A stretch of 41,420 nucleotides of DNA from positions 1 through 41,420 of the forward strand of contig JAJQFO010000187.1 of assembly GCA_021201095.1 (NCBI GenBank), given 5' to 3'. The translations under genes and the position numbers were made by a program. The notes under the pieces are model-generated. The model had not been told where the DNA came from. It ran no database searches and was given only the letters and a program-made list of their open reading frames with translations. Position 1 is the stretch's first letter. Every line of letters begins with the position of its first letter. This DNA comes from Lachnospiraceae bacterium. GTDB taxonomy: Bacteria; Bacillota; Clostridia; Lachnospirales; Lachnospiraceae. This document shows positions 1-41,420 of this stretch, piece by piece.

Positions 1-1050
1 ATCACAGCGCTGCAGACAGACTACAGCCCGGACCTCGTGCGGGGGTTGCTGATCTCGTATGCGCTTGCCGTTCTCACCCATCTGATCATGATCCCGGTGT
101 CCACGCTGCTGATCCGGAAGCCTGCCAGGAAGGCAGGTGCCGGACGGGTATTGTCTTCTGGCAACGCCCGGGAATGCAGTACTTCTGTTCCGGGAAGTCC
201 CGATGCTTCCTCCTGTAAAAAGGCGGACGACAACTGCGCAGTGGAACGGTTCGCTGTCATTTATTCCAACTGCGGCTTCATCGGGATTCCTCTTGTGCAG
301 AGCATCCTCGGCAGCGAGGGCGTCCTGTATCTGACTGCCTATATGACTGTTTTTAACATTTTTTCCTGGACACATGGGCTGGGGCTGATGACGAAGGATA
401 CTGCTGCTTCTGACAGGCGCACAGATTCCCGCGCAGATTACGCGCGGAAGGATTCTGTGTCCGAAAATTCTATGTCCAACACGCAGGAGAGCTCTGCTCA
501 GGCAACGAATTCAAAGCGAGAATCCGCACACGGAGCGACCCCAATGCAAAAATCCGCGCACGGAGCCGGCAGCTTCTCAGCTTCCGCCAGGACTCTGCTT
601 CGCCATCTCTGCACACCGATGATTATCGCCAGCACGCTGGGTCTGGTGCTCTTTTTCCTGCAAATCAAGTTTCCGCCCATTCTCTCGGATACCCTGGCGT
701 ATATCGGAAACATGAATACGCCGCTGGCCATGATCATTGCCGGAGTCTCGGTTTCACAGGTCAACATCCCGGCGATGCTGCGGGATCCCCGCGTTTATCT
801 GGTGTCCTTCGGAAAGCTGATCCTCATGCCGGCGATTGTATTTGTGATCCTTCTGCAGGTGCATGTGGATTCGACCGTGGCCTATACGATCCTGGTCGCT
901 TCCGCCTGCCCGTGTGCCGCGACCGGCACGGCATTCGCCCTGAAATATCACAAAAACTACGCCTATTCGTCGGAACTGTATGCATTCTCCACGCTCTGCT
1001 CGCTGATCACGATCCCGGCCTTTTTGTATGCGGCCGAGCGGCTGCTGTAA
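1..1050 (+). CDS. AEC-family (auxin efflux carrier/malate permease-like) transporter, 5' end missing
   Basis: The reading frame is open from base 1, so the true start lies left of the window; a GTG at 37 is only an internal codon. The protein has several hydrophobic segments. The C-terminal half (from about base 590) has the pattern of AEC permeases, with a 'NMNTPLAMIIAGVSVSQ' segment and a final 'SACPCAATGTAFALKY' segment. These proteins are inner-membrane carriers for organic acids or similar anions; the substrate cannot be told here. A hydrophilic insert of about 60 residues, rich in Ser, Ala, Arg and Asp (about 400-590), separates the two membrane halves and contains a short duplication (ESAHGATPMQ / KSAHGAGSFS). 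A second hydrophilic stretch lies near the left end (about 115-240). Such loops usually face the cytoplasm. Family assignment is good, function only general. Confidence 0.82.
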   Translation: MTALQTDYSPDLVRGLLISYALAVLTHLIMIPVSTLLIRKPARKAGAGRVLSSGNARECSTSVPGSPDASSCKKADDNCAVERFAVIYSNCGFIGIPLVQSILGSEGVLYLTAYMTVFNIFSWTHGLGLMTKDTAASDRRTDSRADYARKDSVSENSMSNTQESSAQATNSKRESAHGATPMQKSAHGAGSFSASARTLLRHLCTPMIIASTLGLVLFFLQIKFPPILSDTLAYIGNMNTPLAMIIAGVSVSQVNIPAMLRDPRVYLVSFGKLILMPAIVFVILLQVHVDSTVAYTILVASACPCAATGTAFALKYHKNYAYSSELYAFSTLCSLITIPAFLYAAERLL

Positions 1051-1290
1051 TGCCTGCCAAACCTCCTGATACGATTGCCGGAATGCCTGCCGGACGGCGA
1101 ACGTAAATGCCTGCTGTAAATGCCGGTCATACGACTGTTGCGGAGGTTTGCGTCTGCAGCGGCAATTTGAAAGCAGAATCAATCGGTTCCGCATTCATCC
1201 CATCGTTGGTCACAGCCTTTATAGCACCGGGATCGCGGAGAAACGAGACTCCCTGCAGCAGCCAGAGCTGCCTTTCTCCAACAAATAAAA

Positions 1291-1473
1291 TCACTGCCGG
1301 ATATAAATCCCCTGAGACTCGATAAACTCATCCAGATCCGCGATCGTATCCTCCGCCCAGGTCTCGCTGATCGTCTGCTCCGTTGCTGCGGAGGCTGCGC
1401 CGGAAGATTCCTTTTTCTCTGTTGAAACGGTACTTTCCATTTCCTGTGAGTTCTTTTTCTGTTCGTCTGCCAT
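1291..1473 (-). CDS. small acidic protein of unknown function (60 aa)
   Basis: The ATG at 1471-1473 has a strong ribosome binding site (AAAGGAGG, 7-8 bases upstream), which decides the start; the frame stays open further upstream but without a start signal. The product starts MADEQKKNSQ, has a Ser/Thr/Ala/Glu-rich middle, and ends in a short amphipathic segment (WAEDTIADLDEFIESQG). No signal peptide, membrane segment or cysteine is seen. I do not recognise the family. It is a separate minus-strand unit between the permease gene and the acetyltransferase gene. The good ribosome binding site is the main reason to believe it is real. Confidence 0.55.
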   Translation of the reverse strand: MADEQKKNSQEMESTVSTEKKESSGAASAATEQTISETWAEDTIADLDEFIESQGIYIRQ

Positions 1474-1692
1474 TCGAAATTCCTCCTTTACAGATCTGTA
1501 CTTGCAGGGCAAGTGTGTACAATTGCAGCCCGTTCCCGTGAGGCTGTCAGTGAAAAACGCGCGCTGGAAATTCACGCAATGGAAAATTGCTGCGCGAGTA
1601 CAGACATATCCTGCACCGCGAAATGCTTCCGTCAGAGGCGAATATGTCCTCTTGCGATGCTGAAACATCCGGCTGTACTTATTATATATAGA

Positions 1693-2691
1693 TTATATAT
1701 AGGAAGCCATATCGGTCGGATCTTCCCCATTATCTGGAGCCATATCCGCTTTGTTTTTCCAGAAGCCTTCCTGCCCCAGCTCAGTCATGCTCACGCGGCC
1801 CTTGAACTGCAGCTCCGGGTTTTTGATGCTGACCCTGGTCCTCGGCGGCACGGAGGATGTGATAAAAGCGTTCGAACCGATGATCGCCCCCGTCCCGATC
1901 ACGGTCTCGCCGCCCAGGATGGAAGCTCCTGAGTAAACGGTCACATCATCGCCCAGCGACGGATGACGTTTTTTATTGCGGAGGCTCTGCCCTCCTCTGG
2001 TGGAAAGCGCGCCCAGCGTCACGCCCTGGTAAATCTTTACGCGGTCTCCAATCACGGTGGTCTCACCGACTACGACGCCCGTACCGTGATCAATGAAGAA
2101 ATATTTTCCGATCGTGGCACCAGGATGAATGTCGATACCGGTCAGGTTGTGCGCATACTCTGTCATCATCCGCGGGATGAGCGGAACCTTTCTCTTATGC
2201 AGCTCGTGTGCGATACGGTTGACTGTGATCGCAAATACGCCCGGATAGGAAAGGATGACCTCATCCGTATTATAGGCGGCCGGGTCGCCGTCATAAGCCG
2301 CCTGCACATCCGTCTCCAGGATCGAACGCAGTGCCGGGATGGTCTTCAAAAAATCACTGACAATCTGCCCTGCCTGCTCATCTGCCTCCGCAGTATTCTG
2401 CGGCGCGTTCTCTGCATGAAACAGTGCCCTGGCCACCTGTTTTCTGAGACGGTACCGGATGTCCTCCAGAAGCTCTCCCACATGATAGCCAATCGCGTCG
2501 CGGTTCAGATTTTTCATTTCCAGAAAGCCGGGAAACAAAAGGCACCGGATTTCCTCCAATATATCAATAATCTCTGCCCGGTTCAGCCGGTTTCCCTTAT
2601 CAATGCTGCAGGTCCCGGGGTATTTCTGGTAACTCTCCAGAATTTCCCCGACCAGATCATTCATTTCCTGTTGTTCAAAAACAGCGTCCAT
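1693..2691 (-). CDS. cysE: serine O-acetyltransferase (EpsC-type)
   Basis: Transfers acetyl from acetyl-CoA to L-serine, giving O-acetylserine for cysteine synthesis in the cytoplasm. The first ~145 residues are the helical N-terminal domain. Residues ~150-185 carry the SYPG...R.AH.L block typical of the family. From ~186 a left-handed beta-helix of hexapeptide repeats begins (DIHPGATIG, then DHGTGVVVGET with the catalytic His at ~202, then IYQGVTLGAL). The length of 332 aa, with a long N-terminal region, fits EpsC-like enzymes rather than the ~270-aa E. coli form. The start at 2691 is chosen because GGAGAAGG lies 8 bases upstream; an ATG 21 bases earlier has no such site. It follows the zinc-ribbon gene on the same strand with a 55-base gap. 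Confidence 0.93.
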   Translation of the reverse strand: MDAVFEQQEMNDLVGEILESYQKYPGTCSIDKGNRLNRAEIIDILEEIRCLLFPGFLEMKNLNRDAIGYHVGELLEDIRYRLRKQVARALFHAENAPQNTAEADEQAGQIVSDFLKTIPALRSILETDVQAAYDGDPAAYNTDEVILSYPGVFAITVNRIAHELHKRKVPLIPRMMTEYAHNLTGIDIHPGATIGKYFFIDHGTGVVVGETTVIGDRVKIYQGVTLGALSTRGGQSLRNKKRHPSLGDDVTVYSGASILGGETVIGTGAIIGSNAFITSSVPPRTRVSIKNPELQFKGRVSMTELGQEGFWKNKADMAPDNGEDPTDMASYI

Positions 2692-2704
2692 AATTAATTC
2701 CCTT

Positions 2705-2727
2705 CTCCGCACCGCATGGACGCGGAG
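2705..2727 (-). promoter_or_regulatory. hairpin overlapping the cysE ribosome binding site
   Basis: CTCCGC and GCGGAG form a 6-bp stem just upstream of the acetyltransferase start. On the minus strand the 3' arm contains the GGAG that begins the ribosome binding site, so the hairpin could limit translation. Seen as sequence symmetry only; function is inferred. Confidence 0.3.
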
Positions 2728-2746
2728 CGTTTCCTTCGTTTTATTT

Positions 2747-3628
2747 TTATGCTTCCTCAGGGGTCTGCGTGTCTTCGGAGTCCTCAGAATCCGGCATTGC
2801 TTCTGCCGAATCCTCTGGTTTTGCCTCTGATTTTGCCGCCGTCTCCGTCGGTTCCTCGTTCTTCGCCGCAGATGCCGCCATCTCTTCGGATCCCATCAGT
2901 CCCGTCATGAGCTCCTCTGTACAGCAGCGTGATTCCTGCGCTGCGTCATTTTCCGCAATTTCCCCCGACTGTTTCTCGTCCTGTGCAGCGGTTGGTTTCA
3001 GCGCTGCGTCCGGCTCGGATTCCGCCACCGCTGCGGTTTCCTCTGGCTCACCCTGCTCTGCTTCTGCCTCCGTTGCGGCTCCTTCCGGTGCGGTTTCCTC
3101 CGGCTCACCCTGCCCGGTTTCCATCGCCGGTGCGGCTTTCTCCGGCTCGTCCTGCTCGGTTTTCGCCTCCGCTGCGGTTTCCTCCGGCACAGATTCTTCC
3201 TTCTGCCCCCCGGCCTGCGGCTGATCCACAAACGGAATTTCCTCCGGTTCTTCGCCCTCGATCGTAATCACCTCCGGCATCTTGCAGCCGCAATTCGAGC
3301 AAAAACGCTCGTACATGCCGACCTCCATCCGGCAATTCGGACAGAGAGCCACGCCTTTCGCCGTGCGGATATGCCCCTGCAGCTCCTCTATGGTATCAAA
3401 TGCCACTTTCAATGAATGAAATTCCGCCTCAAATCCTTCCGGAGGGGTCTCCCTGTGTGCATCATACAGCTTCTTGCCAATCTCCGTATAGATTGCGTTG
3501 ATCCGTTTTTTCTCAGCTGATATCTGCGAACGATACTGCCTGACTTCCGTCACCTTCTGTACCTCAGCCACCGTATCCTTTCCAATACTTTTTATTCTCA
3601 ACGTAATATCCTCGAAATCCATTTTCAT
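2747..3628 (-). CDS. zinc-ribbon protein with helical N-terminus and long acidic tail
   Basis: Residues 1-90 are helical and charged (probably coiled coil). Residues ~95-117 form a double-CxxC zinc ribbon (CPNC...CSNC). The last ~170 residues are a low-complexity tail of Glu/Ala/Pro/Thr with imperfect copies of a 'QGEPEETAxE' unit. There is no signal peptide or membrane helix, so it is probably cytoplasmic. Similar 'zinc ribbon domain' proteins are common in Clostridia with no assigned role. The start at 3628 follows GGAGG at 9 bases. The upstream reading ATG AAA ATG offers a second start two codons later. The acidic tail gives long open frames on the other strand that are not genes. Confidence 0.75.
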   Translation of the reverse strand: MKMDFEDITLRIKSIGKDTVAEVQKVTEVRQYRSQISAEKKRINAIYTEIGKKLYDAHRETPPEGFEAEFHSLKVAFDTIEELQGHIRTAKGVALCPNCRMEVGMYERFCSNCGCKMPEVITIEGEEPEEIPFVDQPQAGGQKEESVPEETAAEAKTEQDEPEKAAPAMETGQGEPEETAPEGAATEAEAEQGEPEETAAVAESEPDAALKPTAAQDEKQSGEIAENDAAQESRCCTEELMTGLMGSEEMAASAAKNEEPTETAAKSEAKPEDSAEAMPDSEDSEDTQTPEEA

Positions 3629-3800
3629 TTCTCCATTCCTCCATTTCTTCCTGTTGGCCGTATCCCATGCGGGGATCCAAAGCTTTTTCCTTGTCCATTA
3701 TCCGTCCCCAGGATTAGAAGTCCGCCCGGCAAACATCTGACATAAAGATCCATCGTCAGCCCCTATGATCGAGCAGGAGACAGCTTGTGTGCTCCTACTT
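3629..3800. other. intergenic stretch without a recognised feature
   Basis: Upstream region of the zinc-ribbon gene. It must hold that gene's promoter, but I see no convincing -35/-10 pair. No gene is supported here; the rest of the intergenic space up to 3944 holds a repeat and a terminator, listed separately. Confidence 0.4.
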
Positions 3801-3862
3801 GCCCACGCGGGCCGGGTGCGGCTTTAGCCGCAAAACTCCTTGCACGGCCCTACGCATAAAAA
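3801..3862 (-). repeat. R1 nested-hairpin repeat (copy a), abutting a terminator
   Basis: Read on the minus strand it begins with a TTTTTATGC run-out directly after the ABC-transporter terminator, then has an outer arm (GGCCGTG here), an inner hairpin GCGGC-TAAA-GCCGC, the outer arm CCCGGC, and a GC-rich end. The same element is at 7190-7253 and, inverted, at 14495-14562. Confidence 0.7.
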
Positions 3863-3922
3863 CAGCCCTTTTCTGTCACAAGGTTTTTACTAAACCAGTT
3901 ATAACAGAAAAAGGCTGTTTAG
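3858..3922 (-). terminator. intrinsic terminator of the ABC transporter operon
   Basis: A 16-bp stem with one mismatch (AACAGCCCTTTTCTGT on one side, its near-complement at ~3906-3921) closes a ~31-base loop. On the minus strand it is followed by TTTTT at 3858-3862. It lies about 22 bases after the ATPase stop codon. Confidence 0.7.
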
Positions 3923-3944
3923 ACAAGTGGGTAAGCTTCAGATT

Positions 3945-4751
3945 TCACTGTGCTTTCGAAAACAGAATCCGGTCGTTATCCAGCTCTTTGCCGGCGCCTG
4001 CGCGGAATTTTTCAAGCAGTCCGTCCACTGTCAGCCCGGCACGCTCTTCTCCGCTGATATCCAGCACAATGCGTCCGTCGTCCATCATCAGGGTGCGGTT
4101 CCCCAGTTCAAGAGCGGAGTGCATATTATGGGTAATCATCAGACAGGCGAGGTGATTTTCCTCCACGACGCGCTTCGTAAGCGCGATGACCTTGTCTGCC
4201 GTGGCCGGGTCGAGTGCCGCCGTATGCTCGTCGAGAAGCAGGATTTTGGGCGGAACGAGGGTCGCCATCAGAAGCGTCAGTGCCTGCCGCTGTCCGCCGG
4301 AAAGAAGGCCGACCGGCTGCTTCATGCGGTCTTCGAGTCCCATGTCAAGCAGGGCGAGCCGCTCCCGGAACATTTTTCGCTCTGATGCGGTAATCCGGGA
4401 AAACATCGCTTTCTTTTTTGCCACACGCAGATAAGCAAGCGCCAGATTTTCTTCGATCGTCATGTGCGGCGCGGTTCCCTTCATCGGATCCTGAAACAGA
4501 CGGCCGATGTCTACCGCGCGCTTATATTCTGCCACATAGGTGATATCCCGGTCGTCGAGATAAATATGCCCCTCGTCCGGCAGAAAGCTCCCGCCGATGC
4601 AGTTGAAAAGGGTCGTTTTTCCCGCACCGTTGCTGCCGATGATCGTGGCAAAATCTCCATCATTGACAGTCAGGTTTATCCCCGCGAGGGCGACCTTTTC
4701 ATTGACCGTGCCCGGATTGAACACTTTTTTGACATTCGTGATTTTCAGCAT
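3945..4751 (-). CDS. trpZ: ABC transporter ATP-binding protein (predicted tryptophan importer)
   Basis: Cytoplasmic ATPase that powers the importer encoded with the two genes upstream. Residues 39-47 hold Walker A (GSNGAGKTT), 150-154 the LSGGQ signature, 170-178 Walker B (ILLLDEHTA), and MITHNMH near 203 the H-loop. The length of 268 aa is normal. The start at 4751 is set by AAGGAG 8 bases upstream; an ATG 33 bases earlier has no site. The gene is last in the order binding protein, permease, ATPase, and ends in a strong terminator. The tryptophan assignment rests on the T-box leader at 7248-7660 and on the known TrpXYZ-type systems of Firmicutes, not on the ATPase itself, so the gene symbol is tentative. 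Confidence 0.88.
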   Translation of the reverse strand: MLKITNVKKVFNPGTVNEKVALAGINLTVNDGDFATIIGSNGAGKTTLFNCIGGSFLPDEGHIYLDDRDITYVAEYKRAVDIGRLFQDPMKGTAPHMTIEENLALAYLRVAKKKAMFSRITASERKMFRERLALLDMGLEDRMKQPVGLLSGGQRQALTLLMATLVPPKILLLDEHTAALDPATADKVIALTKRVVEENHLACLMITHNMHSALELGNRTLMMDDGRIVLDISGEERAGLTVDGLLEKFRAGAGKELDNDRILFSKAQ

Positions 4752-4843
4752 GTCCGCTGCTCCTTTTCCTGACGATATTCCCATTTATTCCAAACAGTGC
4801 AAATCTGCTTCGGCTGGCCGCAGGCACATTCGCCATTTTTTCA

Positions 4844-5758
4844 TCATTTGCCCGAGGCCGCGTTCGCCATTTTCTGCCGCTGCAGCGCCACGCGCTCTTT
4901 CAGATACGGTGCGGCGATAGCGACGGCAACGATGACCGCCGATACCAGCTTCATCGCCTCCGCGGGCACATGCATCCGCAGTGCGATGGCGATGACAAAG
5001 CGGTATACGCAGCTGCCAACGACAGCGCCGAGGATGCGGCGCGGAATCGAGCGTTTGCCAAGCAGCGTCTCGCCGATGATCAGGCTCGCAAGCGCGATAG
5101 TCACCATACCGGTGCCCATATTGATATCGCAGGACTTCTGATACTGTCCGATCAGGCACCCGGAAAGTGCCGTCATGGAGCCGGAAATACAGAGCCCAAC
5201 CGTAACGGTAAATCCAGGGTTAATGCTGGATGCGCGGACCATATCCTCATTATCGCCGGTCGCGCGGATGGAGAGGCCGAGCCGCGTGCCCAGAAACCAT
5301 ACCAGAAGCAGACAGACAATGAGGACGATAATGGCCGCCAGGATCAGCTTGTACCAGGTCGATCCAAACAAGTCCTTGCAAAGGGTAAATACCGTATCTT
5401 TTTTGAAAATGGAAAGGTTCGAGGAGAATCCCATCACACCCAGGTTGACCGTGTAAAGTCCCGTATTTACAATGATTCCGGACAGGATGGGTTCCACGCC
5501 CAGCCGGGTCTGCAGCAACGCCATGATCAGTCCGGAGCAGACGCCCGCCGCCATCGCCGCAAACAGTGCCAGAATCGGATGTCCCATGATCGCCACCTGT
5601 GCGCCGACTGCGCATCCTAATGTAAAGCAGCCGTCCGTAGACAGGTCCGCAATGTTTAAAATAGAATAACTCAAAAAAAGAGCCAGCGCGATCAGCCCAT
5701 AAATCAGCCCTAATTCCAGGGCATTTGTTACTACCGAAAGTGAAATAATGGAGGTCAT
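4844..5758 (-). CDS. trpY: ABC transporter permease (predicted tryptophan importer)
   Basis: A 304-residue integral membrane protein with about eight or nine hydrophobic segments. It is of the branched-chain-amino-acid/ribose-type permease superfamily that pairs with DUF534-type (ABC_sub_bind) binding proteins. Conserved features include LSYSILNIADLSTDGCFTLG near the start and GDNEDMVRASSINP in the cytoplasmic coupling region. The start at 5758 is chosen because AAGGAG lies 10 bases upstream; earlier in-frame ATGs (5776, 5860) have no site and would add a hydrophilic stretch ahead of the first helix. The gap to the ATPase gene is 92 bases and to the binding-protein gene 235 bases. Substrate inferred from the leader. 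Confidence 0.87.
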   Translation of the reverse strand: MTSIISLSVVTNALELGLIYGLIALALFLSYSILNIADLSTDGCFTLGCAVGAQVAIMGHPILALFAAMAAGVCSGLIMALLQTRLGVEPILSGIIVNTGLYTVNLGVMGFSSNLSIFKKDTVFTLCKDLFGSTWYKLILAAIIVLIVCLLLVWFLGTRLGLSIRATGDNEDMVRASSINPGFTVTVGLCISGSMTALSGCLIGQYQKSCDINMGTGMVTIALASLIIGETLLGKRSIPRRILGAVVGSCVYRFVIAIALRMHVPAEAMKLVSAVIVAVAIAAPYLKERVALQRQKMANAASGK

Positions 5759-5838
5759 GAAAAACCGGCTCCTTTCCATTTGTGAATGTTCTTCATCAGC
5801 CAGACTGTTTTCGCTCCGGCTGTCTGCACACGGACAAG

Positions 5839-5861
5839 TATGAGGCATTTTTCGCCTCATA
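5839..5861 (-). promoter_or_regulatory. intercistronic hairpin between binding protein and permease genes
   Basis: A perfect 8-bp inverted repeat (TATGAGGC / GCCTCATA) with a 7-base loop and no following U-run. Such hairpins after binding-protein genes often protect the upstream message from 3' decay, giving more binding protein than permease. Role inferred from position. Confidence 0.4.
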
Positions 5862-5993
5862 CCCGCCGTATCAAAATGTTCAGCAGCACTTATGCGTACT
5901 TTAGATAATCGGTTCCCCGGTCTCCCGATTCATGCATCAGGAGATTCTGCCGCGCTTTATCCGCGCCGCAAATCAAAACCACGTTCTGATATA

Positions 5994-7007
5994 TTACTCC
6001 ATGCTCTCCGCCGTCACAACCTCTACGATCTGGGTAGCGACTTCCTCAAACACACTGTAGTCGATGCCGAGTGCTTCCGCTGTCTCCGTATTGACTGTAA
6101 CAATACCATTATCGAACGTTACAACCGCTGTCTCAGCCGGATCCGCGCCCTGCAGAATCGCGACAGCCAGGTCTGCTGTCTCCTTGCCAAGCAGCTCATA
6201 ATCTACGCCAAAACCTACGAATGCGCCGTTTACCGCAAAGGAATCCGCGCCCGTGTAATGCGGAACTCCTGCTTCGAGCAGTGTCTCATAAATGGAAAGC
6301 TCCGCTGACATAACCGTGTTGTCGGTCGGGGTAAAGATCGCCTGTACGCCGTCGCTGATCAGAGACTCCACCGCCTGCATGATCTCAGAGTTGTTCGTAC
6401 CGGTCGCTTCCACGTACTCGATCCCCTTCTCATCCAGATAAGCTTTTGCGTCCGCGATCGGCTGAGTAGAAGAATCCTCAGAAAGACTGTAGAGCAGTCC
6501 GACCTTCTCCAGATCCGGATTTGCCAGGAACATCAGATCCAGAATTGCTTCTGTATTCAAAGCATCGCTGGTACCTGTGATATATCCGCCAGGAGCATCC
6601 AGCGAATCCACCAGCTCAGAGCCGACCGGATCCGACACTGCCGCAAATACCACCGGGATCGGCTCATCCAGGTCTTCGATCTCATTGGTCAGCGGGGATA
6701 CCGCCGGCGTCGCGATCGGAATCACGATGTCCACCTGGTCGTCGTCGATCAGCTGCGCTGCCTGCTGCTGCATGGTCGCCGTCTCCGCATTGCCGCTGTA
6801 TACATACCCTTCATAGACATAGGTATCCTCGCCCTCCTCAGAAAGCGCGTCCAGCTCTGCCAGAATCGCATCCTCAATCTGATCCAGGGACGCATGATCC
6901 ATGTACTTCAGAATTCCTACCTTGTACTCCTCAGCCATCGCCGTACCCGATACCATCATAGCTGCCATCGACGCCGCGATCACACAAACTGCCAACCTCT
7001 TTTTCAT
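5994..7007 (-). CDS. trpX: ABC transporter substrate-binding protein (ABC_sub_bind family; predicted tryptophan-binding)
   Basis: Extracytoplasmic binding protein of the importer. Residues 1-23 form a signal peptide (MKKR..., hydrophobic core, then SGTAMA before EEYKVG). The mature part follows the PF04392-type pattern: KVGILKYMDHASLDQ at the N-terminus, IPIATPAVSP, PVVFAAVSDPVGS, and YTGADSFAVNGA. There is no Cys in a lipobox position, which is odd for a binding protein of a Gram-positive cell. The start at 7007 is set by AGGAG 9 bases upstream. It is the first gene of a three-gene unit with permease and ATPase genes. The T-box leader upstream with a UGG specifier points to tryptophan. Confidence 0.88.
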   Translation of the reverse strand: MKKRLAVCVIAASMAAMMVSGTAMAEEYKVGILKYMDHASLDQIEDAILAELDALSEEGEDTYVYEGYVYSGNAETATMQQQAAQLIDDDQVDIVIPIATPAVSPLTNEIEDLDEPIPVVFAAVSDPVGSELVDSLDAPGGYITGTSDALNTEAILDLMFLANPDLEKVGLLYSLSEDSSTQPIADAKAYLDEKGIEYVEATGTNNSEIMQAVESLISDGVQAIFTPTDNTVMSAELSIYETLLEAGVPHYTGADSFAVNGAFVGFGVDYELLGKETADLAVAILQGADPAETAVVTFDNGIVTVNTETAEALGIDYSVFEEVATQIVEVVTAESME

Positions 7008-7189
7008 TTCCGCTTCTCCTTTCATGTGTCGGAAAACATTCACGGCAAATGCGAAGTTTTCCTGATTTGATAATGTAGTTTCTTCTCTATCGCAATCACC
7101 GAATAGTGCAATTGCGTGCCGACGCAGTACTACCGGCAAAAAACGCAAATGTCAATTCGGTGAAATTGATCTCGTCTGTATCCCCTATC

Positions 7190-7253
7190 CGCCTGCGCGA
7201 GCCGGGTGCGGCTTTAGCCGCAAAACTCCTTACCCGGCTCTGTGCATAAAAAA
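7190..7253 (-). repeat. R1 nested-hairpin repeat (copy b), inside the trp-transporter leader
   Basis: Near-identical to copy a. On the minus strand it starts in the U-run of the T-box terminator (TTTTTTATGC...), then outer arm GCCGGG, inner hairpin GCGGC-TAAA-GCCGC, outer arm CCCGGC. It lies between the T-box terminator and the binding-protein start. Confidence 0.75.
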
Positions 7254-7660
7254 CTGCCCTTACTTTACATAAGGACAGATTTTTCTGCGGTACCACCTTA
7301 TTTGCCATCCTGCCTGTCTGTAAAAATCCCACGTCAGTATTTTCACAGAAAACAAAGACAACCTCTCAGCGAAATGTGTGCATTTCCAGTCCTTAACGCA
7401 GACAAACGTCTCAGCTACTGGCTGCATCCCGGCGACGATCCCGATCTGATGCTTTATCGATCGCAGCTACTGGCTGCTGCCGATCACATCACCTGATATT
7501 ACTACTGTCTTTACCGTCTCCCGTCATGCGGCGTTCGCCTCGCCCTCGGTGACCCATTTGCAGGCTGCATACTGCGGGTATCCCAGCATCACCCGCTCTC
7601 TGTAAGCGCATCTCCTGTTTGACTCTCACTTCATCGGTTTGGCATCTGAAAATTATGTAT
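7248..7660 (-). promoter_or_regulatory. T-box riboswitch, tryptophan (UGG) specifier
   Basis: Transcribed toward the binding-protein gene. The T-box motif (AAGGTGGTACCGCA, minus strand of 7286-7300) is the antiterminator sequence that pairs with the uncharged tRNA 3' end. It is followed by a terminator: CTGTCCTTA (7270-7278) pairs with TAAGGGCAG (7254-7262), then six U. Stem I lies at about 7500-7645, with the AGAGAG bulge and a GC-rich distal arm. The specifier stretch reads AAA-UGG-GUCACC (UGG at 7554-7556), aligned with the equivalent stretch in the tyrS leader. Established for the class: uncharged cognate tRNA stabilises the antiterminator and turns transcription on. The Trp identity is my alignment by eye. 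Confidence 0.85.
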
Positions 7661-7689
7661 ATTTTGACACAGACAACTGGATTTGTCAA
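7661..7689 (-). promoter_or_regulatory. candidate sigma-A promoter of the trp T-box transcript
   Basis: TTGACA (7684-7689), 17-base spacer, then CAAAAT (7661-7666) preceded by TG at the extended -10 position. The -35 is perfect and the -10 weak. The position just upstream of stem I fits. Confidence 0.45.
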
Positions 7690-7965
7690 CCGGTTTTTCA
7701 GTCAGTCAAAAAGAATATCAGGCAGGCTTCGCCTCCCTTTACAGGCTGTATTGCAGGTGCATGCTATGCGCCAATGCCCGCCCCAGTGCCCATTGAAAAT
7801 TCAGAATACATTGAATTTTCTGACAACAATATCATTTGCCCGATTTCTCATCTGTCAACCCTTTTTCGACTTTTTTTTGACATTTTTTTCTTTTTTATCA
7901 GAATCCACAAAACGCACGTTCTTTGAGAAAAAACTATGTAAACCAATCCTTTTTCCTCCAAAAAA
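7690..7965. other. AT-rich intergenic region, no gene supported
   Basis: Long T-runs (7860-7895) and low-complexity AT-rich sequence leading into the DnaA-box cluster. A plus-strand open frame (7619-8185) runs through it, but its Phe/Ser-rich product and lack of a ribosome binding site argue against a gene. Further right (8038-8228) I also see nothing. Confidence 0.5.
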
Positions 7966-8037
7966 TGTGGATAATGTGGATAACTCAGTGTATAAGTCCA
8001 TTTTCCCACGTTTTTTTATCCACCGAGATGTGGATAA
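7966..8037. promoter_or_regulatory. DnaA-box cluster
   Basis: Three perfect 9-base DnaA boxes (TGTGGATAA at 7966-7974, directly abutting 7975-7983, and at 8029-8037) plus one 8/9 match on the opposite strand (TTATCCACC at 8016-8024). The last two form a perfect inverted repeat TTATCCAC-6 bases-GTGGATAA. The left flank is very AT-rich. No dnaA, dnaN, rpmH, mnmG or other usual origin neighbour is in the window, so it may be a DnaA-titrating or regulatory cluster rather than the origin. Confidence 0.6.
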
Positions 8038-8228
8038 AATGGGGAAAACATTTCTGCCCGATGTTCTTCTGCTTTCGGCAGAGACCATTTGTTTTGTGCA
8101 GGTTTACTTTTCAAAATTTCCTCTTTTCGCGTCACATGAGCATTTGTTGCTTTTTTATCGTCTGAATTTTTCTTTTGCTTTCTGAATTTTATAGCCAGTC
8201 AAACTCTTCAGCGGAGAAACCGCTAATA

Positions 8229-8258
8229 TTCTTGCCCGGCTCTGTGCATATAAAAAAA
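8229..8258 (-). repeat. R1 repeat fragment (copy d)
   Basis: On the minus strand TTTTTTTATATGCACAGAGCC followed by GGGCAAG matches the first part of R1. It directly follows the stem of the terminator at 8252-8298. The inner hairpin is degraded. Confidence 0.6.
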
Positions 8259-8298
8259 GCTGCAAACCTGCACAGTCATTGCTGCACAGGTCTGCAGC
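8252..8298 (-). terminator. strong intrinsic terminator of the 8345-10825 gene
   Basis: A 17-bp stem with three G-U pairs (8282-8298 with 8259-8275), a 6-base loop and seven U on the minus strand (8252-8258), starting about 46 bases after the stop codon. Confidence 0.85.
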
Positions 8299-8344
8299 CC
8301 TCCAAAAATGTGTATCAGATAGAGCATACAGGGGACAGATCGCG

Positions 8345-10825
8345 TCACGACAGATCCGTATTCAAATAAGAGATAAACCGGTTGCCTGCCGCCTCGAACA
8401 GCTCCAGGCTGTCGTTCGGCCCGTAATAGTAGGTCTCGGTCTCGCCCGGATTCAGCAGAATCAGGTTCCCATAGTCGTCATAGCCGGTGATGATGACGCT
8501 GCCGGTCTCCGTGGCCGCGATAACAGCCTTTCCTTCGCTGACGAAATAGAGCACCTGCTCCAGTGTACAGCCGGTCAGGTCGACCACGTCCTTCTGCAGG
8601 GCAGCCTCGAGTGTGTCCACATCCATCGTCCCGGTCTTTACTATATCCGGAATGTCATCCAGACTGATGCTCGCCTCGTCCTGCTGGTTGCCACGCTCCC
8701 AGACATATTCCTTGGCGCCATTGATGACCACGCCTACCATCTCATCCGCGCGCAGGATCGCTTCCGCTGCGGTCGGCCAGCTGCTGTCCAGGCTTCCGCC
8801 CGCATATACATAGTAAAGCTGCTCTTTCTCCTCATTTACCGGAATCTCCACAGCGGCTGCCCCGCTGTCGGATGCGAATTTGCCCGTCACAACCTGCGGA
8901 TTCGTATCTGTGATCGTTGCACCCACGCGCAGCAGAATCACGGTCTGTTTGACATCATCCGTCTCCGTTGACAGGCCATACTCCACGCTGTCCTCCGTGT
9001 CTGTGCTGACAATCGTATCCGCAGTCGTCTCCACGTATTCCCCGTCCGTCTTTGTCACCCGGGAAAGGGTCAGCATGTTGTTTGACAGCTCGGCCCCGAC
9101 CACATAAGAGCCAGACGGCGTGTATTCTTTGATGTTTTCCCCGTCCTCCCCGACAATCACCAGTTCATGCATCGGAAATACTTCGGAACCTTCGGCAGAG
9201 CTGTCTATGTCAGTAAGAAGCGCCAGCCCGTAGACGAGGTTTTCTCCCATGTAGCAGACCTGCCGGATGCGCTCCCCCGTGCCGCACACCACATCCCGCG
9301 TCTCGCCGGTCTCCAGATCCATCGTGCGCAGCGTCTGCGAATCGTAGCGCTCTCCTTCCACGAGCCAGCTGAAATAGCGGTTCGAATCCGAGCTGGTGTA
9401 GCAGCCGCTGTTGACGCCGGTAATCACGCTCTCGTAATCACCGGTCGCCAGATCGATCCGGTATACTGTATTTTCCAGCAAAATGTAGCAGTCTTCTCCA
9501 TCGTCGGTAAGATAGGCAAGCGCATCAATGTCCAGCTTCAGGCTGTCATACGCCTCCATCGTACGCACAAAAAGCAGTTCTTCAGAAGTGGCGGAAGAAT
9601 TTTCATAGTGGTAAAAAGCGATGCCGTTTTCCCCTTCATGATCGCCGCGGTTCATATATCCGGAGACGACGTACCAGACGTCGCCATTCTCGCCCACGCT
9701 CAGAATCTTGACATTATGCTGATCATAGAAATCGCGGTAATCCATCTCCTCTTCCTGCAAAAATCCAAATACCTTCGAAAGCTTCCCGCCGTCAATGTCG
9801 TAAGTCCAGAGCTCATTTTCCTGCACAAAGGCCACATAGTTTTTATCGTCATCGAACAGATATTCCACATCTCCGTCCGTAATGCCAAGGTTAATCCCCT
9901 CCGACTGGAGTACCTCGCGGTCCGTATTAAAAATTTCATCCGTGGTCCGCGTAAAATCCAGCAGATAAACACGCGTATCCGTATAGCGCAGCCGGTAAAA
10001 TTCCTTGACACGGTAGAGGGTGGTAACGCCGTCCTCATCCACCGCGGAAATGCAGTAGTTCAGGACAAAGGAAGCCGTCGTGCCATTGATATCAACCAGG
10101 CTCGGCGTCGGCTTATAATAAATGGAAGGATTCAGCGATCCCCACATCAGCTGCGCAACCGTATCATGGATGTCCATGCTCGACAGGGTCTGGCTGGTGC
10201 CGGTCGTATCATCTGGCTCCACCACGACGCCAAGGGAATCCTGATCTGTCTTATTGACGCATTTTGCGTAAAAACCAGTCACAAAATCCAGATAATCATC
10301 CAGATGCAGACCATCCTCCAGCAGCAGTCTCGTATAAAAATAAATATTCCGCGCCCCGGCTGAAACCTGAATCTTGAGGATATATTCCTGGTTCAGCAGC
10401 ACCTGGTTCTGAATTGTCAGAGTTGCATTCAGATAACCGTCATCATCCTCCGTCAGATTGATCACGCTCGTGTTTTCCAGCGATTCACTGCCGTCCAGCG
10501 TCAGCACCTCATAGGAAACACTCTCGACGTTCGTGTTAAAAGGCTGTATTTTAATATCCAGCTCATGGCTGGCATCCAGGATTGTCACGGTATCGCGGAT
10601 ATAATTCACATCCATCTCATAGGCATAGCCATGCAGACAGTTGTAGCTGACATCATCGTCCTGCATATAGACCAGCGGGAAGGTCGCGTCCGCCATTGTC
10701 TCCGAGGTGTTCGGGGTCTCCTGGTTGAGCAGTCTCGCAAATACATAAACCGCCGCCACAAACACTACGAGCAGCACCAGAACCCGTATAATCATATTCC
10801 GCACCGTCTTAAGTAAATTTCCCAT
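8345..10825 (-). CDS. large membrane-anchored extracellular protein of unknown function
   Basis: 826 residues. Residues ~10-32 are a single membrane helix after a short basic N-terminus, so the rest is probably outside the cell. The middle part (~300-620) is rich in repeating 'value read-out' segments such as YLFDDDKNYVAFVQENELWTY, which suggests a beta-propeller-like fold. The last ~100 residues (GCTLEQVLYFVSEGKAVIA, then VIITGYDDYGNLILLNP) look like the C-terminal part of a C39/papain-like peptidase fold. I see no convincing catalytic Cys-His pair, so activity is doubtful. The start at 10825 has GGGGAG 9 bases upstream. It stands alone between a promoter-like region and a strong terminator. 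I do not recognise a named family. Confidence 0.75.
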   Translation of the reverse strand: MGNLLKTVRNMIIRVLVLLVVFVAAVYVFARLLNQETPNTSETMADATFPLVYMQDDDVSYNCLHGYAYEMDVNYIRDTVTILDASHELDIKIQPFNTNVESVSYEVLTLDGSESLENTSVINLTEDDDGYLNATLTIQNQVLLNQEYILKIQVSAGARNIYFYTRLLLEDGLHLDDYLDFVTGFYAKCVNKTDQDSLGVVVEPDDTTGTSQTLSSMDIHDTVAQLMWGSLNPSIYYKPTPSLVDINGTTASFVLNYCISAVDEDGVTTLYRVKEFYRLRYTDTRVYLLDFTRTTDEIFNTDREVLQSEGINLGITDGDVEYLFDDDKNYVAFVQENELWTYDIDGGKLSKVFGFLQEEEMDYRDFYDQHNVKILSVGENGDVWYVVSGYMNRGDHEGENGIAFYHYENSSATSEELLFVRTMEAYDSLKLDIDALAYLTDDGEDCYILLENTVYRIDLATGDYESVITGVNSGCYTSSDSNRYFSWLVEGERYDSQTLRTMDLETGETRDVVCGTGERIRQVCYMGENLVYGLALLTDIDSSAEGSEVFPMHELVIVGEDGENIKEYTPSGSYVVGAELSNNMLTLSRVTKTDGEYVETTADTIVSTDTEDSVEYGLSTETDDVKQTVILLRVGATITDTNPQVVTGKFASDSGAAAVEIPVNEEKEQLYYVYAGGSLDSSWPTAAEAILRADEMVGVVINGAKEYVWERGNQQDEASISLDDIPDIVKTGTMDVDTLEAALQKDVVDLTGCTLEQVLYFVSEGKAVIAATETGSVIITGYDDYGNLILLNPGETETYYYGPNDSLELFEAAGNRFISYLNTDLS

Positions 10826-11193
10826 AAAAATATTCTCCCCTGATATATGTCCGTACCTGCGCAGAATATTCCGATTTTCAATTACGCAGCATCAGTATTC
10901 GCCCAAATTCGCGCATTTTGTGCTCCGCTCCGCGCAGTTTCCTGCTTTCCATTTATAAATCGCCCCTAACCATGGTGCAAAAATTTTCGTACGAAACTCG
11001 TACGCTTTCCAGTATACTATCTCCCTGAGAAAAATGCCACAGGTTTTTTTCTTACGATTCCCGGCTTCACAAATGCCTATCCCCAGGCGCATTCCCAGAC
11101 GGGAGCAATATTCCTCATTTCTGCGGGACAAACTCAGGACATATGGAACACGGAACCAGTGCCAGGCAAATCACATACACTTTTCGCCTTCGT
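10826..11193. other. intergenic region upstream of the 8345-10825 gene
   Basis: Holds a promoter/palindrome (listed separately). A minus-strand open frame at 10892-11131 is not supported by a ribosome binding site or recognisable product. I see no gene here. Confidence 0.45.
10989..11017 (-). promoter_or_regulatory. -10 element with a perfect palindrome just downstream
   Basis: On the minus strand TATACT (11012-11017) is followed six bases later by CGTACGA-GTT-TCGTACG (10989-11005), a perfect 7-bp inverted repeat near the expected transcription start. The -35 is weak. It could be an operator or a 5' hairpin for the 8345-10825 gene. Confidence 0.35.
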
Positions 11194-11931
11194 TCAGCGC
11201 ATCTCTCCATCCGCGCAGGATCTGTAACGGCTCCTGCGGCGGTGCATCTCCTGCAGCAGCATGACCCGGATCAGGTCGCTGCGCAATACAGTATCCTCCA
11301 TTTGCCCCGGCTCCCGTGTTCCCACTCGTACTGCCATTTCCGTATCCGACTCCCGCACCATATCCCGCGCGGAGACTTCCATATCTATACTGCCATCCGC
11401 CTCCGCCGCCTTTTGCGCTGCCTCGCTGATCCGTCTCTGAAGTGTGTAGATGGTCGTATAATCCGGATATTCATCAAACATGGCGCTCCCCTCGTACTCC
11501 ATCCGGTCGCACTCCTCCTCTATCAGAGGAAGCAATTCCTTCGCGGCAGCCGGGTACATCCCCTGGAGCATACGGAAGTCCTTTTCCGTCTGCATCTCGT
11601 CACCTGGCTTCAGGAAATCAATCATACAGCTGCTATTTCCCACGCAATTACCGCAGCCAGCTGTTTTTTCTCTTGATTTGCGCCTCACATCCTGGGATTC
11701 CGTCTCGCTCACCTTCTTTTCATACAGGCATTCCGGCTCGATCTTCTTCTTTTCATCCAGGCATTTCGTCTCGATCCTCTTCTTTTCATTCATGGAATCC
11801 GATTCCGTCCACTTTTGCACATCCAGATGATCTCCGCTGTTTCCCGAAATAATAGATTCATCCCGCCCGTGAGCATCCGAAACCACGGCCTTCTCTTCCT
11901 GCAGGTTCCTTTTATTAGCAAAATACCCCAT
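11194..11931 (-). CDS. conserved protein of unknown function with N-terminal 11-residue repeats
   Basis: 245 residues. The C-terminal half (PGDEMQTEKDFRMLQGMYP, then ELLPLIEEECDRMEYEGS and DLIRVMLLQEMHRRR) has the form of a conserved Clostridia protein with no assigned function. The N-terminal ~100 residues are variable and charged. They contain three tandem 11-residue units (MNEKKRIETKC, LDEKKKIEPEC, LYEKKVSETES; bases 11695-11793), i.e. a 33-bp DNA repeat. A CGNCVGNSSC stretch might bind metal. No signal peptide or membrane helix is seen. The start at 11931 has only a weak site (GGGTGG), and a later start is possible. Single gene, same strand as its neighbours. Confidence 0.65.
   Translation of the reverse strand: MGYFANKRNLQEEKAVVSDAHGRDESIISGNSGDHLDVQKWTESDSMNEKKRIETKCLDEKKKIEPECLYEKKVSETESQDVRRKSREKTAGCGNCVGNSSCMIDFLKPGDEMQTEKDFRMLQGMYPAAAKELLPLIEEECDRMEYEGSAMFDEYPDYTTIYTLQRRISEAAQKAAEADGSIDMEVSARDMVRESDTEMAVRVGTREPGQMEDTVLRSDLIRVMLLQEMHRRRSRYRSCADGEMR
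11695..11793 (-). repeat. three tandem 33-bp units inside a coding region
   Basis: Encodes three Lys/Glu-rich 11-residue units in the N-terminal part of the 11194-11931 product. Each unit carries EKK and ends in Cys or Ser. Copy number could vary by slippage. Confidence 0.6.
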
Positions 11932-12021
11932 ACGTCCACCCGATTTTTTCCGTCTGTCTATTCTATGCGGGAGCCGACAAGACGTGCAAGGCGAAATATG
12001 CTTTTTACCCGTGCTCGCGCA

Positions 12022-12163
12022 GAATGTTCCGATTTGCGCAGCAAATCGAGAAAGGTACCGCGCCCCTCGCCGGGTTTTGCCCCCAATCTATGATTGTGGG
12101 GCGTGGGCATCCCGCACTTCGTACGGGATATACAATCGCGAAGCGATTCTTTAATGCGCGACT
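12022..12163 (-). repeat. R2 triloop-hairpin repeat (copy A), covering the 3' end of the Uma2 gene
   Basis: A run of short hairpins with 3-base loops: GATTTGC-GCA-GCAAATC, CCAATC-TAT-GATTG, TCCCGCAC-TTC-GTACGGGA and AATCGC-GAA-GCGATT. The right part matches 13083-13180. It overlaps the last codons and the stop of the nuclease gene. Confidence 0.65.
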
Positions 12164-12930
12164 TTCATTGTGTCATACAATGGGCGCATCTGCTCATAAA
12201 TCCGCGCAAAATCTACCTTGCACTCCCCATTATAAATCCCAACAGGTACCACGCTTTCAATTCCATAAATTTCTGCCGAATCGCTCTTTTCAAACTCATA
12301 AACAAATACGTGTTTCCGTTTCGGAACGACGATCCAGTATTCACGCACGCCTGCAATTTTATATTTTGCTAACTTTAAATGCAAATCCCGGTTTGCGGTA
12401 GAAGGAGAGAGCACCTCCACCACTAAATCAGGTGCTCCATATATACGGCCATTTTGAAATTTTGATGGATCACAGACAATCAGTACGTCCGGCTCCAGGA
12501 CCGTCTTGTCATCCCTGTCCAGCTGTACTGACAAAGGTGCTGCAAACGCCCGGCAGCGTCCATGTTTTTTATCTATATAATCTGCAAAGCTTCGCCAGAT
12601 TCTTAACGCAAAATCCTGATGAATGTAATTCGGTGTCGCCATATCATATAGGACACCGTCTATCAGCTCCGCGCGCCGATCCTCCGGCAATGCCAGATAA
12701 TCCTCCAATGTATACCTGCCTGGTATTTTCACCCGTGCATATTCTGCCAGTGCTTCGGATACGAGGCCCGGCTCCAGTTCTCCTTCTTTCTCCCGGTACT
12801 TTAAAAGAACATACTCTTCCGCCGCCTCTGCCACCAAAAATGCTTCCTTCTCTTCAAAAGAATATTTCCCCGGCATATCCAGTTTCTGATTTTTCGTTGT
12901 TTCTGCTGTGTTTGTCTTATTGTCTTTCAC
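12151..12930 (-). CDS. Uma2-family putative endonuclease (DUF820, PD-(D/E)XK fold)
   Basis: 259 residues. From ~75 on it follows the Uma2 pattern: YTLEDYLALPEDRRAELIDGVLYDMATP, then the catalytic-type core LEPDVLIVCDPSKF (Asp), APDLVVEVLSPSTANRDLHLKLAKYKIAGVREYWIV (Glu and Lys region). The N-terminal ~70 residues are a family-variable charged extension. The start is GTG at 12928-12930 with GGAGG 9 bases upstream; the open frame continues to 13329 without a good site. The biological role of Uma2 proteins is not settled, and they are often multicopy. The gene lies between two copies of the R2 repeat, and its last codons fall inside copy A, which may mean the repeat replaced the original 3' end. 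Confidence 0.85.
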   Translation of the reverse strand: MKDNKTNTAETTKNQKLDMPGKYSFEEKEAFLVAEAAEEYVLLKYREKEGELEPGLVSEALAEYARVKIPGRYTLEDYLALPEDRRAELIDGVLYDMATPNYIHQDFALRIWRSFADYIDKKHGRCRAFAAPLSVQLDRDDKTVLEPDVLIVCDPSKFQNGRIYGAPDLVVEVLSPSTANRDLHLKLAKYKIAGVREYWIVVPKRKHVFVYEFEKSDSAEIYGIESVVPVGIYNGECKVDFARIYEQMRPLYDTMKVAH

Positions 12931-13039
12931 GCACTCACTCCTCCAATCATTACAATATTTCACGGCCATGCCATGGGGCAGCCTGTGTGAATCACCCATT
13001 GTATGTCCGTACTTGCTGTGCGAGTATGGACGAAAGCCG

Positions 13040-13180
13040 CGCCCCCTCGCCAGGGTGGCATCCCGTACTTCGTACGGGATATACCTCGCCGGGTTATGTC
13101 CCCAATCTTTGATTGCAGGGCGCGGCATCCCGCACTTCGTACAGGATATACAATCGCGAAGCGATTTTTCATTGCGCAGC
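13040..13180. repeat. R2 triloop-hairpin repeat (copies B and C)
   Basis: Copy B (13083-13180) matches copy A at 12063-12163, with paired changes in the stems. Copy C (13040-13090) is a shorter version holding ATCCCGTAC-TTC-GTACGGGAT, a perfect 9-bp stem. Together with copy A they bracket the Uma2 gene. Confidence 0.65.
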
Positions 13181-13411
13181 TTACATTGTCTTAAGCCAAT
13201 GAAATTGCCAACGAACAATTTTAACGATATCCGTTTTTTCGCCCTGTTTATAATTCCGCGCTCAATTATATATGCAATTGCATTTTTAAAATTTAAATAT
13301 ACTATACTACACATCGCACAAAATTGCAAGCTGTTTTCTCTTATTATTTGAAATTCATATGTGATATTTCGTCGTAATTTTTCAGACGCCCAAATCCTGG
13401 TATTTTTTTAC
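13181..13411. other. AT-rich intergenic stretch, nothing recognised
   Basis: AT-rich sequence between the repeats and the ybaK promoter. No open frame with a start signal, no hairpin with a U-run. Confidence 0.4.
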
Positions 13412-13440
13412 TGTACAAACAAAAAAATCCACGCTATACT
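13412..13440 (+). promoter_or_regulatory. candidate promoter of the YbaK-type gene
   Basis: TGTACA (13412-13417), 17-base spacer, TATACT (13435-13440); start codon 42 bases downstream. Confidence 0.55.
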
Positions 13441-13481
13441 CTTCTCTGGGATGATTCGCTCCCGAGAAAGGAAGGACAAAG

Positions 13482-13982
13482 ATGGCAAAATCAAAAGAAG
13501 TGAAAACAAATGCCATGCGGATTCTTGACCGCATGAAGATTCCATATACCTTTCAGACCTATGAATGTGAAGAGTTCATTGACGGACAGCATGCTGCGGA
13601 TCTGCTCAGCCTGCCGCACGAAATCGTGTTTAAGACACTCGTGACCGAGGACGGAACACGCAATTATTTCGTGTTCGCGATCCCGATCGACGCGGAGCTG
13701 GATCTGAAAAAAGCCGCAAAGGCGGCCGGATGCAAATCTCTGTCTATGATCCACGTGAAGGATATCCAGAGTGTGACCGGCTATATCCGGGGCGGCTGCA
13801 CCGCGATCGGCATGAAGAAAAACTACCCGGTCTTTATGGATGCATCTGCGCTCCAGTATGAAAAAATCGCTGTCAGCGGCGGAAAAATCGGGCTGCAGCT
13901 GATGCTTACGCCGCGCGATTATGAGAAAGCTGCCAGAGCCTCCTTCTGCACTCTGACACGCGCGGCAGCAGACCATGCCTGA
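13482..13982 (+). CDS. ybaK: Cys-tRNA(Pro)/Cys-tRNA(Cys) deacylase, YbaK/EbsC family
   Basis: A 166-residue cytoplasmic editing enzyme of the YbaK/ProX superfamily, which removes amino acids wrongly attached to tRNA(Pro). The typical blocks are present: an N-terminal helix ending in IPYTFQTYE, then VFKTLVTEDG with the catalytic-type Lys, then a DLKKAAKAAGCKSL helix, GYIRGGCTAIGMKKNYPVF, and a terminal ISGGKIGLQLMLTP-like block (VSGGKIGLQLMLTP). Length is normal. GGAAGG precedes the ATG. It has its own promoter at 13412-13440 and is followed by a purine-rich stretch with repeated CTGAAAAA units and then the riboswitch promoter. Confidence 0.92.
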   Translation: MAKSKEVKTNAMRILDRMKIPYTFQTYECEEFIDGQHAADLLSLPHEIVFKTLVTEDGTRNYFVFAIPIDAELDLKKAAKAAGCKSLSMIHVKDIQSVTGYIRGGCTAIGMKKNYPVFMDASALQYEKIAVSGGKIGLQLMLTPRDYEKAARASFCTLTRAAADHA

Positions 13983-14028
13983 TAGAATGCGGCCGCAATC
14001 CCATTCGCTTTAGATGACAGGCAGTTCT

Positions 14029-14110
14029 CAAAGCTCTGAAAAAGCGGCTGAAAAAGGGCTGAAGTGAAAAAGATCTGAAGTGAAAAAAAAGGGCTGAAAA
14101 AGGTTCGAAA
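14029..14110 (+). repeat. purine-rich imperfect tandem repeat
   Basis: Several irregularly spaced copies of (G)CTGAAAAA / CTGAAGTGAAAAA follow the ybaK gene. Low complexity; no function seen. Confidence 0.4.
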
Positions 14111-14116
14111 AAATGG

Positions 14117-14145
14117 TTGCTTTTCCCATAGAATTATGCTATGTT
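14117..14145 (+). promoter_or_regulatory. candidate promoter of the riboswitch-controlled exporter
   Basis: TTGCTT (14117-14122), 17-base spacer ending in TGC (extended -10), TATGTT (14140-14145). It lies immediately before the riboswitch. Confidence 0.5.
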
Positions 14146-14152
14146 AGAGCGA

Positions 14153-14425
14153 CATGAGGGAGTAGTTGGCACCTTTTAGATGTCCTGCATCGGATTTGAA
14201 AGCAGAACATAAGCTGCGCATGCGCGCATCAGCGCAATTTTGCATAAGCGGCTTTCCATTCGGATTATCCAGGTGTTGCAAGTCAACATACTGATTCCTG
14301 TGTCAGCCACTGTACGCAATCCTCCGGCAGCCGCGAAGTTCTATGGAAGCTTTATCTGTGCACCCTGTCCGGAAGCTGTACGGGCGGCCGTCTTCGGGAT
14401 CTGGCTTGTATGAAATAACGAGACT
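14153..14425 (+). promoter_or_regulatory. yybP-ykoY-type (Mn2+) riboswitch
   Basis: The 5' end carries the ATGAGGGAGTAG element and the 3' end the GGGATCTGGCTTGTA / AACGAGACTC element, which resemble the conserved borders of the yybP-ykoY motif. In between are variable stems and an AGTCAACATACTGA segment. It is followed by a terminator and a UPF0016/GDT1 exporter gene, the classic partner of this riboswitch. Established: Mn2+ binding favours read-through into exporter genes. Assigned by pattern and context, without a covariance model. Its ~270 bases make it longer than usual. Confidence 0.75.
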
Positions 14426-14467
14426 CATGTATGGTACTTTTTTTCGCTGCCATACATGAGTTTTTTT
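14423..14467 (+). terminator. riboswitch expression-platform terminator
   Basis: A perfect 12-bp stem (ACTCATGTATGG at 14423-14434 with CCATACATGAGT at 14450-14461) followed by seven T. The 5' arm overlaps the conserved 3' border of the riboswitch, as expected for a switch that alternates between the two. Confidence 0.85.
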
Positions 14468-14468
14468 G

Positions 14469-14501
14469 CAGGCAGCCAAATGCAGGGCTGCCTGTTTTTT
14501 T
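14469..14501 (+). terminator. second, tandem terminator before the exporter gene
   Basis: CAGGCAGCC pairs with GGGCTGCCTG, then a run of seven to eight T (14494-14501). It lies directly after the first terminator, so full read-through needs both to be passed. Confidence 0.7.
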
Positions 14502-14562
14502 ATGCGCAGAGCCGGGCAAAGTATTTTTGCGGCTAAAGCCGCACCCGGCCCGCGCAGGCGGA
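14495..14562 (+). repeat. R1 nested-hairpin repeat (copy c)
   Basis: Same element as 3801-3862 and 7190-7253 in the other orientation: T-run, ATGCGCAGA, outer arm GCCGGG, inner hairpin GCGGC-TAAA-GCCGC, outer arm CCCGGC, GC-rich end. It begins in the U-run of the second terminator. Confidence 0.75.
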
Positions 14563-14628
14563 CAGGGGAGAAGGACGTTCCCCTGTCCGATTGCAGAAAG
14601 CCCTGCCTCACGCAAAGGAGGCGTACTT

Positions 14629-15303
14629 ATGCTATTGTTTTTCCAGATTCTTATCACCATGTTTATCGCCGAAATGGGCGATAAGACACAGCTTCTGATG
14701 ATCGCCATGACCTCCCGCTACAAGCTTCGGGACATCCTGATCGGCTCCGCCGCCTCGGTACTGGTGCTCAACGCGATCGCGGTCGGCCTGGGCGCCCTGA
14801 TCAGCCAGTTCATTCCCACATGGCTGATCAAGATCATCGCCGCCTGTGCTTTCTTCTATTTTGCCTGGACGACATTGCGCAAGGTAGAGGAAGGAGAAGA
14901 AGAAGAAACCGTCAAGGATTCGAAGTTTCCGATCCTGGCGGTGTTCTGTACGTTTTTTATCGCCGAGCTCGGCGACAAGACACAGCTGACAGCAATCACC
15001 TTTGCCGCAAATGAGGGCATGGGCAGCGCCATCCTGGTCTGGCTGGCCTGCTCCATCGGCCTCTTCGCCGCAGATCTGATTGGGATGATGGTCGGCCACC
15101 TGATTGAGAGCAAAATGCCGGCCGGCTTTCTGGATAAGCTCGCATTCGCGATTTTCGCGTTCTTCGGATTCACCACCATGCAAAATGGTGTCTGTCTGCT
15201 GACGGCCGGCTGGATCGCCTGGGCCGTCGCGGGAGCCGCAGCTGTGCTGTTCGCGGTGGTGTGTGTCTGTACATGGAGAGCCGCGCATACAAAATCGCGC
15301 TAA
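14629..15303 (+). CDS. GDT1/UPF0016 (TMEM165-like) cation exporter, probably Mn2+
   Basis: A 224-residue inner-membrane protein with six to seven helices and the two family signatures E-x-G-D-K-T (residues 15-20 and 113-118), one in each half, joined by an acidic loop (EEGEEEETVKDS, ~87-98). UPF0016 proteins move Mn2+ or Ca2+ out of the cytoplasm. The yybP-ykoY-type leader upstream argues for manganese and for induction by excess Mn2+. The start at 14629 has AAAGGAGG 7 bases upstream, and the frame upstream of it belongs to the leader. It converges with rarA with only 6 bases between the stop codons and no terminator between them. Confidence 0.92.
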   Translation: MLLFFQILITMFIAEMGDKTQLLMIAMTSRYKLRDILIGSAASVLVLNAIAVGLGALISQFIPTWLIKIIAACAFFYFAWTTLRKVEEGEEEETVKDSKFPILAVFCTFFIAELGDKTQLTAITFAANEGMGSAILVWLACSIGLFAADLIGMMVGHLIESKMPAGFLDKLAFAIFAFFGFTTMQNGVCLLTAGWIAWAVAGAAAVLFAVVCVCTWRAAHTKSR

Positions 15304-15309
15304 AGCATT

Positions 15310-16623
15310 TTACTCATGTATCCAGTCCAGATATTTTCGGATGGTCTGCTCATACCCGTTCTCGGAAGGCTCGTAAAATTTACGGTCTTTGAGCGCGTCC
15401 GGCAGGTACTGCTGGCGGGAAAAATGCTTCGGGCAATCATGGGCATACTCATATCCGGCTCCGTGGCCGAGCTTCGCCGCGCCTTTGTAGTGGGCATCCT
15501 GCAGATGAGGCGGGACAGCGGCGGAGGTCTCTTTGACCGCATTCATCGCGTCAAAGATGGCGTTGGTCGCGGAGTTGCTTTTTGGTGCACATGCAATGTA
15601 AAGAGCCGCCTGCGCCAGGATCAGCTGCGCTTCCGGCATTCCCACCCGTTCTACGGCCTGCGAAGCCGCCACCGCGACCTGCAGGGCCTGCGGGTCCGCG
15701 TTGCCGACGTCCTCGGAGGCACAGATCATGATCCTGCGCGCGATAAAGGTCACGCTCTCCCCCGCGTACAGCATCCGCGCCAGATAGTAAACAGCCGCGT
15801 CCGGATCGGAGCCGCGCATGCTCTTGATAAAGGCAGAGATGACGTCATAATGGTTGTCCCCTTCTTTATCATAACGCACGGCTCTTTTTTGTATACATTC
15901 CGAGGCCACAGCAAGCGTAATATGAATCTTTCCGTCCGCACCGGGAGCTGTCGTCAGCACACCCAGCTCCACCGCATTGAGTGCCTTCCGCGCGTCGCCG
16001 TCCGCCATATCTGCAAGGAATTCCTCGGCATCGGCGTCAATTTCGGCATGATAGGCACCCATCCCGCGCTCGGTATCATAGACCGCCCTGCGGATCAGGA
16101 TGCGGATGTCCTCTTTTTCCAGCGGCTTCAGCTCAAAAATCACGGACCGGGAAAGCAGCGCGCCATTTACCTCAAAGTAAGGATTTTCCGTCGTCGCCCC
16201 GATCAGGATCAGCGTTCCATCCTCCACAAACGGCAGCAGATAGTCCTGCTGGCTCTTGTTAAAACGATGAATCTCATCCACAAAGAGGATCGTCCGTTTC
16301 CCATACATGCCCAGATGCTCTTTCGCACCTTTGACGACCTCTTCCATATCCTTTTTTCCGGCTACGGTCGCATTAATCTGCGTAAACTCCGCCTGCGTCG
16401 TGTTTGCAATCACCTTTGCGATCGTCGTCTTTCCCGTACCCGGCGGGCCGTAAAAAATCAGGGAGCTCAGCTTGTCCGCCTTGATCGCGCGGTACAGCAT
16501 CTTATCCTTGCCGATGATGTGCTGCTGCCCGACCACCTCATCCAGTGTGCGCGGGCGAATCCGCGAAGCCAGCGGGGCCTCCTCCTGCATCGTCTTCTGT
16601 CTTGCGTATTCAAATAAATCCAT
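15310..16623 (-). CDS. rarA: replication-associated recombination protein A (RarA/MgsA), AAA+ ATPase
   Basis: Acts at stalled replication forks in the cytoplasm. Residues 59-66 are Walker A (GPPGTGKT), 116-120 Walker B (DEIHR), and ATTENPYFEVNGALLSR the sensor-1/arginine-finger region. The C-terminal half holds the family blocks YDVISAFIKSMRGSDPDAAVYYLARML, ASEDVGNADP and PKSNSA. The length of 437 aa is normal. The ATG lies 7 bases after the stop of the deacetylase gene, whose last codons supply the ribosome binding site (TTGGAG), so the two are translationally coupled. The mix with a cell-wall gene looks like a shared transcript rather than a shared pathway. Confidence 0.95.
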   Translation of the reverse strand: MDLFEYARQKTMQEEAPLASRIRPRTLDEVVGQQHIIGKDKMLYRAIKADKLSSLIFYGPPGTGKTTIAKVIANTTQAEFTQINATVAGKKDMEEVVKGAKEHLGMYGKRTILFVDEIHRFNKSQQDYLLPFVEDGTLILIGATTENPYFEVNGALLSRSVIFELKPLEKEDIRILIRRAVYDTERGMGAYHAEIDADAEEFLADMADGDARKALNAVELGVLTTAPGADGKIHITLAVASECIQKRAVRYDKEGDNHYDVISAFIKSMRGSDPDAAVYYLARMLYAGESVTFIARRIMICASEDVGNADPQALQVAVAASQAVERVGMPEAQLILAQAALYIACAPKSNSATNAIFDAMNAVKETSAAVPPHLQDAHYKGAAKLGHGAGYEYAHDCPKHFSRQQYLPDALKDRKFYEPSENGYEQTIRKYLDWIHE

Positions 16624-16630
16624 TGCTTTT

Positions 16631-17593
16631 TTACTCCAATATCAGCTCATCCACCGTCACGAATTGATACCCCTGCTTCAGCAGCGCGTCCGCAATCTGC
16701 AAAGCCGCGTCCACAGAGGATTCGTAGCAGTCATGAAGAAGAATGATGTCGTCCGGCTCCACTGCTTCGAGCACCCGCCGCACGACATCACTTGTGTTTT
16801 TTGTCGTCCAGTCCAGAGGATCCACATCCCACAAAACCGGAAACATTTCAAAGGAACATTCCAGATCCCCGCGCCAGGAGCCAAACGGCGGGCGCACGTA
16901 CTCCGTATCCTTTCCGGTGATCGCCTTCACCAGCGCACTGGTCCGCTCCACCTGTTCACAGGCCGCTTCCACACTCAGATCGCTGATTTTTACATGGTCA
17001 TAGGTGTGGTTTCCAATCAGGTGTCCTTCCTGATCCATGCGGGCAATGATGTCCTCATTGCCCGGAATATTTTCCCCAATCACAAAAAAGGTAGCCCGCA
17101 CGTCACGCTCCGCCAGGCCGTCGAGCAGCTTCACAGTCCAGGTAGGATGCGGGCCGTCATCGAAGGTCAGCGCCACCCGCATGGTGTCGTCCGGATCTGT
17201 TTCCGCAGCATCTCCGTCTGTCATTTCCCCGTCGGCTGCAGCATCTGTATCAAACGCCCCGGCTGCGGCAGATTTTTCCCCGGTCTCCGCTTCTGCAGCA
17301 TCGTTCTCTTTCAGAATGCCACTATCCATCATTGCAGATCCTTCTGCTGTCTCCAAATCGCCGACAGATAAAATCTTATCGGTCAGTGCAACACTCTCTG
17401 CCGCAGTTCCGGTGGCATCAGCCTCCATCAGAAGATCATCATCCGTCAGTGCAGATCCTTCTGTCGTCAGTAAATCGCCGGCAGGCACCTCCGGCAGCAG
17501 GCTCCGGTAAACCGTAATCAGCAAAACCACCGCCGCCGCGCAGGAAAAGCCTGCTGTCAGAAACCATCCCATTCTTTTTTCGCTACGCACCAC
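16631..17593 (-). CDS. membrane-anchored polysaccharide deacetylase (NodB/CE4 family)
   Basis: Removes acetyl groups from cell-wall or other N-acetylglucosamine-containing glycans outside the membrane. Numbered from the GTG start: a membrane helix at ~8-27; a low-complexity acidic linker (~35-138) with a rough duplication (GDLLTTEGSALT / GDLETAEGSAMM); and the NodB domain from ~139. The motifs are TFDDGPHP (143-150, metal Asp), HTYDH (196-200, metal His pair), RPPFG (234-238), DVDPLDW and LLHD near 285, all intact. The start is the GTG at 17591-17593, six bases after GGGAG. The open frame extends further upstream without a better site, and a second GTG follows at once. It is coupled to rarA downstream. 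Confidence 0.88.
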   Translation of the reverse strand: MVRSEKRMGWFLTAGFSCAAAVVLLITVYRSLLPEVPAGDLLTTEGSALTDDDLLMEADATGTAAESVALTDKILSVGDLETAEGSAMMDSGILKENDAAEAETGEKSAAAGAFDTDAAADGEMTDGDAAETDPDDTMRVALTFDDGPHPTWTVKLLDGLAERDVRATFFVIGENIPGNEDIIARMDQEGHLIGNHTYDHVKISDLSVEAACEQVERTSALVKAITGKDTEYVRPPFGSWRGDLECSFEMFPVLWDVDPLDWTTKNTSDVVRRVLEAVEPDDIILLHDCYESSVDAALQIADALLKQGYQFVTVDELILE

Positions 17594-17749
17594 CAGAGGC
17601 TCCCGGTTTTTCTTTCCTATTACTATATGACGCCTGCGCACGAAAAATACGGTAGCCTTTATGACGCGCGTACGCAGATCGCTCAGCACACCAACAGATG
17701 TCATACTTTACCATCCGGCAGCGCCTGGAACAGTTTGGGCCATCCGCTC

Positions 17750-18979
17750 CTATTTTTTCAGCAGCACCTTGCGGAAGTTCTTCTTGCCGCGCTTCACGAC
17801 CAGCCCGTCCGTGAATTTTTCTCCGGGGATGACCGCCTTAATATCCGTGATTTTCTCGCCATCCACGGTCACGCCGCCCTGCTCGATGGCACGGCGTCCC
17901 TCGGAGCGGGTCGGCACCAGCCCGGCTTTGTGAAGCAGCGCGATCAGGTCAATGCATCCATTCTCATCCAGATCCGCCTCCGTAATCTCGGCAGTCGGCA
18001 TATCCGCAGCGTTTCCTCCGCCCGCAAACAGGGCGCGCGCGCCATCCTGAGCCTTCTTCGCTTCCTCCTCGCCGTGCACCAGAGCCGTCAGCTCGTACGC
18101 GAGAATCTCCTTCGCCTGGTTAAGCTGGCTGCCCTCCCATTTGTCCATCTCATCGATCTGCTCCAGCGGAAGGAAAGTCAGCATCCGCAGGCATTTGAGC
18201 ACATCCGCGTCCGCCACGTTTCTCCAGTACTGGTAAAAATCGAACGGGGAGGTCTTGTTCGGATCCAGCCACACTGCGCCGCTCTGGGTCTTGCCCATCT
18301 TTTTCCCTTCGGAATTCAAAAGCAGTGTAATCGTCATCGCGTACGCATCCTTGCCGAGCTTGCGGCGGATCAGCTCCGTGCCGCCGAGCATGTTGCTCCA
18401 CTGGTCGTCCCCGCCGAACTGCATGTTGCAGCCGTAATTCTGGAACAGCATGTAGAAATCATAGCTCTGCATGATCATGTAGTTAAACTCCAGAAAGCTT
18501 AAACCGCGCTCCATCCGCTGCTTATAGCACTCCGCCGTCAGCATCCGGTTCACAGAAAAATGCGCGCCGACCTCGCGCAGGAGCTCCACGTAATTCAGCT
18601 TCATCAGCCAGTCCGCGTTGTTGACCATCAGCGCCTTGCCATCAGAAAAATCAATAAAGCGGCTCATCTGTTTCTTAAAGCAATCCCCGTTGTGCTGGAT
18701 GGTCTCCGGCGTCATCATCTGGCGCATATCCGTACGTCCGGATGGATCTCCAATCATGGCCGTCCCGCCTCCAATCAGCGCAATCGGCTTATTTCCGGCC
18801 ATCTGCAGGCGTTTCATCAGGCACAGTGCCATGAAATGTCCGACATGAAGGCTGTCCGCCGTCGGGTCAAACCCGATGTAAAACGTTGCCTTTCCATTGT
18901 TCACCAGATCGCGGATTTTGTCCTCATCCGTCACCTGCGCGATCAGGCCTCTTGCCACCAGTTCATCATAAATCTGCAT
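17750..18979 (-). CDS. tyrS: tyrosyl-tRNA synthetase
   Basis: Charges tRNA(Tyr). Class I motifs are HVGHF (45-49, the HIGH equivalent) and KMGKT (227-231, the KMSKS equivalent). The tyrosine/tRNA region shows [18 protein letters not shown], and the C-terminus is an S4-like RNA-binding domain ([21 protein letters not shown]). 409 residues, normal for the TyrS type. The start at 18979 is chosen because AGGAGG lies 9 bases before it; the in-frame ATG three codons earlier would touch the ribosome binding site. Controlled by the T-box leader just upstream with a UAC specifier. Confidence 0.96.
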
Positions 18980-19061
18980 TTGTTTCATCCTCCTCTTTCC
19001 CGGTTCCTTATGACCGCATTGTCTGTGTCTTTTCTCTGACAGAGCGGAAAAAATGTGTGCA

Positions 19062-19675
19062 TAAAAAGGCTCCCGCCCCATCATCGATTGATATAAGGAC
19101 GAGAGCCATAAGCTCCGTGTTACCACCTTATTTCGCCGACAGCTCACACTGCCTGCCTCACCAGGTACGAAATCTTCAACGAACTGACTGTCACAGACTG
19201 CCGGATATCTTTAGAAACCGCCAGATTACTGACTTCTTCTAAAAACCATTTAGCATAGCCGCCGTTTTCTCTCATACCCTGACACCGGATAACGGATGTC
19301 ACTCCGCCGCAGCCTACTTGAAAATCCCATTCCGTTCCTTTTCACGTCTGGTATCCGGAAACAGACTCCGCAGCATCATAAAGCCAAGTCCGGATCTGCC
19401 GGATACCGGAGACTATAAGAAGCAGATCTCTTCTCAATAATACCTTTATGATGCACCGTCATGATTTTCGTTCAATGCGAAGCTCCGGGATGTATTCAAA
19501 AACAGCTTCCGCGCGCACCTCTCATCATCGGGTACCTCAGCCGCTTTACTCAGAATGAAACTGCCGTGCCGCATGCCGGCCGCTTCCTCCTCGTTTCAGT
19601 GCAAAATTTCATACCCTGCCGGTAACTTTCTGTGCCTTCCTCTATTCTCTACTTGTTCCCTTCCACGCTTTGTGG
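19062..19675 (-). promoter_or_regulatory. T-box riboswitch, tyrosine (UAC) specifier, long form
   Basis: The T-box motif AAGGTGGTAACACG lies on the minus strand of 19116-19130. The terminator is GGCTCTCGTCC (19097-19107) with GGGCGGGAGCC (19068-19078), then five U. Stem I begins near 19655, soon after the promoter. The specifier stretch reads GAA-UAC-AUCCCGGAGC (UAC, tyrosine codon, at 19492-19494), matching the tyrS gene downstream. The distance from specifier to T-box motif is about 375 bases, against about 265 in the trp leader of this window, so it holds extra stems. Established for the class: uncharged tRNA(Tyr) prevents termination. Confidence 0.85.
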
Positions 19676-19678
19676 GTC

Positions 19679-19707
19679 AGTATAGCCTTTTCGGGCGGAT
19701 TTGTCAA
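19679..19707 (-). promoter_or_regulatory. sigma-A promoter of tyrS
   Basis: Perfect TTGACA (19702-19707), exactly 17 bases, then TATACT (19679-19684). It lies just upstream of stem I of the T-box leader. Confidence 0.8.
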
Positions 19708-20005
19708 CCTGCAGCCAGGATTTTTTCAGCCCTATTTTCGTTGCTATTTTCGCTATTTTCGCTGAAAATATAAACGCCAGAAGCGGCAGATGCGATTGCA
19801 CCGTTGCGAAACAGTGGCAGGAGTAAATGCATAGCTGTGAAAAAGCGGCCGAAACGAATGCATAGTTCCAAAACGCAGGCATGGTTATCGCTGGCCGGAT
19901 ACCGGAATCAAAGGCAGCGATACATTCAAAGCCCAAGTGTCTCCGCCCGCATAAAAGTTTTCAGAAGAACCCTTAGATTCCCTAAATTCTTCGGCACATT
20001 CTCTA
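19708..20005. other. intergenic stretch between divergent tyrS and GGDEF genes
   Basis: Contains a short GCTATTTTC tandem repeat (about 19740-19760) and no supported gene. Confidence 0.4.
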
Positions 20006-20034
20006 TTGTGTTGCCGCCTGAAAAATGCTAAACT
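20006..20034 (+). promoter_or_regulatory. candidate promoter of the GGDEF gene
   Basis: TTGTGT (20006-20011), 17-base spacer ending in TGC, TAAACT (20029-20034). The start codon follows 52 bases later. Confidence 0.4.
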
Positions 20035-20085
20035 GAGGCAAATCCTGACAGCCTGTTTTTTCTGAATTTTCGGGAGTTTTTAGAA

Positions 20086-21192
20086 ATGACCAATACCTAT
20101 ATCCGTACAATTGAATTTGAATATGAAAAAATCAACCGGCACTGGCTGGATATTCATACTGCGATCAGCACAGGACTTGCCGCTGCATCCTTCCTTCTGG
20201 AAGTAATTCTGTTTTTTATTCTTGGCAGATTAAACCTGATATCAGCCACGATTCCTGTTTACATCCTCAAATACCTGGTCATTCCCACCGGAATGAACCT
20301 CCTGATCCTGCTTATCATCTTTCTGACAAGGAAAAATTTCCCAGGGAGAAGGACGCTGCAGGCCTACACGGTATCACTGGGGCTGGTAGCAATCTGCTTT
20401 GTCCTGTTTACCATACACAGCATCTTTCCATCTCTGTATCTGCTGTTTACGATACCGCTGATGTTTTCCTGCCTGTATGGAAATTATATGCTGACCACCG
20501 TGACTGCAGCAGCGGCCATTGCCGGCCGGGTCATCGGGGATCTGGTGATCGTCTGGGATGCTGACCGGGTTCTCTACACGATGGAGGAAGGATACAGCGA
20601 GGTCAATTTCGCCATTTCCGTCCTGATCCTGATCGGTTTCTACATTTCCTGCCTGACCCTGATCTATTTTGAAAAGAAAAAAAATCAGGCAGCGGTGAGA
20701 AAAGAGATCGAGCGGGCCCAGTACCGCCACGGCATGCTCGTCGACCAGCTGACCTCTCTCTACAACCGCACTGCGCTCGATGAAGTGCTGTCCAATCTAA
20801 GCGGCAACGACGAAGGCCTGATCTGCGCAATGCTGGACATTGACCACTTCAAAGAGGTCAATGACACGCTTGGCCATCTGGCCGGAGATGAATATCTGAA
20901 AAAATTTGCCGATATCCTGCGCAGCGTATGCGCACAGCATCTGATCTTCCGTTTTGGCGGCGATGAGTTTATGGTTCTGTTTACCGGAATCTCTCTGGAT
21001 GAAGCTGAGCGGCTCTGCAGACATGTCTACAGGGATTCCGCCCGGATCCTGGAGCCCGGGCGTATCCGGCATACTGCGGCAGCCAGCTACGGACTCGCCG
21101 TTTATCAGGGTGGTCAGAGTGCGGACGAGCTTCTCAGAGCCGCGGACACGGCATTGTATAAGCACAAGAAAAAACGGGGGCAGGACGCCTGA
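20086..21192 (+). CDS. membrane-bound diguanylate cyclase (GGDEF)
   Basis: Makes cyclic di-GMP from two GTP. Residues ~25-200 contain about six membrane helices forming a sensor region of no recognised type. A short coiled linker (EKKKNQAAVRKEIERAQY) leads to the GGDEF domain (~215-365). Motifs seen are DQLTSLYNR, the metal-binding DIDHFKEVNDTLGHLAGD and an intact RFGGDEF active site (GGDEF at 291-295). The inhibitory RxxD motif before the active site is absent (CAQH in its place), so product inhibition by that site is unlikely. GGGAG lies about 9 bases before the ATG. It stands alone and converges with the leucine-rich repeat gene (37 bases apart). Confidence 0.92.
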   Translation: MTNTYIRTIEFEYEKINRHWLDIHTAISTGLAAASFLLEVILFFILGRLNLISATIPVYILKYLVIPTGMNLLILLIIFLTRKNFPGRRTLQAYTVSLGLVAICFVLFTIHSIFPSLYLLFTIPLMFSCLYGNYMLTTVTAAAAIAGRVIGDLVIVWDADRVLYTMEEGYSEVNFAISVLILIGFYISCLTLIYFEKKKNQAAVRKEIERAQYRHGMLVDQLTSLYNRTALDEVLSNLSGNDEGLICAMLDIDHFKEVNDTLGHLAGDEYLKKFADILRSVCAQHLIFRFGGDEFMVLFTGISLDEAERLCRHVYRDSARILEPGRIRHTAAASYGLAVYQGGQSADELLRAADTALYKHKKKRGQDA

Positions 21193-21229
21193 GTTCCCTG
21201 ACCGCAAATCAGTAGTGGTATATGATTCA

Positions 21230-22834
21230 TTAACGCGGAAAATGATAAAACCCCGATGCTGGCTGTGCCGTGCCATCAGGCTTCCCCCCGGACGTTTCCT
21301 CTGCGCGAAGAGCCACGCCAAGCTCCTCCAGTCTGCTTTCCAGATCCATCAGGCAGTATTTCCCGAAATTCCGCACCCGCATCACGTCCTCCCGGCTTAC
21401 CTGGAGCAGCTCTCCAACTGTCCGAAAACCAGCGCGGCGCAGACAGTTGCAAGAGCGAAGCTTCAGACCAAGCTCCTCGATCAGCATGTCTTCCCGGTAA
21501 AACAGCTTTCCATAGCGCACCGCGATCACTTCGCTTTTGTCTTTGGTATACAAAACACCCTCTTCGCAGATAAAGTGGGTATTTTTTTCATCAACAATGA
21601 TATTTCCCAGATTTTTGCAATCCAGAAATGCGTACTTGCCAATCTCCCGGACATTCTCCGGGATTTGAATCCTGGTCAGATTTTCACATCCGCAAAATGC
21701 CCTTTCGCCAATCTGAACCAAAGCCTTCGGCAGCACAATTCCCCTTAAATATTTGCTGTTCAAAAATGCTTTTTCTTTTATTACAGTCACTGTCCCGGGC
21801 ACCCGAAACTGTTCCTGCTCCGACGTACAGAAATATTGATACAAAACCGTCTTGTCCTTGTTATAAACCGCACGATTCTCCGAAGTGAAAAGAGGATTTC
21901 CGGGAGCAAACTCGACGTTCTTCAGATTCCGGCAGCCCTCCAGCCATCCCTCTCCGATCTGAACCAGACTCTCAGGCACCGAGAGTTCCTCCAGCCCCCT
22001 GCAGCCGGCGAACGCGCCCTCTCCCAGGCGGGTCACACCATCGGGGATCATCATTCGCTTCAGCGCAGCACAGCTGGCAAAAGCCCCGGCTCCAATTTCC
22101 GTCAGCTGCGCAGGCAAATTCACCTCCGCCAGAGCAAAGCAGTCAGCGAACGCCTCATCCTCAATACACGTCACTGTATCCGGCAGCACGATCTTTTGCA
22201 AGTCGCCGCACTCATAAAAGGTCCCCCTTTTAATCCTCGTAATCTGCCCATTCAGCACCACACGCTCCAGGTGACAAAAGCAAAAGGCCTCTTTTTCTAT
22301 AGAAGTCACGGTGTCCGGAATCGAGCAGTCCCCGCCCTTCCCTTTCGGACACCGCAGCAGAGTTGTCAGCGCTTTATCATATAGGATCCCATCCCTTGAC
22401 GCATAAACCGGGTTCTCATCATCCACAATAATCTCCCACAATTCACTGCAGGCCCCAAAAGCCTGGGGATCAATCACAGTGACTGTAGATGGTATCACAA
22501 TCTCATAAATCTCTTTATAATAGGGCTCATCATAATCGTCGAAGCCGTCATAGTCATCAAAACCGTCAAGGCTGTCTAAGGCATCTGAGTCGTCTGGACT
22601 GTCAGCATCACCAGAAACAGCTGACCCGTCTGAACTGTCAGCGCCACCAGGACAGCCAGAGCTTTCAAAATCATCAGGTTCGTCACATGTCCGCCAGCCA
22701 TCAATGGCGTAATCATAAATCCTGGTCACCGTATATCCGTCTATTGTTTCCGGTATTACCAGGCGCGACGAATTCCCACAGAATTTTGTGATTCCGATGG
22801 TCGTTTCTGTTATTTTCTGATATTCATAGCGCAT
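21230..22834 (-). CDS. BspA-like leucine-rich repeat protein with C-terminal RNA polymerase alpha-CTD-like domain
   Basis: 534 residues, no signal peptide. Residues ~24-55 and ~110-440 are LRR_5/BspA-type repeats (IPDTVTSIEKEAF, LPAQLTEIGAGAF, IPENVREIGKYAF), about ten units. An Asp/Ser-rich low-complexity insert lies at ~55-108 (DGFDDYDGFDDYDE). Residues 452-510 (bases 21305-21481) match the C-terminal domain of RNA polymerase alpha: IEELGLKLRSCNCLRRAG, then VRNFGKYCLMDLESRLEELG. The Arg and Asn equivalent to E. coli alpha R265 and N268, and the G-K of the second DNA-contact helix, are kept. Lack of a signal peptide plus this domain suggests a cytoplasmic, possibly DNA- or transcription-related protein rather than the surface role of BspA. 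AAAGGA lies about 12 bases before the ATG. Confidence 0.88.
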   Translation of the reverse strand: MRYEYQKITETTIGITKFCGNSSRLVIPETIDGYTVTRIYDYAIDGWRTCDEPDDFESSGCPGGADSSDGSAVSGDADSPDDSDALDSLDGFDDYDGFDDYDEPYYKEIYEIVIPSTVTVIDPQAFGACSELWEIIVDDENPVYASRDGILYDKALTTLLRCPKGKGGDCSIPDTVTSIEKEAFCFCHLERVVLNGQITRIKRGTFYECGDLQKIVLPDTVTCIEDEAFADCFALAEVNLPAQLTEIGAGAFASCAALKRMMIPDGVTRLGEGAFAGCRGLEELSVPESLVQIGEGWLEGCRNLKNVEFAPGNPLFTSENRAVYNKDKTVLYQYFCTSEQEQFRVPGTVTVIKEKAFLNSKYLRGIVLPKALVQIGERAFCGCENLTRIQIPENVREIGKYAFLDCKNLGNIIVDEKNTHFICEEGVLYTKDKSEVIAVRYGKLFYREDMLIEELGLKLRSCNCLRRAGFRTVGELLQVSREDVMRVRNFGKYCLMDLESRLEELGVALRAEETSGGKPDGTAQPASGFYHFPR

Positions 22835-22968
22835 ATTTTCACACGTTCCTTTCCCAGATGGCTTTATTATAGACTTCCGGAAAGCGGCTGTAAGTCATTT
22901 TTCAGAATTGTTCAGTACCTTCACAGTTACCATTTTTCTATATCGGCTTCGCCGTTCCGGCGCTAAAA

Positions 22969-23205
22969 GTGCATAGCAACACCTATTATTTATTCCAGCT
23001 TTGTCTGAGCCGATATACCATCATTCCGGATTATCCGGAGGAAGACTACGCAGAGGCAATGGTGTTTGCAAACTTCTCTCCTGAGGTTATGCTGCTTTTA
23101 GATAAAGCAGTAAGTACAGGATTATCTGTGAGCATGACCGCAAGGATATCCTGGCACCATTTCGGAAGGCCGTGATTCGCGTCTTTCACAACGATGAACC
23201 CTGAC
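22969..23205 (+). pseudogene. 3' fragment of an Rpn-like gene (frameshifted remnant)
   Basis: The translation FANFSPEVMLLLDKAVSTG matches NFSHEVILLLDEAVSTG of the intact gene at 27597-28634. Right after it one base is missing (GGATTATCTG against GGATTTATCTG), which breaks the frame, while the DNA match continues through CATGACCGCAAGGATATCCTGG to about 23205. The N-terminal two thirds are absent. It abuts the 3' end of the AAA-ATPase gene. Confidence 0.7.
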
Positions 23206-23233
23206 AGATAGCCATATCACGTATGATGTATCA

Positions 23234-24844
23234 CTAATACACCTCAATTTTACAGTGATGTATCTTATCCTTTTTATAATAACCGATTCCCACAAGGATA
23301 ATACGTCCGGTAGTTTTCGGCATTTCACCAAGTTTTCCCTGAAACTTCAAAGCATACTTCTTATCTCTGATTTGTTTCAAAGCCGTTTCAGGAGAATCAT
23401 CTACCTTCAATTCAATAATAATTCCATCGTCAGCGCGATTATAGGGATAAAAAATGTAATCTACATAGCCAATTCCAGCCTGATCTTCCCTTTGCATATC
23501 ATATTTATTTCGCGCGGCAAGGTAAGCCAGCTTCACGCTGCCTGACAGTTCCGCCTCATCGCTGTAAGATTTTAATGGCGATTCTGAATTGTGCACAAAT
23601 TCAAGGACATCCGCAATCGTATCCTCATCTCCATTGTAGGTAGCCTGAAGAATCCGTTTCGATTCTATTTCCAGTTTCTGCATATAATTGAACTTCGGCT
23701 CCGTTTTTACGATCTTATCAAACTCTGTCTGAAGCTCTCTGTTCGGTATTCTTACGCAGCCATCATAATAATTCAAGTATCCATATACTGTCATAACCGA
23801 AAGGATCTCGTCTCTCTTTTTCAACTTCTGAGCCGTAGTGGCATACTCTGATATGTCCGCCTGTACCGGCTCACCCGCCACAAGGAGCATCACAGCCTCT
23901 CTGACGCCATCAATATCATTCAGGACATAGTCTTTCAGTTCTTCATATTCACCTGCTTTCGACCAATAATTCCCCAGACGGTTCTGCGACAGCGCAAACA
24001 CAACCGAATTGGGATTATAAATCCCTGAACCTCCCTCCATGTAATAACCATCATACCAATCTGTCAGTTTTTCTCGCGTGAAGGCAGGCTTCAAAACATT
24101 TCCCAGGTAACGCTGATACAGCTCATCCACTTCCTCATCTGTAAAGCCAAAATATTTATCAAATACGGAACAACCCGCCATATTATACTCCGCAAAATGA
24201 TTCATTGTATCGCTGCCGAAATATTTCTTAATCGGGAGGATTCCCGTTATATAAGTCATTTCAATATAAGGCCGGTCCTTAGTCAGATCGCCCAGAAAAG
24301 CCGTAAATCTGCCTCGATCCATCTCTGTAAAGTAAGGCCTGTGAAAAATATAATCCCATTCGTCAAAAACCAAAATAAATTTTTCTCCACGATACTTTGC
24401 AGAAACATTGCGCAGCATCGCCCCCACCGTATCGCCCCGGCGGTGTACCGCGTCCGGATATGCCTCTCTGATATCACCAATAAGTCCATCCTTAATATAT
24501 TCAATGTATTGATCATACGACTTACAGTCATCCGGCCCCTTGCTGAAATTGATATAAATTACATTATGCCGATTTAAATGCAGCGCAAATCCTTCTTCAC
24601 TCATAATCTTCAGTTTTGAAAAAACCGTACTGCCGTCAATCCCGCGATTAAAAAAAGACGCAATCATCGCTGCTACTACAGATTTTCCAAATCTTCTTGG
24701 CCGCGTGACAGCGATATTACTGCCACCCTGCTCTACCAGTGGGAAAAGCTCTTTTAATAATTCCGTCTTATCTACAAAATAAGGTTTTTTTATTTCCCGC
24801 TCATAAAGTTCAAACGCATCTGGTGAATTCAGGTAATATCCCAT
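23234..24844 (-). CDS. AAA-ATPase-like protein with C-terminal PD-(D/E)XK nuclease domain (PF09820/PF08011 type)
   Basis: 536 residues. The N-terminal ATPase region has the family's variant P-loop RPRRFGKS (48-55) and Walker B ILVFDEWDY (~154-162). A long helical middle follows. The C-terminal PDDEXK_9-like domain shows YVDYIFYPYN (Asp) and GIIIELK (Glu-x-Lys) near 470-490. The start is ATG at 24842-24844; the ribosome binding site is weak (GGGGG-TAAAGAGAG). The frame continues upstream without a site. This family is multicopy in Clostridia and Bacteroidetes, with no firmly known role; defence or mobile functions are suspected. It sits between two broken copies of an Rpn-like gene, in the opposite orientation to them. 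Confidence 0.85.
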   Translation of the reverse strand: MGYYLNSPDAFELYEREIKKPYFVDKTELLKELFPLVEQGGSNIAVTRPRRFGKSVVAAMIASFFNRGIDGSTVFSKLKIMSEEGFALHLNRHNVIYINFSKGPDDCKSYDQYIEYIKDGLIGDIREAYPDAVHRRGDTVGAMLRNVSAKYRGEKFILVFDEWDYIFHRPYFTEMDRGRFTAFLGDLTKDRPYIEMTYITGILPIKKYFGSDTMNHFAEYNMAGCSVFDKYFGFTDEEVDELYQRYLGNVLKPAFTREKLTDWYDGYYMEGGSGIYNPNSVVFALSQNRLGNYWSKAGEYEELKDYVLNDIDGVREAVMLLVAGEPVQADISEYATTAQKLKKRDEILSVMTVYGYLNYYDGCVRIPNRELQTEFDKIVKTEPKFNYMQKLEIESKRILQATYNGDEDTIADVLEFVHNSESPLKSYSDEAELSGSVKLAYLAARNKYDMQREDQAGIGYVDYIFYPYNRADDGIIIELKVDDSPETALKQIRDKKYALKFQGKLGEMPKTTGRIILVGIGYYKKDKIHHCKIEVY

Positions 24845-24930
24845 TCTCTCTTTACCCCCTGATACATAACAAGCAATATAAATCATTATATTTTGTGCCG
24901 GCCCCAGGGATTCACTTAAATGTAGCTTAT

Positions 24931-24973
24931 CCCGTAAGCAAAGCTTACCACGAACTGCCATAGTTCGCAAGGC
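24931..24973. repeat. R3 hairpin repeat (copy 1)
   Basis: Two hairpins: GTAAGC-AAA-GCTTAC and CGAACT-GCCAT-AGTTCG. The second, with its flanks TTACCA and GCAAG, recurs at 27312-27337. Confidence 0.5.
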
Positions 24974-25044
24974 ATAATTTCCAGTCTGCCTTAGAATTTT
25001 TACGAAAAAACAATTTGACAGATGATTGATAGCATGTGGTTTTT

Positions 25045-25308
25045 GCAAATTTGAAGTTGACAACTTTTCCTCATGAGGTTATACTGCTTTTAGATGAAAC
25101 GGTAAGCACCGTCACGCACCGAATATATCTGTGAGCATGACCGCAAAGACATCCTGGCACTATTTCGGAAGGCAATGATTCGTGTCTTTCACGAAGATGA
25201 GTATCAGCGAAAAGCCGTGACATGCAAAATCGCCTGTCGGCGATGGCTCGGCCTGCATCGTGAATCCGCTGCGCAAATTCACAACACGATTTGGAGGAGG
25301 TAAATTAT
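25045..25308 (+). pseudogene. broken Rpn-like gene copy, interrupted by a short insert
   Basis: DNA matches the intact gene from about 28293 (GCAAATTTGAAGTTGACAA) through CATGAGGTTATACTGCTTTTAGATGAA and TGTGAGCATGACCGCAAAGA. The frame is broken near 25100-25130. About 84 bases (25205-25288) with the hairpin TCGCC-TGTC-GGCGA are inserted exactly where the intact gene reads straight on to GGAGGTGG. The insert brings in a TAA at 25301, just before the ATG at 25309. Confidence 0.7.
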
Positions 25309-25503
25309 ATGACACCACCTGTTTTAGAACTGGAACGTGAAACTATCGTAAGACTGGAAAAGGAAATTGACTCTCTTAGATCGGAATGTGAAACGATAAA
25401 GTCAAAATATAATGTAGTGATGGCAAAATACACAGCACTGGAACAGGAAAACGAAACCTTAAGAGCAGAGAAAACCCAATATACAGATGGTAACGCCGTC
25501 TGA
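25309..25503 (+). CDS. small coiled-coil protein equal to the C-terminal part of an Rpn-like protein
   Basis: 64 residues: MTPPVLELERETIVRLEKE, then heptad-type Leu/Glu/Lys sequence to the end, i.e. a coiled coil. It corresponds to the last 56 residues of the intact 27597-28634 product (MTAPVLELERETIVRLQKE). A strong ribosome binding site, GGAGGAGG, lies 8 bases before the ATG, and a good terminator follows, so it can be expressed although the upstream two thirds of the gene are broken. In the gene-within-gene Rpn systems the small C-terminal product is the inhibitor of the nuclease; whether this one does so is inference. TTG at 25291 is a less likely start. Confidence 0.6.
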   Translation: MTPPVLELERETIVRLEKEIDSLRSECETIKSKYNVVMAKYTALEQENETLRAEKTQYTDGNAV

Positions 25504-25534
25504 AGCGAAAACGTAAATAATGAGCTGGCAGACA

Positions 25535-25562
25535 GCCCGGGATGAAAATCCCGGGCATTTTT
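25535..25562 (+). terminator. intrinsic terminator after the small coiled-coil gene
   Basis: Perfect 9-bp stem GCCCGGGAT-GAAA-ATCCCGGGC followed by five T. The same terminator stands at the same place after the intact gene (28649-28676). The T-run continues into R1-like sequence (TTTTTATGCTCATGG). Confidence 0.9.
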
Positions 25563-25599
25563 ATGCTCATGGTCGGGCAAGCTGCTCTATAGCTAAAGT

Positions 25600-25742
25600 C
25601 ACCTCATTTTACGCTTCGTTTCGATCCGGGCCAAGCAGATGTCCACTAGGTCTCCGCTTAACTCCGGTTCGCCCCTGCGTCTCCGATTTTTTGCAAAAAC
25701 CGGAGCATGAAAAGTGTGCCACTAACACACGGAGGCCTCTCA
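25600..25742. repeat. R4 post-terminator module (copy 1)
   Basis: About 140 bases matching 28800-28930. Shared blocks are AGCAGATGTCCAC (copy 2: AGCGGATGTCCAC), a hairpin with poly-T/poly-A arms (25691-25715), and GTGTGCCACT. Both copies follow an Rpn-like gene and its terminator. Confidence 0.6.
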
Positions 25743-25782
25743 AATTTACATGTTTTAGTTTACTCTGCATCCATCTTATTCC

Positions 25783-27105
25783 TTAAATCAAACGCTTAAT
25801 TTTCCCCGGTATCCAGACCAGCGCTTTTCCGATTTTAAAAGACCAGGAAGACCGTGTTTCCTGAAGCTTCTTACTCATCGCCTCCTGCTTTTTGCTTTCC
25901 TCTTCCAGCTTTCGACTTACCTCCTGCAGCTGCCTATCAGTTTCCTTTAGCTTTTTATCTGTCTCTTCCTGCTTTTTATAAGCCATCTGCAGCTGTTTAT
26001 CTGTTTCTTTCTGTTTTTGATAAGCGGTCTGTAATTCCCGGGTCAGCTGCTTGCATTCTTTCTTCTGTTTGGAAAGTTCATAGCTCATGCCTCTCCGTTC
26101 TGCCACAGCCACATCTTTTTGCATATACATAGAATTGGAGAGGAAAACTGCAAACTGTTCCGGCGTATCCTGGTAAAAATGCTGTACACAATTACCAGCC
26201 CAAGCGCTATAATAATACCCTTCCTCCTGTGGAAAAATATGCAATTTTTTAAGCCCATATTCTTTTAAAGCATCCAAGGCAATGCAAAAAGGTTCCCAGC
26301 TTTTAAAATGCTGAAACATGTAAATCATAATATCCAAAGCTCTATTTGCAAATGTTCGCTCACCAAAACCATCAAATTTTTCAAGATTTTCTGCCGCGCT
26401 TATCCAAGTCTGAATCGGAGCAAGAGGTGCCGCATCCTGTGAGCACACCAGGCCACTGTCTAAATTTACTCGATAATTAATCAATTTCTCATCAAGAATC
26501 GTTATCCTGTCAGCTAATCCAATTGCATTGACTGTAAAATAGACATCATTGCCATTTCTTACAGGCTGAAAATTCAGGCCTAGTCTTTCTATATAGGCTC
26601 TTTTAAACAGTTTATTCCATGCCGCCACATTCGTAAAATCAAGATAATGCTCTTGATTATTAAAGCGATTAAATGTTTCACCTGATGGTACCTTTTTAGG
26701 GTTCAAATATGGCGGCCATGGATATGATTTCTGTTTAGACTCGAAATATCGGTTTCCTCCGCAGACACACACATCTGCGTCTACGCTTTTCGCTTTTTGA
26801 TAAAGCTTTTCCAGTGCCTGCGGATCGAAAAAGTCATCGCAGTCCCAGAATACCAGATACTCGCCGGTCGCATGAGATTTTCCCAGATTTCTGGCCACTC
26901 CGGCATATCGATTCTCCTGCGTGTAGATCTGAAATCGATCATCCTTAGACTGATACTCTCTTAAAATTTCCAGTGACGAATCCGTCGACCCGTCATCCAC
27001 GCAAATAATTTCAATATCCAACAGCGTCTGGTTGCAAATGCTGTCCAGACACTCCCGCAAATATTTTTCTCCGTTATAGACTGGGACAATTACTGATACC
27101 TTCAC
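25783..27105 (-). CDS. family 2 glycosyltransferase (GT-A) with C-terminal coiled coil
   Basis: Transfers a sugar from a nucleotide-sugar to a surface polysaccharide precursor at the cytoplasmic membrane face. The GT2 core shows VSVIVPVYNGEKYLRECLDS at the start, then CVDDGSTD and FWDCDDFFDP (DxD metal site). Residues ~340-430 are a coiled coil built from repeats of (K)ETDKxLQ, and the chain ends in a basic amphipathic tail (FKIGKALVWIPGKIKRLI) that may bind the membrane. The start is uncertain. GTG at 27103-27105 and TTG just before it follow GGGAGG by 11 and 8 bases; a TTG at 27144 has no site. Probably part of the surface polymer locus that continues to the right, cut off by the Rpn-like gene. 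Confidence 0.85.
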   Translation of the reverse strand: MKVSVIVPVYNGEKYLRECLDSICNQTLLDIEIICVDDGSTDSSLEILREYQSKDDRFQIYTQENRYAGVARNLGKSHATGEYLVFWDCDDFFDPQALEKLYQKAKSVDADVCVCGGNRYFESKQKSYPWPPYLNPKKVPSGETFNRFNNQEHYLDFTNVAAWNKLFKRAYIERLGLNFQPVRNGNDVYFTVNAIGLADRITILDEKLINYRVNLDSGLVCSQDAAPLAPIQTWISAAENLEKFDGFGERTFANRALDIMIYMFQHFKSWEPFCIALDALKEYGLKKLHIFPQEEGYYYSAWAGNCVQHFYQDTPEQFAVFLSNSMYMQKDVAVAERRGMSYELSKQKKECKQLTRELQTAYQKQKETDKQLQMAYKKQEETDKKLKETDRQLQEVSRKLEEESKKQEAMSKKLQETRSSWSFKIGKALVWIPGKIKRLI

Positions 27106-27437
27106 CAAAATGCTATCCTCCCTACTATTTTCCTTATCAATCAAACCAGATTTTCTGACAAAAGTGTGCTATTTTAAACCCGATGGGCAACCGTCAAAGC
27201 ATCAGGAAATGTGCCCTATATGGATTCGAGCATACAGCTATGCGCCTTCGCACCTTCTCCTTTCGCATCCTTCGACATCCCACCAGCGCAAAGCACACCT
27301 ATGCCCCCAGATTACCACGAACTACCCTGGTTCGCAAGAACAATGTGAGTTGCAAAAATAAATTACGGTGAAATTTGTTTTTATTTCATACGTTTAGATG
27401 ACTTTATATTAATTATCTTATATTTTATTTATATTAA
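27106..27437. other. intergenic region with an R3 hairpin
   Basis: R3 copy 2 at 27312-27337 (TTACCACGAAC, TACCCTG loop, GTTCGCAAG). Otherwise AT-rich to the right and without a supported gene. Confidence 0.4.
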
Positions 27438-27466
27438 TTGACATATCTAATATTATGTGTTATCAT
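27438..27466 (+). promoter_or_regulatory. sigma-A promoter of the intact Rpn-like gene
   Basis: Perfect TTGACA (27438-27443), 17-base AT-rich spacer, TATCAT (27461-27466). The ribosome binding site AGGAAGGAGG follows at 27527-27536. Confidence 0.75.
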
Positions 27467-27596
27467 TCCAAGTGTCCCGATCATTCGTAATTGTTTTCTC
27501 TTATAAGCAAAAACCACAGCAGAAACAGGAAGGAGGTCAAAGGAAACGCACAGCAGCGGCAATATTGATAATTATGACACAATTACAGAAGATAAA

Positions 27597-28634
27597 ATGA
27601 CCGAAAATCAGATGAACAACGGCCTTCCAAAAGGAATCCATACGGAGGCACAGCTATGGGATGAAATTCTAAAAAAAGAAGTTCTGGAAATGCCCTTCCT
27701 TCTCCTGCCAGTTATTGAGGAAATTCACGGAACAGCTTATCCGGCAGGCACAAAAATCACTCCCTTCGGAACAGAATATTCCGTAGAGAGAGTCGTCACG
27801 AAAGAGATTTCCTCTATTCGCTCAGACGCCGCAGTCTGGATAGAGTCGCAGATCTACCACTTTGAGTGTGAAAGCAGTACCGGCAAAATAATTGTAAAGC
27901 GTACCTTCGAATACGATGCCCAGGCCGCACTCTCCTGCGCCGAAAAAGGTCCTGAGGAGATTCCCTGGCAGCTGAATTTTCCATACTCCACGGTTTTCTT
28001 TCTGGAGCCCGGGACTGGTATCTCCGACCGACTTACATGCCGGCTGCGTCTGCCGGTCTACCGCGAAGATAAGCGTCGCACGGAAGTCAAAGACATAGAT
28101 TACGCCGTCCCGGCTCTGAAAGTGCAGGATTATACCTTGCAGGAAATCCGCGAAAAAAAGCTCCTGATCCTGATTCCGTTTACACCGATCCGTTTTAGAA
28201 AACTGGCAGGCAATAGCAATGCCAGTGGAAAAGACCAGGTCAAAAGCGAAAATAATCAGGAACCGCAACAGCCTAATTATGATCCAGTTTTTGCAAAATT
28301 GGAATTGACAAATTTCTCTCATGAGGTTATACTGCTTTTAGATGAAGCAGTAAGTACAGGATTTATCTGTGAGCATGACCGCAAAGATATCCTGGCACTA
28401 TTTCGGAAGGCTATGATTCGTGTATTTCACAAAGACGAGTATTTATTGGAGGTGGTAAATCATATGACAGCACCAGTTTTAGAACTAGAGCGTGAGACCA
28501 TCGTAAGGCTACAAAAAGAAAACGAAAATCTAAGATTGGAAATCACAGCATTGGTACAAGAAGTTGAAACTTTAAAAGCAGCGAGAAACCCAATCTACAG
28601 ATGGCAGCACCGTCTGAAACGCAAACGAAAATAA
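27597..28634 (+). CDS. Rpn-like putative PD-(D/E)XK nuclease with coiled-coil C-terminus and internal start
   Basis: 345 residues from the first ATG. Residues ~50-105 resemble a PD-(D/E)XK core: RSDAAVW (Asp 77) and IYHFECESSTGK (Glu 90, Glu 92), then an EYDAQAAL helix. Residues ~230-285 form the conserved module NFSHEVILLLDEAVSTGF..EHDRKDILALFRKAM. Residues 290-345 are coiled coil with a basic end (RWQHRLKRKRK). The ATG at 27597 has no ribosome binding site. The good site (27527-27536) stands 9 bases before an ACG at 27546 that is in frame, so the natural start may be ACG or an ATG lost by mutation. A second strong site, GGAGGTGG, lies before an in-frame ATG at 28464. The family is multicopy in Lachnospiraceae without a firm function; the Rpn relation is by motif and architecture only. 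Confidence 0.75.
   Translation: MTENQMNNGLPKGIHTEAQLWDEILKKEVLEMPFLLLPVIEEIHGTAYPAGTKITPFGTEYSVERVVTKEISSIRSDAAVWIESQIYHFECESSTGKIIVKRTFEYDAQAALSCAEKGPEEIPWQLNFPYSTVFFLEPGTGISDRLTCRLRLPVYREDKRRTEVKDIDYAVPALKVQDYTLQEIREKKLLILIPFTPIRFRKLAGNSNASGKDQVKSENNQEPQQPNYDPVFAKLELTNFSHEVILLLDEAVSTGFICEHDRKDILALFRKAMIRVFHKDEYLLEVVNHMTAPVLELERETIVRLQKENENLRLEITALVQEVETLKAARNPIYRWQHRLKRKRK
28464..28634 (+). CDS. possible nested small protein (C-terminal coiled coil of the Rpn-like gene)
   Basis: In-frame internal ATG at 28464-28466 with GGAGGTGG upstream (28448-28455; 8-11 bases). It would make a 56-residue coiled-coil protein. The same site and start are kept in the broken copy (GGAGGAGG, ATG at 25309). 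In E. coli Rpn genes an internal start makes a small C-terminal protein that neutralises the full-length nuclease. Expression here is inferred. Confidence 0.5.
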   Translation: MTAPVLELERETIVRLQKENENLRLEITALVQEVETLKAARNPIYRWQHRLKRKRK

Positions 28635-28648
28635 GGAACTGGCAAACA

Positions 28649-28676
28649 GCCCGGGATAAAAGTCCCGGGCATTTTT
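28649..28676 (+). terminator. intrinsic terminator of the Rpn-like gene
   Basis: GCCCGGGA pairs with TCCCGGGC, then ATTTTT; 14 bases after the stop. Twin of 25535-25562. The run-out reads into R1-like TTTTTATGCCCAGAGCC. Confidence 0.9.
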
Positions 28677-28691
28677 ATGCCCAGAGCCTGG

Positions 28692-28769
28692 CAAGGCTTA
28701 TCCCATGCGAAGCGTGGGACGCCACCCGGCGAGGCTTATTCCATGCGAAGCGTGGAATGCCACCCGGCG
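28692..28769. repeat. two tandem ~39-bp hairpin units with paired base changes
   Basis: Unit 1 holds TCCCATGC-GAA-GCGTGGGA, unit 2 TTCCATGC-GAA-GCGTGGAA. The C-to-T change in the left arm is matched by G-to-A in the right arm, so the stem is kept. Both units end in GCCACCCGGCGAGG or nearly so. Confidence 0.65.
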
Positions 28770-28799
28770 AGGGATGTACGGCTAAAGCCGCTTCAGTCT

Positions 28800-28930
28800 A
28801 CACTTCTACATTGCGTTTTGATCAGAGCGAAGCGGATGTCCACCTGGTCTTCGCCTCGCTCCGATCCGTTCCTGCGTCCTCGATTTTCAGCAAAAATCAA
28901 GACATGAAATGTGTGCCACTGGCACACAGC
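28800..28930. repeat. R4 post-terminator module (copy 2)
   Basis: Matches 25600-25742 over about 130 bases, including AGCGGATGTCCAC, a T-rich/A-rich hairpin and ATGAAATGTGTGCCACT. Confidence 0.6.
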
Positions 28931-29240
28931 AACCGCGCGTGCGAGCAGGAGTCGCCAAAGCCTCCTCATACCCGATCACAGGACTTCCCGCCAAAAAGTA
29001 CCGAAAGCGTTAAAATTGCGTCAAAATTCACTTCCCTTTGATAATCTGCCCTTGCACAACAAGACATTTCCATATATAATGTATCAGCAAAACTTGCAGC
29101 CTGTAAAAAATACGCGTGCTCTGGCATCACGGTATTCCTGCTTTTTCCGAACACTATCTGCTGTCACTGATTGACAACTCATAAACATTTACCAAGGTCA
29201 TCGTCTGCCAGGAACTGAGCAGCCGCTCAAATCATGAAAA
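28931..29240. other. intergenic stretch, nothing recognised
   Basis: Between the R4 copy and the acyltransferase gene. A TTGACA is present at about 29172, but no matching -10 at the right distance. No gene or stable terminator seen. Confidence 0.35.
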
Positions 29241-29257
29241 CAAGGAGAAGATTTATC

Positions 29258-30430
29258 ATGTCCACTGAAAGGACTCAGCGTCAGGACCGAATCGAAAAAT
29301 GGGATTTATTAAAAGCTCTCTTAATATTTCTGGTCGTTTTGGGGCATTTTACTGATTACTACACCCCTGATTCCTCCAAAATGCGGGCATTGTTTCTTTT
29401 CATCTATTCCTTTCACATGCCGTGTTTTTTATTTGCAGATGGATTGTTCAGCAAAAACACGATTAATAAAAATAATTATTCCCGCATCTTTTCTTATCTC
29501 TGTATATATATTGCTGCAAAGATGTTAAACACGTTCGTCCATGGGATTGTAAATCACACTTTCAGTTTTTCTCTGTTTAGTGAAGATGCGTTTCCCTGGT
29601 ACGGCCTCACTTTGTTCTGGTGCTGCCTGATCACTATTTTTTTAAAACAGTTTTCCAGAAAATGGATCCTGTGCGCAGCCATTCTGTTTGCCTGCTTTGC
29701 TGGCTATGACAATGATATTTCGGATTTTCTGGTATTATCCCGGACGATTGTTTACTATCCGTTTTTCTTTCTGGGATATTGTACAGATTACCGCCATCTG
29801 GAAAAGGCGACGTCATCCTGGCGGGCGAAATTAACTGGGGTTCTCATATTAGTCGTTACGGCGGTATTCATTCTCCTTAAAATTGACGATATTTATTTCA
29901 TCCGTCCTCTTTTAACGGGACGGAATCCATACAGTGCGCTTACAATCAGCGAAGATCTTAAGATGTGGGGAGGCTTGCTGCGGCTCGCTTATTACCCTGT
30001 TGTTCTTTTCCTTTGCATGGCGGTTATTGCAGTCATCCCATCAAATGTCTCTCCTGCCTGCACTGTAAAAACAGCTGAAAGCAATGCCCATACCCGCTCA
30101 GCACATTTTTCAGCACATTTTTCTTACACCGCTCTCGTAGAAATGCAAACCCGTACACTTCACTTTTTTGCAGGAGTCGGGCGGAGAAGCCTGCAAATAT
30201 ATTTGCTTCACCGCCCAGTCCTTTATATTCTGTACAACGGTTTTCACCTGAATGACTTTATGACACGCTGCGGGGTTCCTAATCTGGTTATTATTCCTTT
30301 GGCTTTCCTGTTGACACTGGTTCTTAGTCCGCCTGTTTTGGAAAAACCGGTTCGCGCGGTAATATATCCTGGAAAACGGAAGGAATCTTTTGACGGGTCG
30401 CCGTCTTCCTCTTTGGACAGTTCAATCTGA
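29258..30430 (+). CDS. acyltransferase 3 family (O-acetyltransferase-like) membrane protein
   Basis: Transfers acyl groups, usually O-acetyl, to surface polysaccharides. About ten membrane helices. The N-terminal block KWDLLKALLIFLVVLGH carries the conserved catalytic-type His after helix 1, followed by FIYSFHMPCFLFADGLFSK, as in fucose 4-O-acetylase-like enzymes. A hydrophilic loop (~260-300) with a small duplication (SAHFSAHFS) precedes the last helices. The start at 29258 has AAGGAG 10 bases upstream; an ATG 24 bases earlier overlaps that site. It is a paralogue of the frameshifted acyltransferase at 32215-33226, which shows the same KSLLIFLVV..H and SFHMPLFMF blocks. A Ser/Asp-rich tail ends the protein. 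Confidence 0.87.
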   Translation: MSTERTQRQDRIEKWDLLKALLIFLVVLGHFTDYYTPDSSKMRALFLFIYSFHMPCFLFADGLFSKNTINKNNYSRIFSYLCIYIAAKMLNTFVHGIVNHTFSFSLFSEDAFPWYGLTLFWCCLITIFLKQFSRKWILCAAILFACFAGYDNDISDFLVLSRTIVYYPFFFLGYCTDYRHLEKATSSWRAKLTGVLILVVTAVFILLKIDDIYFIRPLLTGRNPYSALTISEDLKMWGGLLRLAYYPVVLFLCMAVIAVIPSNVSPACTVKTAESNAHTRSAHFSAHFSYTALVEMQTRTLHFFAGVGRRSLQIYLLHRPVLYILYNGFHLNDFMTRCGVPNLVIIPLAFLLTLVLSPPVLEKPVRAVIYPGKRKESFDGSPSSSLDSSI

Positions 30431-30456
30431 TCCAGATAATACTCTGAAAAATACGG

Positions 30457-30485
30457 CATGGGATGAAAGTCCCAGGTCTTTTTAT
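30457..30485 (+). terminator. terminator of the acyltransferase gene
   Basis: CATGGGA-TGAAAG-TCCCAGG with a following CTTTTT run. It is a weaker relative of the GCCCGGG-type terminators at 25535 and 28649. Confidence 0.6.
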
Positions 30486-30605
30486 TCTGGCTAAAGCCGA
30501 ACGCAGCTCGCGCAGGTTGATACGAGGAAGAATCGTCTCCTGCTGTAATATAATCTTGAGTGTGTCCTTAGCCACAAAACTCCCCGTCTCCATGCATACA
30601 AAAAG
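30481..30605. repeat. two degenerate R1 repeats, facing each other
   Basis: Next to the plus-strand terminator: TTTTTATTCTGGCTAAAGCC. Next to the minus-strand terminator (read on the minus strand): TTTTTGTATGCATGGAGAC, then GGGGAGTTTTGTGGCTAAGG. Both keep parts of the R1 order and again start in a terminator U-run. Confidence 0.5.
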
Positions 30606-30640
30606 GAGGCTGCCCTTTGCCTGGTTCGCAGCCTCTTTTT
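30601..30640. terminator. bidirectional terminator between acyltransferase and CAP-protein genes
   Basis: GAGGCTGC pairs with GCAGCCTC; AAAA on the left and TTTTT on the right make it usable on both strands. It lies 13 bases after the CAP-protein stop. Confidence 0.85.
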
Positions 30641-30652
30641 CATTTTGTTTCT

Positions 30653-32065
30653 TTAATTGCTTATTACAACTTTCTTAACGGAAGACCAATCAGAATAATA
30701 ATTCGTTCCGGAAATCGTTTTGTAAAGCCGGATTCTTACATAATAGGTTTTTCCTTTTGACAGACCTGAAATAGTCGTGCTGGAGGTAGATTCACCAGTT
30801 ACTTTTTTTGCAGTATTGCTGCTGGAGAAATCGCTGGTCAGGGAATACTGGATCTGATAGCCTGTAATATTGGGTTTGCTTGTCCATTTAACGGTCATCG
30901 TCTGTGAAGACGAATTGATGACGCTTGACAGCGTTGGCGTATACAGGCGAACCTTCTTACTGGAAATATAGGATCCGGTGGTGCCGTCAGAAGCATAAGG
31001 TTTAACAGCATAATAATAAACCGTCCCTGTTTTCGCGGATTTGCTGTCAGTATAAGTTGTAGTTGAGCCACTGGTAATCGTGGCAATTTTGGTGTATGTA
31101 CCTCCTGCCGCTTTCCTGTAAATGTAATAGCCGGATGCACCAGAAACCTTACTCCAGGCTATTTTCATCCCGGCAGTTGTGTTGCGCAGGCCTATAATCT
31201 CCCCAGGAGAAAGATGTAGAATGCTTTTTACAGATGAATAAATGCTTTTAGTAACATTTGAGCCCGAGCCGCAATATGCCTGTATTTTGTAATAATAAGT
31301 TTTGCCTCCGGTAGTAGCAGTGTCCGTATAGCTCAACGTCGAACCGCTGGTAATCTTACAAAGCCTGGTATAACTGCCTCCGGAAACCTTCCGATAAACG
31401 ATATAGCCGGTTGCACCGACTACACGATCCCATTCAACCTTCACGCCGGAACTCGTATTAGAAAGCTCAGAAATGGTAGGATTGGCATACCTTGCTATAA
31501 GAGTAGAATTGAGAACGTTTACGGTCCTGGTGGTTGAAACTGTGCCTGTTTTGGTCAGCTCGGTCGGACTGGCATTGTCAAAATACTGAACCCAGTACAT
31601 CTCACCGTCGCTGGCCCGGAAACAGCCAACGCCGATGCTGGTCATATAACTGCTGACAATGTTAGCATAATGCCCTGAAGAATTGAGCCATGAATACATG
31701 ACGCTCTCAGGGGATGTCTGCCCACAGGCAATATTTTCAGCAGCAGTATAGCTACGCATCAAGACAGTAAAGCAGCTGGTGCCGTCAGGTCTGGTATGGT
31801 CGAAGTTAATAGAAAGTTCCGCCGCTCTCTGCATGGCTGCTTCTGTCAGTTCTGCGTCCAGAGTCAGGCTGGGAAGCCCCAATTCATTTCGAGTTTTGTT
31901 TACCAGATTGACAACTTCCTGGGCATAAGTGTAATTTTCCACACCACTTACCGTTATGGCTGACGTGTCATAGGATGATGCCGCCTCTGCAGAATACGAA
32001 TCAGCAAATAGTAACGTCAAAGAGATCATACAAATAGTCATTAAAATGTACAGTTGCTTTTTCAT
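30653..32065 (-). CDS. secreted CAP/SCP-domain protein with three fibronectin-III-like repeats
   Basis: Signal peptide at residues 1-29 (MKKQ, hydrophobic core, ADSYSAEAA). The CAP domain follows (~45-180): VVNLVNKTRNELGLPSLTLD, FDHTRPDG with the conserved His, AENIACGQ, and WLNSSGHYANI with the second His, then GVGCF. Three Fn3-like domains occupy ~190-280, ~285-375 and ~380-470; the first two share the blocks GATGYIVYRKVSGGSYTRL and GASGYYIYRKAAGGTYTKI. The protein is extracellular, without a sorting motif. Bacterial CAP proteins of this kind have no firmly known activity. The ATG has GGGAGG upstream, its own promoter lies at 32105-32132, and a terminator follows the stop, so it is a single-gene unit. 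Confidence 0.93.
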   Translation of the reverse strand: MKKQLYILMTICMISLTLLFADSYSAEAASSYDTSAITVSGVENYTYAQEVVNLVNKTRNELGLPSLTLDAELTEAAMQRAAELSINFDHTRPDGTSCFTVLMRSYTAAENIACGQTSPESVMYSWLNSSGHYANIVSSYMTSIGVGCFRASDGEMYWVQYFDNASPTELTKTGTVSTTRTVNVLNSTLIARYANPTISELSNTSSGVKVEWDRVVGATGYIVYRKVSGGSYTRLCKITSGSTLSYTDTATTGGKTYYYKIQAYCGSGSNVTKSIYSSVKSILHLSPGEIIGLRNTTAGMKIAWSKVSGASGYYIYRKAAGGTYTKIATITSGSTTTYTDSKSAKTGTVYYYAVKPYASDGTTGSYISSKKVRLYTPTLSSVINSSSQTMTVKWTSKPNITGYQIQYSLTSDFSSSNTAKKVTGESTSSTTISGLSKGKTYYVRIRLYKTISGTNYYSDWSSVKKVVISN

Positions 32066-32104
32066 AGAAATCCTCCCTTTATAATGTTAATATTTTCCCT
32101 GACT

Positions 32105-32132
32105 ATTATAGCATGTTTTTTGTAAGCGTCAA
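32105..32132 (-). promoter_or_regulatory. sigma-A promoter of the CAP-protein gene
   Basis: TTGACG (32127-32132), 16-base spacer ending in TGC, perfect TATAAT (32105-32110) on the minus strand. Confidence 0.8.
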
Positions 32133-32214
32133 ATTAAAGTCTTCCTTTATGCACAAAGCTTCGATAGCTTATTCTGTCAATATCGCATTCAGCGAGTATA
32201 AGATTAAAGGTAGT

Positions 32215-33226
32215 TTATTTTAAAATTAATTTTTTACATTTACCTACAAATAAACAGAACATATTAGCAACTGTATTATTGCCAAATATCAATACACATA
32301 GTATGGAGAGACAAAAAGCAAAAACGTAATTCAGCATATAACTATTGAAGAAATACCCCTCTGATAATGCCATTTTAAAAAACAGATAAAGAAAAGCCTG
32401 TCCTATATATATTGTAATTGTATTTTTTCCGACAAAACTTACAAAATACTTCTTTTTGGGTACTAATCCAATAATACATATCCCCATCCATATTGAAATC
32501 ACCAGAACATACACATACCACAAAAACCCCCAATTTCCATAACCAAGGCTTTCTATTGATTTTTCACGAAGGAACATCATCCGAAGAAAATTAGCTTTAA
32601 ATGCTCCGCATTTTATAATAAGGCAAAATGAAGCTACGCCAGCAGTAAACATTAATAGATATATCCATTTGCTGAGGCTGCGTATTTTAGCAATCTGAAG
32701 ATTTGTCGTATAATACCCAAGCACAAAATAGATCATATTCGCAGCCAATTTTACAACTGCCTTTTCCAGCGAGCCATCAGGGCTTGAAGTCATTGCCAGA
32801 ATACTCAAAATCGCGCAGAAAACAATGGGGTGCTTCATCTTAACTAAGTCTGGAAATATTATTTTTATAATTCCAAGTACAAAAAGATACCACATGGAAA
32901 AACCAGAGGAAACCCATCTAAGCAAAGAAAAGCTTTGGCCTTCCATTGCGATATAATAAATCACAAATAAAATTTGAACAATAAGATATTCCAGCAAAAT
33001 ATTAGCACCCTTTGATCTGGATTTTTCTAAATCTTTTGAAAAAAAACCAGATATAAACATAAACAAAGGCATATGAAATGAGCATGCGGTAACCATAAAC
33101 AAGTCAATAACTGTATTGCCCCCCCCTGTACTGTCTGACAGCCGCAAAAAGATGCACTATAACCACCAAAAAAATCAACAGTGATTTCATGTTATCAAAG
33201 TGATAGTTTCGCTCAGTGCTACCCAT
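32215..33226 (-). CDS. acyltransferase 3 family protein, out of frame at a G8 run (possible phase-variable gene)
   Basis: The start ATG at 33224-33226 follows AAGGAG by 7 bases and encodes MGSTERNYHFDNMKSLLIFL, then VVIVH, the normal N-terminus and catalytic-type His of the family. At a run of eight G (minus strand of 33119-33126) the frame is lost and stops five codons later. With seven G the frame reads on without a break (NTVIDLFMVTACSFHMPLFM) to the stop at 32215, giving 336 residues and about ten membrane helices. The product would O-acylate the surface polymer made by this locus. It is last in the operon, 39 bases after the pyruvyl transferase gene. A sequencing error in the G run is the main alternative. 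Confidence 0.8.
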
Positions 33227-33265
33227 TCATAATCTCCTTGTCTCTTATTTCAGTGGCTGGATCGC

Positions 33266-34753
33266 TTACATTATTTTATTCTTAACTGCCCTTACCTTTT
33301 TCACTAATCTTCTCGGAGAAAAAGAATGATTCAGCTCGTCTTCCAGCATAGCCTTTTCCTTTTTCAGACGTTCGCTTTCTTTTTTTATGCGTTCATTTTC
33401 TTTTCTCAGATTTTCGCTTTCCCTTTTTAAGCATTCATATTCTTTTTTCCTGCGATCATTTTCCTCTTTTTTGCGTTCTCTTTCTTTTTTCGCACGTTCT
33501 TTTTCCCGGGATGCGGCTTCTTGTTTCTTCAGGTAATAGCTGTCAAGCCGATCTGAGACCTCTTCCATGGAGCAATGAACAATTGATGTTACCGGTTTTT
33601 CCAGTTGTACACCCTTCATGCGGGTTTCAAAAGGCAATTCTTCCACTGCATCCGGCTCCTGTCTGTATGGATCCAGACCATTTTCCTGCAGGAAATCAAT
33701 AAAGTGCGTGTAATTGGCGTAATGAACCTTTTCCGCGCTCTTAAAATCTGCATTTGCAATAAGCTCCCAGATGTCCGTCTGGTCATTAATCTGATCCACC
33801 GGGTAACGTGTCATATTGTGATATTCTGCCAGCTCTGAGACTCTGGCGTCCTTCGGAAAAAGAAGGCTCGGAGTGCCCGCCAGCATGGCGGCAACATTTC
33901 CATGCAGTCTGGCACCAAAATTAAAATCCGCTTTTTCCATAAACTCAATCCAGGTCGGAATATTCAGGAAAAAACACGTCTGATCACTCTGAAAAATTTT
34001 ATCTGTAATTCTTGTCGGCGGTCTGTTTCCGTCACGGAAAGGTTCTCCCAGATAAAGAAGCTTCAGCTCTTTAATTGTCTGTGGAATAAACTGAGCACTA
34101 GCGAACTCCGCAGCACTTCTTTCCACAAATGAAACGATATTATCCGGCGTCGAAGAGGTTGTATTATAGCATACAAAAGACTCCTGGCTGATCGTTGTGT
34201 CTCTGACATGAAGCTTCGGGCCATGAATATATAAAGAAGGACATCCGATTACCGTATAATCCTTTTCCTCTCTGAATCCAAGATGCTTTAAATAGGCACC
34301 TGTCCGCTCCCCTCGTACTCCGATGATTTTCGACTTTTCCAAAACAGCATTTACAAAGTTCTTTACATCCTCGTCAAAAGAGAAGGCATGATCAAAACGT
34401 TCCTCAAGCGGTGCACGAATTCCTACACCAGTGACTACGCAGGGTATTTTTGATTTTTTGACTACGTTTGTATACCCATTTAACTCCGCACGAAAATTAT
34501 CTCGAAATGCATCAGCAAGCGGGATCAGAAAGCAATCGTATTTATCATTAATTTCAGCAATCTCCTGATCCGTATATCTCCATTTATAATAGGTAGGCGT
34601 GACATTTGTGTCCTCATGCACAATATTTCTAAGCACCCCATTCAAATACAAAAAATTTCCTACATTTTGTCCAATTGAATTCTTCAACAAAATATGAGAT
34701 GCCGGAAAGCTTTCAAAGGGCGACATACCGCCTCTGATAAAAATATTTTTCAT
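33266..34753 (-). CDS. polysaccharide pyruvyl transferase family protein with coiled-coil tail
   Basis: Adds pyruvate ketals from phosphoenolpyruvate to sugars of a surface glycan (PF04230-type). The core (~1-370) shows NVGNFLYLNGVL near the start, GVGIRAP, IIGVRGERTGAYLKHLG, and FNFGARLHGNVAAMLAGTPSLLF with the conserved Arg-Leu-His. Residues ~400-475 are a long coiled coil (ASREKERAKKERERKKEEN and so on). The tail is basic (SPRRLVKKVRAVKNKIM) and resembles in layout that of the glycosyltransferase at 25783-27105. 495 residues, longer than usual because of the tail. It starts 4 bases after the stop of the TagF-like gene, so it is coupled to it. Confidence 0.87.
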   Translation of the reverse strand: MKNIFIRGGMSPFESFPASHILLKNSIGQNVGNFLYLNGVLRNIVHEDTNVTPTYYKWRYTDQEIAEINDKYDCFLIPLADAFRDNFRAELNGYTNVVKKSKIPCVVTGVGIRAPLEERFDHAFSFDEDVKNFVNAVLEKSKIIGVRGERTGAYLKHLGFREEKDYTVIGCPSLYIHGPKLHVRDTTISQESFVCYNTTSSTPDNIVSFVERSAAEFASAQFIPQTIKELKLLYLGEPFRDGNRPPTRITDKIFQSDQTCFFLNIPTWIEFMEKADFNFGARLHGNVAAMLAGTPSLLFPKDARVSELAEYHNMTRYPVDQINDQTDIWELIANADFKSAEKVHYANYTHFIDFLQENGLDPYRQEPDAVEELPFETRMKGVQLEKPVTSIVHCSMEEVSDRLDSYYLKKQEAASREKERAKKERERKKEENDRRKKEYECLKRESENLRKENERIKKESERLKKEKAMLEDELNHSFSPRRLVKKVRAVKNKIM

Positions 34754-34757
34754 AATG

Positions 34758-36587
34758 TCATTCTCCCATCGCCTGATACAGTAGCTTCACGACTCGCTCC
34801 GTCGAGTGCCCATCAAAATCGTCAAAAAACCGCTTCTTAAACGCCTCGACCTTTTCCTGGGCAAAGTCCTGATTCACAATCGCCTGCTCCAGTTTTTTCT
34901 GTGTGTAGAAGAAATGTCCAGGCACAAAGGATTGAAAGTCAAAGTAAAAATCCCGCTCCGAAATGTATTTTTTCAGGTCAAAGGTATAAAACAGCATCGG
35001 GATATCCAGCAGGGACGCCTCAAATACCAGGGAGGAATAATCCGTGATAATCAGGTCTGTGACGAACAGCAAATCGTTCAGTTCTGTCTCTTCGGAGAGA
35101 TCGAGTACCCTGTTTCTGTATTCTTTCGGTATCGGATGCTTTTCCTTAACAAATGGATGATGCTTAATGATCAGGACATAGTCCTTGCCGACCGCGTCCA
35201 TAAACCAGTCGACCTGAAATTTATCCATTGGATAATAAGCGTCCTCCTTCACGTTACCGCGGAAAGTAGGCGCAAACAGAATCACCTTTTTCCCCTGCAG
35301 CATTGGATACTGCTTAAACAGGCGCGCTCTGGTTTCTTTCTTATAATCCTCATCGAAAAACACGTCACTGCGCGGGATGCCGGTCGGAACTACATTGGCT
35401 GTCGGGATGCCAAAGCCCTCGGAATGACAGATGCGGACGTTCTTCGTGCTGACCGTCACGTAATCATAACTGCGGTGCATCGCTGTCCGCTGGGGAGATC
35501 CCTTCGGCTTGCCCAGTCTGGTGAATCCGAAGGTTTTAAAGGCGCCGCAGGCATGCCAGAGCTGGACGATTCTGGTTTCTTCCCGGGTGGAAAGGTAATG
35601 CACATAGGGCGTATATTCATCAAGGACAATGACCTTGCTAGTTGCACACAGCAGGGCAAACCGCCTGATCTCGTCATTTGACATGTGGAAAAGATCCTTT
35701 GTGCTTAAATACACCTGAATATCCAGATTTTTATCGTCCTTGATCTTTTCATAGACGAAGGCAAAGTTGCCGGAGAGGTCGTTTCGTCTGACCGAGATAA
35801 AGGAGATCCTCTGCGGCTCCACAGCCATGGAGTTCTTCATACGGTTGTACATGCGGATCAGCCGACATTTTTTTGTATTTGTAACCCAGTTATAAGCTGC
35901 CTTCTTTGCATTTCGAAACGAGATCTTATGCTGACTCAGGTAATGCAGCCTGGCATTTATATGCACAATATATTTTCCCAGCAGAGTTTTTTTATTCGCC
36001 TGATCCTTTCCGGCGTAGCCGATGATCCCGACTGTCGCCAGCAGACCGTCAAACAGAAACCATGGCAAAAGACACAGAGCCAGAATAAAAGACAGCCAGT
36101 GATAGATCTTGTTCAGCATCCTTTTTAATTTCCAGCCGCTATGTACGCGTTCAAAATGCTCCAGCTTTTTCTTCCAGTCCGCCTGATGAACAAATACCAG
36201 AGAGTTCTCCTCAATGCTGCACTGATATACCAGACCATCCTGCTCAAATATCTCCGGTTCTATTTTTACCGGAATCTTTTCTTCGTAATAATCTCCATAA
36301 AGGACATGAGCATACATCCGGATATCATTTCCGCAATTTCGGGATTTCCAGAATAACTGATCCAGCAGATAGGTATAGTCGCTGTGGAAGGTGATGGTAT
36401 TCTCCCCCTCATCCTGCCCAAGCTTCGGGATAACCAGAGGAATCCTGCGATCTTCCCTGCCGTTCAGAAAATGCAGGATAATCTTCGGCTTGGAGAGCGG
36501 TCCCAGATACTCAAACTCTCCGTCCACGACAAACCTGATTTTATTCGCCCGGATATGAATTTCCCTCACCTTCAGGCTGTAATCCAT
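34758..36587 (-). CDS. CDP-glycerol/CDP-ribitol glycerophosphotransferase family protein (TagF-like)
   Basis: Polymerises or attaches polyol-phosphate units from CDP-glycerol or CDP-ribitol at the inner membrane face. 609 residues. The N-terminal ~140 residues are a beta-rich accessory domain. A hydrophobic stretch at ~168-200 is a membrane or re-entrant segment. The catalytic GT-B domain from ~260 shows VQLWHACGAFKTFGF (conserved His), FAPTFRGN, LIIKHHPF and DLIITDYSSLVFEASLLDIP. AGGAGG lies 8 bases before the ATG. The neighbouring TarI-like, dehydrogenase and epimerase genes suggest ribitol as the polyol. Whether it is a polymerase or a single-unit transferase cannot be told. Confidence 0.92.
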   Translation of the reverse strand: MDYSLKVREIHIRANKIRFVVDGEFEYLGPLSKPKIILHFLNGREDRRIPLVIPKLGQDEGENTITFHSDYTYLLDQLFWKSRNCGNDIRMYAHVLYGDYYEEKIPVKIEPEIFEQDGLVYQCSIEENSLVFVHQADWKKKLEHFERVHSGWKLKRMLNKIYHWLSFILALCLLPWFLFDGLLATVGIIGYAGKDQANKKTLLGKYIVHINARLHYLSQHKISFRNAKKAAYNWVTNTKKCRLIRMYNRMKNSMAVEPQRISFISVRRNDLSGNFAFVYEKIKDDKNLDIQVYLSTKDLFHMSNDEIRRFALLCATSKVIVLDEYTPYVHYLSTREETRIVQLWHACGAFKTFGFTRLGKPKGSPQRTAMHRSYDYVTVSTKNVRICHSEGFGIPTANVVPTGIPRSDVFFDEDYKKETRARLFKQYPMLQGKKVILFAPTFRGNVKEDAYYPMDKFQVDWFMDAVGKDYVLIIKHHPFVKEKHPIPKEYRNRVLDLSEETELNDLLFVTDLIITDYSSLVFEASLLDIPMLFYTFDLKKYISERDFYFDFQSFVPGHFFYTQKKLEQAIVNQDFAQEKVEAFKKRFFDDFDGHSTERVVKLLYQAMGE

Positions 36588-36759
36588 CTGTATTTCCTCC
36601 TAATCCCCCAGTAATATTCATCTTACTGCATGTCTGTAATTGCGCGGCAGGTATAGCCGCAGTCAATATTCTGATTTTCACAGAAAAATCGAGAACGTCC
36701 CGGTTTGCGCTGCCAGTCGAGAACGATGCCACAACTTTAAATGCACAGCTATCCTTGTA
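36588..36759. other. spacer with a degenerate hairpin
   Basis: Between the epimerase and TagF-like genes. Contains TGATTTT-CACAG-AAAAATCGA, similar to hairpin material at 12020-12052 and near 10862. No gene and no U-run terminator. Confidence 0.4.
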
Positions 36760-37437
36760 TCATAACTCCCAGCCAATCGCATTCCGCATGTCTTTAATCT
36801 TCTCCCCGAGGTCACCCTCCTGGAAAATGCTTGACGTGCCGCCGACAAAGATATCCGCGCCCTGCGCATAGAGCTTCGCCGCGTTTTCTACGGAAATGTT
36901 GCCGTCCACCTCAATATCAACCTCCGGGTGTCCCAACTCATCGAGCAGCCTCCGCACCCGCCCGGCCTTTTCGATCGTATGGGGGACAATTTTCTGTCCT
37001 GTAAATCCGGGATTCACGTTCAGGACGAGCACTCCGGAGATATAGTCCGACACCTCCTCCAGCACCTGAATCGGTGTGCCGGGGTTGATCGCAATCATCG
37101 CGCGGACTCCCCTTTTCTGCAGATAATCCAGGCACTTCTGGATATGACAGGTGCCTTCATAATGAAGCGACACCTGCTCGCCCGGCTGAAAATCAAACCA
37201 TTTCAGCTTTTCCTCCGCACGGTCTACCATAAAGTGGCAGTCAATGGTAATATTTGTCAGGCTGCGCAGTCTCTTGACAAAGTCCGGTCCATAGGCCAGA
37301 TTAGGCACAAAGGTACCGTCCATGACATCCACATGGAGGTACTCGATCCCATATTTTTCAAATTCATGCACGTAGGTCATGACCTGGTCAAAGCCCGCGC
37401 ACATAACGGAGGCAGCTATTTTTCCTTTGCGATCCAT
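36760..37437 (-). CDS. rpe: ribulose-phosphate 3-epimerase
   Basis: Interconverts D-ribulose 5-phosphate and D-xylulose 5-phosphate in the cytoplasm. 225 residues with the (beta/alpha)8 motifs: HVDVMDGTFVPNLAYGPDFV (His, Asp), DCHFMVDRAEEKL (metal His), LNVNPGFTGQ, DIEVDGNIS (Asp) and VGGTSSIF (phosphate loop). The start at 37437 lies 7 bases after the stop of the AAA-ATPase gene. The last codons of that gene supply the AAAGG ribosome binding site, so the two are coupled. In this locus its likely job is to feed ribulose 5-phosphate to ribitol-5-phosphate and CDP-ribitol synthesis. A housekeeping copy probably exists elsewhere, so the symbol is by family. Confidence 0.9.
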   Translation of the reverse strand: MDRKGKIAASVMCAGFDQVMTYVHEFEKYGIEYLHVDVMDGTFVPNLAYGPDFVKRLRSLTNITIDCHFMVDRAEEKLKWFDFQPGEQVSLHYEGTCHIQKCLDYLQKRGVRAMIAINPGTPIQVLEEVSDYISGVLVLNVNPGFTGQKIVPHTIEKAGRVRRLLDELGHPEVDIEVDGNISVENAAKLYAQGADIFVGGTSSIFQEGDLGEKIKDMRNAIGWEL

Positions 37438-37444
37438 AAGCTCA

Positions 37445-39199
37445 TTATTCCCTTTCAAGCACAACTTTGCACTGCTTTTTATAACACGCAATCCCATATT
37501 TAAGGATAGTCTGCATGTCATCCTCTCTCAGTTCAGCAGTATAGTGGTTCTTATTAATCTGATCCAAAGCTTCTGCGCATGCATCATCAAATTTCCCGTC
37601 TTCTGCATATTTCACTTCAATGATAATGCCAATTCCTTCTTCTTCAATTTCAATCTGAATATCATAATATCCTTCTCCTGATTCCCGATTAGAGGTAACA
37701 CCCCAATCGCCTTTATAAAACATGATTCCAAGAATCAGTCCGTGATAAAAATTCTCTTTAAATTCTTTCCTTACCGCTGTATCTCTGACGCTGATAGTCT
37801 TCCCCATTCCTCTTGTGAACACGCGCTCGACTTCGGATGTATCGCCATTTTTCAATGCGGTACAAAATTCCGTCACCAGCGTTCCATCCTCAGCCACCTG
37901 CTCCTCAAATAATTCCAGTATAAAATCACTGAATATTTCGCGCACTTCGCTGTTTGGTATTTTCAGGCGGACCAGATTTCCCTTCGATGGCTCACTTTGC
38001 GTCAGATAGCCTGTCGCGAAAAGCAGGCTCCACATATTTTCCACATTATCATACATGGTATTATAGGTCAACTGCTCTTCTATCTTCTTCTGCACAGTCT
38101 CCCCTGAAATCAGCCGCTCTATCTGCGCTTTCGTCACACCATTTCCCATCCGACGAATAAATCTCTTTACTTCCTCATTGCCGCTGGAGTTTTTCCAGTA
38201 ACTCTTTGGCCTTTTACCCGGGGCTGCCCGTAACTGATCGCACCAGTTTATGACATCCCAGGGATTATAGACATACGCATTCGCTATCCTGTAGCCATCA
38301 TACCATTCTTTCGTGACATTATAATATTCCGATAATCCGTAATAATCCAGCATCTGTCTGACTTCTGCGTCCGTAAATCCAAACTGCTCGTCACACTCCG
38401 TATCAAGCAGTGTATATACCTTCAAATTATTCAAGCCTGTAAAGATGCTCTCTTTTGATATTCTCAGGCAGCCGGTCATCACCGCCAGATAAAGATTTTC
38501 ATTCGTTTTCAATGCGCTGTCAAGCATGTTGCGGACAACATTGATCATCTTCTCATAATACCCGCGCTCATTCGCCTTGGCAAGAGGCACGTCATACTCA
38601 TCAATCAATATAATAACATTCTTCCCATAGTGCTTCCGCAAAAGCATGGAGAGTGTCTTCAGGCTCCTTGTCAAGACAGCCTCCGGCATCATATAAATAC
38701 CCTGATTCGATGTATCGACTTTGATCAGCTGTTTATACAATTTCTTTTCATCTTCATTCAGCTTCTTGCTGTCAAGAAGGAAACGAAACCGCAGGGCTTC
38801 TTCCCCGATAATCGAGCAAAGTTGATTGACCGCCTGTTCAAAGGTACCCGAATGTGCCGTTTTTAAACTGATCGATATAACCGGATACTGCCCCAGATAA
38901 CATTCACACAGGCCGGTTTCTTTCGAAATCGCAAGGCCGTCAAACAAACTTTTATCCGTGCCAATTTCCAGAAAATATTTCAACATACTCATGTTCAATG
39001 TTTTGCCGAATCGCCGCGGACGTGTAAAAAGATTTACTTTCCCCGGGTTTTCTAACAATTCCTTTATGAACATCGTTTTATCCACGTAGTAAAAATTCAT
39101 TCGTTTGAAATCGGCAAAATCTTCAACCCCGACTGGAAGCGTTTTTTTTCTTGTTTCTTTTCGTCCTTCTTCTGCCTGACTTGTCTGGTTTTCATGCAT
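37445..39199 (-). CDS. AAA-ATPase-like protein with C-terminal PD-(D/E)XK nuclease domain, inserted in the surface polymer operon
   Basis: 584 residues. PVGVEDFADFKRMNFYYVDK is the family N-terminus. Then come the variant P-loop TRPRRFGKT (~60) and Walker B ILIDEYDVPL (~195). The C-terminal nuclease-like region reads YYDIQIEIEEEGIGIIIEVK (Asp...Glu-x-Lys). The start at 39199 is set by GGAGG 8 bases upstream; the frame runs on to 39352 without a site. It belongs to a different branch of the same family as 23234-24844 (DEYDVPL against DEWDYIF). It separates the dehydrogenase and epimerase genes and is coupled to the latter (7-base gap). No role in polymer synthesis is apparent; defence or a selfish element is possible. 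Confidence 0.88.
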   Translation of the reverse strand: MHENQTSQAEEGRKETRKKTLPVGVEDFADFKRMNFYYVDKTMFIKELLENPGKVNLFTRPRRFGKTLNMSMLKYFLEIGTDKSLFDGLAISKETGLCECYLGQYPVISISLKTAHSGTFEQAVNQLCSIIGEEALRFRFLLDSKKLNEDEKKLYKQLIKVDTSNQGIYMMPEAVLTRSLKTLSMLLRKHYGKNVIILIDEYDVPLAKANERGYYEKMINVVRNMLDSALKTNENLYLAVMTGCLRISKESIFTGLNNLKVYTLLDTECDEQFGFTDAEVRQMLDYYGLSEYYNVTKEWYDGYRIANAYVYNPWDVINWCDQLRAAPGKRPKSYWKNSSGNEEVKRFIRRMGNGVTKAQIERLISGETVQKKIEEQLTYNTMYDNVENMWSLLFATGYLTQSEPSKGNLVRLKIPNSEVREIFSDFILELFEEQVAEDGTLVTEFCTALKNGDTSEVERVFTRGMGKTISVRDTAVRKEFKENFYHGLILGIMFYKGDWGVTSNRESGEGYYDIQIEIEEEGIGIIIEVKYAEDGKFDDACAEALDQINKNHYTAELREDDMQTILKYGIACYKKQCKVVLERE

Positions 39200-39341
39200 A
39201 TCTCTCACCTCCGGCCAACGTTCCTTCCAATACAGCGTTTCCATATCTGACTCTATAAACAAATTCCATTTAAAATGAAGCTGTAAGCAATTTAACCCAT
39301 GCAAGTGCCAGGACCCGTCCCGAATAGTTCCCACGTTTCTT

Positions 39342-40388
39342 TTAAATATCAAACATCACCTTCAGGCTGAACTGCCTGCTGTCGCGCACGCATGCCATGG
39401 CAGCTTCATACTCAGAAAGTGGATAAGTCTGCGTTACCAGCGCAGCAAACGCATCCGGACTTTTCGCCATGAAGGCAAGCGCGTCCTTCCAGTCGTTGAC
39501 CTCCGAATTGTAGCTGGAATTCCAGGTTCCTTTTACGGTGATCTGCTGGCGCAGGATTTTCCAGTAGGTGTTTTTTTCAAAGGTCATGTTCCCTTCCGGG
39601 TTGCCTACAAGGACGACTGTGCCAAAGGTGCCGCACGCTTCTACAGCGTTTCCGGCGGTGGAAGCCTTGCCGACGCACTCAAACACGACATCCGCGCCTT
39701 CGCCATCAAGCAATGCTTTCACCTGCTCTTCGACATTTCCCTCGCTGGTGTTCACGGCTCCGTACCCCAGTTTTCCTGCGAAATCAAGCTTTGCCTGGCT
39801 TCGTCCGCACACAATCACCTTAGCCGCGCCCTGATTTGCTGCGAAGGCTGCGATTAAAAAAGCAATGGTCCCCGCGCCTACGATCGCCACGGTCCGTCCC
39901 TTTACCTGTCCGGCGACGTGGATGGCGTGCAGGCTGACCGCTGACGGCTCACACAGCGCGGCGGTCTTATAATCCAGACTTTCATCGAAAAGAACGAGAT
40001 TCCAGACGGGCACTGCCAGATACTCAGCATACGCTCCGTCGCAGCGGGAGCCGAAATAATTGTAATGCTTGCACTGGGCATACTGCCCCTTAGCGCACGG
40101 CTCGCATTCCCGGCAGGGAAGGAGCGGAAATACTGCAGCACGTCTGCCCGCCAGCTCTGGAGCAACGCCTTCGCCAGTCTCTGCGATCTGTCCGGCGAAC
40201 TCATGCCCCGGAATGGTCGGAAAATGATAGGTTCCGGTCTTGTAAATACGCGGAATATCGCTCGAGCAGATTCCGCAGGCTTTTATCTGCAGAAGCACCT
40301 CGCCCGGTCCCGGCTTTGGTTTTTCCACCTGTTCATATCTCAAATCGCCGACGCCGTGAAGCACCAGCGCGTTCATTGTCTGACTCAT
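39342..40388 (-). CDS. zinc-dependent alcohol/polyol dehydrogenase (GatD-like; probable ribulose-5-phosphate reductase)
   Basis: 348 residues of the medium-chain dehydrogenase family. The catalytic zinc site is CGICSSDIPRIY and GHEFAG, and the structural zinc site is CRECEPCAKGQYAQC. The nucleotide-binding fold begins at AIVGAGTIAFLIAAFA. Best resemblance is to galactitol-1-phosphate 5-dehydrogenase. Its place next to a TarI-like gene suggests it reduces ribulose 5-phosphate to ribitol 5-phosphate, the job of TarJ, but it is not a typical TarJ. That role is inference; another polyol phosphate is possible. GGGAG lies 6 bases before the ATG at 40388. The gap to the cytidylyltransferase gene upstream is 194 bases and includes a possible hairpin. 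Confidence 0.88.
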   Translation of the reverse strand: MSQTMNALVLHGVGDLRYEQVEKPKPGPGEVLLQIKACGICSSDIPRIYKTGTYHFPTIPGHEFAGQIAETGEGVAPELAGRRAAVFPLLPCRECEPCAKGQYAQCKHYNYFGSRCDGAYAEYLAVPVWNLVLFDESLDYKTAALCEPSAVSLHAIHVAGQVKGRTVAIVGAGTIAFLIAAFAANQGAAKVIVCGRSQAKLDFAGKLGYGAVNTSEGNVEEQVKALLDGEGADVVFECVGKASTAGNAVEACGTFGTVVLVGNPEGNMTFEKNTYWKILRQQITVKGTWNSSYNSEVNDWKDALAFMAKSPDAFAALVTQTYPLSEYEAAMACVRDSRQFSLKVMFDI

Positions 40389-40582
40389 AGTACACTCCCT
40401 GATTTTTATTTTTCCTTGTCAGAGCGGGTATTTCTGTCTGCTGGCAGAAACCGCCGCCCGGCAGGCATCCTGAATTGCTATCTGTTTCAATACTGGTTCT
40501 ATCCATTTCCTTCTGCCGCCGACTGTCCTGACATAATAAGTATTTTCACTGTCACCGAACAGTTCAGCTTATTATCTGTATC

Positions 40583-41311
40583 TTAGTCGGTATCAGTTTT
40601 CCTCCGGTTCCGGATCATATTTTCCGCAATCAGCAGATCACTGTCAGTCGTTATTTTAAAATTGATCGTATCGCCCTTGACCATGTGCAGTGTGACTCCA
40701 TTCAGCGTACAGATCTGAGAGGTCCCGGTAATCACGGCCTTCTGCTCCTCGGTGAGCGCCGCCTGCATGTCCAGAAACTGCTTCAGCCGGAAGCTGTCCG
40801 GAGCCTGTCCGTGATAAACGATGCTCCTTTTCGGGATCTCCGACACCTTTTCTCCATTTTCTGAGTGGAGAATGGTATCGCTGGCCGGCACTGCGGCGAC
40901 CACTGCGCCGTACTTCGCGGCGCTGTCAATACTGTCGTTTAAAATCTGTTCCGTGACAAAGGGGCGGGCTGCGTCATGAATGACGATCACGTCCTCCTCC
41001 CCGATAGAATGATCCCGGCAGATCGCGTCCGTCACATTCCGGATGGAATCCAGTCGCTCCTTTCCGCCCTCAGTCAGGCGCAGCCGCTGCGCCTCCTGCG
41101 GGGAAAATGCATCCCTGATCAGCTCTTCCATATAGTCCATCCAGTCGCGGTGAACCGCAATATAGATCTCGTCAAACCGCGGGACCTTCAGCATGTGCTC
41201 CATTGTATATGCAATGACCGGTTTCCCTTCCAGTTCAATAAACTGCTTTGGAATGGAGGAGGATTTTACCCTGCTCCCGGTACCTCCGGCCAAAATTACG
41301 CCATAGATCAT
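40583..41311 (-). CDS. tarI: TarI-like ribitol-5-phosphate cytidylyltransferase (IspD/TarI family)
   Basis: Makes CDP-ribitol (TarI) or CDP-methylerythritol (IspD) from CTP. 242 residues. The nucleotide-binding loop reads GVILAGGTGSRV...PKQF. Then come VIHDAARPFV, VPASDTI, and YHGQAPDSF near 185, which is closer to TarI (YQGQTPQSF) than to IspD. Context decides for TarI: the next genes are a polyol dehydrogenase, a pentose-phosphate epimerase and a TagF-like transferase. The start at 41311 has AAAGGA 9 bases upstream. The open frame upstream (to 41410) covers a T-rich simple stretch with TTTG-like repeats and is not coding. The operon promoter is probably beyond or at the window edge. Confidence 0.85.
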   Translation of the reverse strand: MIYGVILAGGTGSRVKSSSIPKQFIELEGKPVIAYTMEHMLKVPRFDEIYIAVHRDWMDYMEELIRDAFSPQEAQRLRLTEGGKERLDSIRNVTDAICRDHSIGEEDVIVIHDAARPFVTEQILNDSIDSAAKYGAVVAAVPASDTILHSENGEKVSEIPKRSIVYHGQAPDSFRLKQFLDMQAALTEEQKAVITGTSQICTLNGVTLHMVKGDTINFKITTDSDLLIAENMIRNRRKTDTD

Positions 41312-41420
41312 AGCTATAATTCCTTTCTCTCGTATTCGTCCACTTGTTTGTCTGTCCGCTTTCTCCTGTATCTGTTTGCTCGTTGCCTGTTCGTTTGTTT
41401 GCCTGTACACTCCTTTGCCC

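Follow-up and report, generated by a model that had tools for sequence, protein, structure and literature searches.

Gene organization at the locus

The window, i.e., the whole stretch of 41,420 nucleotides from a Lachnospiraceae bacterium that we analyzed, contains a gene for an Rpn-like nuclease and, within it, the signals of a smaller candidate gene in the same reading frame (Table 1). A preliminary description had pointed to an internal ATG with a strong ribosome-binding site that would make a 56-residue tail, and had proposed that a broken copy at 25309 keeps the same site and start; we verified the coordinates, frame and ribosome-binding site of the former, and found the latter to retain both signals ahead of an ORF whose first part is the same coiled coil. 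The ATG (28464–28466) is codon 290 of 345, and the tail is encoded by 28464–28631. Absent from that description was a sigma-70 type promoter, TTGACA-N17-TATAxT, inside the coding sequence. A promoter scan of positions 22800–29300 returned three sites scoring 11 of 12, namely 27438, the internal site at 28305–28333, and 25057 in the broken copy; six sites scoring 11 or more were present on the two strands of the whole window.

Table 1. Positions of the nuclease gene, the nested gene and the related copies in the window.
Feature	Position	Strand	Details
Third, frame-broken remnant of the C-terminal module	23115..23228	+	
Internal-type promoter of the core-less copy	25057..25085	+	TTGACA-N17-TATACT, 11/12
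Ribosome-binding site of the stand-alone copy	25293..25300	+	GGAGGAGG
Stand-alone small ORF	25309..25503	+	64 aa; same start and coiled coil; end differs, basic tail lost
Terminator-like hairpin of the stand-alone copy	25535..25556	+	
Promoter-like site of the full-length gene	27438..27466	+	TTGACA-N17-TATCAT, TG before second hexamer, 11/12
GGAGG upstream of the main ORF	27532..27536	+	Not followed by a canonical in-frame start in the window or G038a
Full-length Rpn-like nuclease gene	27597..28634	+	345 aa from ATG 27597; start codon uncertain
Internal promoter	28305..28333	+	TTGACA-N17-TATACT; within the coding sequence, -159 from the internal ATG; 38/38 members
Internal ribosome-binding site	28448..28455	+	GGAGGTGG; GGAGG; 11 nt from GGAGG to ATG
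Nested small gene	28464..28634	+	56-aa coiled-coil protein with basic tail, in the nuclease reading frame
Terminator-like hairpin and T run	28649..28670	+	3' of the stop codon common to both ORFs

Among the 29 family members with an N-terminus, 20 have an upstream site of the GGAG or GAGG type with an in-frame start shortly behind it, and in the genus of the window GGAGG is followed by a close in-frame ATG or TTG in 11 of 13 such members. The two exceptions are the window and its sister G038a; since no start stands behind the first GGAGG in either, expression of the full-length protein is uncertain. The next in-frame start is ATG 27597 in the window and GTG at the corresponding place in G038a, both without a ribosome-binding site and both overlapping the TGA of a short out-of-frame ORF (27574–27600 in the window), an arrangement that could permit translational re-initiation. 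Low toxin and high antitoxin output would suit a putative toxin-antitoxin pair of this kind. The main promoter scores 7–11 of 12 across the 29 members, and we therefore make no claim for its conservation. The window genome (4.8 Mb) carries a second full-length paralogue (contig C56) and several fragments.

Three neighboring genes lie on the reverse strand. A glycosyltransferase family 2 gene with a tail that is, by eye, repeat-rich and coiled-coil-like (25786–27105) lies between the copies, and an AAA-ATPase/PDDEXK_9 gene (23237–24844) sits between two core-less copies of the C-terminal module. The third (21233–22834) encodes BspA-type leucine-rich repeats joined to an RNA polymerase alpha C-terminal domain. 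PADLOC at 1e-5 matched none of 10 neighboring proteins, a small sample of five in the window and five beside relatives.

Conservation of the internal promoter, ribosome-binding site and start codon

In the genus of the window, 12 of 47 genomes (that of the window included) gave matches at E ≤ 1e-10. The profile matched 41 of the 397 genomes sampled from the bacterial family at E ≤ 1e-15, many of these matches covering the nuclease part alone of more distant Rpn-like proteins; those from genomes sampled at the level of the order (5 of 392, E ≤ 1e-30) and of the class (3 of 391, E ≤ 1e-25) all came from this same bacterial family. An alignment-based scan of genome contigs found 19 loci, a single-protein scan of genome contigs gave no match, and one scan of viral contigs found no family member. 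A search of the open-access literature returned no earlier description of this nuclease family.

The aligned set comprised 38 members, the window included, from seven genera and one MAG record without genus assignment: 21 from the same genus (the window and three core-less copies included), 10 from genus g57, six from five further genera, and the MAG record. Two loci (L088 and L116) and the stand-alone small ORF of G525 were left outside this set. Protein identity to the window is as low as 29% among members. Expectations for each signal were obtained by shuffling synonymous codons, using each gene's own codons in 500 runs; the shuffles treat the relatives as independent, and some of the members are close pairs.

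The internal promoter was present in all 38 members, always with a spacing of 17 nt and a score of 10–12 of 12. It lies at -159 from the internal start in 35 members and at -156 in the other three, which miss one codon. Shuffling produced it in 3.6 of the 38 members on average and in no more than 10. The most conserved synonymous windows of the gene, among 229 three-codon windows, were the internal -35 and -10, with synonymous excesses of 0.66 and 0.50 against a median of 0.05; synonymous sites elsewhere show little excess. The Leu residue encoded within the promoter uses TTG in 38 of 38 members, a codon that accounts for 16% of Leu codons.

Taken alone, the single GGAGG-ATG site in the window is moderately unusual: GGAGG lies 5–12 nt upstream of 8 of the 306 internal in-frame ATGs in the 45 stop-to-stop frames of at least 200 codons in the window, a count that mixes real genes with chance frames. 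A lone site of this kind is not rare, so conservation across relatives decides. GGAGG precedes the internal start in 36 of 38 members, whereas the shuffles gave 5.3 on average and never more than 11. All 21 members of the genus of the window carry it, where synonymous choice alone predicts a probability of 0.03–0.21 for each; the two members without it are paralogues in one genome (G387), which have CAGGTGA there. The site stands either 8 or 11 nt from the start, two registers that differ by one codon. In the 36 carriers, the Glu codon within the site is always GAG, as against 32% usage, and the codon preceding it always ends in G, compared with 12 expected, even as it encodes any of seven amino acids (Leu, Lys, Glu, Ser, Gln, Arg or Thr).

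At the aligned start position, 32 members have ATG, three GTG and two TTG, such that 37 of 38 are start-capable; the remaining member has ACT there with ATG directly after. One of the TTG starts belongs to the second full-length paralogue in the genome of the window. Where Val or Leu replaces Met, it is always encoded by a start-capable codon (GTG or TTG). Promoter, ribosome-binding site and start are likewise all present in the nuclease-bearing copy of G525.

Because the third base is fixed while the amino acid is free, selection at the internal site appears to act on the DNA rather than on the protein. Conservation of the internal site far exceeds the demands of the protein, which points to selection at the DNA level and bears out the conservation that the preliminary description had made the test of its proposal. 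It might be argued that nothing is made separately from the internal signals and that they simply follow from the protein sequence and codon usage, given the frequency of lone GGAGG-ATG sites noted above and the conservation of the residues LT and EV in the protein. We regard this as extremely improbable: synonymous choice yields on average 3.6 promoters and 5.3 ribosome-binding sites among the 38 members, with 38 and 36 observed, the base before GAG is fixed under changing amino acids, and Met gives way to Leu and Val through TTG and GTG alone. Protein constraint alone as the source of the internal site was rejected on the basis of the shuffles and the wobble test.

Rpn homology, the coiled-coil tail and free-standing copies

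The window protein matched no Rpn model (TIGR01784, PF04754, PF12784) in Pfam or NCBIfam at E ≤ 1; Pfam and NCBIfam gave no nuclease model match of any kind, and PADLOC gave no match. Fold searches of the PDB and of a viral library returned no match at E ≤ 0.001, and the lone sequence match among solved structures, adiponectin (E = 0.0017), was taken as chance. When profiles were compared with hhalign, the 38 members and 26 Rpn-like proteins from this bacterial family aligned over 257 columns (E = 1e-51), a stretch that spans the conserved Met. Three more distant relatives matched TIGR01784 at 2.2e-8, 7.4e-5 and 0.0071, all under the 52.1-bit cut-off. With E. coli RpnA alone, the alignment of the 38-member profile was not significant (E = 0.028, probability 1.8%), and that of the 26 Rpn-like proteins gave E = 0.0034 and a probability of 9.5%.

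On the strength of the profile alignment and the TIGR01784 matches below cut-off, the layout was most likely inherited and not convergent, and the window family is most likely related by distant homology to the Rpn L/S toxin-antitoxin genes. Convergence in an unrelated family was rejected on the basis of the profile alignment. The proposal of a gene within a gene, as first made for this locus, is strongly supported at the sequence level by the shuffles and the wobble test, and the accompanying suggestion of a parallel family gives way to one of Rpn homology.

The active-site residues of RpnA are D11, D63, E82, Q84 and R94 (PMC5350276). The last four were aligned in the non-significant hhalign comparison, and D11 was matched to D22 by eye. 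The equivalents D22, D77, E90 and R102 are conserved in 30/31, 31/31, 32/32 and 34/34 of the members that have a letter at the position, respectively. Position 92 is Q or E in 32/32 (Q in 21, E in 11), and all of the members with E are from the genus of the window, the window copy among them. In the window this residue is encoded by 27870–27872, a Glu where Rpn proteins have a catalytic Gln.

The tail is mostly coiled coil with a basic end, and basic C-terminal ends occur in many members. In a predicted monomer model, the tail is one long helix (residues 295–344). Differences in coil length between related members were multiples of seven residues in five of nine pairs (7, 28, 7, 14 and 14). 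A sixth pair differed by 18 (7 + 11), and the other three were less clean: 19 for G001/G032a, and several gaps for G566a/b and G487a/b, the latter with a masked stretch. The three members examined contain DNA repeats that account for the variation, with units of 21 bp (96% matches), 33 bp (90%) and 63 bp (97%). This repeat-based hypervariability of the tail resembles that of Rpn L/S genes in kind, not in unit.

Besides the full-length genes, we found free copies of the C-terminal module. Two such modules without nuclease (23115–23228 and 25012–25503) lie within 6 kb of the intact gene in the window. Five core-less copies away from contig edges were found in all (L036, L037, L038, L088 and the window copy), and these begin at profile positions 216–240, near the internal promoter. 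No nuclease core was detected ahead of them, and the boundary is blunt because the preceding linker is poorly conserved. Four of the five retain the promoter, the ribosome-binding site, the start and an ORF of 64–73 aa. Two of these retained copies, L036 and that of the window, miss the usual basic end. The window copy and L037 appear to share an insertion that separates promoter from ribosome-binding site; given this apparent common insertion, the two copies (25012–25503 in the window; G042:C58, 1728–2191, for L037) look orthologous in two species, and the small ORF is still open in both. The fifth, truncated copy (L088) has lost the -35, keeps the -10 alone and has TTA at the start position, and L116 keeps the promoter (11/12) and has lost the start region. 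Small ORFs also adjoin full-length genes in L044 (90 aa, overlapping the gene end) and G525 (73 aa, upstream), with neither GGAGG nor a promoter of their own.

These copies, together with the missing start behind the first GGAGG in the window and G038a, raise the question of whether the window locus is turning into one that makes the small protein only, its main start being weak and two further copies having lost the nuclease. Such decay is very unlikely in our view, since the window copy retains D22, D77, E90 and R102, with E at 92, and its nuclease part has a dN/dS of 0.15 against G038a. In the same comparison, the small ORF gave 0.08. Ratios were below 1 for both parts in all nine pairs compared, one of which was saturated; the highest were 0.48 for the nuclease (G042a/G038b) and 0.61 for the small ORF (G566a/b).

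Possible function of the nested gene and comparison with known systems

We consider it fairly probable that the locus holds two genes in one frame, one for a nuclease and one for an internally made coiled-coil tail that holds the nuclease inactive. By analogy with the Rpn phage-defence toxins of E. coli, the product of the nested gene is probably a small protein that keeps the nuclease in check. The E. coli rpn genes contain an internal promoter and an internal start, from which the antitoxin RpnS is made that blocks RpnL (Zhong et al., 2023; PMC10327210). In E. coli rpnA we observed AAGGAG before the internal ATG and a promoter-like site (10/12) at -116.

In the model we propose, the promoter ahead of the gene would give a long mRNA for an Rpn-like nuclease of the PD-(D/E)XK type that carries a coiled coil at its C-terminus, and the second promoter (28305–28333), with its own ribosome-binding site and start (28448–28466), would give the tail alone. 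The free tail would then pair with the same coil in the full-length protein and keep the nuclease off, as RpnS does RpnL, with shared coil length and sequence determining which partners pair. The model presumes activity of both promoters and initiation at the internal start; following the E. coli precedent, the nuclease would be toxic, the tail its antitoxin and the pair a phage-defence system. A more tentative extension, which we think possible and rather doubtful, is that the nuclease gene harbors a complete, portable antitoxin cassette of promoter, ribosome-binding site, start and coil, found also free. Coil length, which often shifts by heptads, would then be a matching code for which nuclease copies of a genome are silenced, and the choice of ATG, GTG or TTG would set the dose.

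Two other roles for the nested product were weighed. Rather than inhibiting the nuclease, it could be required by it as a co-subunit or assembly factor, much as Cas11d within Cas10d has been cited as a nested helper subunit (PMC10327210), and conservation of promoter, ribosome-binding site and start would be compatible with any nested product. This reading seems unlikely, given that core-less copies with promoter and tail persist, which makes more sense if the product is an antitoxin or decoy than if it is an obligate subunit, and that the family is Rpn-like, the tail being an inhibitor in E. coli Rpn (PMC10327210). Quite unlikely, and more so than a co-subunit, is that the product acts mainly as a transcription regulator, for example by binding DNA through its basic tail and repressing the main promoter. 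The basic ends of many members would fit such a role, and the strong internal promoter would permit tail production independent of the main promoter; however, neither the window protein nor its tail matched a DNA-binding family above cut-off, and the main promoter region varies between members, such that a conserved operator is not obvious. Restraint of the nuclease by the tail remains the reading we prefer.

If this reading holds, the gene-within-gene toxin-antitoxin design would extend to a family missed by the models searched. The locus also offers a sequence-only case of a nested bacterial gene that is selected as a gene, its promoter, ribosome-binding site and start being held synonymously across genera. 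Two questions thereby become testable, namely how widely Rpn-like genes carry internal promoters and whether antitoxin specificity depends on coil length, and the codon-level signature may be used to find further nested antitoxins.

Among known systems, Cas11 proteins made from inside larger cas genes share with the window family a nested in-frame product and an internal start. They differ in that the product is a helper subunit, and these genes are not known to have a conserved internal promoter.

Closer to the window family are the distant Rpn-like proteins L086–L115 (MGGKxLE, often with EGxx repeats), which are homologous over 257 columns, the conserved Met included. Of the 211 synonymous windows in this group, the strongest one immediately precedes the MGGK Met, and matches to the ribosome-binding-site consensus there are weakly above shuffles and inside their range (mean 5.0 versus 4.18, shuffle maximum 5.24). 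The synonymous peak hints at a conserved internal start without a promoter. No promoter was found at -156 to -162 in the 28 ORFs scanned from this group, a scan that includes two fragments of the window family itself (L088 and L116) and in which the Met position was guessed or wrong in L088, L103, L106, L107, L108 and L116; L106 and L108 have TTGAAA-N17-TATAAT at other positions. Unlike the window family, many of these proteins have four-residue repeats and none has heptads, as judged by eye.

With the RpnL/RpnS genes of E. coli and C. difficile, the window family has in common the nuclease pattern D..E-x-Q..R, an internal start behind a dedicated ribosome-binding site, and a tail whose length varies by short repeats; an internal promoter is found in E. 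coli too. Both also have free-standing tail copies, some beside the parent, as in the separate tail genes that adjoin the parent gene in E. coli (PMC10327210). There are also differences. The window family is too distant for Rpn models (COG5464, PF04754, TIGR01784) to reach cut-off. Its tail is predicted, in a monomer model, as a single long helix and not as the three-helix bundle dimer reported for RpnAS. The tail often varies by seven-residue units, in contrast to the four-residue repeats whose number sets specificity in E. coli Rpn (PMC10327210). The position of RpnA Q84 is E in 11 members of the genus of the window, the window included. Finally, the internal promoter of the window family is near-invariant in sequence and place across its 38 members.
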